The position numbers and the translations under genes are program-made. 64,000 nt of DNA from Melieria omissa. Lineage: Eukaryota > Arthropoda > Insecta > Diptera > Ulidiidae. Shown here piece after piece: positions 1-64,000 of the stretch. How positions within the stretch are numbered: position 1 is the stretch's first letter; each line of letters begins with the position of its first letter. The DNA is taken from positions 14,423,032 to 14,487,031 of the forward strand of contig OZ020268.1 in the NCBI GenBank assembly GCA_963971225.1. Reading direction: 5' to 3'. The notes beneath the pieces are model-generated. The model saw nothing but the letters and a program-made list of their open reading frames with translations. It ran no database searches and was not told the DNA's origin.

Positions 1-2212
1 GCATGTTTTGGCCGCAGAACAACGGGGCGTATGAGTGACGCGTGTAGCAAATCGCAGCGACGAGTGCAACAAAGTGCAGCAGCCGAGTAAGGAAGCACAA
101 ATCCGTTGTCGTAAATAAAAATAAATGCTGTTTGACTAGAGCACAGCTGCGATGCAATGCAATGCGATGCGGCATGACCTCGCGCCCAGGGCAGAAGCCG
201 TGCTCAGTGGCTGGCTGGCTGGCAGCTATGTAGCTATGGCTGACAATCATAATAATAATAGCAACAACAGTCAACATTGAAGCACAAATCCATGTGACCA
301 ACTGCAATGTCGAGCGTAACGACACGATTTCTGCAGTCGTTGCGCTTGCCTGCTTATGGCCGCTGTGGCGTTTGTCGTTTGCCGTTTGCCATTGGCCAAG
401 TTGCAGCCTTGTGCTACCCTCGTCAGCTGCGCCACAAAGCAAGCTGCCGCCATGCTGTGCCCGCACGAAGGCTGTGGCTGCTGCTCCTTGTGAGGTTTAA
501 TGACGTTTCACTTGAAAATAATTTGCAGCCATTCTGAAATTTGGCCTTTCATTCATTTCGTTACAGTCAAAGCGCACTGCCAGCCAACCAGCCAAACAAA
601 CAGAAAAGTAGCCTTGTGGTCATTCGGATTGTTTGTGCGTTGTCTACATTCTGTTGTTGGTTTTATTTATTATTATTTGTATCATTTTTGCAATTGTTTC
701 GATAGAAACTTGAACCTCGTTGGCGCGCAGACAATGCTCGCATGGCCATTGTTTGCAACTGATGCTGACGTTGATGGCGTGAACTATGCAGCTGATAATG
801 ACAATGTTGATAATGTTGTTGTTGTTGTTGATGACGATGTAGATGATGATGTAGTTGATTTTGTTGTTGGCGTTGGTTTCTATTGCCCTTAATGATGATG
901 TTGACCTTTCACAGCGAGCCGCCTACGCGCGCACATTCTCATTCACCGCGTGCCTCGGCCGCACTGCTCGGCATTGTCCCATTCATTCCATTTATCCATT
1001 CATCCATTCCCACTCGCACTTACGCATTCACGAGCCATTCTAGTCCGTCGTTAATTGTTTGGCTGCGCCGCTTTTCATCGCGCACTCAGTTGCTGTGTAA
1101 TGATACCACTTTTCCACTGCCATTTGCTCATTTCTACTACCGTCACACACACACACACATACACACAGGCAGACAAACTAAATACTATTGCTGGCATTAT
1201 TACTTTTATTGTTGTCGTTGTTGCTGTTGTGGCATTATGTGTGCCTCTGGCTGTGGCACTGTTGCACACACATTCCAGCTCGCTGCTTGCGCTCTGTTCA
1301 TATCTGCCCTCCCCTCTTCCTATTCTTCCCCGTTGCCTCGCCTCGCTGCGCTTTTGCTGCCGCCTGCCGCTTCTGGCCACATCAAATTGCAAATTTTCAC
1401 TTTACCCTCTATAAAACAACAACAACAACAACAGTAGTAAACAATGCGGCCATGGCAGCGAGTGTGTGTGCTGCGGCCGCTCAACGCCAGTCGAACAGTC
1501 AATGCTCGTCGACACGGCCAACATGAGCCCAACTCTGCAAATGAGTGCATTTTTATTGCTGTTATTGTTTTTTGTTTCACTCCCATTATTGTTGTTTTGG
1601 TGTTGTTTGTGCTTGTTTTCGGCTTGGTTGAAATTTGTCTAATATTGTTGCATTTAATTAAATTAATTCGTCAGCCCCTCTAGTTGCGCCCCTCCGTCTC
1701 ACCTTGCTTGGCCTCCACTCACAACTGTACATCTGCTACTTTATTAGGTTTATTGCTATTTTCTTTCCGTGCTGGCCAAAAGGATTCATTAACATTGGCT
1801 GGAACGTGACTGTTTTTATTCACACACATGTATGCTTCGCTCATTGGGCGCGTATGTGTGCGTGTGTGTGTGTAAATAAACAATGCATCGAGCATTTGTC
1901 AAGCATTGTTTTCGTTTGCGGCCTAGAATTTTAAAAAGGTTTCCATCGCACTTTGTGCTCGTCAATCAGCAGACGAAAATGCTTTGAAAATTGCGTGTCG
2001 TTTCGTTTCGTTTGGCTTTTTCGCCGCATCGTTTATTTAGAAGTGAAGTTGAATAATAGTGTCAATAATGGCGGCAACAAAATGGCGGTGTCCTTCAAAA
2101 ATTTCGCGGTTAATAGGAATCGACAAGAGTCAACAACAAAGTTTGGCAAGTTTTGTTTAACTTTAAAGATTATTGCATTGCGAAATCTTAAATTGAGACT
2201 TTTTAGTGAATA
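1..2212. other. Unique non-coding sequence with simple repeats
   Basis: I see no supportable gene here. Open frames exist but follow low-complexity tracts: GTT/GAT runs at about 785-875, a CA run at about 1145-1167 and a CAA run at about 1419-1433. Moderately GC-rich blocks alternate with AT-rich sequence, as is usual for introns or intergenic DNA of higher flies. Confidence 0.6.
20..37 (-). promoter_or_regulatory. Copy 1 of recurring 18-bp motif
   Basis: The minus strand reads CACTCATACGCCCCGTTG, identical to the copy at 43280-43297. It is the only copy outside the 34.5-46.7 kb cluster. Its function is unknown to me. Confidence 0.5.
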
Positions 2213-3658
2213 ATTTTGAGTTGCTGACCTTTCTGGTCAAATATGGTGTAAATATTGAGTTCTTTTGTTTAGTTTGACTCAAAATAATTTGTGTAAATTT
2301 ATTAATTTTCCCCATATATCACATAGTGATATTAGTTATTATTAGGTATTTTTAATTTAATAATTTTCCTCATATACCACATAATGTAATGTTTATTAAA
2401 CGTATAGCACAACTCTCTACCTGACTCTATTACACACTTTCTAAGCATTATGTACAATGAAAGCTTCTAGAACTTCTGCAAGTTAACCTCAACTTTTTCA
2501 TAGCACCGAATATGTAAATTGTTTATTTGGCGGATTAAAAGAGATTTAAACAAATGGAATGGGATACAACTTACAGGACTTTACCTTTTTTAAGCTTCAA
2601 GTTCTGCCTCTTCATACCTCCATGCAAACTTTGCCTTATTTCAAACACTTTTGTACTGTCACAACTTTATTTTCCTTACAAACTTTTCTGTAGTTATTCT
2701 ACCCTTTATTAAATTTTGTCTTTGTTCTCTACCCGTTCGCATAACTTCACTTTATTAACTAAACCAATTTAATTGTGTCCTGTCAAATTCTACGTTAAGT
2801 CCTCTTAACTCACGCTCGTTATTTTCCCAGTCAAATTTCATTCAATCCTACCATCCTTCTCTCCTTTTACTATTTCTTAACCCATGCTTCTTCAACTTCT
2901 ACCTTATCTCCTCTTAACTCCTTTGCTATTGTGTTGTCATATGGCAACATGCTACTTTGTGAATGTCTGCTTTCAAGAATAAATTTTTTTGTTGGTCCTT
3001 AGAATTGTTTGAAGTTTTAGATATATGTATTTAATAAAAACATTTTAAATTTAGTACTTTTTTAAGTTTAAAAAAGCCAATTACACCACGAGATATGTGC
3101 TCATAACTGAAATAAGAGGGGAAAACGTGTTTTTCAAAAATTTTTCGAAAACGCTTCTTAAGAAAATTTTTAGATTTTCAGTTTCGTGTTCAGCAGCCGA
3201 AAATTAGTCTAAAAAATACTTTTATTTTTAGGAGCACGCGATGAACCCCATTTTTTTCGAGTAGTTTTATGCACGTTTTTTTAATGTTATATCTTTACAC
3301 AGTAAAAAAGGAAGCAGGACAAAAAAATAAATATTAAGTTTTACTTTTTACTTCAATTCAGATATTTTTTCTTTTTTTTAAACAGTTTTGGCTGAAGTAA
3401 ATGAAGAAATATTCGGTTTTTAGTTTAAATAAAAAATTTTTTGTTTAAATAATTATTACATACACAACGATATGGTTGCTGTAATATTCAAATAAGATCC
3501 GGCAACAAATATTAAAAAAATTATTATGGGATGTTGTTGACATAAGCACACACACAGAAGATTAAATCGATAAATTAAAATTAAAAATGTAATTGAATTA
3601 AATTTTTTTGTTTCTTTTTTTACTATTATAAAGATGTAATATTAAAAAACGTACATAC
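2213..3658. other. AT-rich non-coding sequence with a pyrimidine-rich tract
   Basis: No gene is visible. A local imperfect duplication of about 60 bp lies at 2299-2390 (ATTAATTTTCCCCATATA and a variant). From about 2560 to 2960 the plus strand is strongly enriched in C and T, with scrambled CTTCAACTTCTACC-like words, as in a decayed tandem repeat. The part from about 3120 to 3210 matches 14046-14130 in inverted orientation. Confidence 0.5.
3120..3215 (+). repeat. Dispersed repeat fragment, inverted partner at 14046-14130
   Basis: This stretch contains TTCGAAAACGCTTCTTAAG followed by TCAGTTTCGTGTTCAGC. The reverse complement of the same order of words is found at 14046-14130, inside the hAT-like nest. 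It is a short relic of an interspersed repeat with no coding content. Confidence 0.5.
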
Positions 3659-4100
3659 TGTTACGACAATAACTTCTCTAAGTTCGTATCTGGATTGTGC
3701 TTGAAAAATAAAACCACTTCAATTATTCAGCGCAAACGCAGTCAAAAACCAATAATCACTTTATTTACAGATTTACACTTTGCTTGTATCTACACTTGTT
3801 ACTACTTTGCTTGTTCAAATCAGACTTGACCCTTTGCGCTGCACATTGCTGCCTGTATACCTGTCTGGTTATCGCGCCGACTGTTCTCGCACATTCCAAT
3901 TGGAAAATGCTCGACCATTCTCGCACAGCCCATTACCATCGCGAGCCATCCTTGCCATATCGGAATTATAACAAGTTTGCCATGCTCTAAAGTGCGTGCC
4001 TAAAAGTATGCCTGTAAAAGTTTTCAAGCACAGCAACAGAGTGCCTCATCGTTAGAATACTTTGGTTCTTTAAACTTAAATAAAAATTAAATTTATTAAT
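3659..4100 (+). repeat. LTR-like dispersed repeat, copy 1
   Basis: The sequence starts TGTTACGA and is collinear with 40561-41043. Shared landmarks in order are GAAAATAAAAC/GAAAAATAAAACC, CAATCACTTTATTTACAG, CTCGACCATTCTCGCACAG, CTTGCCATATCGGA and TGCCTAAAAGTATGC. The TG start and the AATAAA-type signal near the 5' end suggest a solo LTR. I could not find a convincing target duplication or a CA end, so this stays an inference. Short open frames inside it are conserved only because the repeat is; I see no retroelement protein. Confidence 0.55.
3997..4011 (-). promoter_or_regulatory. Su(Hw)-like motif in LTR-like copy 1
   Basis: The minus strand reads GCATACTTTTAGGCA. This 15-mer is identical in the second LTR-like copy (40927-40941) and in two Transib-like copies (44159-44173 and 58464-58478). 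From memory it resembles the TGCATAYYTTT-type site of the insulator protein Su(Hw) that gypsy carries. Binding here is inference. Confidence 0.3.
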
Positions 4101-5240
4101 TTTTTTTTTTCTCCAGAAAAACCTGCATTAGCTCACCTGACCTAAGCCTTTTGTGACCTGTCAAGTTTCACTAACTTAAATAATTTTTTCCGCGTTCACT
4201 AACCTCACCCTATCTTGCAAAATCAATGACATCATTTCAAACCTTGTTTCGTATTTTGGGGTTTTTCTAAATTATAATTTTTTACAAGTTATACCTTACC
4301 TTACCTTAAGGCTTCTTAAGCCTTACCGCATTCAACGTAACCCACTTTACCAATGTACAATTTTGCTTACTTCATATATGCCTATCCCATCCAATTTCAC
4401 CACATTTCACCACATTTCCTTACATGCAACATTCTTAAACTTGATTCCCATCATGCCACGTTTTATTTTACATAACCTCATTCAACCCATTCTTCATTCC
4501 TAACCACTCCTACTTGTCTCCAATCGTCTCCAAATCAACACAACTCAACTAACCCCACCTCACTTCGTCAAATTTTCTGCATCTTTCTTGCACAAACGAC
4601 CCTAAACTAATCGAATTTGACAGCATTAGCAACATTTCCTGCAGGGTCCTTTTGTCCGTTCTCGACAAATACGAAATTTATAAACTACAACAAACAATGA
4701 AGTAATTAATTAACAAAGCGAAAACAGCAGTGAACATGACAACGACAACAACAAAAACAACACATCAATAATCAAAATATTGCCTACAATGCAGACTTTG
4801 TTCATTCGGATTTTTTCCGAAGTAATTATGAAAATGTCCCTTTGATGCTTATCAACACGACGGCCGTTGACAGGCATCGGCGTAATTGGCGTGTGGCGCG
4901 TGGGCGCAGGTGTCAAGCTGCACTGTTTTCCGGACAGAGTTTGCGTTTTGTTTTTGTAAACGACTGCGCAGGCTTTCAGAGTTGGCGCATTTTCGCTCTT
5001 TGGCTTCGTGGCGCAATTGTTTTTGTTTGCATTGTACTTTTGCACTTTGCAAAAAAATAAAATAAAATGTAAATGTGAGTGTCAGAATCAGAGTCATGCT
5101 GCTGTCATTTTGCTGTTATTGTGTTACTTAAATATTTTACTAATTTATAAAAAAAAGGAGTAACTCGAGAAAACATTTTGGTTGCGAAAAAGTGCTGCAA
5201 AAGTTGAAAAACAATGGCGAACGACTGGGACTGAAGTAAA
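4101..5240. other. Non-coding, pyrimidine-rich then mixed
   Basis: From about 4120 to 4620 the plus strand is C/T-rich with repeated words such as TTTCACCACATTTCACC and ACCTTACCTTACC, similar in texture to 2560-2960 and 50390-50560. From about 4700 the base composition becomes more balanced. No gene is supported in this stretch. Confidence 0.5.
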
Positions 5241-5460
5241 ATGAAAAGCTGTAACGGCAACAACAACAACAGCAGCGACAACACCAAACATTTCCGCTCT
5301 AGCGCCATCAAAGTTCGTCGGTCGCGCAAACACACACAAACACTTTGCTGCTTCAGCTTGCGCCTTCTTCTCATTCTTGGACTCGTCCTGGCACAGGCGG
5401 CTGACATAAAAATTGCAAACGCGTTTTATGGACTTGGCTGTGCCATTAGACGTGTTCGCA
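5241..5460 (+). CDS. Candidate first coding exon of a secreted or membrane protein
   Basis: The ATG at 5241 has AAA directly upstream and an in-frame TGA at 5232-5234, so this start opens the frame. The 73 encoded residues have a polar N-terminus with an Asn run (residues 7-10) and a basic stretch (about 25-30, KVRRSR). A hydrophobic core follows (about 35-50, ending LLLILGLVL), then Ala-Gln-Ala at 51-53, a textbook signal-peptidase site, and then DIKIANAFYGLGC. The exon would end at 5460, followed by GTAAGTAT, which fits the intronic part of the 5' splice consensus; the exon side (GCA) does not match CAG. Phase would be 1. I do not recognise the family and see no matching second exon, so the intron would be long. 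A chance open frame in a GC-richer block remains possible. Confidence 0.33.
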
Positions 5461-6854
5461 GTAAGTATGTGCATGTTTGTGTGTGTGTGTGAGTGTATCC
5501 CTAGCGAGCCGTCTTCTTGGTTCCTTGGCTGCTCCTTCGTCTGCTTCGCTTTGTGTGAAATGCGAACAAGCAATTAAGTTCATCTGCCAGGCGAATAAAA
5601 TAAAATAAAAGCGGTGAGCAGAAAACCAACAACAACAGCAGCAAAAATAAAGGAAAAAATTAAAGACGGCGATGCACGCCAATCCCCGCTCGGGCTTTGG
5701 TAATTCTTTCAAATTTAAATTGAAATTGAAATTGGAATTTACTCTCGTCTCCTTTGCGGCGTGGTGCCAAGTTCATTACGGCGGCAAATTCAGGCGAGGA
5801 CGAGCGGAGCAGCCATTGCCCGTTGCTCGCTGCCCGCTGGCGCGCATCGGCGCAACGCACGTCTGCAGCGCCGTCTGTGTTGGTATTCGTGCGTGTCTGC
5901 CGACGGCCATGAACGCAGCGCACTCCTTGTGTGTGTATGTGTACACGTATATGTGAAATAATTTATTTGCATCCTTTGGTAAATTTAAGCAATTTAATTT
6001 CTGCTGCCGCTCGAAATGAATTGTAGAAATTTATTCAGAGCGACATGCTGCTCCTCGCTCTCCTCGCAACTGAAGGATCGCGTTTCCTTTTCACTCCCCC
6101 TCGTGCTTTTTTAATTTCAATTTAACGTGCTATTTAATAACATTAAACGCAGTGCGCATTTGCTTCGAGTTTCATTAATTATGCTGGATTTGCGTTCACG
6201 CACACGAATTCACACACACATACACACATACCAACGCCTCGCCTGCGTTCAGCTGCGCCTAAGCCTCGAAACCGCAATATGTTTCTGTTTGCTCGGCTGC
6301 TTATCATTATTCTCCATTACGGCGCCTTCACGTGGCAATTATTTTGCGGAAAATCACTTTTCCGAATTCTTATAGCCAATCATAAATTCCACGCGGCCGT
6401 CAAAGCAAATCCCCAAAGTGATGCCACGCTTACGTTGTGCCTGCGAGCTGATGGCGGATTCAAAGGATTCATTAGACAAAATTCAAAGTTTTATTGCTGC
6501 CGCTTCGTTTGCGCAAACTTTTGTTATGAGAAGAAATAAAAACAAACAACCAAGTTGGTTTGTACGGTGCGAGCTCACTTGCTCAGGAATGAGTTGAATG
6601 AAATGAAAATGGCTTATGGTATCAAACAGCAAACTATTAGTCATTTACACCAACTGTGTTTGACTTTTTGAAGACAACCTTCGACATTCGATGTTGTCAA
6701 ATTCGAATCGAAATTTGAACCTATGATACTCTAGTTTTCGAATCATTGTGAAGTGAATTTGTAACATTTTTTTATTAAGATTAGTATTGGCAAGTGTGTT
6801 AATTTTATTTGATTAAAACTCTTCATGAAGCTGAGTAAACGTGAACTATATATA
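5461..6854. other. Non-coding sequence downstream of the candidate exon
   Basis: No gene is supported. If the exon at 5241-5460 is real, this is the start of its intron. There are short CA/GT tracts (about 5476-5490, 5930-5950 and 6210-6230) and an AT-rich part from about 6590 that leads into the mariner insertion. Confidence 0.5.
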
Positions 6855-8121
6855 CGTGGGTGGTCCGATAAGTACTTAGCCTACAAAAGAAAAACGAAAA
6901 TTTTGGAAAAGTGGCGATTTATTTCTCAACGTAGTCTCCTTTCAACTCGATACACTTGACTCAGCGATGCTCCAACTTCCTTAACCCGTCTGAAAAATAC
7001 GTTTTCTGGAGGCCTCCGTGGCAGCGATAACCTCCTCATTCGACTCAAATTTCTGCCCGGTGAGTGACTTTTTCAAGTTTGGAAACAAAAAGAAGTCACA
7101 CGGGGCCAAATCTGGAGAATACGGTGGATGGGGCAGCTGTTCGTAGCCTAATGCGATCAATTTGGGCGTGATGACGGCGGAAGTGTTAGCTGGTGCGTTG
7201 TCATGGTGGAAGAGCACTTTTTTCTTCGCCAAATGGGGCCGTTTTTTCTGCAATTCGGCATCGAATCGGCCCAATAGTTCGGCATAGTAGAGCCCTGTGA
7301 CCGTTTTGCCCTTCTCCAGGTAGTCGATGTAGATCACACCTTGTGTATCCAAGAAAACGGTGTCCATAACCTTTCCGGTCGATGGGACAGTCTTTGCCTT
7401 CTTCGGAGCACATTCGCCGGGCAAAGTCCACTGTTTCGACTGTTCCTTGGTCTCTGGTGTGTACCAGTGAATCCATGTTTCGTCGACGGTCACGAAACGA
7501 CGCAGAAACTCCTTCGGATTGCGCTTAAACAGTGTCAAACACTGCTCTGAAGTGGTCTCACGGATGCGCTTGTTGTCCGGAGTGAGCAAACGCGGCACCC
7601 ATCGAGACGACAGCTTTCTCATACCCAATATTTCATGCAGGATATGACCCACGCGGTCTTTTGAGATGCCGACTGTCTCAGCTATCTCGTGCACCTTCAA
7701 TCGGCGGTCTGCCAATACGAGATCGTGGACATTTGTCACGTTATCCTCCGTGGTAGCCATTTTTGGGCGTGGCTCATCAAAAACTGACGTGCGACCACGT
7801 TGAAACTCGTTAAACCAATTTTTGACGGTCGCCATTGAAGGAGAAGAGTCACCGTACACAGCATCCAAGCGCTCTTTGATTTCGCTGCGCGATTTTCCTT
7901 CCAAAAACAAGAATCGAATCACTCTTTTTCCATTTTTCTAACATCCGCGGACACGTTCGTTTCCACACGCGGAAACGAACAAAACAAACAAAACTACAAA
8001 TCCAATATGGCTGAAATTTTGACAGTAGCCGTCTACGAGGATGTACTACACGATAGTAAATTTCTCTTACGACAGTGGCACCATCGGGCGGTGGGGCTAA
8101 GTATTAATCGGACTGCCCACG
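6855..8121 (-). mobile_element. Full-length mariner element, inactivated
   Basis: The ends are a 27-bp inverted repeat: the left end begins CGTGGGTGGTCCGATAAG and the right end, read on the minus strand, begins CGTGGGCAGTCCGATTAA. Both continue to ACTTAGCC. The element is flanked by TA on each side (6853-6854 and 8122-8123), the target used by all mariners. Its length of 1267 bp is that of a complete mariner. It encodes one transposase on the minus strand, which is broken (see the pseudogene entry), so it could move only with help. The protein resembles the irritans/vertumnana side of the family; I hold that subfamily call loosely. Confidence 0.92.
6919..7944 (-). pseudogene. Mariner transposase, D,D34D type, broken
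   Basis: This enzyme would bind the element's ends and carry out cut-and-paste movement. The main open part (6981-7922) holds the N-terminal helix-turn-helix region and all three catalytic Asp: the first in TVDETWIHW, the second in HHDNAPAN and the third in LAPCDFFLF, with 34 residues between the second and third. Three lesions are visible. Near the start, the ATG at 7942-7944 is out of frame with the body, consistent with loss of two bases in an A run. Near 6997-7017 the frame shifts. The C-terminal frame (LRKLEHR, then VKCIELKGDYVEK to the stop at 6919-6921) is interrupted by TGA at 6961-6963, where the family normally has Trp. Only GTG is in frame at the start of the long open stretch. Confidence 0.9.
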
Positions 8122-8123
8122 TA

Positions 8124-9597
8124 TGCCTCCCACGTTATTCAGATCCTAAAAATAACTTAGGTTAGGTTAGTTTAGAGTAGCAGCCTTTTCCTAAACAATG
8201 ATAAGCACCAAAAAAATGGCTGCAGTGGGTTTCCGCGATTTTCGCTCTACAGCACTGAAAACTATTAGGATTCCAATTTTCAGACTTGAAAGCTCGGTTA
8301 AGTCAATGTAAAATGAAGAATTAGAAATACTTGTCGTCTCCTGGCCAAAAACCGACATTGGCACAGAAGATGGAAAACCGACTCTTCAGTCTGTCAGTGT
8401 GTCTCAGTGCTCCATGAGTACAGCAACCCCACTGAGCTGATAGAGTTCCGGCATAAGCTAAGAAGCTGTCTGGATCTTACTTATTAAACTGTCTACAACA
8501 ACGCATTATGCATTACAGGCGCCTTGCTCTCCAAGAGGTAATAGGACATCCTCAAATTGGTCTTTCCAACGGAGACACAGTCACAGTCACAGAGCACGTA
8601 AGAAAAATTTATCAACCTTGCAGTTCCCTCTGATGCCTTTTATAAAAACTTTATAAATAACTACACAATTATAAGATTCCGGGTAGCAAAGAACTGGAAC
8701 ACTATACAAATCTATTTAACTTGAGCCTAAATACATATTTGGTACTTCCTTAGCTTATTGAACAAAATTTTTACATTTACAGTCCAAGTCGAATAACCCT
8801 ATAAGTAAACATTATAACACATGCAGCAAGGTTCCCATAGGACCTTGTGCTGTTTTCTTCTTTGTCTATTTGAAAACTACGGCCACAACGCACAACATGT
8901 ACCACATTCCTTCTTGTTGCTCCTAGAAGATTTTACCTGGTCGTTTGCTTTTCATCATAAAATAAAATACATGGAAATTGTACGTTGGCACTAAATATCA
9001 TAATTTTTCCTCAGACCTTTTATAAATGGGCATAGTTCTACATTATTTATGAAATTGTGATTACAGATCAACCAACATAAATTCTGAAATACTGCTGATA
9101 ATCGTCTAAAGCTAACACAAGCACGAACCAATCACCTTTGTGTAAATTTAGCTCAATTACATTTTGCCCCACAAGAGTTATTGGCCATTAACTGCCTTCA
9201 CTACAACAGCAATAACATCATTCGTCCCTTTGCTACTCGGCGGAAGTGACTTTCAACTTTTGTTGCATTCATTTCATTTTCACTTTGAAAGCATCTGCAA
9301 CCCACCCGGCGGCAATGGCGACGGCGGCACGCAAGAAAGAAAATCAAAAATAATGAAAACGAATTTAAACTTACACAAAGCCAGATACACGCATACACAC
9401 GCACCCCAAGCGAAACAACACAAAAGCGATATTTAACCCGGCAATGCACAAACGAAAATGAATGAATGAAAATGAACACATGAATGAATAAATAAGTAAA
9501 CGATTTGATATATTTTCTAAAGATACAAATATGAAATTTTAGAATATTAACATTAGTTTAATATATTGAATATATTTTGCCAATTCGCACATATTAC
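8124..9597. other. Non-coding, possibly containing decayed repeats
   Basis: No gene is supported. A short TTAGGTTAGGTTAG run sits at about 8158-8172. The stretch from about 8330 to 8620 has a coding-like base mix but stops in all frames, and might be an old transposon relic that I cannot identify. From about 9160 to 9500 there are CA and GAATGAAT tracts. Confidence 0.45.
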
Positions 9598-9982
9598 AAA
9601 AGCAAATTACAAAAGTATAACTGTTATCCACAAAATAATTTTCAATAATTTGCAGCGATATCAGGGAAAGTTTGTGTTCTAATTGAATTGGGCGCGTTTG
9701 ATCAAAACCCTGTTTCTTTAATAATGCTTTAATAAAATCAAAAAGTGATAATTTTGTATTTTTGCAAAAATATTAAATAATTTTTTTGTAACTAACAAAC
9801 ATTCATACAACATTTTGTTAACCCGTTTTAAGCTCAAATTGTTCAAAAGTAAACTAGCGGTAGAACTCTAACAAAGAGGCGTGGTGACTTCAAATGTCGT
9901 GTGCACATTTCTTAGGCAATTATTTAAAAAAATTTCACCAAAAAAATATCAAGACACAGAGTAAAATTCGTGGTCGAAAGGG
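9598..9982 (+). mobile_element. TTAA-flanked (piggyBac-type) MITE, family P1, 5'-truncated
   Basis: The stretch is collinear with the right three quarters of the complete copy at 53930-54452. Shared words are AATAATTTGCAGCGATATC, TTGTGTTCTAATTGAA, GTTCAAAAGTAAACTAGC and GTCGAAAGGGTTAA. The right end is intact (GTCGAAAGGG followed by TTAA at 9983-9986). The left part and left TTAA are missing, and the similarity starts near AGCAAATTAC at about 9600. It is non-coding. Confidence 0.8.
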
Positions 9983-9986
9983 TTAA

Positions 9987-11544
9987 AGCCTCAGAGCGAT
10001 CTCCATGGTTAGCAAATATTTCAGTTACCGTTGCCATTAGCTTCAGTTTGAGTCGACTTAGGGTGTAGAGATAAAAGTATTAAAATAGCTAAAATAAAAC
10101 AAATTCTTTTCTAAGAACTTTACACACTTCAATATTGAAAACAAAATCTACACACGTTGGCAATCCAGATTGGCTTTGATTTTCTTAATACAATTAAAAA
10201 TCATTCAGAACTTTATGAAAACAAAATTTCGCATTTGCTATAAATATTTTCAAAGTAAATAACATCAACAAGTAATTTGGGGACACGGCTGTTCCGCACA
10301 CATTTAGAGGTTAAGACGCAATGAACGCGGTTGCTCCTAAAATGTCAGAAAGCGCTGTGCGAAGAAAATAAATGTAGAGTGTTATCGACTGAAACAGCAA
10401 CAACAACAGCAACCAATAACGACAGAAGGCGAACAACATTTGCAAAACAATCAGCGCGATGAGCGCACACCAGACAACAGTCAATAAACATCAAAACCAG
10501 ACCAAAATCATCATTAGCCGTCATTGAATGAATGCCACACCGAGAAGAGGAACCCAGCAGCGATGAAGCGGTGCACGAGAAAAAGAAAGACGGGCGCCAC
10601 CCAGACCACACAGACCAGCTGGACACTGCTTCAGAGAAGAAGACAAGTTTCCAAAGGAACACAACGAACACAACGAAAGTGCAGAACGAAGCGAAAAGCA
10701 AACCAGAAACAAAAACAAAAACAAAAACCGAAACAAAAACCAAAACCAACACCTAAACGACCTCATAGAAATCCATCGCCCATACCAGATTCGAAGCCGA
10801 AGCCATTGCCCTGCCCGAAAACAGAAAAGAGACCGCGGCGATGGCCGGTGCCCGCACCGAGACCGAATCCCGTGCCCGGAGCAATGCCCAAGCCGAAGCC
10901 TCAGCCCAAACCGTGCCCGCGTAAAAGGGAGATTCCCGAGTCAATGTGTAGACACCGAAAAAACACAGCACGAAGGAACCGATGGCTGCGGCGAAGGTTT
11001 TACGAAACGGAATACAAAAACAAAAAGTGAATTCAGAGTCAAGGACAAATGCGTGTTGCGTGATTGGTGGTGGAAGACGTTGCTTTTCGTAGTTTTCGTA
11101 ATGTGTCCATTAGGTGTTTAGAATCCGCTGCAAATACATATCTAGTTTTATATAATTGCTTGTGATTTGATATGACTTCTTAGCAGAACTCGAGATTCAG
11201 CCAAAATCCAAGAAAAATACATATGTGTTAAGAGGAGAAAGAGATATGCGAATGGGGATGGGGGAATAGCAAATTGAGGCCAGAAATTTGTTTAAAGTAT
11301 TAAATAAAGTAAATGGTGTTTAAATGAGGGAAGGAGCAGAGTTTTGGAGGGACAGTAATTTGAAATTTTGTAGAAATAAACCAAGAAGCAATAGAAAAGG
11401 TCAATACTAGAACTTAAGACAAACAGCAATGAATTATTTAAATAGAAAATTTTCACAGGAAATAGTTTTCAGCAAACTAGTTCTTACCTTTGGCTCGTAT
11501 TGGCTGTATGTATGTACGCGTTTCCACATAACAAGGTTAGATAC
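9987..11544. other. Non-coding sequence around a Lys/Pro-rich open frame
   Basis: Apart from the open frame at 10563-11030, entered separately, I see nothing gene-like. The plus strand is purine-rich in 10520-11040 and again in 11210-11400. Confidence 0.45.
10563..11030 (+). CDS. Lys/Arg/Pro-rich open frame, doubtful
   Basis: An ATG at 10563 opens about 155 codons to a stop at 11030. The product is almost entirely low complexity: KQKQKQKPKQKPKP in the middle, then repeated PKPKP, PVPAPRPNPVPG and a basic tail. I recognise no domain, signal peptide or membrane segment. The composition follows from degenerate AAACC/CCGAAG-type repeats in the DNA, which argues against a real gene. The open frame is nonetheless long and the region is locally GC-rich, so I list it as a doubtful candidate. 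Transcript data would decide. Confidence 0.13.
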   Translation: MKRCTRKRKTGATQTTQTSWTLLQRRRQVSKGTQRTQRKCRTKRKANQKQKQKQKPKQKPKPTPKRPHRNPSPIPDSKPKPLPCPKTEKRPRRWPVPAPRPNPVPGAMPKPKPQPKPCPRKREIPESMCRHRKNTARRNRWLRRRFYETEYKNKK

Positions 11545-11552
11545 TGTGGCAA
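11545..11552. repeat. Left 8-bp target duplication of the hAT-like element
   Basis: TGTGGCAA lies directly before the CAGTGG end. The identical octamer lies directly after the other end at 14868-14875. Confidence 0.88.
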
Positions 11553-11708
11553 CAGTGGTGCACACAGGGGAGGGTTTTTGGGGGGTTTAAACCCCCTGAA
11601 AGATCTGTAAGTACAGAAATTTTATTTATAACCGTCACATATATCCTTTCTGAACCAACGCAATGTCTCGCACTAATAGGGGCGCGTTTCTTCGAGTCCA
11701 AAAAATAC

Positions 11709-12457
11709 CAGGTATGCGCCTATGAAATTATGCGCCGGTAATAATTTTTGAAAAAAAAACGTTTATTGTGAGGAAATGATTACAATTTTATTCTTCAAAG
11801 TAATGGCCATCGCTAGCTACACATTTTTCCCATCTCTCAGGCAATTTATGGATGCCTCGCCAAAAAAATGTTTCGTCTTTTGCCTGAAACCAATCATCGA
11901 TCCATTTTTTGGCTTCTGCGTGAGAATTGAAGCGCTGTTCCGTTAATGCGTGGCCCATCGATGCGAACATGTGATAATCCGAAGGCGCCAAGTCTGGTGA
12001 GTAAGCCGCATGAGCAAGAGCTTCCCAGTTGTACGATGCAACCAATTCTTTGGTGGCTCTAGTGCGGTGTGGTGGTGCGTTGTCATCGAGGAAAATCACT
12101 TTGTGTGGCCTGGCTTCATATTCTGGGCGTTTTTGGCGTATAGCACGGTTCAAATCGGCCAATTGTTGTTGGTAACGTTCACCATTAACCGTTTCACCAG
12201 GTTTGAGAAAGCGTTTTTCTTCAAATGGTAACACAAAATTAACTGTATCCGCAAATCGTAATTTGTAGGCACGTAATCCGACATTTTCCGGAGCGTCAAA
12301 CAATGCGTTGTTGGATGAAACTTGACAAATTGTGAACTGAATATTGTTGACATATGACAGAAGAAGTAAACATGACATTTGGTACGGTTCCGAAGTTTAT
12401 AAATATTCGGCTATTTACCGCTATATGTCGTTACCGGTTTCATAGGCGCATACCTGG
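11709..12457 (-). mobile_element. Internally deleted mariner
   Basis: The ends are CCAGGTATGCGCCTATGAAA on both strands (20 bp, no mismatch seen), flanked by TA at 11707-11708 and 12458-12459. The length is 749 bp against about 1.3 kb for an intact mariner, so roughly 0.5 kb has been lost from the middle. What remains codes for the two ends of a mauritiana-like transposase on the minus strand. It lies inside the hAT-like element and was therefore inserted later. Confidence 0.9.
11788..12336 (-). pseudogene. Mariner transposase remnant, internal deletion
   Basis: The minus strand encodes a short N-terminal piece (about APENVGLRAYKLRF to LPFEEK) joined in frame to the C-terminal part starting FLKPGETVNGERY. 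The same N-terminal pattern (ENVRLCAQF ... LQFEK) is seen in the mariner at 49288. The deletion therefore seems to remove everything between about residues 30 and 175, including the DNA-binding helices and the first catalytic Asp. The second and third Asp remain (FLDDNAPPH and LAPSDYHMF), although the residue before the second, normally His, is Asp here. The C-terminal block KLPERWEKCVASDGHYF is well kept. It is not a functional enzyme. Confidence 0.85.
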
Positions 12458-12461
12458 TATA

Positions 12462-13983
12462 TATATCGCACACCCACTACAAAAGTGACGCAAAAAAACT
12501 GGTTTTGAGCTGAATAAAAAATTGTATTTAAATAACGTACATATATACCATTTAGTAGAAAATCCCTACAGTTTATTTTTTAGGATAAGTTAAAACATTT
12601 TTTTTTAATTTTACACTAGAAAATCCAAAATTTTGAGTTGTGACTGTTTTGATATTTTAATTCAATAATTACCGAATTTTTTTAAGTTATGTCACTTTTG
12701 CTGAATTTAATAATTATAAATGACAGTTAAAAAGTAGAAAGAAAAATTTTGAAAATTCGAATTAAATTTTTTTATTTGAAACCATGGCACAAGAACAACA
12801 AGAACATCCCCGCAATACAAAAAACCACATGTATTTTGCTGGTAGGATTGTTTATCGCTACTGTCAAATTCAGCTGTAATTTTCCGACGAAAGAGGGAGA
12901 AACTGAAAACAGACAAAAGTGATTGTTGCCAGACGGTGCTGTATTTGAGTGAAAAAACGGGAAAAGTGCTCAGGTCAGTTGTCTTCAGTCAGGTATTTTC
13001 ATTTCAACCGATGCGGCAACACCGCACCACTGCTGACACCGACGATTTTTACAAAAGCGATAAACGATCAGCCGGTGGCTTGCTACAACCTTGTAGTTCA
13101 GCCATGTTTGAAACTATACTGAAATTAGGTCTGTTTGGCCAGATTTCCAGTAAAAATTATCCAGTAAAAAATATCAGGAGAGTAAGCCAGCTTAGGCTCC
13201 CTAAAATCAAACTATCCAAAAAAGTGAACAAACAGCAATTTGTAAGAATTTGCAAGTTTTAACTCTTGGTTACACCACTGGGACTTGGCCCACTCACAAT
13301 ACACAGTAAAAAGGATGTAAACAGGAGGGTTAAAGAACGAAACAGCTGATCTAAAAGTTTCATTTGAGGTTTGAAGTGGTAGGGAAAATTAAGTTAAATC
13401 AGACATTTAATGCAAAATGCAAATAGTTCGTTGCGTTCAATCTGCAATTCTTCCCTTTCAGCTTCAGCGGGTTGTGGGTCAATTTCTTTGCTGTTTCCAT
13501 TTGCCTCCAAATGTTTTCAAAATTTATGTTTCATATAGCAGCCAGTCATATGTTTTTCTTGTTCTTCTTCTTACTGGCAAAAAGTTACTGGACAAAATTT
13601 CTCCAAGGAAAACTGGCAAGTTCTCACGAAATGAACTGCCAATTTACGCTCTCAGTTTCTCTCTCGTTACTGGAGATTTGGCGTCAACAAACACGGTCCA
13701 GTAAAAATTTGTACAAATTCGTACAAATTATTCTCTGCCAAGCAGATCTAATATATATTGAAATTTGTCACAATTTGAGTTAGGACTCTTTTGCATTGAG
13801 CTGCAGTGATCAAATAGCATCAAACTTCTGACAAGAAGAGAGACCTAACTGTAATTTGCAAATAGTTAACAACAACAAAATATACTGAGCTTTTGGTTAT
13901 TGGTAGATAAGATGCCTTGTGCACATAAACCTGAAAATTACAAATTTTGAGTTATGTTACTTTTGAAGTGGGTGTGCGATATA
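12462..13983. mobile_element. 1.5-kb inverted-repeat element, TATATCGCACACCC ends
   Basis: The left end reads TATATCGCACACCCACTACA and the right end, on the opposite strand, TATATCGCACACCCACTTCA. Both continue AAAGT(G/A)AC. No transposase is visible between them, and a 622-bp MITE sits inside. The left end directly follows the TATATA that flanks the deleted mariner. I could not assign a superfamily. The target duplication is hidden by the AT repeat, so the exact borders may be off by a few bases. Confidence 0.65.
13127..13748 (+). mobile_element. MITE family M, copy A
   Basis: The sequence is homologous over its length to 57423-57973 in the opposite orientation. Shared words include CCAGTAAAAAATATCAGG, TGGTGTAAC/TGGTTACACC, CAGCTGATCTAAAAGTTTC and CGTACAAATTATTCTCT. 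The ends form a short inverted repeat (AGGTCTGTTTGGC against AGATCTGCTTGGC). TA lies on both sides, but that is weak support for a target duplication. It is non-coding; open frames inside are not conserved with copy B. Confidence 0.75.
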
Positions 13984-14504
13984 TTCAATCATCAATAACA
14001 CTACTCGATATAAAAACTTCACCGAAAAACAAAAGTGTTTTCTAAACTAACTTTGGGCCGCTGAACACGAAACTGAAAATCAAAAATTTTTTTAAGAAGC
14101 GTTTTCGAAAAATCTTCGAAAACCCAGTTCTTTCTGTTGTTTCAGTTTCTTGTAAACAAATCATACGACTAACACAAGCTGTCCGTCGGTCAGGACATAA
14201 TACCTTAGCCTTTCCAGCAATACACAGATTGTCTAAATCAGATGAGATTTGAGGAATTTACTGACGGTGAAATTTTCGACCATTTCTAAAAATGATAAAT
14301 TTTTGAATGATTGTTTTAAAGATAGAATAAACTATCTAATTTGGTTTCAAAATCTAAGATAAAAATGTATTATTTGTGCAAAAAACATCAATAGAATCGA
14401 AAGAAAAATGACAAAGTTATGATGCACAGAGTGAAAACACCAACTTTAAATTTATTACACCGTTCGAAATTTTTTTTTTTGCCGAAACCCATCTTAATGT
14501 TGAT

Positions 14505-14700
14505 ATAGGCGTGAAACTAGAGGTCATTTATAGCAGTAGTCAGTTTTTCATTTTCTGACCCAAAGTTCTTTTTAAAAGACTTAAAAATTTTAAGAACATA
14601 CACATTTCAAATATTTTTTTAAATATTTGCGGTTGTGCAATAATGAACAAATGGGTATCAAATGAAATATGTTAGAGAAAGTGTCTCCTTTTAACTAAAT
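14505..14700 (+). repeat. Diverged single arm of the foldback family
   Basis: GGCGTGAAACTAGAGGTC, then CAGTTTTTCATTT and TATCAAATGAAA, appear in the same order as in the left arm of the foldback element at 26692-27605. No partner arm is present here, so this is a decayed or partial copy inside the hAT-like nest. Confidence 0.5.
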
Positions 14701-14867
14701 TTTATATTTTGAACTTTCAGAACCAGATAAGGGTTCTGTCAGGTATGGAAAATATACATGTTTTGTATCTCAGAATGTAGATTCATACATCTAAATTGAA
14801 TTCTATTGCGAAGTTCTCAAAAAAGTTACACAAAACCCCCCAAAGCAAAATCATGCATGCGCCACTG

Positions 14868-14875
14868 TGTGGCAA
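14868..14875. repeat. Right 8-bp target duplication of the hAT-like element
   Basis: TGTGGCAA is identical to 11545-11552 and directly follows the CACTG end. Confidence 0.88.
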
Positions 14876-17800
14876 CCACATTTTCTTTGCGGTGTGTGTG
14901 ACGAAAAGGAGTAAAAAGAAAGAAATGTTAAAACTTAAATAACAGCAAATAAGCAAAAGCAGAATAAATTACTTATAAGAAGTTAAGTTATGCCACACAT
15001 AGACAACTGGAGAATAGCTTTCCATGTTGCGTATTAAAATAAATTTTTTTTAAAGTATTTTCTATTAGTGTGCACTTGAATGTGCAATATACAAAAAGTC
15101 TACTTCGCAATTATGCACAACAACGAACGTCTGTTTCCTTTCATTTACATGAAAACAAATTCAAATTGCAAAACGTCGAATGGCGAAAAGGAACAGAGTG
15201 AATATACAACAATTATAAGGACGGAAGTAGATTTCGTGTGGGTGTGTGTATGAATTTATGTAAAAGAATATGTTTAGGCAAATATGCATAGCAGATATGT
15301 AAAACTAAACAACAACAACCACAACCACACTCGCAACAAGACAGTGACAGACAACGAGCGTCTAGAGAAGAGTACAAGTGTAAAAGAGAGAAAGCAAGCA
15401 AAAGGGAATAGGTGGAAATATGAAATAAAAGAAAACGATGATAAAACCATATGCAAAATACCACATTTAGCATAAGAAATGCCGACAGCAAACGACAGCA
15501 ACCACAATACGAACAACAACAATGGCACCAACAAGCACAGCAATAATCATAATAACAATAACGACAACGCCAACAACAAAAACTGAGCAGCATCAGTCAG
15601 CACAGTAACGATTGTTCTTTGTTGCAAGCGCTAAGCCACTCTGGGTTGAGCGCTTCCGAGCCTGCCACATGGCACTTGCAGTCAAAAAGGATATGAAAGG
15701 ACGCAAGGCGTACGACAGCATCGGCAACAACGGCACCAAGCAACGAACCTACGATTTAGTGAATTACAAAAGGATTTCAACGTCTTTTATATCTATCTGC
15801 ACATAGCCGCACTTGTGTTGTCTTGCAGCTGACGTACAGTGGGCGGCAGCGGCGGCAGGCGGAAGGAGGCGACGGCAAACATTATTGTTAAATATTAATC
15901 GATTTGATGCAACACACACACATACGTACACTTTGCAGGGACTAAAAACATAAGTAAGGAAAATCGAATGCCAAATCAGGCAGCAAAGATGAGCAGAGAA
16001 GTGAAGAGTTGCTGGCGAAAGCTCGAAATAAATTCGCAATTGTCAAAGTCAAACGCAGCGCTCGTTTGCTGTCGCCGAGCGGATGAGGAAACGCTGCGGC
16101 AGACGCGCTGAGTGATTGCGAATTTATGAATTATTTTACATTACAATTGACATTGTGACTGCGGCAAAGGCAACAAAAACAACAACAACTACACTAAGCA
16201 ATCACTCGTTTAAGGCGAATTTTTTTAGCGGGCGCCCTGCACTGATTCGCATCGCATTAATGAATATCCCGTTATGCCGTTATCTGCGTACGTCGGCGCA
16301 CTTGCACAATTGTGCGTCTTTAAACCGTCAAAGCTCGGGCGCTCTTTGCTCTTAAAGGATAATGAAAAGGATACAGCAGCACACAATCATGTCAGCATGG
16401 CAACCATGGTTTTCGCCTACACAAATGCATGCGGTCACATACTAACAAACATACATACATACATATACTTTGTGACCTCTCCGCGCCATGCAAATTCGTT
16501 TAGTTTGTTCTTGGGCTTTTGTGTTCGTTGTTTTTTTGTTTCTTTTGTTGTTGTCATTTCATCCCCCCGCACATTCTTCTCGAATTTCACTTATTGCCAT
16601 GCCCTCGCACTTAACCTCATTTGCTGGCATTCTGTCATTCCCTCAAGTTTTTATGCGGCACTCACTTCGGACATTCTCGCCCTGTGGCGGTTCGTTCTTT
16701 TTATTTCGTTTAATAAACTTTGACTTGGCAATGACGTGCCAATTTTATCACTTTGCTTAGACTTTTGATTCCTTCTTCCTTGGGCATCTGACTTTCCGTT
16801 CGCATTTGTTCGGTTCGCTTCTTGCTCCTTGGACTTGTTGTAGGTGTTGTTTATGTGGTTGCTGAATGACTTTGCTAGGACGATGGCTCTAAAGACATAT
16901 TTTCATAGAAAAAAACTATCTTTTATAGATGTCTGCTATAAATTGATGAATGGCGCAGGAATCAAATTGGGGGCCGAGTCAAATGAAATGATGGTCAAAT
17001 GAATTGATTATTACTCAACTAAGCTCATTCGTTAGTATGAAGGAAATAGAAAAACCTAGCATTGCACTGGACATAGATCCACATACACTTAGAAACCCCT
17101 TGCATACAGTTTCTTCTTCTTCTTCAATGGGATCCCAGTGTACTGTCGTAGCGCTCGTCACGTTCGCAGCTGCCCAGCCGCACCGCCTTTGTCCATTTTC
17201 CATGTTCGATTTTCTACCTTTTTGTGTCAGTACTTTGGCTGTTCAGCACACTCTGGGCTTTTGTTGTTGTCACTGTACGCGTGCTGATGCATGTCCTCCG
17301 GCACTTTTGTCCAGTTCAATTGCCAACTGTCCGAGTTAATAAAAATGTCAAAGTGTGTCTCAACGTTTGAAGGTCTGACGCCTTTCCCCAACTGCTTTGT
17401 TTGCGCTTCAGTATGCTTGGCATTGGTTTTTTCTCGACTTTCTAAAAGCTGAGCCAATTTTTTATTTGCTCACATACGAGTTGCTTTCACACACACACAC
17501 ACACATGGCTGCGAAACGCCGCCAGTAATTTGAGCCCGTGTCCTTTTTATGCGCTTTTCATGTTTTGTTGGCTTTTGTTGCGCCTTGCGGGCGATTAAAA
17601 AGTTTTAGCTGCAAGTCGCCATTTGCGCTGCGGGCAAACAGCGCAAGTTATTTTTCAATTATGCCTGCGCAGAGCCTGCAGGCGCGCGCCCACACGCCGC
17701 CGCCCTTCGCACTGACTACTTACTCCCCTCGGGCGAAATTAAAAACCCAAATTTACCAATTGGATATTTTGTTTTGTAATTTTGGTTTCTCGCCGTTGTT

Positions 17801-19416
17801 TGCTGTACAAATAAACCGTGGAACCTGTACGTATTTGTATTTGTATTTGTATCCACTAGAATTTTAATCAAAATCCTTTTGCGCCGTGTCGCCGACGGCG
17901 CAGCCGCACGCCAGCATAAATCTCAGCAGTAAGCAGCAAGGACACGCACAGAAAAATTTCACAAATGCGGCAAATGTGTGGATGTCGGCATGTGTAATAC
18001 GGGGGGAGGGTGCAAAGTGGTTGTTATTCGACGTGTGTGTGTGTGTGTGTGCGTGCGTGGATCTGCCATAAAATGAGCTGTTTGCGCTCTAAATCAAACG
18101 CTTAGCGCACATTTCTCACTGCATGTGTATTCGCGCATTTTAACATCGCCTCAACATACAACAAAACTAAGGACATTTCAGCGCGTTTTTATTATGCACT
18201 GTATGAGGCGCTTCGGTATTTTTAGTTCAGCCTGAAAGTTTGCAAGGCCTCACAGAAGATGTATAAAATATCGTAAGCTTATAAAATAACAGTCGCAGTG
18301 GTTAAACGAGTCAGGTTCGGTTCCACAAGACATTCGGTTCCACAAGGTAAAATTCATTTTATTTGTATCTACATCTCTATTTTTCTTTAGGATTACCTTC
18401 CATCCATGAATATCTATGTCTGTGTCTTTGATCTCTTTTGTGTATCGCTTTTCCCTTTCTCCATGCATGCCGACGCAATTAAGTTTATCCATCTGTCTAT
18501 CTGAGTGTCTGTATATCTGCCAGTCTGTCTATTCAGTTACACATCTGTCTATCTATCTTTTTTGCTCATTTGTCTAGTTCGTTGGCTTAAAAGTTGCTTT
18601 TGATTTTTTGCTTAAGAGCTACTAATTCATCATCATTCATCATCTCTTTGATCATTTCATTAGTCTTTCTTTTTACTGTTTTCTACATATTCATTTGCAG
18701 CATTATCTATCAATTTGTTAAAATATTTGCTCGTCTGTCTGTCCATAAGTCTTTACTCTACTTTTGACATAAGAGCCACTAAATCAAAAATCTCTTGGGT
18801 CAAGTATCGATCTTTTCGCTTTCTATACTATCTGTAGGACAATTTCAGGATCGTTTTGTGCCATCCATATTTTTGTCTGTTTGACTAAAAGCCTCTCAAT
18901 TCATCTTACTATCTACAATCCAATTTAGTTAATCTATTCTCTCACTTATTTGCACATGTACGACCACCACGATCGTTTTTCTGCTGTCAGTTCGCACATA
19001 ATGCGTAAATTTGTTATTTTTTCCATGCACCCTAAACTTTCTTTAACACAATCTGAAAATCCTTGCTTCTGTCCATCCATAATTTTGTCTATCCGGCATC
19101 TCTCATGATCCTGTGCCTATTTTCCGTATAGCTACGGCGCTATTTGTACGTCTTTCTTGCAATAAATTAATTCACTTATAAAATGTATGAAGATATATGA
19201 AGATATATCCATCTTCAACTTTATTCTTAACAATCTTAGGATACTTACTTAACATCAAACTTCTATGTATCTTATTACAAACCTCTCGATTCCCCTCTTT
19301 CCATATCTATAAATTTGAATCTAGCTTTCCCGTATCTTCTTTTCATATAGTAAACTCCCAGTTTGGACGTCTTTCTCACAAACAGTCAATTCACTGATAA
19401 ACTGTCTGACTATTAT
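14876..19416. other. Unique non-coding sequence; decayed TCTG/TATC repeat at right
   Basis: No gene is supported in these 4.5 kb. A 64-codon frame at 15612-15806 looks somewhat coding-like but has no domain or clear splice signals. CA/GT tracts lie at about 17489-17505 and 18031-18053. From about 18350 to 19400 the plus strand is rich in words such as TCTGTCTATC and CATCTCT, probably a heavily mutated tandem repeat. Confidence 0.45.
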
Positions 19417-19420
19417 TTAA

Positions 19421-19879
19421 CCCTTCGCTGCATGGCATTGCATATATGCAATGTTAAATTTTTATAGATTTGGAGTCTATTCATTATTGAAATGAAATAG
19501 TGCGAATAACAATGAAAGTATGTGCAAAGGAATCGATAAAAACCCAAGTTTCGATTTAGTAAAATAATGTTGGTTATTGATGGAATTTGGTAATGGCGAT
19601 CGCCGTCGCTCAGCTGTTTAGTGCGTTGAATTTCGAGTATACAGTGACGCCTGACCTCTGTTCGACTCCTCGTAGTAGCCAACACTAAAAAATAGATTAA
19701 CCCGATTTTCATTTCGGCGGTACCGTTCTCACCAGGGTACGGAAAATGTCCGCAAAACTTATTTCATAGATACAGGAATTTAACAAAATTTAATTTTTAT
19801 CATCATAACTTAACTAGCAACAAGAATTATGTGACAAAAATGTTTTTTCTTCACGGAAATTAAATCATGCAACGAAGGG
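19421..19879. mobile_element. TTAA-flanked (piggyBac-type) MITE, family P3
   Basis: The ends read CCCTTCGCTGCATGGC on the left and CCCTTCGTTGCATGAT on the opposite strand at the right, with TTAA at 19417-19420 and 19880-19883. TTAA duplication and CCC starts are typical of piggyBac elements. Next to the left end is a perfect 18-bp palindrome, CATTGCATATATGCAATG (19436-19453). Inside lies a tRNA-like stretch (19599-19680). There is no transposase. Confidence 0.82.
19599..19680 (+). repeat. tRNA-like sequence, probable SINE relic
   Basis: CGCTCAGCTGTTTAG (19607-19621) resembles the A box of tRNA promoters, and GTTCGACTCC (19660-19669) fits the B box; the spacing is tRNA-like. The arms do not pair well enough for a working tRNA. 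It is followed by CGTAGTAGCCAACACTAAAAA-type sequence, and TAGCCAACA also follows the similar stretch at 45041. I read it as the tRNA-derived head of a SINE. Confidence 0.45.
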
Positions 19880-19883
19880 TTAA

Positions 19884-21897
19884 TCTATCCATCCATGCTT
19901 GTAAGGCCTAAGAGAATTACAACTCTTAACAACCTTCAACAGTTTCTATCGCTGTGTTTTTTTCTCTAAATAAGTAATACCGATCAACAGCAAAATGACA
20001 TTTTTGGTCTTGACATCGATTCTGGTTTTGATTCACAAAATCGTAATCAGATTCATATCATATTCATATTCGTCCATCATCTCTCACACACCAAGACCTA
20101 AGCAGCCGTTGGTCTTTAGCTATAGAAGTACGCACATTCGAGTGAAAAGAGCAACAGGGGCTTCACTGAATAAAATAAAACAATGTCAGCAAAGACCGAC
20201 TGTACCTCTTGTTTGTATTTTATTTTGCACCCCACACACATGAAATTTCGCACAATGTTGGAGTTTTGTTGCTGTTTAGCGTTTTTGCAGTTAGTGTGTA
20301 CTTTGTGTTGTTGTTGTTGGTGTGCAACGCAAAAGGATTACCGAAACCCGAAAAGTATGCTAAGGAGCATGTTAACCGCATAAAATTAAAATTGCAAAGC
20401 GGCAAAGGCGATAAAAGGCATTCGCCGAGCGCAGTCGAGAGCGATGCGACAGCGAACAATGCGCGCGGCATCGGGTCGCTGCCGCCGCCTTTTGGGATGT
20501 TGCGCTGTGGCGTTGGTAATATTTAACCGCAGCAATAAAGAAACAAGACCACCGACACACACGTGCACAGATGCAAATGCGCATTGGTGTTTGTGTGTGC
20601 GTGCACTTACAAAGTTATGAATTGTGCGCGCCTGTGTTTGTGCGGTGCAGTGCGCGGTGCATTCACGCCGTAATTGCAATTATTTTAATTAATTCAAATA
20701 AAGTGCAGCGCAGCGAAAGACGGCGGAAGTGCAACGTGCCGCCACATAACTAAACATTTTCGGCGCTGACTGCGTGCTTCCGCAACGCGCTCGCCGCCGT
20801 CAAATGCTTTTGGCGCACACAACAATTTCACTTTCGCACAATTACATTTCTTAGTGCTGTGCGTTGTTGTGGCTATCGTCGCTCTTGTTGTTGTTGTTGA
20901 TTTTGTTCTTGTCTAAAGAAAAAATAAACCAATAAATAAGAAAGTAAAGCGAAAAACGCGCACAAATTCGTTATTCGAATGCTGCACGCAGCTGAAGGAT
21001 TCAAGGATTCTTGTGGATTTGGCGTCCCTGCCTGCCGTCTGCTGCTTCTTGTGCGCCGCTAAATGGCGCTGCAGCAACTTTCTGTGTGTGCGCAATGCAA
21101 CATTTTATTGTATTCCCAACGCTGCTGTCGCTGTCGCAGTCGCTCTGCCCTGCTGCTTCTATTGTTTGCCATTTTAATGTTGCTTCTGTTGTTGTTGTTG
21201 TTATTGTTGTCGTTTGTTGTTGTTGTTGGTGTTGCTGCACGTAAAGCTGCAGGCAAACGAACCGAAATGAAACGAACAACGCGTGAAGTAAAACTAAAAT
21301 GAGCGAAAAGCAGCAAAGCGAAAACGACAGCAAGAAAATAGAAAAGTTGTGTGCATTTTTCGCACAAAGAAAGAATTTCGAATTTTTGCACAAATTTTCG
21401 GCGCAAAACTTTTTCGGTGTTATCCTTGAGTTACTTCATTTGTGAAAAATACGCACGCACACACACACACACACACGAAGACGTACGTGTGCAAGGTGAC
21501 GCGGTGTGGCGTGACGGACGCGTCAGGGCAAAGTTTTGTTTATCGCCTTTAAACGGCATTGTTTGCATGAAATTAAATTTTGCAAAATTTGCAGACCATT
21601 TGTAAGAACCAAAGTTTCTTGCAACTATTTTGCATTTGCGCCAACTTTTGCCGCAGCAAATAAAGGTGAGATAGTAATTTTAATTTCGGCAAACAAAACA
21701 GATTTTATTCAACCGTTTAATTCTAACAATTGTAGAGATTTTTATGTTGCAAAATTATTGCAAATTATTGTATGAATGTGAAAGTTTAACATTAAAATGT
21801 AATAAATAAGTTAATAGAAAAGTGCTGATAGGTGAAACTTTACTATGCAGTAGACATGATTAAGTGTTGTATGGAGATTCTTAATAATAGGTTCTCG
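19884..21897. other. Non-coding, mixed composition
   Basis: A frame without ATG (20179-20526, +) reads through a hydrophobic stretch, then VCNAKGLPKPEKYAKEHVNRIK and a polar tail to a stop. It could be a fragment of an exon because GTTTTTGCAG lies inside it, but an overlapping ATG frame is equally plausible and I do not call a gene. CA (about 21458-21476) and GTT/CAA repeats (about 20887-20900 and 21185-21235) are present. Confidence 0.4.
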
Positions 21898-22602
21898 ATG
21901 CTCCGCAACCTCTCATTTTATGCGGTTTGGTTTTAACAGTACATTTTGATTATTGCTTTGTAGAAACCCAAAAATTTAACACCTCACAGCTCCGATCGTA
22001 TGGGAGACGCCCTCTGGCGGTGAATTTCTGAACCTTAATTAATTTTGTATTTTTTCCACTCAAGAATGTTTAATATCGCTAAATAAATCATTCAAATCGG
22101 TTCAGTAGTTTCCGAGATATGATGCTTTCTCGCCTACTTAACTACCACATTAACAATAGAAATGGCATAGAAAATGGCCAATTTTGTATGGCAGCCCCCT
22201 TAAGACTGGGAGATAGCGGGTAGGGATGTTTGGAAGAAACATTCGGAAGAGAAAATTAATGGGTATCGGTCATAGAATTGATACATCTGGGGGTAACATG
22301 GGAGCAGTGGGAGCCTATTTCATAAAAACGACCATTTTGTATGGGAGCTCAATTAAGGGTTGAAGATGGGGTGTAAATATGTTTGAAAGAAATGTTCAGT
22401 AGAGAAAACTAATGGGGTCAGTCATAGATTTTAACCCTCTAAGAGCAACTTCCGACCAGCTGTGGAGCAATTTGTCGAATTTCACAGCTTTTTTGTGAAC
22501 TTTGACCTCGATGTGACGCCATTTAGCCCCCCTGTAGTCTCAAAATTTTTTGGCTCATGCGCTTTTTCACCCAACCGCATGAAATGAGAGGTTGCGGAAC
22601 AT
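21898..22602. mobile_element. 0.7-kb inverted-repeat element with internal tandem units
   Basis: The left end reads ATGCTCCGCAACCTCTCATT and the right end, on the opposite strand, ATGTTCCGCAACCTCTCATT. Both continue T(T/C)ATGCGGTT, giving more than 30 bp of inverted repeat with few differences. Inside, two units of about 160 bp repeat (GGCCAATTTTGTATGGCAGC near 22175 and GACCATTTTGTATGGGAGC near 22330, each followed by GAAGA/GGGAGA and AGAGAAAA(C/T)TAATGGG). I found no clear target duplication and no coding sequence. Confidence 0.7.
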
Positions 22603-22789
22603 GGAAATCGAAAAATCTTGCACTAAATCATGTCTACATAAGCTGCATAAGCTTATGTCGTTTTGTCAGGAAGTCCTGGACCTCTTCAGGGAATTACAAG
22701 CATTTCTATAATGTTATTCAAACACAAAATACTGTTTTCACTTTGCGTGGTTTGTCCTGTAATACAGAACGACCATTAAAGTCCATTAA

Positions 22790-23220
22790 CCCTTTCGCTA
22801 CAGGTTTTTACTCGGACGCTGTATTTAAGAGTGTTTTTCTATGAGAGCAACCACATCGTTGTGGCTGTAATAATTACTTAAACATAAAACTTTTTATGCA
22901 TAACGAAAATTTGAATATTTCTTCACTTACTTCAACCAAAATTAAAACAAACAAAGTATCTAAATTGAACGATAACGACAAATTAAAAAGATATCTAAAG
23001 TTTTCTGCTTCTTGTTCCTTTACTATGTCAAGATATACCATTAAAAAAACGTGTGTACTTCTCCTCTTTAAACCTTAATATTCAGTTTATTAATTTTTTA
23101 TTTTTCCCAAAACTTCAAACTATTCTAAGGAACCACAAAAAATGTATTATTGAAACCACCGAGGGTTCAGACTTTGTGGAAAGTAGCAATGTGCCATATG
23201 GCAACAAAATAGCGAAAGGG
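22790..23220. mobile_element. TTAA-flanked (piggyBac-type) MITE, family P2
   Basis: The ends are CCCTTTCGCTA on both strands, flanked by TTAA at 22786-22789 and 23221-23224. The first eight bases are the same as in family P1, but the interior is unrelated to it. It is 431 bp long and non-coding. Confidence 0.85.
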
Positions 23221-23224
23221 TTAA

Positions 23225-24471
23225 CATAGAAAGAAGATTCATGTCATCGAGAAATTTTTGAAAAATTATTGTAATTATTATCCTTTCATGCCAATGTAAT
23301 CAAGTATGTTGTTTTATAATGGATGGTTGCATTTCTTTGACGATATATTTTTTGGAAATACCAGCCGGCATTGCTTTTTTTTGCCAAAAATTTTTTTACA
23401 GGTTTATGAACCACTGACGGTTTCTGATTGAATAAGAGAATTAAAACGTTTCAGTAATAGTTCAGTGGAGTTCAATCAAAGCCCAATGATCCCCATCTGG
23501 CCTAGAGTCCTTCTATATAGAGAGTAAGAAGTCATCACTTTGCCCAATAAGAGATTGCAAAGTTGTAATACACAAAATATGCAAATGCTTCGAGGAGTAT
23601 ATCTTGGACCAGAGAGATCAAAAGTATTTCAAAAGATCACTCTGACAGATAAACATATGTCGCTCTGAGATACATAGGTTTTGTAGGTGAAATAGTCCTT
23701 GTCTTATGAACCATTAGAGGATTACAATACATCTCGCAGTGCATAGCACCATTTTATTTATTTATTAATTTTAATTTTTTTTTATTTATATTATTATTTA
23801 TTAATTACACTGAGCAACAGCCAAAATTTTTCCGAGTTTTAGTAAACCTTTTCTAAAGGATTTGTGGACGCTGATCACAACTGCGTACTTAGTTTTTTTT
23901 TTTTAGAAAAGTATGGTTTGATTTCAGAAAAAGAATAATGTCGATTTTGTTGCTCTGTGTTATTTATATTATTTATTTATTTTTTTTTTAATTCGGTCTA
24001 TGAGCAAGAGTTCTTACAGACTATAAAAAAACAACATATCCTTACATAATCTGGCGGTTTGAACTAAAGTAAAAGCTTCTAAAAATGTTGGTAACGTCGA
24101 GGTTTAGTGACTTAAGAAAGATCGTTTTGTAGAGCGCAAAATCAATGTACGACGACACAAAGAGTTCATTGAGCTGTAACAAAGCTCTGGGAAGAGGAGT
24201 ATTCAGCGCGTTTTTCATTCTCACGAAGCCAACCTAAAACGGCACAGGATTCCGGAAGAATTTCAGCGGCGGACTAAAATGGATCCTGCCCAGAGGAACA
24301 GGACAATTGACAGCACCATCAACAACATCAAAACGAAAAAAAAGTGCTTTGAAGAGATTTTAAATTCGCTTAAGCCGAATGTAAATCCAAGAATAAATAT
24401 AAATCCAATCAGTTATAACTGAACTTATCATTATTTACAAAGCACTGTGACAGTTTGGTTGGTACAGTTCT
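23225..24471. other. AT-rich non-coding sequence
   Basis: No gene is supported. Long T runs and ATTTATT repeats occur at about 23750-23800 and 23960-23990. The part from about 24150 to 24400 has a more coding-like composition but is broken in all frames; it could be an old retroelement piece, which I cannot identify. Confidence 0.4.
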
Positions 24472-24475
24472 TTAA

Positions 24476-24717
24476 CACTTTCTACTTGGCGTGGATCACC
24501 GTGGTCCACTGGCAAATTCATTTCCCTGGCGACGTAGACCACTAGTGGTCCACAAATGTTTATAATTTTATTTCAAAAACTAACTAACTTACATTTTGTT
24601 GTCTGCCAACAATAACGAAAACAATTGCGCAGTAAAAAAGTGCGGCTATACGCACAACTTGGCATCTCGTGCACGTAATGCGTTGAAACATCGAAAAAAT
24701 GCGCCGGGTAGAACGTG
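24476..24717. mobile_element. TTAA-flanked (piggyBac-type) MITE, family P4
   Basis: The ends read CACTTTCTACTTGGCG on the left and CACGTTCTACCCGGCG on the opposite strand at the right (13 of 16 match), with TTAA at 24472-24475 and 24718-24721. The 242-bp interior contains the palindrome GGACCACTAGTGGTCC-like sequence around 24537-24552 and a related GTGGTCCAC just before it. No coding sequence. Confidence 0.75.
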
Positions 24718-24721
24718 TTAA

Positions 24722-26688
24722 AATCCCTAAGATCTTCACTAGTCCATTTGTGTCTAAACTAATTTTAAATTGACGTTTTTATTTCATTTGATAATCATCT
24801 ACTATTTCAGATCTTAAAAATTTCGACTACGAAATCACCTGTGGTCAGATATTGCTGTGCCAGAAAAAAGTCTGGGTCTTGAAACTGCCACAAACAAAAA
24901 CCTCTCTAAACTGCGCTCAATTGTGTAGCATTTTGAAATTTTAAGTACAGACTCTCTTTTAGTAAAATTTTATTTTAAAGCACCTTTCAACGCAGTTTAC
25001 TGCAATAAAAACCCTAACTTTCCATATGCGAGTAAAAATTCAAGTGAAAATTCTGCCGTTTAACTTCACATTCTTGTTAACAAATTCGCAATTACTTATT
25101 TGCCATCAGCTTCGTTCTGCTTCACATAGTTGAGTAGAAGCCAGAAAGCACTTAACACTCAATTGCACCGGCCATTCTCAATCGCCGACCCGTACACTCT
25201 GACTGGTCCACTTTGCATTAACAGATTTCAATGAATGTACGACGCGCCATTCAATTCATTCACTCCAGCTGAAACAGCAACGGCGGCAGTAGCGAACATT
25301 TCATCAAAGCGATTCCAGCGCAATTGACTAAATTGCAAACGTACATCCACACACACACGCACGCACACACGTACACACAGACACCTGCAAAGAAGCGTAC
25401 AAGCACTCTCGAATTTAACATCACACAACCGACCCGAAGCGGCGGCGGCCATTTCAAAAAGAAAACTGCTACAGCGCATTATGCCAGGTGGGACGGCTGG
25501 GCAGCTGAACGACCGCAGCGCTGGTGTAGGTGGCAAAGTGGCAGAAATCACACAATTCACAAAATGCCAGAACGAAATCAAAGGGCTTGCGGCGCGCACC
25601 AAACGCTGCCCATGGCATCCGCCCGCTTTCCGCCCCGGCAACGTGCGAAGCGTTCAAGTGGCGGCCGGCTGCAATTGTAAATGGTCGGTCGGAGTATTCA
25701 AACTGTTACCAATGCTGACGTGGCTACGTGCTGCTGTTGTTGTTGTTGTTGCTGCTCGACAGGCACAAAAACCGCAAAGCGCCGCTGTTGCTGCTTTGGC
25801 TGCTGTTGATGCCCGAAATGGCGCTGAAGCGCCGCCAATTGAAGGCGACTGTGGCCCACTGAAGGTGGCGGAGCGTTGAGTTTTGTGGAAATTCATTTTA
25901 TTTCTGTGTGTGCACGCAAGCGTGTGGGTGCGGTGTGGGCAGGCCATGTCGAGCGTGAATGTTTATGCGCGCGTGTGCGGGGATTTTTTTGTACAGTCAG
26001 TGCTGTACTTTAAACCGCTAAAACCTCCTCTCGTTCGGATGGTTTACCCTCTGTGTGTGTGAGAGTGTGCTTGCTGAATAAACGTTATGCACTGCAAGTA
26101 CAAAGCAAATAGAAAAAAAATAGAATTTTTGCATTTTAATATATCTGCTGGACTCATAGTTGCAACAGTACACACGCACACACACACACCCACACATAGA
26201 CAGTTGTAGGCAAATAGTTATTTGCAGTGATTGCTTAGGCACAGCTGACTTTGCAAGAGTGCAGCCAACTCATATTTACTCGGCTTAGGCAAATTGCTGG
26301 GAATGACAATTCTAAATGAATTTTTAGCTAAAATTCATGTCACCGCAAACATTTTTGTGTACATATGTAGCCGCAAATGAAAAAAAAGAAGAAGAAGAAA
26401 AAGAAACACTCAAATATGTTATGAGTTATGGTGTTGGCTCTTTTACTGCCATTGTTCAAGTATTACTGGTGTTATTTGTTGTTGCTCAACCTGCCGCCTC
26501 GTACCTGGTATAAGCTGCATTCATATGAGATTCAAGCGACTTGTGGTGTTTTAAAATTTATATTTTCTTAGAATCAACAAAACATTTTCCATTTTTTACA
26601 GAGAACCCAATGAAGCGAAAACAATCGGCTTTATTTAAAAAATTTGAAAATCGATTTTGTCTCAGTTTAGGGCACAAAATCCAACTGA
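24722..26688. other. Non-coding, with a GC-rich block
   Basis: A GC-rich block at about 25200-25950 has open frames on both strands, including an ATG frame at 25481-25879 (+, 132 codons) rich in Ala and Val from a GTT/GCT repeat. None has a recognisable domain, so I do not call a gene. CA tracts lie at about 25350-25380 and 26170-26190. Confidence 0.4.
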
Positions 26689-26691
26689 TAG

Positions 26692-27605
26692 CACCGTGCA
26701 ACAGCATTTTTCACACTGGAAAAATTCCATATGGGCGTGAAACTAGAGGCCAAACATAGTAATACTGCGTACTCAGTTTTTCATTTCTACATCCTTTGTG
26801 CTTTTAAAAGGACCTCAAAATTTTGAAGGAGATAAAAAATAAAAAAAAATATTTAACCTCATTAGAATATGGCGATATGTATATCAAATGAAAGAGAAAA
26901 GGCTTAAGAATTTAAATAAAACTGACTTTTTATCTACTTGTAAAAAAGGATATGAAAAAGGTCCTTTGAAAATTGCAATCCTTTATATCCTTGAAAATTT
27001 ATAACGAATTTTCTTGAAAAGTAAGTATGTTAGAACCCAAAATCTCTTTGATCACGTGTCAAAATTTCATTACTCTAACTTTATTGGTTCGAAAGTTATT
27101 AAAAAAAAGGCGGCAGCTGCAAGTCTAATGAAGCACAAAAATTCTAATTTATTTGCGTATCAGTACTTTAAATAATAAATAGATACAAAATTATTTAAGC
27201 GAGAACAATGAAATTTTGACACGTGATCAAGGCAATTTTGGGTTTTAACATACTTACTTTTCAAGAAAATTCTATATAAATTTTCAAGGATATAAAGGAT
27301 TAAAATTTTCAAAGGACCGTTTTCATATCCTTTTTTTACAAATAGATAAAAAATCAATTTTAATTAAAATCTTTAGCCTTTCCTCTTTCATTTGATACAA
27401 ATATTGCCATATTCAAACGAGGTTAAGTATTTTTTATATTTTTGTAATTTTGTATCCCCTTCAAAATTTTGAAGTCCTTTTAAAAGGACAAAGGATGTAG
27501 AAATGAAAAACTGAGTACGCAGTATTACTATGTTTGGTCTCTAGTTTCACGCCCATATGGAATTTTTCCAGTGTGAAACAATTTTTTCATTTTTCTCGCA
27601 CGGTG
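26692..27605. mobile_element. Long foldback element (two arms of about 400 bp)
   Basis: The outer ends are CACCGTGC (26692-26699) and its complement (27598-27605). The left arm, from TTTCACACTGGAAAAATTCC to about 27090, pairs with the right arm from about 27190 to TTTTTCCAGTGTGAAA. Landmarks such as GGGCGTGAAACTAGAG, ACTGCGTACTCAGTTTTTC, GGATATGAAAA(A/C)GG and TTGATCACGTGTCAAAATTTC occur in mirrored order. The loop is only about 100 bp. The trinucleotide TAG flanks both sides (26689-26691 and 27606-27608), possibly a target duplication. There is no protein; a transcript would fold into a near-perfect hairpin. Confidence 0.88.
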
Positions 27606-27608
27606 TAG

Positions 27609-30600
27609 TATTCAACTTATTCATTCATGCATTCCAGAATTATTAAGCGTTTCGTAATCATTAATCTGCTTCAACATATTTTCCTTGCATATTTTTCAAA
27701 TTGAAGAGTTCACTCAATTACAAACCAAAAAAAATTTACAAAAAAAACTACAAATAGAACAAAAAATGAAAACAAAGCAATCCCAACTCTCTTGCATTCC
27801 GCAGCTATTATGTGTTGGCCCCCACTCATTAGCACCAGTTGGGCTAATTTGGCAAACAGCAGACAGCGCCTTAAAAAGCTCAGCATTCTTTGTCGCCGCC
27901 ACCAACGCCAACGCCAACGCCAACGCCATCAACAGAAAATCACCCAAAAGGAAAATAAACAAATCAGCATTAATGTCCGTCTGGATGGCTGTCTGTCTCG
28001 CTTACATTACTTCCACTCACTACTAGCAGTGAAAACAACAACAATTGCTTTACAAAATGGAAAGAATCGTAGTATCCAAGAAGGGCTTAATGGACTTTCA
28101 GTTGCTGTTGAAAGCAAAGCTGATTGTGTTTGTGTGTGGGTTGCTGTGTGTGCGTGTCTGTGTCTGTGTCTGTGGGAGTGTCGAATGCGATGAACTAAGC
28201 GACAAATTCAATTTTGTTAATTTAACACATAAATTCACAGTCACACCGGCTTAACAGCAACAACAAATACAACAATAACAACAACAATAGGAGCAGCAAA
28301 TGCAAAAGAAACCTCCCAGCCTATCGAGCAACGACAGCAAGAATTGGGCATAGAAAAGGTTCAAATATGACTGAGCACCCGAAACGGGCAAAGCAAAGCA
28401 AAGCACAGCAAGTCGAAAAACAGCGACAAAAATAAGAGCAAAAAGCAAACAAGCGAACAAAGCGCAAGCGGCGAAAAAGCGAATGAATAGCAGCGGAAAC
28501 TTTAGGGGCGGCGGCGGTTTATGGGGAAGCAAAATCAGCCTCATGCAGAGAAATCCTTTGCTTGAAGTGACACTCCGAGCCGGATATCGGCGCTGACACT
28601 GGATTAGAGCGGAAAAAGCAGCGCGCGACGACCGACGCACGGGTCGCTGCTTTTCAAGTGTGGGTCGAAGTGCTGCGCTGCTTGAGTGATTTTTGTTGCT
28701 CGTTTCCCAAATGTGAATGCCAACAAATGCTGGCTGCAATTTAAATTTCACTTGTTTGTTTTTGTTTTTGTTTTGTTTTCGAAAGGTCCTTTAAAGTATT
28801 ATCGCTTTTGTTTTTTTTTGCTATAAAAAAAGCAGAAAATAAAACCAAAATATTAAATACAAAACAAATAAAACACAGCAAAGCAATCGAATGTCAAATG
28901 GCGCGTTTTTCGCAAAGTGTGCTCGCACACATACACATATACTTAATAGTGTGTTTGTGTGCGTGTGCAATGAAATGTGAAAATCGCTGCGAAAATTGTG
29001 CTGCCGGAAATGAACTCTAAAAACTTGAAAGCACTCGTCAAGCTGCTATGTGCACGTGCGCCAGTATGTGTGTCCCAGATGTGCGGTTAAAAAAGTGCAA
29101 AAAGCAGCAAAACATAAACGAAATTGGAGCATAGGAAAAAAAGTATTTGATATGTATTTTCGCTTATTGCAACTTTTATGCGGTGATAAGAATTGCGCGG
29201 CACGGCAGTGACACTAAGCCTGAAATAAAGCAACAAGACACACAACGCAATAAATTGTAGCAATGATCGGCGCTACTAAAAAAATTCCAAACCTTTTGTG
29301 CTCATAAGTGAAACCAAACCGAGTTTCCTACTATCTGCTGGCCTCAAGCGGCTGCAATTATGAGCCAGCAACACAAAGCAGCAGCGCCAAATCAAACTAA
29401 ACATTAACAAAAAAAATACAAAAAGAATGCCCAGGCGACAAACTGCAGCCGAGCCCCAACTTTAATGAAACACACAAGAAACTTTTGCCTTTTCGCTTAG
29501 ATAAAAGCAACGAGCAGCAGATTTGTGCGGCATAAATTTCGTTGCTATGTCGACGAGCAAATGCTGCGGCAGTACAACTAGAAGTCAGCTGCTGCGGCGA
29601 GGAGGGAAACTTTACTTAACTGCTTAGTTTGCATAGCAGCAGTGGCAGTGTCTCTGTCTCTGTCTGTGGCTGTGGCGATGGCAGTTGCCGTTTTGATCAA
29701 ATTTGCACCAAACTTTATGCTGCTTCGCCTAAGAATTGCATTAAATGCTTTTTTATTTGTTTTGTGCACACTTAACTCGTTGCCTTGACGACGGCAGGCA
29801 GAGCAAACTCAACCAAAAAACCTAAAGTGCAATTAATGCAGAGAGAAAATTAAATAGCAACGCCGCTTAGTTTGTTTGAGTTTGAGAGATGTGCGGCGAA
29901 AAATGTCTGCGTGCGCTTGGTGCAGAGAAACAAATACATGCGCACGCTCACACACACACACACACATACAAAAATTGTACATAAATATGTACATTGGCAA
30001 TGGGGCTTGAAACCTTACGACGACTATTGTTTGACAACGTCTGGCACTTTGCTCTCTTCTACTTTCTCCACTTTTTCGCACTGTACGTGATTCAGCTATG
30101 AGAAAAGTTGAAATGAAATTTGCACTTTACGCCGCACAACATAAGTGATTTTTTTCATTTGCTCGTTTTAATATTTGCACAGTTTACGCCCCCTATGCGT
30201 AATTTTGTGTCTGTGTGTGTGCAGTTTTGTCCATCCAGACCAACTGCGCCAACTAAATCCGCACAACAATCCCCACTGACGCATTGCAATATGTCGCGCA
30301 TACGCCACGTTGTGCGTACGTCCGCTGTTAACGTTCCGCTGCATTCATTACAAGAAATAATGCATTCCAATGCTTTTAATGCTCGTTACTCATTGCTTTA
30401 TAGCTGCGCCGACAAGTAACTGCAACTACTGCGTCAACGGTCTGGCGAGCGTTGAGGTTTGCACTCATCACAAGCGATGTAAATAAAAGTGGCAGCATAT
30501 AAATGCACTTTAATTAAATTTGTAATCTTCTGCACACTGGCTGATAATGTTGGCTTTGCTGTTGCCGCAGTGCTGCCGACACAATACAGGGTGCAACCAC

Positions 30601-31150
30601 TGCAACTGACCAATTGCGGTGAGAGCTGAGAAGGAAAATATTTAAGAGATGACTGCAGCTATTTGAAGAGGGATGTCATAAAATTCTACAAGGAGGATTT
30701 TAAATTACATGATCCATAAAAGAGGAATTTACTTTGACAACGAAAACCTCAACTTGTCCTTTTGACTTTTGAGCCATTGCAGTGCGTTCAAGGGGACGAT
30801 TGCTGTCATGCTTGAAGCTCCTGACACATGTCCTAATGGCATCTTGGACTGGACACGGGATTGTTAACCAGCTATGATTACACCTATGCTGGTTACCAGA
30901 TTACAGGAACATTGAGAACTAACGCGGAGACCTAAGTCGTTAGACACCACGAAGCAAATCTTTTAAGAATGAATGAATGAATCTGTTAGTGAATGAATTG
31001 GATAAGTTAATTTGGCCATCTTGACTCTCCACGTCTAAATTGATAGCCAGTGTTACCTCTATCCTTATGACTCAAAAAAGCGTAAACAAGAAAACGAAAG
31101 CACCTCCTACTTGGCATCACAAAGTGTAAAGTGTAAGTGTAAACAAATTC
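27609..31150. other. Unique non-coding sequence
   Basis: No gene is supported. A CCAACG hexamer repeat lies at about 27899-27930. A CAACAA repeat at about 28256-28300 causes a long Cys-rich minus-strand frame that starts with GTG, which I reject. A CA run sits at about 29948-29966. From about 30590 to 31140 the sequence looks like a decayed repeat. Confidence 0.45.
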
Positions 31151-31900
31151 TTAACCCGTAGTTTACCGGTAGATTTAGCTTTTCAAAAATATGAAAAGCA
31201 CATTTTAATTATTTCCCGATTGAAGTGCTTTTCGTCTAAGTTTGAAGTGAAAAGGACCAATAAATCGTGTTTCTCCATACCAACTGTTAACCCTTTGTTG
31301 ACCCCGTTAGATTTTGTTTTTCAAAAAAGTGAAAAACACATGTCAAATTATTTCTCACTAAGAGTACTTTCACCAAGTTTGAAGTCCGTGGCCTCATTAA
31401 TTCATGTTTTTTACAGTTTCGCCAAACTTTTAACCGGCCGTTGACCCCGCCCGATTTTAATATTCGGAAAAAATGAAAAACACGTATCAAGTTATTTTAC
31501 ATTTGAAGTACTTTCACCAAGTTTGAAGTCAAAAGGCTCAAAAAAACTGTTTCTCCATACATACTTTTAACCCGTCGTTGACCCAGTTAGATTTCGATTT
31601 TGAAAATAATGAGAAACGCGTGTATATTTTTTTTTTATTTCAAGTATGTTTACAATTTTTGAGGTCAATAGGCCTATCTGTTCATGTTTTTTTCGAGTCT
31701 ACTCTTAAAGAAATCTTAACCCATTATTGGTCCATTTCAATTTTGACTTTCGAAAAATTATAAAATACGAATTATTTTTGATTTAGAGTATTTTCAGGAA
31801 GTTCGAAATCAATATGTTTCTCAAATCACTTTTCTTCATACAACACCTTAACACATGTTTTGTCCCTTTACACCCCGAATTTCAAAAAATCCCGTCTTAA
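31151..31900. repeat. Tandem array, unit about 140 bp, five to six copies
   Basis: Each unit begins TTAACC(C/G)...TTGACC and continues with GATTT...CGAAAA/GTGAAAAAC, then GTACTTTCACCAAGTTTGAAGT and TTTCTCCATAC. The TTAAC starts lie at about 31151, 31287, 31430, 31567, 31716 and 31848, giving periods of 136, 143, 137, 149 and 132 bp. The units have diverged, so the array is old. It is non-coding and directly joins the dispersed repeat on its right. Confidence 0.85.
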
Positions 31901-31904
31901 AATG

Positions 31905-32875
31905 TATCTACAGTTTAAATTTCATGTTTGTAGCTTCAGCGGTTTGGGCTGAGCGATGATGAATCAATCAATCAATCAATCAGTCAGTCAGTTAGAGAAA
32001 ACAATCTATGTATATAAAAATGGAGGCGGTACCACGCCCTCTTGTCCAATGCTCACAACTTTCTTCTATTCGAATTATGCTACCAAGTGGAAAGTTCGTA
32101 CCAAGTTTCACTGATGTGAGTGTACTGCATAACTGTTGGATTATAAAAAATGTGCCACGCCCCTTGACCAACGCCGATCAAATCTCATCAGTAGAATGAC
32201 ACATCTATGAAACGACGGTGCACCAATGCATTTCAATGCTGTGCGATTTACAATGCCGCAGCTATTCCACTCAAGAGAATTGAACTGTATGGGCGGTGCC
32301 ACGCCTTGTTAAATACCCGCCTCATTCGCTCTGCCGAAAGATATGATTAAATGGTAGGTTCATACCAAGTTTCATTGATGTACGACTTACAGTTCTGCTG
32401 CATAAAAAATGTGCCACGCCCCTTTTCCAACGCCCATAAAATTTTAACAGTAAAATTACACATCTATGAAACTACACCAATCCATCATCTATGACCATCT
32501 ATGACGGTACACCAAATTTAAATGCAGTGCGACTTACAACTCCGAAGCTATTCCATTTAAAAGATTTGAGCTGTATGGGTGGTGCCACACCCCTTTGTTC
32601 AAGACCCACCCCGTTCCTTCTATTGAAGGACATGGTTAAATAGTAAGTTTGTACCAAATTTAATTGATGTGTGACTTATGGTTCCAAAGTTATTGTCTAA
32701 AAATATATTCTGGTGGTGCCACGCCCCGTTTTCTCGACTTTTCTTTTCTCCTAAACCTTTACGTAACAATTTCAAACAAACCCGCCGAAGGAAGTATCCA
32801 AGTTGGTCCAGCCGTTCTCGAGTGATAAGCAGTCGAACGGACCACGTTTCATTTTTATATATAAGTATAGATGAC
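31905..32875 (+). repeat. Dispersed repeat with internal tandem units, copy 1
   Basis: It starts with a (CAAT)n run (31961-31992). It then carries repeated modules: GCGGT(A/G)CCACGCCC..., ACCAAGTTTCA(C/T)TGATGT, AATGTGCCACGCCCCTT and CATCTATGAA. These recur at about 280-300 bp intervals and in the repeat at 59080-59880. The right end, CCAGCCGTTCTCGAG to TATATATAAG, resembles the 3' tail of degenerate insect retroelements, but I see no coding domain and cannot name the family. Confidence 0.6.
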
Positions 32876-35538
32876 TAAACGATGTTACTAAAGTTGAATA
32901 TAAATCGTCTATCAGCAGCAGCTTAGTATGTATGACACCCATTCAAGTTTGCTAGACACATTTCACGACAAGACATTAATATGCTCTACCAAGTCCTTCA
33001 ATAATTGTCAACTCCTTCAATCATTCTTAAGATCTTCTTGATGACCACTCTGACTTCTTATTTTTATTAAATTTTTACGCCCTTTAATCATTAAGTATGT
33101 TTACTGCTCAGACCCACTAGATACCTTCCCATCTATTCGACTCCTCAGACTCTTCTCCTTTTTATAATCAACATCCCCGGAGACGTGGCGGCCTGCGCCA
33201 TCCTGCGACAGCTGCAACCATTCGCAGCTTCTTGACCGACTTGCTGTTTGTCACTTGGTCGCCTGCTACTTGCTGGCCGCTGCCCATCGTCTCTCTTCTG
33301 TCATCTGTCGACCGTTGACTGTCGCTGGTGCCAGTGCAGTTGCTGTCAGTGTTGGTAATATTTCACACCCCTTTCGTTGCGCTGCGTTTCGTTTGGCTTC
33401 ACTTTGAGATTGAATTTGCAGCCACTGTCAGATATGAAATTTTCTCGTTTTCTGCTTTTCGGTTCATCGTTTTTTTTTCAGCTGCGTTTGTTGATGTAAT
33501 TTGACGATAAGATGGTCGACGACTCGCGCTGCCAAGTGCTGGCTTTGGCGGCAGCGATTGTTGTCAGTGTGTACGTTTTAATTTTTCATTCTTTACGCTG
33601 TGGCCGTCGCACTCGTCGGCCTGTGTTGTTCTAGCCTGCTGCGCTTTTGATCGTAATTATGCTTTCTGCTGGTGTGCACATTGAAAAATGAAAAGTACCA
33701 ACTGAATGTTGCTCGCTTTTGTTGTTGTTGTTGGTGTCTCCGCTGCCTTGTGAATTGTCTGCTGTTGCCGCTTTGTTTGTGTGTGCCGTTGTCTTACTTT
33801 TAAATTAACTGCGTTGCCAGGATTACAGTTGACAACGACAGCTGACGGCCGGCGAAGTAGAATTTTGAATTGTGGCAATTAATTTTAATCGCACGCAAAA
33901 ACTTTTCAAATCTTAATTTAGATACTTAAGCGTGCCGAGCTGCCAGAAAAGGATGAATAATTCTGCAAGCAGTGCCACATGAATGGCGAAGGAAGTTGTG
34001 ACTTGGAAGTTTTCCACTTTTGCTGCTATGAATATTTTTTTTAGCAACCTAATTACTTCCTTTAATTGAATGAAGTAAATTATGCACTGCAACAATGCTA
34101 TGCGCAGCAACCCGTTCAAGTCGACGACTTCATTATTGTCAGACAGTCAAATGGTTGTGCTCTGTGAGTGAGTGGCAAATTTATGGCTACTTGAAATATT
34201 GAATTTTTAATGGGTTGTAACTAGTTGCAGTCTGTTCAGATTGAGAAACTTATCAGTCGAAGTTGAAATTCCCATATCGAGTTGATTTTCTTTATGTCGC
34301 ATATTGACAGTTCTACCTCTTTCCTTCAGTGCATAACCACGACACGGTAAAAGTGTAGTTTAAAGTATGAATTCAGAATCCACAGCTTATAATCTGCTTT
34401 TATGCCAAATATTCATTGTTTAGTGAATGTGTCTGTTTTACAACTTCTCTCACTATTTTCATTTGATTTCCGGTCCTCCCACCAAAACGATTGCACTCCC
34501 AGCCACACATACTAAACGCTAATAATTCGAAGCGCTTACAAATCGTTTGGCACTCATACGCCATGTGGCACAACCCGCAACCTTATCTGCAAAGCGCTGG
34601 TGCAACAATTTCGACAACTTCTTGTCGATGTCGTCATGCAGCATTTGTACTCAATGCAAAATACTGAAATAGCACTGCTTATCTCTACAAATCCACCCTG
34701 CACGCTTCACTCTCTCCCCGTCTTTCTCTTCCTTCAGCTGCTTGGCTGCACAAGGCGGCATCTTTTGGCAGCCAGCGCAGCGCATGCAAATACCTCGAAT
34801 TCCTCACTTTCTTGTGTTAAGTTTAGAAAACGCTCATACACTGCACTCTAGTAGAGCGCTTTATAAACACAACAACAACAATAAAAACAACTGTAGTATT
34901 TGTTTTCGCAAACATTTGCGAATTTTTCGAATAGCTGCAGCGCCACAGCCAAAGGGGGAAAAATACTGCCCGCGCAGCATAACTGAAATAACCAACATCG
35001 ATGCCATATCGCTGCAACTTACTCGTATGTCAGTTGACTTTTTTGTTTTTCTGCACATTTTGTTTGAGTTTACGCCACCGACGAGGCACATTGTCCACTG
35101 ACTGTGGCCAACTGCAGAATTGCTTTTGAAATAGTTTTGTGTTAAGACAACAGCAGCATCAACTCTTTCCAGCACGTAGTGAAGTTGTTATAACAACAAC
35201 AGCAACTACAATGGAATGAATGGTTTTCTTTTTTCTTTGGTTTTTATGCCTCAGTGGTCAATGTTTTGCGAAAGTTTTTGCATATAAATTGCAGCTGGAG
35301 AAAAGAGAACAAATTTGTGAATCAACACAAATGTATGCAAATTGTTTAGCTATTTAGAACTATCAGCTTAAAGAAAATTACTTGATTTTTGAAAAGAATC
35401 AAACTGAAGAAAGGCAGTCATGTACACACATACATATACATCTGTAATCTATGTGCGTATGTGCGTATGATTTTATAGAGAAGACGATTGGCAAAGTGTG
35501 AGGCTTTCACTTTTAGTTGAAAAATACTTTCGTTTGGT
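32876..35538. other. Unique non-coding sequence
   Basis: No gene is supported. A C/T-rich part (about 32960-33180) is followed by GC-richer DNA (33180-33900) with GTT repeats, then mixed sequence. Copy 2 of the 18-bp motif lies at 34551-34568. Confidence 0.45.
34551..34568 (+). promoter_or_regulatory. Copy 2 of recurring 18-bp motif
   Basis: CACTCATACGCCATGTGG matches the consensus at all ten positions of CACTCATACG, with variation in the 3' half. Confidence 0.45.
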
Positions 35539-35660
35539 CAGTGGCGCACACACTTGATTTCATTTGGGGGGAGGAACACCAACTTTTTGAAACTATATGT
35601 GACACCCAAAATGTTTATAACAAACAGAACATTCATTCATTCGGTATTTGCTAACTAACT
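35539..35660 (+). repeat. Isolated left end of a hAT-like element
   Basis: CAGTGGCGCACACACTTGA, then a TTTGGGGGG run, closely resembles the ends of the hAT-like element at 11553-14867. I found no matching right end and no 8-bp duplicate, so this is probably a truncated copy. The right limit is approximate. Confidence 0.5.
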
Positions 35661-35732
35661 CCTAAGCTGAGCCATCCATCTATCTATCAATCAATAAGCA
35701 TGTAAGTATAGTATTGGTTAGTGATAACTTAA

Positions 35733-36249
35733 TCCTTTCGACCCCGAAATGTACCCTGTGTCTCAGTATTACTTTTTGGTATTTAAATCATGAAACACTT
35801 ATGAAGACTAAGAAGTGTGCACACGACATTTAAAATCGCCAGAAGAATTCTAGAGCTATTTTACTTTTGAAAAATTTTCGCTTAAAACGGGTTAAATAAA
35901 TCTTGGGTCAATATTTTTAATTACAGAAAATTTATTTATAATTTATGAAAAAATACAAAATTATCACTTTTTGATTTATTTAATTTCTTTTATAATAAAA
36001 GGGGTATTGATCAAACTCGCCCAATTCGTAGACTTCAATTAGAACACAAACTTTTCCTGATATCGCTGAAAATTATTGGAAATTATTTTGAGGATAATAG
36101 TAAAATTTTTGTAATTTGCTTTTAATTTACTTCTAAAATTATTAATTTGTTGGTGCCTACTTAAATCAAACCCATGAATCAATCGAAGCTTTTGCTATAA
36201 GATGACAAATAGGAGAAGTTGCTCTCAGGCAACTTTGGGGTCGAAAGGT
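35733..36249 (-). mobile_element. TTAA-flanked (piggyBac-type) MITE, family P1, complete copy
   Basis: It is inverted relative to the copy at 53930-54452. The left end is TCCTTTCGACCCCGAAATG (first base mutated from C) after TTAA at 35729-35732. The right end is CAACTTTGGGGTCGAAAGG plus one mutated base, before TTAA at 36250-36253. It is 517 bp and non-coding. Orientation is given relative to the 53930 copy. Confidence 0.87.
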
Positions 36250-36411
36250 TTAAAAATGCTTTTCTGACACCATTAACAGAAAACTGCGCCTCTTCGATTG
36301 CGCCTCTTTCTCTGCTGAGTTTTTCTCCCTCCACTTTGACACAAGTTTTACCTCCACAAATCCACATTGCCACATTGAGGCTCATTCGAGTTTGTGTAAA
36401 AGAATTAATAT

Positions 36412-36429
36412 CACTCATACGCCTCGTTG
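36412..36429 (+). promoter_or_regulatory. Copy 3 of recurring 18-bp motif
   Basis: CACTCATACGCCTCGTTG has one difference from the commonest form. It lies 160 bp right of the P1 MITE and outside it. Confidence 0.5.
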
Positions 36430-37725
36430 AACGTCAAAGCTATACGTGAATCTGATTTTGAATTCATTTGAATTTTGCATATTGAACAAATTTCAGCCCA
36501 AATATTTTCGTTAGTTTCATTTAGACATTTGAAAGCTTTTCCCAAAATTCTCTTCTTTTTTTGTATGCAATAAAATCGAATGCAAGCAGTGCCAGAAAAG
36601 CAATAAATGCAGTTTTACAAAAACCAACCACTGCAAATGCAAATTAAAACAACAACCAATCATATAACTGTATGGAAAATAAACAAAATGAAATGCATAA
36701 AAGCAACAGCGGCCGGAGAAATCGTTGCCGAAATTGAATTCATGACGGCATTCATTTGGCTGGCGCTGCCACAGCATTCAATCATTGAAATTGTAATTGA
36801 AACCGCAGTAGCGCAGCGCAGCGCAGAGTTGCTTATAGACAAAACCCCGAATGAACGCGTTGCGACAATGGCAACTATAGTAGAGATCGAGATTGCTCAC
36901 CGCGACACATGTTCAGTGGCTTTTTTGTACGTTTGTCTCGTAGTTGACTCGTTTGTCAGAGTCAATGTGCAACATGCATGCAATGGCAACGGCACAGCGA
37001 CGCCGCCGATGGCTTAGCTGCTGCTTCAAGTAAAAAGAGCAAAAGTTACCAGTCACTGTCGATTTGCAATTGATGGCGCTAAGGTATTACATACATGTAT
37101 GTATGTATGTATGTGTGATGCTTGTGGAGCTGCTCGTGTAAGCTAAAGGAGATGGCACACTGCTGCTGTTGCGTCCATGTGTTCGAAGTGGCTCAATATA
37201 CACACAAACGTATGCATGTCTGTGTGTATGTGTGCTTTCTAATTTTCATTAGAAATTGAGAGTTCCACTATGCGAAACATTTATGAAGAATCGCATATCC
37301 AATAAAACTCAGCGAGCTCCTTGGAAATTTAATTAAATTTCAGTTGCATGCGAAATGAACTGAATCGCTGAACGGAATGAGTGGCTGCAGCCTCAGCTGA
37401 GCTCAAGTGTTGAGCGCTAAATGAAGCGTACGGAATCGCTTCGACACCGCATCTGTCGGCGCCTGGCTGCGCGTTGTCAGTGCCTGTGGTCGGTCGTGTG
37501 CAGCCAACGGTGGCACGCACGCACGCACACACAAACACACCATTTCACGCATGCAATCCATTTAAATTAATTTTCATCCATTCACACTTAGAAGCCCATT
37601 AAATTGTTGCCCTCACTTTGGCATTGAAACTTTTCAATTTTGTTGTAACATAATTTATTCAGACGAAGCGAAAATGTGCACTGACTTTAGTCAGCGACTT
37701 AAACAGCACTTAATATAGGAAAAGG

Positions 37726-37743
37726 CACTCATACGCACCGTTG
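37726..37743 (+). promoter_or_regulatory. Copy 4 of recurring 18-bp motif
   Basis: CACTCATACGCACCGTTG has one difference from the commonest form. Confidence 0.5.
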
Positions 37744-39769
37744 AATTCATACATACATACATTCGTACAGCGGCAATTCATCAAAATTGCGCATAATCGC
37801 GCAAAATTTTTGAACGTGACAAGAACCCTTTGTTGGCCGCAACATTTGTTGCCGATGTCGATCTGTGTACTTTTGCTTTTGTGTAAGTATGCACAGGGCA
37901 AATGCAAAATAAACACATTAAAATAATTCGAGTAAACTTTTCTCAACCGGAACCCGCGTACCCCTTCACTTTTGCTCTTTATGCTCGAAAAGTCAGGCGA
38001 CGACGGCGAGTGCAAAGGAAGCTGTGCATTTAATGTGCCCTTCAAATTTCCGCAGTTGCTTGTAAGCGGCATATCCGTCGCACAAGCCCGCCTACACACA
38101 CAAACACAGGCACACTTACACACGAACGCCTGCCGTTACACTCACAGTGCGCAAGTAAATCAAGCTCCTTCTCTGTCGGCGCTGAGAGATGCGGCCTGCT
38201 TGGTCCCAGCCACTTACCTTACACATTTTAAGTGGCTTTTCGAAGGAATTTTCTTTTCCAATTCATACTCAAAAATCGGCGGGATGCAGCGCAGCACTCC
38301 ACACGCCAGCGGCAGCACTCTGCAGGATAAGCCGAGCGCCAGCAAAGCAGCAAAAAATACTATGCCGAAAGGATAAAGCGAAACGTTTGAGAAAGGAAAA
38401 ATATGAATGAGCAAAAGGCATAGAAAATGAGTGGCAATAACCCTAAATAGACAAAAAAAAAACACAGTCACAGAAAGCAAACTCGACAGCACGTTGAGGA
38501 AAGTTGAGGGAGAGGAGAGAGCAGAGGGATGGAGCAGAAAAATTATAACAAAAGCAAAAGATTGATGAAATGGAGGGGAAAAGTAACATTTTTCTTGGTA
38601 TAAAATGTATTTCTGGATGACAAATGTAGACATTGAGGTAGGCAAGGAGAAGAAGGCAGGAGGGCAGAGGTTGTACGCAGCCGGGGGGAATATTTAAACA
38701 CAAAGGTGAAATGTACTTAAACATTGAAACATGTACAAAAGAGAGAAAGCAAAGTAGCAGAATATTAAAGTTTTGGGTCTTCAAATGAAAATGGGACAGA
38801 AATTCAAATGAAAAAAGAAAGAAGGGTTTGCAGAAATTAGCAGAAATAACTAAAAGGACGAAGAAAGGAAAAATTGTATTCAAGTTATAAAAATGTGTGC
38901 ATTTCTTTGACATATTTCAATAGGTCCGACAATAAAATGCAGAATCTCTTGAAAACTATTGAAATTCAATTGGATATTTATACACAAACACACACACACG
39001 AATGCATTAATAAAAATTGCGTTTCTTTGATGCGTTTACAAGTTTCCAGACTGCATGCAGACACGTTGAAGTACTAACGATTTATGTTTTTTAGCGCCAC
39101 TTCAGTATTCCATCACAACGTGTGCGGCAAACGCCATGAATTTCAATGTGTCTCACTCACACACATATTCACACACCCACACATTCGCATGTTCACATCA
39201 GCGTGAGCGAATGATACTTGAGGCGGCATAATTTCTCATGCATAGGAATTTTGCACATAAAGTGCTCAGGAAATGAACGAGCAAAGTGGAATTTATTTAT
39301 TTATTTTTTGAAAACGATATACACCAACATTAGCAACACGTGTCACAGTCGATTTGGCTCGAGACACGTGGCCCGAAAAAATCAAATTAACGTAGACAAA
39401 AGCCAATAAAGCGTTACGTGGACGACGCAGCTGCAGCCGCAGTCAAAGCACTCAGCGGTGCTCGCTTTTGACGCGGTACAAGTGCGCTTTGACGCAGTCT
39501 TCACACATGCACAACGCGTTTTTGTTGTTCAAATTTGTCTTTTTAATGTGTTTTGCTGTTTACGCTTTTATGCAACGCTTTCTTATTATGTTTTTGCAAT
39601 GTTTTTACGCGTCAGCTTCATTTGCAAAATATGTCAACGCATGCATAAAATATGCGAGCAAATGTCTGAAACAGGAATGTGAAAACTACACACACACACA
39701 CGCGCGCAACACACTTGTGTGTTGTTGGTGTCGGCACACGGCGCTCTCATGCAGCTAAACTCGTATGGC

Positions 39770-39787
39770 CTACGGGGCGTATGAGTG
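39770..39787 (-). promoter_or_regulatory. Copy 5 of recurring 18-bp motif
   Basis: The minus strand reads CACTCATACGCCCCGTAG, differing from the commonest form only near its 3' end. Confidence 0.5.
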
Positions 39788-40151
39788 CTGCAAAGCGTCC
39801 TCGAGTAGGCGCTGAATGCCGACTGTCAAACAGCCAACCAACCAACCAACCAGCCAGCGCGCAATCAGCAGTTGCGCGTCAGCGACTGTTGGGCGCTCGC
39901 GGTACCACCGTCAAATCCACCCAGCCAGAAAATTGCGTTAATATGGGCGTGTGGGGCGCCAGTTGCGACTGTTTGCTGTTGTTTTCATTTTTTTTGTTTT
40001 TTTAATATTTCTAGCCCGCACTGTCGCTGCAGTTGTCGACAAAGTCGGAAGTCATGCTCACAATTTAAGCCGCCATGAATTATGAGACATTTACTTATTT
40101 ATAACGAGATTACGCTGGCGAACAACTCCATTTTTTGCGTCCTTCAAACGG

Positions 40152-40156
40152 CGCTG
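40152..40156. repeat. Left 5-bp target duplication of the Transib-like element
   Basis: CGCTG directly precedes the left CACAGTG end, and the same five bases follow the right end at 41975-41979. Confidence 0.78.
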
Positions 40157-40195
40157 CACAGTGTCGCGAGTTCATAGTAGCGAGGGACAAAAATA
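40157..40195 (+). other. 23-RSS-like left end
   Basis: The heptamer CACAGTG occupies 40157-40163, the spacer 40164-40186 (23 bp) and the nonamer-like ACAAAAATA 40187-40195. It matches the vertebrate consensus nonamer at 7 of 9 positions. Confidence 0.6.
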
Positions 40196-40560
40196 TGTAG
40201 AAGGAATAGTCATACGACAATGACATTTTGCACATATGATTTTGTTATAAAGAGAAGTTAATACGCCAAAAATTTAATCGCCCCACGGACACGCCCACCT
40301 CCCATACAAACCGAATACCAAATTGACAGTATCTCGGAAACTATAAAAGATATATTGATGAAATTTATTTTTTTTATTATTGAAAATTTGGTACAGCAAC
40401 TCATATAATCAATATAAAGATATATACCAATAATGGTTTCGATCAACCTACAAATACGATTGTAATAAAAAAAGAAAATATTACAAAAACTACAAATATC
40501 TGTGCATACTTATGCGCTCTTAAGTAGTTTCAAACTCAAATAGAAAATAATAATAGGTAC

Positions 40561-41043
40561 TGTTACGAAAATCCAAGTTTGTTTTCCAAGGTTCGTTTTG
40601 ATTGTGTTTGAAAATAAAACAACTTCAATTAATCAGCGCAAAAACGCAGTCAGAAATCAACAATCACTTTATTTACAGATTTACACTTGTTCTACTTTAC
40701 ACTACTACTATTGCATGTTTCCCCATTGCTTGCTCTACACAGACTCCCCCATTGCGCTGCACACTGCTGCTTTTGTACCAGTTTTCTTATCGCGCCGAAG
40801 TTTCTTGCAACTTCCAATTGGAAAGCGCTCGACCATTCTCGCACAGCCCATTTCTTCGAGAACCATGCTTGCCATATCGGACTATACCAAGCGAATTATA
40901 CCAAATTTGCCGTACTTCAAAGTGCATGCCTAAAAGTATGCTTGGAAAAGCGTTCATGCACAGCACAGAGTGTCTCTTCGTTTCAATACCTTTCATTGAA
41001 TTCAGTAAAGCATATATTTTCATTAAAAATTACAATTTGTTAA
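40561..41043 (+). repeat. LTR-like dispersed repeat, copy 2
   Basis: It starts TGTTACGAAAATCC and is collinear with 3659-4100, sharing CAATCACTTTATTTACAG, CTCGACCATTCTCGCACAG, CTTGCCATATCGGA and TGCCTAAAAGTATGC. It lies inside the Transib-like element, so it arrived later. The right border is approximate and I could not confirm a target duplication. Confidence 0.55.
40927..40941 (-). promoter_or_regulatory. Su(Hw)-like motif in LTR-like copy 2
   Basis: The minus strand reads GCATACTTTTAGGCA, identical to 3997-4011, although the surrounding repeat copies have diverged clearly. Confidence 0.3.
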
Positions 41044-41946
41044 TTTGTTTGTACAGCTAGGACAATCGGTTTCCCATGATGAATTATTCAAATTAAACCC
41101 TCTATATCTATTTTTGACAAAATTTTAAATACGTTTTTTGTAAAATTGCATTATATCAGAGTTTCGGTTTTCATGTTTTACTTTAATTTTCCTATTAATT
41201 GCTATAGTTGGTTCTGAAGATATTCACTGTTTCTTTTGAAAAGTTGCCTTGATGGCAAGCAACCCAGTATTACCGAAGCCTTCCATCGAATCTACCTTTT
41301 TTTATGTGATTTTTCTCAATCAAGTGATGTTTGCATATTTTTACAAGCAAACATTTTTAGCTCAATCGATGCGAGCAGTGGTCGCTATGTTTTCCTGCCA
41401 ACCAGGCTGCAAAAAGGACTCTAGTTTTGACTGCATACGTCACTGAAAATGTTGAATTTCTTAAAAACGTGCAAGTTTGTGTAGCTAAAGTCCATAGTTT
41501 CTATTAATACATACGTTCAGCTATATTACACTGTACAATTTCGAAGTAGAAAGAAGTAGTTTTTTTAAAAGCTTATCTAAAAGTTTGCACATTGCACTTT
41601 TATTCCTACGACTTGACTTTTTTTCAAGTAATGGTGCAAGGAACATGGAACGCAAAACAAAAGGGGGAAAGCTTCCAAAGAGTTCCAAAAATAGTATATT
41701 TATAGAATATATTTACTTAAAATAAGGTTCCATGGGAAATTTTTCGACAAAAGTCCTCGAACTTACATTCAACAAATTCCAATAATTTCTACCCAACTCA
41801 ACAACCTTCACAAAGTGCAAGTTTGGTGGCCTGTCATCAGTATATAAATTGATATTTTTAAAATCCCTTTTCACATTTTAGTAAATTGAGGTATTTACTT
41901 CAGTACTACAAACTTATTTTTCTACATTTACGACATTCAGTTTTTT

Positions 41947-41974
41947 GATTTTTGTCCCTACTCGCGACACTGTG
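41947..41974 (-). other. 12-RSS-like right end
   Basis: Read inward on the minus strand, CACAGTG occupies 41968-41974, the spacer TCGCGAGTAGGG 41956-41967 (12 bp) and the nonamer-like ACAAAAATC 41947-41955. It matches the consensus nonamer at 8 of 9 positions. Confidence 0.62.
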
Positions 41975-41979
41975 CGCTG
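41975..41979. repeat. Right 5-bp target duplication of the Transib-like element
   Basis: CGCTG is identical to 40152-40156. Confidence 0.78.
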
Positions 41980-42247
41980 CTGTCGCCTTCGGTTTGCCTC
42001 AGTTTTTCTAAACTTGGGTTTTTTTTTCGTTTTTTCGTGCATGTTTTTGGCGGGCGAGATAAATTTTCAACAAGTAAATACACATGAAAATATATAAATA
42101 TTTATTTTTTTGTCAGTATGCAGACATGTGTGCATGTATGTGTGTGTGTCGACTGTAATTGGGGTGAGTTACATGCCACAGTTTGCTGTTGAACACATTA
42201 ATTACACTCACTGCAAGCTGTCAAGGTGACTTGAGCTGGCTGTCGCT

Positions 42248-42266
42248 CACTCATACGTGACGGTTG
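42248..42266 (+). promoter_or_regulatory. Diverged copy 6 of recurring 18-bp motif
   Basis: CACTCATACGTGACGGTTG keeps the first ten bases and the CGGTTG end but has two substitutions and one extra base. It is the weakest copy. Confidence 0.35.
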
Positions 42267-43279
42267 ACAATTCTAACTGAAACAAAAAACAAATAAAAGT
42301 CGATCTAAATCGAACGTGCAACAATTTAACGTTCTGCAATAAGTTGTTGCCATAAGAATTTGAATTAAGTTAGGGCAGTAATCATAAAAAGGATATGTTT
42401 TGGATGCTGCTTTCCCCACTCTTACCCACAAAAAACGCCATCATGAAAACTGTTAAATTAACTATTTCAGAAATATTGCCTTTTTAACCTACGTGCGCCG
42501 CAGCTAAACTGCCACCAACTACTGTCAACTGCCATAAGTTTCTCTGCGATTGCCCGGTTTGCCTTAAAACCCACACCGCTGTTTGCCTCAAACGAAAATA
42601 GTTGCGCGCTTGCGGCCATAAACTTTGTGATTAAAGACACAAAACACATCGAATGAAACCCATTTGCCGACTTGCTGCCAACTTTAGCATGTTTATTATT
42701 ATGTGCTGCCACCTGCCGGACGCAACAGTATCAAACAGCAAAATTCCAAGAATTATGCTCGACATTTTCCTTGACTTTGCTGCTCTGCAACTTTTGTTGT
42801 AGTTGCTAATAAAAATAAATACAAACAGCTCAAGTGTGCGCCATCTATCTACATTGGCGCTGTTGTTGTTATTGCTATTTCTGGCCACGCACGTTAACAC
42901 CTACGCCGGCGCTGTTTCTTGGGCAGATTGGAAAAGTTTCAGCATCAATGTGTTTGATTTGCAAGTATTTTCTGGTTGAAGTGCAAAAGTTGCAGCTGGT
43001 GGGAGTTGACTTGTGGCGTACGCGAACGTTGCACGCCCATTGAAATATTACTCGCTCAGACCTATGTAGGCGGAAACTTGAGAGTTTTCGCTGCACAGCA
43101 ATCGATTGTATAGACATTCACTTCATTAGCTGCTATTAAGGTTACGCATATGCACACATGTACACATACAGCTACAGACATCTGAACATCTACATAAATG
43201 GCGTGCAATGTTATTTTAGTCGTTCATGATTTTAAATATCATAATTCAAATCAATCATTTCATTATTTCGTACAGCAAT

Positions 43280-43297
43280 CACTCATACGCCCCGTTG
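43280..43297 (+). promoter_or_regulatory. Copy 7 of recurring 18-bp motif
   Basis: CACTCATACGCCCCGTTG is identical to the minus-strand copy at 20-37. Confidence 0.5.
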
Positions 43298-43789
43298 AGA
43301 CACAAGTAATTTTTAGTTTGAAATTTCTTTCTGCTCAAATGTCAGATTTCGCAATTTCTTACATTTCAGCCACTGAGGGCTGCTGAGGTACACATTTTGA
43401 TTGGCCGAAAAGTGTCAGGTTAGAATTTGGGTTGCTTTGACATTGATGGTGTTTTATGGCAGCTGCCAACTGTTGATTGCCTTTGCGTGGTCGTGCATTA
43501 GCGCAAAGGTATGAGTGAGTGTACGTTTGTGTGTATTTGCATTCGTAGAGTTATTGGGACTTGCAAAATAAATGTTAACCCAATTTGTCGAACGTCAGCA
43601 AGGACGTAGAATTTTAGATGAAATATAAATAGACCACAAATGAATGTAATCTGCAGTTGAACTGCAAAAAATCACACTTGAATATTTGATGTGCTTATTT
43701 TAAAGAGTCAGAAGTCATTGTCATAAGCCATGAGTTGAAAATGAAAGCATAAAATTCAAGATTTTGCTTTAAAAGTAGACAACACAGTG

Positions 43790-44599
43790 CACAGTGATTC
43801 GACTCCATACAACCGTGGGACAAAATTAGAAGGAGTGGTATGTTCTTCTTAAAATTTGGTATACTAACATAGTTAAACATGGTCTGCTGAATTGAAATCT
43901 CCATTTAGTTTTTCTTAAACTGTTATAGTTTAGCAATGCCTGAGACTTAAATTTGCAATTTTCGTCGTTTTTGTTTAGCTATAGCACCAAGTGTGTTGGC
44001 TAGATTTTTCAGATTTTACATTTAATCGGTAACATCAACATTGATTATTGCAAATAGTAACAAAAACTGTCTTAGGACAGTTTTATTTTGCAATAAAAAC
44101 CATAGTAATAGATGTATGTTTTGCATTTTTGCATATTTTATCATTTTTCGTGCTGATTGCATACTTTTAGGCATAAATTAAATAAATTTTGTCGAAAAAT
44201 ACGTGTTTAGACCACTTTTCAAATTGAATTATTTTCTGAGATCGGAAGATATCGGAGAATGTGTTTATATTATTCGACAAAGAAAGAATGCTTTTTAAAA
44301 TAAAAAAAATCCAAGAACATACTTTCACATAATTTTTAGATATTTTCCTCTAAGTTTTTGCAATTTTTAGATTTTTAATTTGGAAAAATATTTTGAATTA
44401 AAAGTGATGTAAAAGCCCCAGCTTTGTAAATTTTGAGAAAACATTAAAAGCGAAAATGGCGATTAATTAACTAATTAATTTTTTGCACAGATTTTTTGGG
44501 GTTTTCTTAGTTGGAGTTTCACCTTTCAAATGACATCAAAATCGTTAAATTCTGAGTCCATAAATTTTTTTAATTATGTCTATGGGACGAATCACTGTG
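43790..44599 (+). mobile_element. Transib-like element, family T2, copy C
   Basis: Both ends start CACAGTGATTCG. CAGTG is duplicated at 43785-43789 and 44600-44604. On the left a nonamer-like ACAAAATTA follows the heptamer after exactly 23 bp. On the right ACATAATTA follows after 13 bp. It is 810 bp and non-coding. Compared with copy D (58333) it has about 240 bp more near the left end but lacks a stretch near the right, so each copy is a different deletion product of a longer parent. It carries a Su(Hw)-like 15-mer at 44159-44173. Confidence 0.72.
44159..44173 (+). promoter_or_regulatory. Su(Hw)-like motif in Transib-like copy C
   Basis: GCATACTTTTAGGCA is identical to the 15-mer in the LTR-like repeats and in copy D. 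Confidence 0.3.
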
Positions 44600-44660
44600 C
44601 AGTGCGTCAAAAATATTTTTTATAAAATTGTACACAATTTGTTGATCTTTTTGCGTTTGG

Positions 44661-44925
44661 ACACGTGTTGCAAAAGTCGTTATGGAAATGTTGAAAATGT
44701 TGGAGACGCTTCAATGGAATATTCTGCCCACGGCCGTTGAGACATTAACCAGACATTGCTCCTTCGATAGACAACACATGTTGTTGGCGACCGTGTAGCT
44801 GCTGACTTCTTAGAAGGAATCTAAACATAAGTCTCAAAAGACGAGGCGTTATTTCAGCGCAAAATATGTAAGTTGCCTGAAAGATGGGAAAAGTCGTAGC
44901 TAACAATGGAAATTTCTTTGACTAA
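44661..44925 (+). pseudogene. Mariner transposase relic
   Basis: The plus strand reads RVAKVVMEMLKMLETLQWNI and then LPT, matching the family block after the second catalytic Asp (compare HVAKVVKKYLETLKWEVLPH in the element at 49288). After a deletion and frame changes it resumes with KDEALFQRKICKLPERWEK, a one-base loss, and VVANNGNFFD before a stop at 44923-44925. The PYSPD-LAPSD part with the third Asp is missing. I see no terminal repeats, so this is an old fragment, 60 bp right of Transib-like copy C. Confidence 0.8.
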
Positions 44926-45040
44926 CATATTCTCTGAATAAAGCTTCAAAGTTTCAAACCGCTCCAATCATTCCACTAAACGACAACTGAATTAGCAAAA
45001 AGTTTATTCTGCTCTGAAAATATACCCAAGCAGCAGCTTC

Positions 45041-45110
45041 CAGCTCAGTGGTTAGGGATTTCAACTGCGAGTCAGCAGTTCATGAGGGTAAATTAGCCAA
45101 CAACACATCC
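45041..45110 (+). repeat. tRNA-like sequence, probable SINE relic
   Basis: AGCTCAGTGGTTAGGGATTT resembles the D-arm and A box of a tRNA, and AACTGCGAGTC is close to the anticodon arm of tRNA-Cys-like sequences. The B box (AGTTCATGAGG) is poor. TTAGCCAACA follows, as it does after the similar stretch at 19599-19680. It is not a working tRNA. Confidence 0.35.
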
Positions 45111-46691
45111 AATGAACCTTTTTCGACAACCTCTCGCCTAACAATGACAAGATGTTTGCTTCCTACAGGTTCTAAAACTTAACAATGACGATTGTTACAT
45201 TGTAAGAAATTTCAACTTTTTTTGATGCAAAAACTTAAACTTGAACAACTTAAAATACCTTTTAAATTTTTTTTAAATTTTGTGAGAACGAATTTTGTGA
45301 GGAAAGAAGAATTTAAATAAGAATTCAAGTATGAGCTGAAATCATTTAATTTAAACACAAATAGCACTGCAGAAGACCAACATGGAGGCAACAAACAAAG
45401 CGAGCGCAGAGTCAAAGTTGCATGCAACTGTCGAGAATGTAAAAAGGCTCTTCTTCGCGCAGCATTTGTGAGCGAGTGAAATATTTCAGCAATTTTATGT
45501 AAAGAACAAAATTGCTGCAATTAAAAAAATAAAAAACGCTGAGGGAAAAACCAACTCAACAAAAATGTGCTGCAGCGGCTGAAGCAATAACCAGCGTTGC
45601 GCAATTGTGATGGCCGGCAACATATTGCTTGGGATTGTTTGCTGTTGTTGTTTCGTCTATTTATTTACTGTGTATTGAAAATGTCAGTGCGCGCTGCTAC
45701 AACGCGCAGCTTGCTGTGACATATGCGGAAACGAATGGAAATCAAGGTAGCGACTGGCAGCCGGTCACCCAGTGAGTCAGCGTGAAGCGACACGTGCCAA
45801 CACCAACACACACACAGAAACACCCACCGAACGAAATTGAAGCAACGTAAATGTAAACGAAAAAACACTTGCAAAGCGCCAAAAACGAAAGACGCAAAAA
45901 ACACACACAACGTATAAATAAATAGCTGCAACAACAACTGCAACATCACTGAAAGCGCAATGCATCTGACAGCCAGTGCAGTGCAGTGCAGCGCAGCAGC
46001 GACGCCATTGACGAGCTGATTGCAATTCGACTGTCCGAAACTGCTGAAATGTCGATGCTGCAATTGTTGGCGTTGTCGTTCTTTTTTATTGTTGTAGTTG
46101 TTGTTGTTGTTATGGTTGCTATTATGGCCGCTGGTAGTGTTATTGTTATTGTGTCTGCTGAGCATTGTTATTGCTGCCGCCACTTGTTGTCTGTGCATAG
46201 TGTTGTTGTCACTGTATGTATGTATTTGTTGTAGAAAAAACTTTTGTTGTTGTTGTTTTTGTTGCCGCGATAGCTGGCGATATCATGAAATTACACAAAA
46301 TAACAATTTTGATGGCAACGCAATGTGCTGACGACACGAAATGCAGTCATACAATTTTTGTTGTTGTTGCTTATTTTTTCGGTTCCGGTTCGTCGATGGT
46401 TTTGTGGCAGAAATTAAAGCGCCGAAATTGAAGTGAAAATATTAAAAAAAATTCTTTCAAACAATTTAATTAAATTCTCTCTCTTTAAAACACAAATATT
46501 TTGCTTCTGGCTAACGAGAAAAAATTCGCATTCATTGATTGCAGTAGGGATCCAATTTCAGTTATTCAAATGGAAATTAATAGCTTTTGACTTCTCAGAA
46601 AAACTAGCAATAGTTGCCAAAATTATGAACTCTGATCAAGAAAGTCATTTTCAGCACCGCACTTTGCTGAAAATGAGCTGATTTCGGTGAT

Positions 46692-46709
46692 CAACATGGC
46701 GTATGAGTA
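46692..46709 (-). promoter_or_regulatory. Copy 8 of recurring 18-bp motif
   Basis: The minus strand reads TACTCATACGCCATGTTG, with three differences from the commonest form. Confidence 0.45.
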
Positions 46710-49287
46710 ACATCGCATTCGAACATTCATAGAACGAAACTATTTCAGCTGCTTATGTCACACATTCTTTAATAAACAATTGCAACTTTTTAAAGCCAAC
46801 ATCAACAACTTAAAGACGTCATCGCACAAACAAAACAACAAAGCATAAATAAAACTCCTCAAATGCAGCAAAAGGTGGAGTCGAGTTGTAAAGTTCTGGC
46901 GAAATATGTCAAAGAATTTTCCAACATGTTATGACTCAGAATACAGCAAAGTTTTTGCTTAAAATTGCAAAGTGTATGTAATTTGTTGCTGTAGCCACCT
47001 TTGTTATTGCAATGTGCAGAAGAGCAGCACGAAAAGTACAGAAAAATTGGGGCACATTTTGCTGCCATTCCCGCGGCGAGGTCTACGACTTGCGAAAAAA
47101 TAAAACAGAGGCTGCCATACATTTGTGTCGGTTGCAAGTGGCATAACAGCAACAACAAGACGCTAGCCAAAGAGCCGTCAAGGAAAGTGCAAAATAAAGT
47201 TGATTTCCTGTCGCGTGCACTTTAAGTGAAATGCGCTCGAGTGCACATGGCTTTGTGTGTGAGTGTGTGTGTGGCACATCACTCACCTGCAATGGGACGC
47301 GTCGCCACTCTACTCCAGTCACTTCAGTGGCAAGTCAACAACTTTGCCTTTCGCCCTGCGGGTGAAGTGACTGCTTGCGTGTGTTGTTGCCTTCCCGCTT
47401 TATCTGCAACTGTGTGTGTGTGCGTTTATGTGCAGTGTAGAAGCCATTTGTGGTCGAGCATGCATGCAACTCGTATCAAAGTCGCTTTTAGCTTGGCAAG
47501 TGGCACACTTTTTCTTCCTTGCCACCTGCAGTGTTTCTTTATTTAACGCGCACACGCTCCGCCCCAACTCTGAATTTGGCGTTGAAGTTGCCGCAAATTC
47601 ATTTGCAACTCTTGCGTTGCATGCAGCGTTTCGCATTTCGCACCGGCAAAGGTCGCATGTTGGCGCTGCGGTGATTGCAAGCCACAGATAAGCGTAGCCA
47701 ACAGCCAGTTGACGCCTTCGTGCACTGCCAGGCAATGCGGTTGTTGAACTCGAACTGCGAAAACTGAAATGTAAAGAACGCAAAACCTGCTGCGTGCCTG
47801 TGCACTGCGGCGCCACAAAACTTTGCCAGCACCAACGCCAACGTCAACGTCAACGCCAACTGGCCGCGTTCGCATTAATTGCTAATTTTTCATTAATGAC
47901 ATTGCGCCGCAGTGACGGGTCGGTGCGCCGCATCCGGAAGCATGAAAATAATAAGGCAACATAAATTTTGCGCCAATCAACACAATGATAAATACGCGCT
48001 ACGTGCCGTTGCTGTGCAGTTTGGTTTGATGTGCGCGGAAGGACATCAGCCAACCAGCCGCACCCACACTGCTTTGCAATCAATTCCCGCATCTGAGTAG
48101 CTGCCAACCGCGCGGTTGGCAGAATGGCAAAATGATGGTCGATAGTGCGGCGCTTGTGAACGAGTTGAGAAATGGCTTTCGTCGGGCAGCCGGAAGCGCT
48201 GCAAGGCAAAAGACTTCATAATCATTTAACTTAGCACGGCTCAGCGTCCATGCGTAATCCCTGCGGATTGCAAATACCAAAGTAGTATGAAACTTTTCGG
48301 ATCAATAATCGCTGAGCCAGAAGAATGAGAATTCCCAGCTAACTGCGTTTTAATGAAGTACTGTAGTTGCCTCTATAAATAAACACATTCAGACTTTAAA
48401 GTGCTTATTTCATTTATTTTCATTACATTCCTTCATCTCTCATCAAGTTGCATCACTTTATTTTAAGTTTTTAAGTGGCTACTTAGTCTTGAAAAATATA
48501 TTTATGGCTATTTTTATGAATTAATTGTGAGGAGACAAATTTGTATTATAATATATTTTTTTAAAGTTTCTTTATGCGTGGTTTAAATTTAAAAATTAAT
48601 AATAATAAATGATAAAAATTAGATAATAATAAATTATAAAAATTAATAATTAAATAAGTATTATTTTGATACAAAATAAGCACAACAGCAACAACAACAA
48701 GCTACAATTCTGTGTGTATCATTGTTATGAAAAAAGTATTGCACAACTGAAACTGTTCTATTTATTGGAAACAAATGAACCAATAAGTTGTTTGATTAGC
48801 ATTAATCTGGCTCTCGCTGGATGCAGAATTGGCTACTTGAAACTTGACATTTGATATTTCATGTTAATGACCCAAAAAAGGTTAGAATTTCATCGTAGAC
48901 TGACGCTCATAAATTATATTAATATTTTGACTAACATTTGAATTATATATTATATTATTTTTAAATTATTTCATCATTAAATTATTATTTTTTCTATATT
49001 AAACTTTCAGTCTCTCAGAAAAAGAAACCATAAATCACTCTTCAATGTTGATGACCCAAAAAAAGTTTAGCATTTCATCGTCGACTGACGTTCGGAAATT
49101 AGATAAATATTGTTACCAACATTTTAATTATTTAATATAATATTTTTAAATTATTTCATCATTAAATTATTTTTTTTCTATATTAAAATTTCAGTCTCTC
49201 AGAAAAAGAAACCATAAATTACTCTTCAAGGTTGATGACTCAATAAAAGTTTAGCATTTCATCGTAAACTGACGTTCGGAAATTATA

Positions 49288-50208
49288 TCAGGTGTACAAC
49301 TTTGCTTCCGCCGTTTTTTTCCAAAATTAAAAGCTTTATTGCGAAAAAGTGCTTAGAGATGTATTATTCAAAGTATTGTCCGTCGCTAGCGACAACTTTC
49401 TCCCATCTTTCCGGCAATTTTCGGATCCCGGCTCGAAAAAAGGAGTCCTCTTTTGACGCTATCCATGAAGCAATCCATTTTACCAATTCTTCGAAGGATT
49501 GAAAATGTTGATCTGCCAGGCCGTGTGCAATCGAACGGAATAGGTGGAAGTCAGAAGGGGCGACATCTGGGGAATACGGCGGGTGGGGCAAGACTTCCCA
49601 TTTCAGCGTTTCCAGGTACTTTTTGACCACTTTTGCGACGTGAGGCCGAGCATTGTCGTGTTGGAGGATGACTTTGTCATGTCGCTCTTGATATTGTGGC
49701 CGCTGTTCTTTTAGCGCGCGACTAAGGCGCATCAGTTGCGTTCGGTAGCGATCTCCTGTGATGGTTTCACCCGGTTTTAAGAGCTCGTAGTAAATCACAC
49801 CGAGCTGAGTTGTTAATCTTTGAAGGTTTTTTCTCTTCCACCACCATGTTTGTCTTCGACATCGAAATCACCATTTTTAAAACGTTGAAACCACTCCCGA
49901 CACGTTCTTTCACTCAGAGCAGCATCACCGTAAGTTTCTGAGAGCATTCGATGCGCTTCAGCTGCATTTTTTTCGAATTGTAACAGAAAAGTAAAACTTC
50001 CCGCAAATGGCGAGAATTGGGCACATAAACGGACATTTTCGAGCGTGAATAATACGAAAACAAGAACAACTGTCACTGAAACGGCGATGACAATTCGTTA
50101 GGCACTGTCCACACTCACTTTAAAGGCATTACCATCTATGTATTTCAACCAGCCTCAGCCGGTACAGCCACCTATCGGAAAACGGCGGAAGCAAAGTTGT
50201 ACACCTGA
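49288..50208 (-). mobile_element. Internally deleted mariner inside the 185-bp repeat
   Basis: The ends are TCAGGTGTACAACTTTGCTT on both strands, continuing CCGCCGTTTT, with TA at 49286-49287 and 50209-50210. The 921-bp length and the split coding sequence show a loss of about 0.35 kb in the middle. The near-identity of the two terminal repeats suggests a fairly recent arrival. Confidence 0.92.
49364..50076 (-). pseudogene. Mariner transposase, internal deletion
   Basis: The N-terminal part, from about ENVRLCAQFSPF through AAEAHRMLSETYGDAAL and CREWFQRFKNGDFDVEDKHG to KTFKD, is followed by a stop. About 10 bp further the frame resumes with QLGVIYYELLKPGETI. So the stretch that normally holds the second helix-turn-helix and the first catalytic Asp is gone. 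The rest is intact: second Asp in QHDNARPH, third in VAPSDFHLF, 34 residues between them, and the end KLPERWEKVVASDGQYFE. It is related to the mauritiana/capitata side of mariners. It cannot make an active enzyme. Confidence 0.88.
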
Positions 50209-50358
50209 TATTAATATTTTTTAAGACATTTTGATTATTATGTTATTTTATAATTTCACATTTAGATTTCATCATTAAGTTATTTCTTTTTTTATATATT
50301 AAAATTTAAGTCTTTCAGAAAAAGAAAAAAAAGCTTTTTTTGAACCATAAACTACTCT

Positions 50359-53300
50359 TAAATTTTTTCAGCAATTTCCTTTATTCTCTCTGTTGATTTA
50401 TTCACCATCACAGCTATTATCTGCTTCTTTTTCCCTTCTCAATCTTTCCTTCCAAGTCTTTGCATTTACACATCTTCCTCTTATTAATTGCTTTTCCCCA
50501 TCTCAAACAACTTTTCCTTTTGATTTCCACTCCAACGCTTGCTTTGCCTCTTACTCCTACTTCGATATTTAACAAAATATATCAACAGTCATTATACATA
50601 ACAACAATTCGTATAGGCAAACTCTAACCTCACTTTCCGTTCGACTCAAATTATCCGCCCAAAGGAAATAATTTTTCTTTATGCCATTTTCCAAATGGTT
50701 TAATTGCTGCCCAATGCGCCAACTGCAAGTCATGCCACATGCCACTTCTAGCCCCCACCATAAGTAAATTCTTGTCTTGTAGCGCTCGCACATTCTTTGG
50801 AACTGGCAGTTCAGTAGCAAACATTCAAGCAAAAAGCTGCTGAGCAGTTCCTGTCGCAGCGCAGCGAAAAGCCAGTTGGGGTCAATAGTTGCCGCCCGCA
50901 ATGAATCGTGGCCGGCCGCCAAACAGCCCACAACGAAGTAGCCAAAGGCTGAAAGATGTATTCAACATTGATGCGGTCAGAGGCAGCGTGGCAGTGGGAT
51001 CGAACAGGAGCAGGAAAGCGGCCAATTGCAAAGTTATTTTCGATTTCGTCTGCAAAAGTTGCCATAACAATTTCATTCATTTCGCCGAGTGACAACCACA
51101 GTAACAACAATTACAATAACACACCATGAAACACCAGTCACTACAACAACAACAGCTGGCCAAATCCAGAGGCAACAAGCAGTTAGCAAAACAAGAAAAG
51201 ATTTAAAAACAAAAATGGCAGCCACTAGAAAAACGTTGGTCAATGCGTGAAAATTAATTTGCGGCATGTTTTCGCAATTAAAAACTTTTTGCACATTTTG
51301 CTTTACACGTTTCGTTGCTGGTGTTATTGTTGCTATTGTTGTTGTTGTTGTTGTTGATGTTGTAAAGGAAACAAAGACTTTGCCGCCCACGCTTTTAGTT
51401 GTGTGCTCAAAAGTTTCGGTGTTGCAACATAAAAATAACAATAAAAAAATAAAAATAATGTAAATACAACAAAAATAACAATAAAGAATAAAGTGAAAGC
51501 GCAAAAGTTTGAGGGTGAAGCAAGTGTGAGTGCCAGCAAAAATCACGTTTAATAGCATTTCGCTGCACGCCTCTGGTAACATTTGGCAGCACCATTGCCA
51601 TTGCCAGCGTCAGCGACAGGGACAGCGCCGCCATTGCCAACATGCACTAATTGAAATAATAATAAAATTGCGACATAAAGTGAAATAATGGTCTCATTTC
51701 CATTGATATTGTGCGCCAGTGTGTGGGCGTGAAACGTCCATCTGACTGAGTGTGTGCGCGCCTGGCGTTGCCACCAAATTGCGTTTCAAGCACATTTGAA
51801 TTTCAATTTTTGGCTCACCGCAAATATTTGCGCTATTTGCAGATTTTTTAACATTCAAAGCATTTTTGTGTTTTTATTTAAATTTTTTGTTGTAGTTGTT
51901 TATAGTTAATTTCCAAAATATTTATCCAGCACAGATTTGTGTGCACTAAGGGAAATTGAATTATTGAAATGTAAAATGTGTACACAAAATTACACAATGC
52001 TTGTCACTTTGAAAATTCAATTTTTCCATTAGGCGCAAAAAACATTTATCACAGCAACAACACTGAGCGTTGCATTTATTTAAAAGTCAAATAAAAATAA
52101 CTTGCGCCGCCTTCCCTTCACTTTATGCTAATTGCAAATGTTAACGTCGCCCAGACAGCAACAAACGCCCAACCGCTGTTCCCCGAAGCCGAGTAGCTCG
52201 CAAAGATAAACGACTGAAGTCTGCACACTTTATCGCCAACCTGCCAAGCGGACTGAAAATTTCCATTAGCAGCATCAGCCGTGCCAATCGCGCCGCAAAT
52301 CAGCGCCGCTCGACAGCCCCAAAGCCACCCAAAGCCGCAAAACCGCGCCGTCGTCGCTTGTCGCTGTCGACTGCCGACTGTCGGCTGGCGTTGTATTGTG
52401 TTTCGGTTGTCAGTTGTGCTTCAGCACTGCCTCCGCTGTCGTCAGCGCTAATGATTGATGTCAATATTATTGCGATTGACGCGCTGCTCAGTTCGGCTGG
52501 CAACGCCGCAATTTAGAAACATTTTTAAAATGCAATTAATTTAAAAATCGTGCGCAGATTTTCACCATCCGGCAGTTGGCTTATATGCGACATTAAGTGC
52601 TTCGCATTGGCTGGCGGCAGCGCTTCCAAAAAAACATTTTGACAGCTTTAACGCGTGTTAACACTGACGGCCCACTGCCGCCAAGCTTGACACGTTCTGA
52701 CATTTTTATGAGCGCCCATCGAAAAGCCGACAGGGCTTAGGGGCATTGTTGGAGCGGCATGCATGCAGGCAATCACCTTCAATCTTCATTTGGCAACTGA
52801 CGCTGGTAATGCCAGCTGACAGCAGGCAAATACAGCATAAACATTTTCACAGAAAGGGTGCTGCTTCTTGTTCTTGCTGTTGTAATGCACTGAAATGGAA
52901 GCAAAATATTTATTAGTTATTAAAAACAACCCTCACAAAGTACTCACATCGCTGTACTTCGCTCCATTGGTCCTGAAGGTCCTTTCAATCCGACTACGAA
53001 TTCACACTCACAGCATGAATGATGGCGGGAAGCTATGTTAGTCGCTATCGGACTCTGGTGCCAGTTGTGTATGTAGCTATGAGTGTCAGAAGTGATTGAC
53101 CAGTTATGAGTGCTATCAACTTTCAGTCAACAACAACATCAATAACACTGATCAACAGCAAAATAAATTGCTTTGCTGGGTTTGACATCAGTTTTAGGAT
53201 AATTAGGGAGCGCTGATTTCGAATCCGCAAACCGTTTTTAAAACTTAGTTTCCGTTTTCGCAAAATGGGCATGTCACTTTTTCGGATTTTCCCTAATTTT

Positions 53301-53925
53301 TTCACGTTTGGGATTGTAATTTCTAAACCAATAAACCGGTTGACATAATTTTCACTTTGTTGCATTAACAACACCGCACAGCTTCTTTTTCGATGCAACT
53401 TATTTTTATAAGTTTTACAATTCCGCGGGAATCGGACCTCAAATTACGAAAATATGGAATTTCATGGCGTTTTATTTAATGTTGAAAAACATGCACATTT
53501 TTCATAAATCAAGTATCGAGTTATGTATAACAAGAAAGCGGAAACATCAAATAATACAACACAGCCAAATTTTTTGGCGTAAGTCACATTCTCATCGAAA
53601 TAATTGCAAAAATTTACCATAGTCATTTTCATCACTTTTCATACCTTTTTCCTTAAAAAATTAAGGGCCTCAAAATATTCTCTTTTATATGTTCCGTTTA
53701 TAGTTTGGAATACAAGCAAAAAACAAAAAGATTTTGAATTGCTCAAAACAAAACAAAAAATTAAAAACTTTGCATATTTTCGTAAAGAAAATTTTAATCC
53801 AGGAGAGAGAAGTAATGATTTTTTGACAATAAATAAAATACAATAAATATGCTTCTTCACAAATATACAACTACAAAACATTGCGAAAACCGTATTGCAG
53901 TGCAGACAACTTCAACTTATTTACC
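50359..53925. other. Unique non-coding sequence
   Basis: No gene is supported. A C/T-rich part (50390-50570) is followed by GC-richer sequence (50680-51100), CAA/GTT repeats (51100-51480), a second GC-rich block (52140-52500) and AT-rich sequence. A minus-strand frame at 53123-53398 has no domain I can name. Confidence 0.45.
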
Positions 53926-53929
53926 TTAA

Positions 53930-54452
53930 CCCTTTCGACCCCAAAGTTGCCTAAGAGCAGCTTCACCTATTTGTCATCTTATAGCAAAAGCTACGATTGA
54001 TTCATGGGTTTAATTTGAGTAGGCACCAGCAAATTAATATTTTTAGAAGTGAATTCAAAGCAAATTACAACAACTTTTCTGTTATCTCCAACATAATTTC
54101 CAATAATTTGCAGCGATATCGGGGAATGTTTGTGTTCTAATTGAAGTCTACGAATTTCGCGCTTTTGATCAAAGTCCTGTTTCTTTACTAATGTTTAAAT
54201 AAAATCAAAAAGTGATGATTTTGTATTTTTTCACAAATGTTAAATAATTTTTCTGTAATTAAAAAATATTGATACAAAATTTATTTAACCCGTTTCAAGC
54301 TAAAATTGTTCAAAAGTAAACTAGCTCTAGAATTCTAACAAAGAAGCGTAGCGACTTCAAATATCATGTGCACAATTCTTAAGGAAGTATTTCATGATTT
54401 AAATACCAAAAAGTAATATCGAGACACAGTGTAAAATTCGGAGTCGAAAGGG
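53930..54452 (+). mobile_element. TTAA-flanked (piggyBac-type) MITE, family P1, reference copy
   Basis: The ends read CCCTTTCGACCCCAAAG on the left and CCCTTTCGACTCCGAAT on the opposite strand at the right, flanked by TTAA at 53926-53929 and 54453-54456. It is 523 bp. The interior is AT-rich and non-coding. Two other copies lie at 9598-9982 (same orientation, truncated) and 35733-36249 (inverted). Confidence 0.9.
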
Positions 54453-55751
54453 TTAAGCCGCCTTCGGCTTCGGCGTCATCAAGTCATATTGAATAAAGTT
54501 CATATTAAATTGGTTTGAGAAAACTTTTTAATTTCTCGCTCCGCAGCCGTAACAGGAATCTGCTTTCTGTCGTTTCTATTGCAATTCTTAAGACGTACAA
54601 CAACTACAACTAAAGCAGCAGCAAATGTAATAACAACAACTCATTTACGCTTCATAAAAATGTAAGCGTGCCAGCGAATAGCGAATAGCGTCCACACCCC
54701 AAGCGATTATGCGCCAAAGTGCCAGCGCACAGCTGCAGCGGCTCCGCAAGCAAAGTGGCCGGCAACCGCCCGCGACAATGGCACTTTTGTTGGTTCGCTT
54801 CGTAAAAGCGTCCACTTAACTAACTCGAGTCGTTTATTTTGATATTGTTGACGCTGTTGGCCGCATTGCTGTGCTATTCGGTGTTTTTGTTTTTGTTATT
54901 GCATTGTCTTTGCGCTGCTTGTTTCGTGTATTCCCCAGCCGACCCGAACCCAAACCCAGACCCAGACCCAGGCCCGGACAGGGACGCACCAATGCAGCAC
55001 TTGTCAATTACGTTCGTACACGCTGTGACACCCAACACTCGCGTCGCATCGCATCGCCTCGTCTCGCCTCGTCTCGTTTATTGTGATTTTCCTTTGGTGC
55101 TGCTTTGCTTTTGTTTGTTGGCGTTTTTGTTGGGAGTTTTGGCCACACAGCCAAATATGTAGCACGAAAATCCCTCATCAACATGATGAGCGCAATTTTA
55201 ATTCTTGATGATTGCTGCTTACAATCGCAGCGGGACACTTGAGCGGACAGCTGCTCTGCTGCAAGGACATCAGCGAAATTATTATGGCAACGACAGAATG
55301 TTGCTGCTGATTATGGCGATTATGATGGCCGGCACTGAGTGGCGTAATGAGCGCCGCACGCCCAGTCGTTTGGGCGCAGCGCGCTGTGTGCCGCCTTCGC
55401 CGTTTTGTGTACTTCCGGCGGAAGTACAATTTCTGTCTCTCACTTTAATCTGATTTTCATCATGGCCCCACTGATTTTTTCGCTACGTTTTTGGGCTTTG
55501 CGCTGTTCGCTGTTCGTTGTTGACAAAAAGTAATTAACTCATTAGGTGCATGAATGGATGGATGGATGGAATGGGGGGGACTGTGTGCTGCGCTGATTGT
55601 GCGCCTGGCGAGCGCCAACATGCAGCATCGACTGCTAATTCCTCGACAACTTTTACTTGTGTGTACTTGCTTTTTGCACACATTTTGCTTGCTGGCATTT
55701 TTCGTTGGTGTGTGCATTGAACGAATGGTTTTTGTTGGCTTCGTTGTCTGA

Positions 55752-56171
55752 GTGAATGCAAACTTCAAAAGTCAACAAGCGGCTCGCTTGGTGTGGCAGA
55801 AGCAGAAAATGTGCACAAGCTGTACTGTAAAATGTTTTCATTGTGTGAACAGCAGCTGGACAGAAGGTCGTGCAACCAAACTTATTAGGACAATGACAGC
55901 TATGAAGAAGAATGGACGTCGGCGTGCCAATGGTTTGAATGGAAAGTCGTAAATCTGATTCTCTGTGCAACTATTTGCAGCTACAACGGATGCTGCACGC
56001 GGTGCACATGTGAATCTAATGAAGTGCGAAAGTGAGGTTCTATTGACTTTAGTACGACGACGCAATGTTGACAATGTGCCGAACAAGGTGAAACACAAGA
56101 AGAGCAAAACAAAAACAATTGTGCAGTTAAACAAGAACAAGCAGTGTCTCAGTGACTTGATTGAACGTTGA
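55752..56171 (+). pseudogene. Possible decayed gene or terminal exon, family unknown
   Basis: Two open stretches lie in the same frame, separated by TAA at 55950-55952 and TGA two codons later. The first encodes a basic, Cys-containing peptide (MCTSCTVKCFHCVNSSW, later KKNGRRRANG). The second ends at 56169-56171 and encodes a basic stretch (LVRRRNVDNVPNKVKHKKSK) and a Leu-rich end. GCAACTATTTGCAG (ending 55980) would make a good splice acceptor for the second, so it could be a last exon. The gap is too short (about 32 bp) for a normal intron between the two. I do not recognise either. Read as one unit it would be a pseudogene; by chance alone is also possible. Confidence 0.22.
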
Positions 56172-56578
56172 ATACTATGGCAAAGGCTTTTATTTCGAAA
56201 GCCTAGAAAGCCATAATTGGTTTTTGTTTGAAATAAGGACAATATTTTATATAAACGATGATAAACGATTAATGCTTACTACTTCATTCACTATATCCAG
56301 TCTTTTCTTCTTAAAAGCAAAAACCTTGAGCAGCTTAACCTCAAAACTTGCTTATAAAAAACGCACGTCTTCATTGTATTTGGTGTTCACTGCAGCCTTC
56401 CAAACCAAAGAGAATTTATATATGTGTGTGTGTATGTGTGTCTCACTGATTCGCATTAATGTTTTAACGTTTAAAAGCGTTTGAACTGCACGTCGACCTA
56501 TCGACAACGATGCTCACAGGAAGTCAGCAGCAGCCACAGCAAATTTTTCTTAATAAAGACAAGTGGATTATAGCGTAC

Positions 56579-56607
56579 ACATACACACACACACACACAC
56601 ACACATA
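56579..56607. repeat. CA microsatellite
   Basis: A near-perfect CA dinucleotide run of about 27 bp with one or two T interruptions; the longest of several CA/GT runs in the window. Confidence 0.9.
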
Positions 56608-57422
56608 CAATCCCGTGGCACGCAACCACACACATACCGGCGGTTATATACTCTATGCAAAAACGCTGCTGCACAAATTATTAACGTAATAAGGCTGAAG
56701 AGCGCGACGCTTGACTCGACTCGGCACGAGGCCAGCAGAGATTTTGGCAGCTGATGAAGATGAATGAGTGCGCGTAAGTGGCAACGAGCGCACATAGCTG
56801 AAGCAAAAAGCTACAACTTCCGGTTGCGCTGCTCCCACACGCGCACCGTACCCGAAAAGTTTAACTACGTTTAAGTGACGCAAGTTTTTTGACTGTCCTT
56901 TTTGGCGTCTATGTAGTTTTGCAATTGCTAAAAAGTTTTATCATGTAGAAGTGAACTTATTAGCTTTGCCGCTACTCGGCACACAGCGATGTGAAATGCA
57001 TAAAACTAATAGCTGCTAAGCGCAAATGGATAATAATGGCTTAATGGTTAAGTGAGGTTAGGTTAGGTTCGACAAAGTGTTGAGAGTGGATGGATACACA
57101 CTTCTACTTGGAGAAGTATCAAATAGTCTTTTAGTTGTGAAAATCTTTACAGCAATTCAAGTCCTTAATGAAGATAAGCAGAATTGATGACTTGACGTCG
57201 GTTGCTTTCGTCAAAAATCTTGACCTCAGTGCTGGGCCAGGAGGACAAAATCATGGAGCAGGTAGACCGCCCTTTTTATATAAAGAAATAAATCATTTAC
57301 TGCAATTTTGACAAATTTTCAAAATCTGAACTTCAGGCCCAGCTAAAAACCTCTCCGACCACTTTCGTCTACGTTTATAGCGTTTTGACGGAAGGAACAC
57401 CTGGCAGTGGCATAGAGAATAT

Positions 57423-57973
57423 AGGTCTGTTTGGTAGAGAATAATTTGTACGAATTTGTACAAATTTGTACAAATTATTACTGGATCCTGTTTGTTGACG
57501 CCAAATCTCCAGTAACGAGAGAGAAACTGAGAGCGTAAAGTCGCAGTTCATTTCGTGAGAATTTGCAATCTTTTTCTGGAGAAATTTTGTCCAGTAACTT
57601 TTTGCCACACAACCGTCTTGCTCAGCTTTACCCGCTGAAGCTGAAGAGAAGAATTGCAGATTGAGCGCAACGAACTATTTGCATTTTGCATTAAATGTCT
57701 GATTTAACTTAATTTTCCCTACCATTTCAAACCTCAAATGAAACTTTTAGATCAGCTGTTTCGTTCTTTAACCCTCCTGTTTACACCCTTTTTACTGTGT
57801 ATTGTGAGTGGGCCAAGTCCCAGTGGTGTAACTAAGAGTTAAAACTTGCAAATTCTTACAACTTGCTGTTTGTTTACTTTTTTGGATAGTTTGATTTAAG
57901 GTAGCATACGCTGGCTTACTCTCCTGATATTTTTTACTGGATCATTTTTACTGGAAATCTGGCCAAACGGACC
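57423..57973 (-). mobile_element. MITE family M, copy B
   Basis: It is homologous to 13127-13748 in inverted orientation. The ends are AGGTCTGTTTGGTAGAGA on the left and AGGTCCGTTTGGCCAGAT on the opposite strand at the right. Compared with copy A it lacks about 70 bp in total, including changes around the poly-purine part. It is non-coding. Confidence 0.75.
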
Positions 57974-58332
57974 TTATGTTATCCATTTATTTAAGCAACC
58001 TCTGCTGACATTCATTTTTTTGTAACAAATCAATCAAACAACGAATCAATCAAACTAAAAGTAAAATTAAGTAGGGAGGGCAGTGTACGGAACTGTGCCG
58101 CACTTCCATTCGGAGTTAAAAGTGGCCCATTCTGAATTTACTCTACTCTCTTATAGTAAAGTCTACAATTAAGACTTGAAATTCTAAGTTTACTTCCAGG
58201 CAAGCTTTCTCTAGCCTGTTGTGTACTAAAATATGCTAAGAGCTTCTGATTGTCTCAGTATCAAAATATTTTTCTCAGCATTGACTTTTTCATTGTTGTT
58301 TCTTTAAAAATTCAAATGTGTTCAAGGCGATA

Positions 58333-59051
58333 CACAGTGATTCGATTGATTATTGCAACCAGTAACAAAAACTGTCTTAGGACCCTTTAGTTTTGCAATA
58401 AAAACGATAGTAATAGATGTATGTTTTGCAGTTTTGCAGATTTTATCATTTTTCGTGCTGATTGCATACTTTTAGGCATAAATTAAATAAATTTTGTCGA
58501 AAAATACGTGTTTAGACCACTTTTCAAATTGAATTATTTTCTGAGATCGGAAGATATCGGAGGATATAATTACATTATCCGACAAAGAAAGAATGCTTCT
58601 TAAAATACAAAAAAATCCAGGAACATACTTTCACATACTTTTTAGACATTTTCCTCTAAGTTTTGCCAATTTTCAGATTTTTAATTTAGAAAAATATTTT
58701 GAAATAAAAGTGAAGTAAAAGCCTACGCTTTGGAAATTTTGAGAAAACATTAAAAGCGATAATGGCCACATCATTTTTTATTCTATATTGAAAGTTTAAG
58801 CAACTTCTTAGTAACCATGTATTTTTAAAATTTTTTTTACTCAATAGACTAAAAAACAGAACATATGAGTTTGAATTTTTTTGAGAAAAAAGTTTCAACT
58901 TTGAGCCGCTTTTGCACAGACACTAATTGATTTTGTACACAGATTTTTTGGGGTTTTCTTAGTTGGAGTTTTTTCTTTCAAATGACATCAAAATCGTTAA
59001 AATCGGAGACCATAAATTTTTTGAATTGTGTCTATGGAACGCATCACTGTA
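58333..59051 (+). mobile_element. Transib-like element, family T2, copy D
   Basis: The left end is CACAGTGATTCG. The right end, on the opposite strand, is TACAGTGATGCG (first base mutated). Flanks are CGATA (58328-58332) and CGGTA (59052-59056), a 5-bp duplication with one change. On the right a nonamer-like ACACAATTC follows after 13 bp. On the left a deletion directly after ATTCGATT has removed the region that holds the 23-bp-spaced nonamer in copy C. It keeps about 150 bp near the right that copy C lacks. It is non-coding. Confidence 0.65.
58464..58478 (+). promoter_or_regulatory. Su(Hw)-like motif in Transib-like copy D
   Basis: GCATACTTTTAGGCA is identical to the 15-mers at 3997, 40927 and 44159. 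Confidence 0.3.
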
Positions 59052-59079
59052 CGGTAATTTAATTTATAGTTAACTTATT

Positions 59080-59880
59080 GACCCGGCGAACTTCGTCTCG
59101 CACAACATTTTTTTGTATAATGAAATACGCGAGATATCGAAAATATGGCGATGCAAATTGACGAAGAAAACCAACCAAAGAAAGAAAAAGATGCAATCGA
59201 TGCCCACAAATTAGCAAGTTTCAGTAGAGAAATGCACTGCGCTTGACCCAGATTTAAGTTAAATGGGCGGTGCCACGCCCCCTTGTTCAATACCCGCACC
59301 ATTCCCTCTGTCGAAAGATATGAATAAATGGTAGGTTCGTACTTAGTTTCATTGCTATACGACAAATAGTTCAGCGAAATATTTGGCTCAGAAAACATGT
59401 GCCATGCCCCTTGTTCAACGCCCGTTAATTCTTGCCAGTAGCATAACACATCTATGGAACAATGCTATTACTAAATCTCAATGCTGTACACCTTACAATT
59501 TCAAAGATTTTATTATGAAGATTTGGTTTCTATGGGTGGTGCCACGTCCCCTTGTCCAAAACTCGCCCCATTCGCTCTGCCGAAGGACATGACTAAAAAG
59601 TACGTTCGTAGTGAATTTAATTGATATGTGACTTATGGTTTCGAAGTTGTCGTCTGAAAATTTTCAGAATTCATGGTCAAAGCTGGTAGCGATTTTTCAG
59701 CTTTGTCAATAGATTTTTCGAAATGTTCTTTCCACATAAACCTGAACTAACTCAAGACGAATCCAACAAAGAAAACTCCATTAAAATCGGCCGGTCCGTT
59801 TGAGCGTGATGCGCTTACACACATACATACAATTTTTTTTATATATATACATAGATAGAAGAAAGATAGAAGAAAAGAAG
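59080..59880 (+). repeat. Dispersed repeat with internal tandem units, copy 2
   Basis: It starts near GACCCGGCGAACTTCGTCTC and carries the same modules as 31905-32875: GGGCGGTGCCACGCCC, GAAAGATATGAATAAATGGT, TGTGCCATGCCCCTTGTTC and ATGGGTGGTGCCACGTCC. The end, TCGGCCGGTCCGTTTGAG to TATATATATACATAGATAG, parallels that of copy 1. I see no coding domain. Confidence 0.6.
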
Positions 59881-61259
59881 AAGATGGATTGCAATAAAAT
59901 TTGGCTTGATTGAATAAATAGATTTTAATTTAATCATATTAAACTATTTTCACCTTATTTAATTTATGAAATGCAAACATACATTTTGGAGTTATTATTG
60001 TTGTTTGCTTATTTAATTCCCATTTCTGCTCATGTCACCACACAAAACAAAGCATTTCTGGCTTCGATTAGCCGCAGCCGCAACGGGATTAAAAGTTTGA
60101 CAGCTGTCCTGTTCATTTCTTAAAAAATTACAATACAAGTTTTGTTGTTGCTTTGAAGTTTGATATCTAATTGATTTTAAAATTATATGAAGATAATTAA
60201 ATAATGAATATTAAATGCATTTGACTAATTTATTAGATCAACTCGCTCCAACAACAACTCGTTATTTGCAGTTGATTTACAATAATGAATTTCACATAAC
60301 AAATTATAGCCATTTTTATGAACATGATGTGCATTCGCAAATGTTTTTTTTTTAAACGAGCAAAACAAAACTTATGAATAAATAAGTAAACACTTTTTGC
60401 CGCAATGCAAATTGCTGACTGAAACAAACTTGAAACTGAGCTCAAATTACAGGTAACACCATAAAAAAAATGCCTTTTTCGCAGCGGCGTAGCGCCAGCT
60501 GGGCCGGAAATCGACAGAGACCAAACGGCAGAGGCGTTAATGCGACAGCAGCGAACAAATATCAAAATGCAAATACGCATTAATATTTTGTTCAAACACA
60601 AAATGTATGCAAATGTTTGTTTGTGTATGTGTGTGTGTGTGAGTGCGTACGTGACTGTTTCAATATTAACACCTGGCAAATGTCAACAGATTAGCATTTG
60701 TGCGTCGATATGTAAATGTGCGACTTAATTGACACAAACGGAAATTGCTGCATGCGTTTGGCGCCCAACAACAAATTACCCAAACAAATGTGGCAGCATT
60801 TTTTCGACCGCCTAAACATCGCCGCAGCCACATTTTAATGCGGCACGTAAACAAAAACCAGATGAAAATAAATGCTGACAGCGTGCGCGCTTAACAAATT
60901 AGTAAACAAAATTCAATAATGCAAAAAAAGTCGCTCTGGGATTGAAAAGTAGCGAGCAGCAAAAAAATAACGAGCAGCAAGTACAACAAACGAGGGGCGA
61001 AACAGGAAAACAAAATTACGGTCACACTTAGTACTTTTCATTCTTTTTGAAGACTTAGTAAAGGCGCATTTAAATGCTTAATTTACATAATTTTTAGGAA
61101 ATTTTTGAAATTAAGTTTTAATGTCATAACTAAGTGAGGTTAACAACAGTGACCAGTGGGAAATTTCTGAGAATGAAATTATTGTTTGTCACATTGTTGG
61201 GACTCCAACTATCTGAAAGTTGCGCCTGTTTACTTTGAAATATTTCAAGTCCAGACTTA
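59881..61259. other. Unique non-coding sequence
   Basis: No gene is supported. A GT run lies at about 60625-60645. A minus-strand frame at 60233-60679 follows simple repeats and has no domain. Confidence 0.45.
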
Positions 61260-62048
61260 TGGTCAAACTCCATAAAGCGCATTTCAAGCGTATCGTCGTT
61301 TTTCACGTTTCCCGTGTTTCGAGAAAAAGTAGAATCAGTGTATTTGTATGAAGCAAACTCCATGACTTGACGCCGATACGCCCGAAACGCGGGAAAAGTT
61401 GAACTATCTTCAACTTTCTCTGGCGTTTCGCGCTTAACGACGTCAAACAGCTGACAGAGCTCCTAAAGATGTCATAAATTATGTGGTTAAATGGTAATGC
61501 CGATAACAAACTTGTGTTATCGCAAAAGTCGAATGCATTTATTTTACACGAAAGCTATTAAATACATTTAAGAAACCTTTCAAATCCTACATTTTAACAT
61601 AAAAGGTGAAGAAATTCCTAGAAATTAGCATAATTCATCCACAGACGAAACTTAGTCTTCGCTGTATTGGAAATTCGATAGCTTATTCGTTGTAGATCGA
61701 ATTTTGCTCATCCCTGTGAAATAAATTGCTACAAGTTGAATTCAACTGAATCTTTTTTTTATTTTTTGCAATGCCCGATATACATTTATTGTGTTTAAAA
61801 TGAAATCAGTAAATTCTATAAAGTCTATAACGTCGTATAGCAATTTCATTTCGTTGTTTTTCGCAATTCACAACGAAATCAATCAGCAGTTTGCCAATTA
61901 AAAATTAGCATCAGCTGACGTAAGAAGAAGAAGCTGACGCGTGAAACGCGCTTCATGGAGTTTGGCCATTGGCAACGCGAATAACGCGAGAAACGCCATA
62001 ACACGACAAACCCCGAACGCCTGAAACGCGCTTCATGGAGTTTGGCCA
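61260..62048. mobile_element. Inverted-repeat element with reiterated CGCGYTTC ends
   Basis: The left end reads TGGTCAAACTCCATAAAGCG. The right end, on the opposite strand, reads TGGCCAAACTCCATGAAGCG, continuing CG(T/C)(T/A)TTCA. The right-end unit is present twice, at about 61938-61968 and 62016-62048, and AAACTCCATGA occurs again near 61354. Between the right-end units, AACGCGAGAAACGCC-type words repeat. No transposase or clear target duplication is visible. Superfamily unknown; borders approximate. Confidence 0.55.
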
Positions 62049-63066
62049 CTAGAGTTGGAAGCCTCTACACGTTCGAAACTAACCTCACATTTTCATATCT
62101 TTATTTCATGCTCTTCAACCAACCAACCAAATTTCACATTTACTGCAACGAATCAACGTCCAACTGGTGCTTCACGTCGCCTTCGCGCACCCACCCTCCA
62201 CCCTGCAGAAGTGAAACCGCAACATCGCGCACTGTTGGCAATTAAGCCACATGATAAATTAATTTCCATCGAGCAGCCCAATTGTAAACGTCAAAATGGC
62301 AGCAAAACAAAATGAAAAACCCCCAAACATGAATGCGAAAACGCAACAAACAAAACGCACTGCGGCGCGCCAGCAGTTTGTACAACAACATTTTTTGTGC
62401 ACACACACACAAAAATAAGTAATACACCCATGACAAGGCAACGCCATATCCGATTACACATACACAATTAAACGCGCACACACACAGACGCCAAAAAGCG
62501 ACGCCTGTATGACGGTTTCATTGGCGCTGCCGCTGCTGACGCAACGAAATCGGCTGTCACCTTTATTGGTTGCGCTTTTTCATTACGACGAGTCTCGGCT
62601 TTTGATATTCGACACTTGGTCGTAGCGTCGTGTATGCGTTTAACGTGTGATTAATTATTTAATAAATAATTGTTGCTCTTGTTAAGTGAAACGCTTATGC
62701 GGCAACACTGCTGACTGCTGTCCCTGTGCTCTGCGCTGTCATGGGCTGCGGCATGTTGTGTGCTGGCACTTTGCGGCTGCCCAAATGATGACTGAATTCG
62801 TTGTGCAGTGGCGCGTCGTTGGGTTGGCTTGTCAGTTGGGTGGTGTGGCCGACATGCTGCGCATTCACTAATTAAATCCGAAAAGCCGCTTTCGTGCAAC
62901 TTCATTCCAAAGTCAGCTTCGTAAGCCCTCTTTGCATTTTCACCTTCTAATTTGACACTCTAGACTTGCTAATTACCGGCCGTCTTCAAGACGCATATGA
63001 CGCTAATGCTGCAGGAATTACATTTCGACATACATACACACACACACAAGATCAGAGCTACTCAAC
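62049..63066. other. Unique non-coding sequence
   Basis: No gene is supported. CA tracts lie at about 62400-62415 and 63033-63049. Confidence 0.45.
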
Positions 63067-63110
63067 CAGTGGCGTCCCCAGGATTTCGGGAAGGGGGGGG
63101 ATATGCAAAA
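63067..63110 (+). repeat. Isolated left end of a hAT-like element
   Basis: CAGTGGCGTCCCCAGGATTT followed by a GGGGGGGG run resembles the ends of hAT-type elements common in insects and the ends at 11553. No matching right end or copy of the preceding octamer TACTCAAC lies in the rest of the window, so it is truncated or continues beyond the window. Confidence 0.4.
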
Positions 63111-64000
63111 AATGCAGTTTAACGCCATTTTTATACTTTCATCTTTGCGTATTATTTTCAATATATGTTGAATAAAATTGTGCATACATACATATATGTA
63201 TACATATACTAACATAAACTTCTTAAAACACAAAATTCAAGTGTATGTATGTAGGTATGACATGTATTTTTAAGGCATAAAATCCCAACCAAAAAATTCA
63301 AGTTTGTTTTAAGTTATGACATTTCGAAAACAACTGCTAATAGAATTGCGAAAAACTCAAAAGACGTATTTTAAAAAGCACACCAGCTATGTAAAAGAAA
63401 TCAAACATTTACAACATGTATGACGTTCTGAAATTTAATTATGATAGAGGTGACCATGTTTCCATGTTTACCCGCAATTTACCAAAACTATATAAGTGAA
63501 TTTTTTTTTAATTTCAACAGCTGATGCAGGGTTGGCATGAAGCCTGCGTTTGATTACTATTTTGGTAAATAGTCGACACTTTTGGGAACATTGAAAATAC
63601 AACTATTCTGCGAGAACAAATGCAATGCTGATTTTTTTTATTCATTTATTCTTAACCCGCGGGTATCCGGTTCTGGCCAGACCATATTGAACTTTGGATC
63701 CACTTTAGTAATGTTGTAATTAAGCTATCGAGCTCAAATTTCATGATATCCTTAACTGATCCTTTCTAAGCACAAAACCCAAAACCACGGCTTGGCCAGA
63801 CCATGGTGCATTTTCATACAAATTTGCCAGTTATTTTCAGTTTTTTTTTTGTTATTTTCGACGTAATTATTGTCAGAATTGTTAATAAATATTTTTTTAT
63901 ATTATATATATATTTTCAACTAGGTTTTTCCATCTGACCCGATTTGAAGCACTTTTTTCGTGCCATCCCGTTAATAGTGACGTAAATTAGCTGGCGCAAA
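63111..64000. other. AT-rich non-coding sequence; possible TTAA-element start
   Basis: No gene is supported. TTAACCCGCGGGTATCC at about 63653 resembles the start of a TTAA-flanked element, and CTGGCCAGACCAT/CTTGGCCAGACCATGG recurs at about 63673 and 63791. No matching end lies before position 64000, so this cannot be confirmed. Confidence 0.3.

Follow-up and report, generated by a model that had tools for sequence, protein, structure and literature searches.

A Transib family with 12/23 ends and open transposase frames in the genome of Melieria omissa

Introduction

The origin of the 12/23 rule in antibody-gene assembly is an open question. In the window (the whole stretch of Melieria omissa DNA that was analysed, 64,000 nucleotides), one element has termini that look like the two kinds of recombination signal, one with a 23-bp and the other with a 12-bp spacer. 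The original prediction, made from the letters alone, took it for a non-autonomous Transib-type element that keeps the full 12/23 layout. The locus raises the question of whether such ends belong to a Transib family with a transposase of its own, and whether their asymmetry is used or only inherited.

Asymmetric ends have precedents. Transib5 of Drosophila melanogaster and Transib2, N1, N2 and N3 of Anopheles gambiae have 12/23 ends according to the legend of figure 2 of PMC8355894, which credits its reference 8, and a figure legend of the same article gives spacers of 20-22 bp for symmetric Transibs. An excerpt of PMC9435367 describes both symmetric and asymmetric ends in Subgroup II Transibs. 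Section 6 of PMC8355894 presents the 12/23 ends of some Transibs as the sole known asymmetric transposition of this kind outside V(D)J recombination, and states that RAG2 has to join RAG1 before the 12/23 asymmetry is recognised.

Structure of the element and its ends

The element, called E1 here, and its parts are located in the window as follows.

40157..41974, plus strand: E1, Transib element classed as non-autonomous, 1818 bp including a nested insert
40152..40156, no strand: target-site duplication CGCTG on the left of E1, read directly
41975..41979, no strand: target-site duplication CGCTG on the right of E1, read directly
40157..40195, plus strand: 23-type end, with heptamer 40157-40163, 23-bp spacer 40164-40186 and nonamer 40187-40195
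41947..41974, minus strand: 12-type end, with heptamer 41968-41974, 12-bp spacer 41956-41967 and nonamer 41947-41955
about 40561..40985, no strand: nested insert, solo-LTR-like, 76% identical to window 3656-4063, flanked by GTAC/ATAC
41227..41228, no strand: internal-deletion junction, with the stretch from about base 630 to base 2251 of the 3008-bp element described below missing

Both termini read CACAGTG, followed by spacers of exactly 23 and 12 bp and then by a nonamer of the ACAAAAAT type. The left nonamer, ACAAAAATA, matches ACAAAAACC at seven of nine positions and the right one, ACAAAAATC when read inward, at eight. The spacers have TCGCGAGT and AGGG in common, and the difference between them is an 11-bp block. 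These features, from the heptamers, spacers, nonamer scores and CGCTG duplication to the 11-bp difference between otherwise alike ends, had all been claimed beforehand, and direct reading bears them out. The limits of the element proper, 40157-41974, are corrected from an earlier 40152..41979, which took in both duplications.

Such ends are rare by chance. When the window was resampled 60 times with a first-order Markov model and both strands were searched for an exact heptamer with a nonamer of at most two mismatches, 12-type and 23-type signals occurred at 0.017 and 0.05 per 64 kb, respectively, and none of the 60 resampled windows contained a convergent 12/23 pair within 5 kb.

The nested insert (40561-40985) resembles a solo LTR, and this likeness suggests that it is one. 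At least 15 relatives of E1 do not have it: their match stops at about position 404 of the E1 query and restarts at 834. Relatives without the insert are in most cases 1.2-1.4 kb long.

Copies of family A in the genome

The original prediction staked itself on further copies starting at CACAGTG, on duplications of 5 bp, on spacers of fixed length and on an autonomous partner from the Transib superfamily rather than another one; each of these expectations was upheld, the first three by the copies described in this section and the last by the partner described in the next two. The 490-Mb genome was searched with E1, and scoring the best 40 of 4032 candidates gave 71 listed matching pieces, numbers to be read as lower bounds. 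Forty insertions of the family to which E1 belongs, here family A, were retrieved (L001-L030 and ten more among L031-L048, where eight longer loci duplicate earlier ones). One or both ends were recognised in 37 of them; the remaining three (L020, L024 and L044) had no recognised end.

The spacer is 23 bp in all 29 long ends and 12 bp in all 37 short ends, and an extra short end at L022 also has 12. The alignment used to find these ends is biased toward 12 and 23, so the genome was also searched with a pattern whose spacer could take any length from 11 to 31 bp. It matched 123 exact ends, compared with none for the reversed control. Among the 100 matches that were listed, to which the other 23 are additional, 52 have a spacer of 12, 47 of 23 and one of 22; the pattern detects exact ends only. 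The listed ends form 24 convergent neighbouring pairs less than 12 kb apart, 23 of them joining a 12 with a 23 and one a 12 with a 22; a pair of like ends, 12/12 or 23/23, does not occur among these 24.

The heptamer is exactly CACAGTG in 27 of the 29 long ends and 33 of the 37 short ends, and is mutated in the other six. The duplication measures 5 bp and is identical on both sides in 20 of 29 insertions with two ends (21 if L022 is paired to its proper end); five of the others differ by one base, two by two and one by three. Most of the 20 exact duplications conform to a GC-rich target consensus, C-G-N-C-G.

These copies are descendants of few founders and not independent trials; their number is therefore not independent evidence for a 12/23 requirement. 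In the 16 short copies with readable ends (those with unreadable ends being left out), divergence from the majority is 0.023-0.027 per base in the ends versus 0.056 in the body.

The full-length partner

Ten long loci (L031-L040) were retrieved, seven of which are elements of 3003-3009 bp with the same end layout and exact 5-bp duplications. Pairwise substitutions between the seven amount to 0-0.40%, and one of them (L033) has a mutated heptamer at its 23-type end. In all seven, a frame of 560 codons and, upstream of it, one of 66 codons are open, with a 59-bp GT...AG stretch between them. We infer that the two frames are exons joined by splicing across this stretch as an intron, and likewise the start codon. 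Relative to E1 as written, the gene is on the opposite strand, with the 12-type end upstream of it and the 23-type end downstream. In two of the seven copies, a column that is invariant among 50 aligned sequences is changed. A protein search of the genome returned the same seven as stop-free full frames.

The other long loci are two longer copies carrying inserts (L035 and L040) and a short-type copy with foreign DNA inside (L031). L041-L043 are long-type and interrupted, 93-99% alike piecewise, which brings the interrupted or diverged long-type copies to five (L035 and L040-L043).

Over the parts that they share, E1 and the long form are 79-87% identical, and their long ends differ by one spacer base. 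Because the short copies, E1 included, are missing an internal stretch of the long form, from about base 635 to base 2251 in most of them, E1 is a deletion derivative; it is almost certainly a non-autonomous, internally deleted member of Transib family A. The divergence of 0-0.4% and the intact duplications make it very likely, as far as sequence can tell, that family A has moved very recently, and it may be active today.

The family A transposase

Exon 2 matches the transposase of HzTransib, from Helicoverpa zea, with E = 1.4e-107 over residues 56-524; a Pfam search with exon 2 gave no family at E <= 1. With a profile of 50 sequences the match to HzTransib is at 9e-184, and RAG1 chains follow, the best of them at 8e-13. 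Asp151 and Asp255 are invariant and Glu464 is nearly invariant in the 50 aligned sequences, and they align with Asp126, Asp225 and Glu436 of HzTransib, named as its catalytic residues in an excerpt of PMC6941560. The predicted fold (mean pLDDT 89) is nearest to that of HzTransib, with 38% identity to PDB 6PQN and others over 469 aligned residues, and RAG1 comes next.

The structure alignments to HzTransib start at residue 53 of our protein, past an N-terminal segment GRP...KTKRRR. In the profile comparison this segment aligned weakly (12.9 bits, E 0.24) with the GGRPR of the RAG1 nonamer-binding domain, and an excerpt of PMC9435367 describes a GRP-bearing equivalent of that domain in Transibs. 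A GRP motif lies near the N-terminus of 90 of 120 listed relatives; of the 30 without it, 22 have fewer than 600 residues, so that their N-terminus may be missing, and eight have 619-716. An organism is given for 11 of the 120 relatives, and all 11 are insects.

Two further relatives, 97-98% identical to the family A transposase, are found at C4:10640618-10642114 and C4:10243041-10244543. They match from residue 62, and their GRP segment may be absent or altered. One of the two is flanked by 12 and 23 ends 2819 bp apart.

Besides the two exon frames, the 3008-bp copy L036 contains no frame of more than 96 residues (frames of at least 80 residues were listed), and this listing of open frames shows no large second frame for a RAG2-like gene. 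Family A has the single gene of the Transib superfamily, a homologous transposase with the DDE residues, CAC/heptamer ends and 5-bp GC-rich duplications, and does not have the RAG2-like gene alongside that characterises RAGL/ProtoRAG. Each element bears one signal of each kind, with heptamer, 12 or 23 spacer and A-rich nonamer. What is seen directly for family A is that its 12/23 ends are fixed, that its duplications are 5 bp long, that its transposase is a homologue of the Transib enzyme and that its full-length copies are nearly identical.

Other Transib families in the same genome

Two more elements of Transib type lie in the window.

43790..44599, plus strand: E2, second Transib-type family, spacer 23 on the left and 13 on the right
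43785-43789 and 44600-44604, no strand: target-site duplication CAGTG flanking E2
58333..59051, plus strand: E3, older relative of E2 (90-93%), right heptamer mutated, target-site duplication CGATA/CGGTA

Among the matches listed, E2 has counterparts at about 40 other places in the genome. Ten relatives that were sampled all have a spacer of 23 at one end and 13 at the other; nine have an exact duplication, and one has extra bases within the nonamer of the long end. The sequence that comes directly after the first 12 bases of E2 is missing from E3. A nonamer-like match at spacer 25 in E3 was rejected as a signal, being an internal motif moved near the end by the deletion.

At C1:69724865-69725968 (L076), a 23-type end like that of the E2 relatives adjoins a Transib transposase frame. 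This family, I, is about 49% identical to the family A transposase; its downstream end is the E2-relative end, and the second end was not found within the 1981 bases retrieved. Judging from sequence, family I comprises the transposase-bearing relatives of E2.

The protein search of the genome found many Transib frames at 37-60% identity. Family B (L069 and L070) is 54% identical to A by BLASTP and has 23/12 spacers in L069, with the duplication CAACG; L070 aligns with L069 over the same span at 98%, and no exact duplication was found for it. Family D, 60% identical to A, is also 23/12, with the duplication CGCTG. Symmetric ends are seen in family H (23/23, duplication CAGTG), family K (23/23, duplication CCCTG, with one heptamer reading CACAGAG and nonamers that match less well, 4/9 and 6/9) and family C (L071 and L072, 24/24, two copies that are 99.9% identical and have different duplications). 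Family J (C4:4344147-4345565) has ends that are alike, no clear nonamer and no GRP. Families H, K, J, D and I are represented by one copy each, and the choice of families was non-random.

The GRP segment and an A-rich nonamer occur together in families A, B, C and D; J shows neither in clear form, and I has GRR as its motif and ACAAAATT as its nonamer. This hints that segment and nonamer go together.

Origin and possible function of the asymmetry

A transposase tree was calculated by a quick method from 67 rows, namely families A, B, C, D, H, I and J and 60 database relatives. It is unrooted; D covers 41% of its columns, K is absent from it, and spacers are typed for only the seven families. 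One branch (SH-aLRT 100) separates the four asymmetric families (A, B, D and I) from the three symmetric ones (C, H and J), so that a single change of end type suffices; 28 of 500 shuffles scored as low, and the grouping of the asymmetric families is by itself statistically weak. Read most simply, one end lost about one helical turn in a single event, or the change ran the other way, as a gain.

An ancestral loss or gain of this kind (11 bp, or 10 bp in E2 and family I) may simply have been tolerated and inherited, leaving a transposase that does not prefer unlike ends. That a single branch sets the asymmetric families apart is what one event followed by inheritance predicts, and symmetric relatives are evidently mobile too, as the two copies of family C demonstrate. 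Against this, the difference is about one helical turn and has been retained despite changes of spacer sequence among A, B, D and E2/I. We give neutral inheritance about an even chance.

The other reading is functional: without RAG2, the family A transposase would favour unlike over like ends in cleavage or pairing, as a property of its lineage. Families A, B and D retain 23/12, and E2/I 23/13, despite transposases in B, D and I that are only about 49-60% identical to A; the absence of like-end pairs among the 24 listed convergent pairs, and the ends being less divergent than the body in the 16 short copies, point the same way. Inheritance from founders nevertheless accounts for the counts equally well, 23/23 (H and K) and 24/24 (C) families coexist in the genome, and the 13 of E2/I means that a strict 12 is not general; moreover, RAG1 without RAG2 has no 12/23 preference (PMC8355894, section 6). 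A preference for unlike ends in family A is credible, with the balance tilted slightly against it.

Chance resemblance or an element from another superfamily, for which nothing speaks beyond the window holding a single pair, has a negligible probability and is ruled out by the resampled windows without a pair, the genome-wide pattern (123 matches versus none in the control) and the Transib transposase encoded by the partner.

One genome thus holds Transibs with 23/23, 24/24, 23/13 and 23/12 ends, and the grouping of A, B, D and I fits a single loss of about one turn at one end of a 23/23 ancestor. If family A pairs unlike ends by preference, the 12/23 rule would have been in place in a transposon that lacks RAG2, a tentative proposal that we consider somewhat improbable as a whole.

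Proposed mechanism

By analogy with HzTransib and RAG, the family A transposase would carry out nick-and-hairpin cleavage at the CAC of both ends and would pair them. The excised DNA would be inserted at a GC-rich 5-bp target, C-G-N-C-G, giving rise to the 5-bp duplication. The N-terminal GRP segment, which is weakly alignable to the RAG1 nonamer-binding domain, would contact the ACAAAAA motif.

Other features of the window

The window also holds, at 49285-50211, a mariner-type element whose 33-bp inverted ends match perfectly and which contains a short transposase frame on the minus strand (49364-49798), and two more mariner-type transposase frames are present at 6981-7922 and 11788-12378, minus strand. 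The repeat at 53926-54458, which has the ends TTAACCC...GGGTTAA and an inverted partial copy at 36007-36253, presumably resembles a short element of piggyBac type. Related repeat blocks with 69-76% identity, near E3, occupy 59250-59640 and 32018-32704. Viral contigs, scanned once, yielded no relative, a plasmid collection gave no DNA match and Rfam had nothing within the window.

Discussion

Family A has a transposase that appears intact and 12/23 ends that are fixed, and its genome also supplies symmetric relatives to serve as matched controls, so that how the 12/23 rule might have begun can be assayed directly. Because asymmetric and symmetric families share one genome, whether 12/23 works without RAG2 becomes testable. 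Should family A indeed prefer unlike ends, a transposon would have followed the 12/23 rule without any RAG2, and the transition from 23/23 to 12/23 could be repeated with relatives that are alive today.

Among known systems, vertebrate RAG1/RAG2 and its recombination signals share with family A the CACAGTG heptamer, the nonamer core, spacers of 12 and 23, the RAG1-like fold and the GRP segment. Family A differs in having no RAG2-sized second gene in its 3.0-kb element, and in being a mobile element, not an antigen-receptor recombinase. RAGL/ProtoRAG elements have 5-bp GC-rich duplications and CAC ends as well (excerpts of PMC8289069 and PMC7204232), but they include a RAG2-like gene, and those of amphioxus have 27/31 ends without the nonamer of recombination signals (excerpt of PMC8355894). 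HzTransib resembles family A in transposase fold, DDE positions and heptamer-like ends; unlike those of family A, its ends are symmetric with little or no nonamer, as described in part of PMC8289069, and the GRP segment is not seen in the aligned solved chains.

Closest are Transib5 and the Anopheles Transibs, which belong to the same insect Transib group and likewise have a CAC heptamer, an A-rich nonamer and spacers of 12 or 23 ± 1 at opposite ends. The likeness to them is drawn from published description, whereas here a single genome shows directly seven copies that are nearly identical and keep the transposase open, along with many insertions. Both the 12/23 layout and the N-terminal GRP segment were already known in Transibs, and E1 is a further example. 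What this genome adds is a family that appears young from its sequence identity, in which open frames and 12/23 ends occur together, with symmetric relatives alongside.
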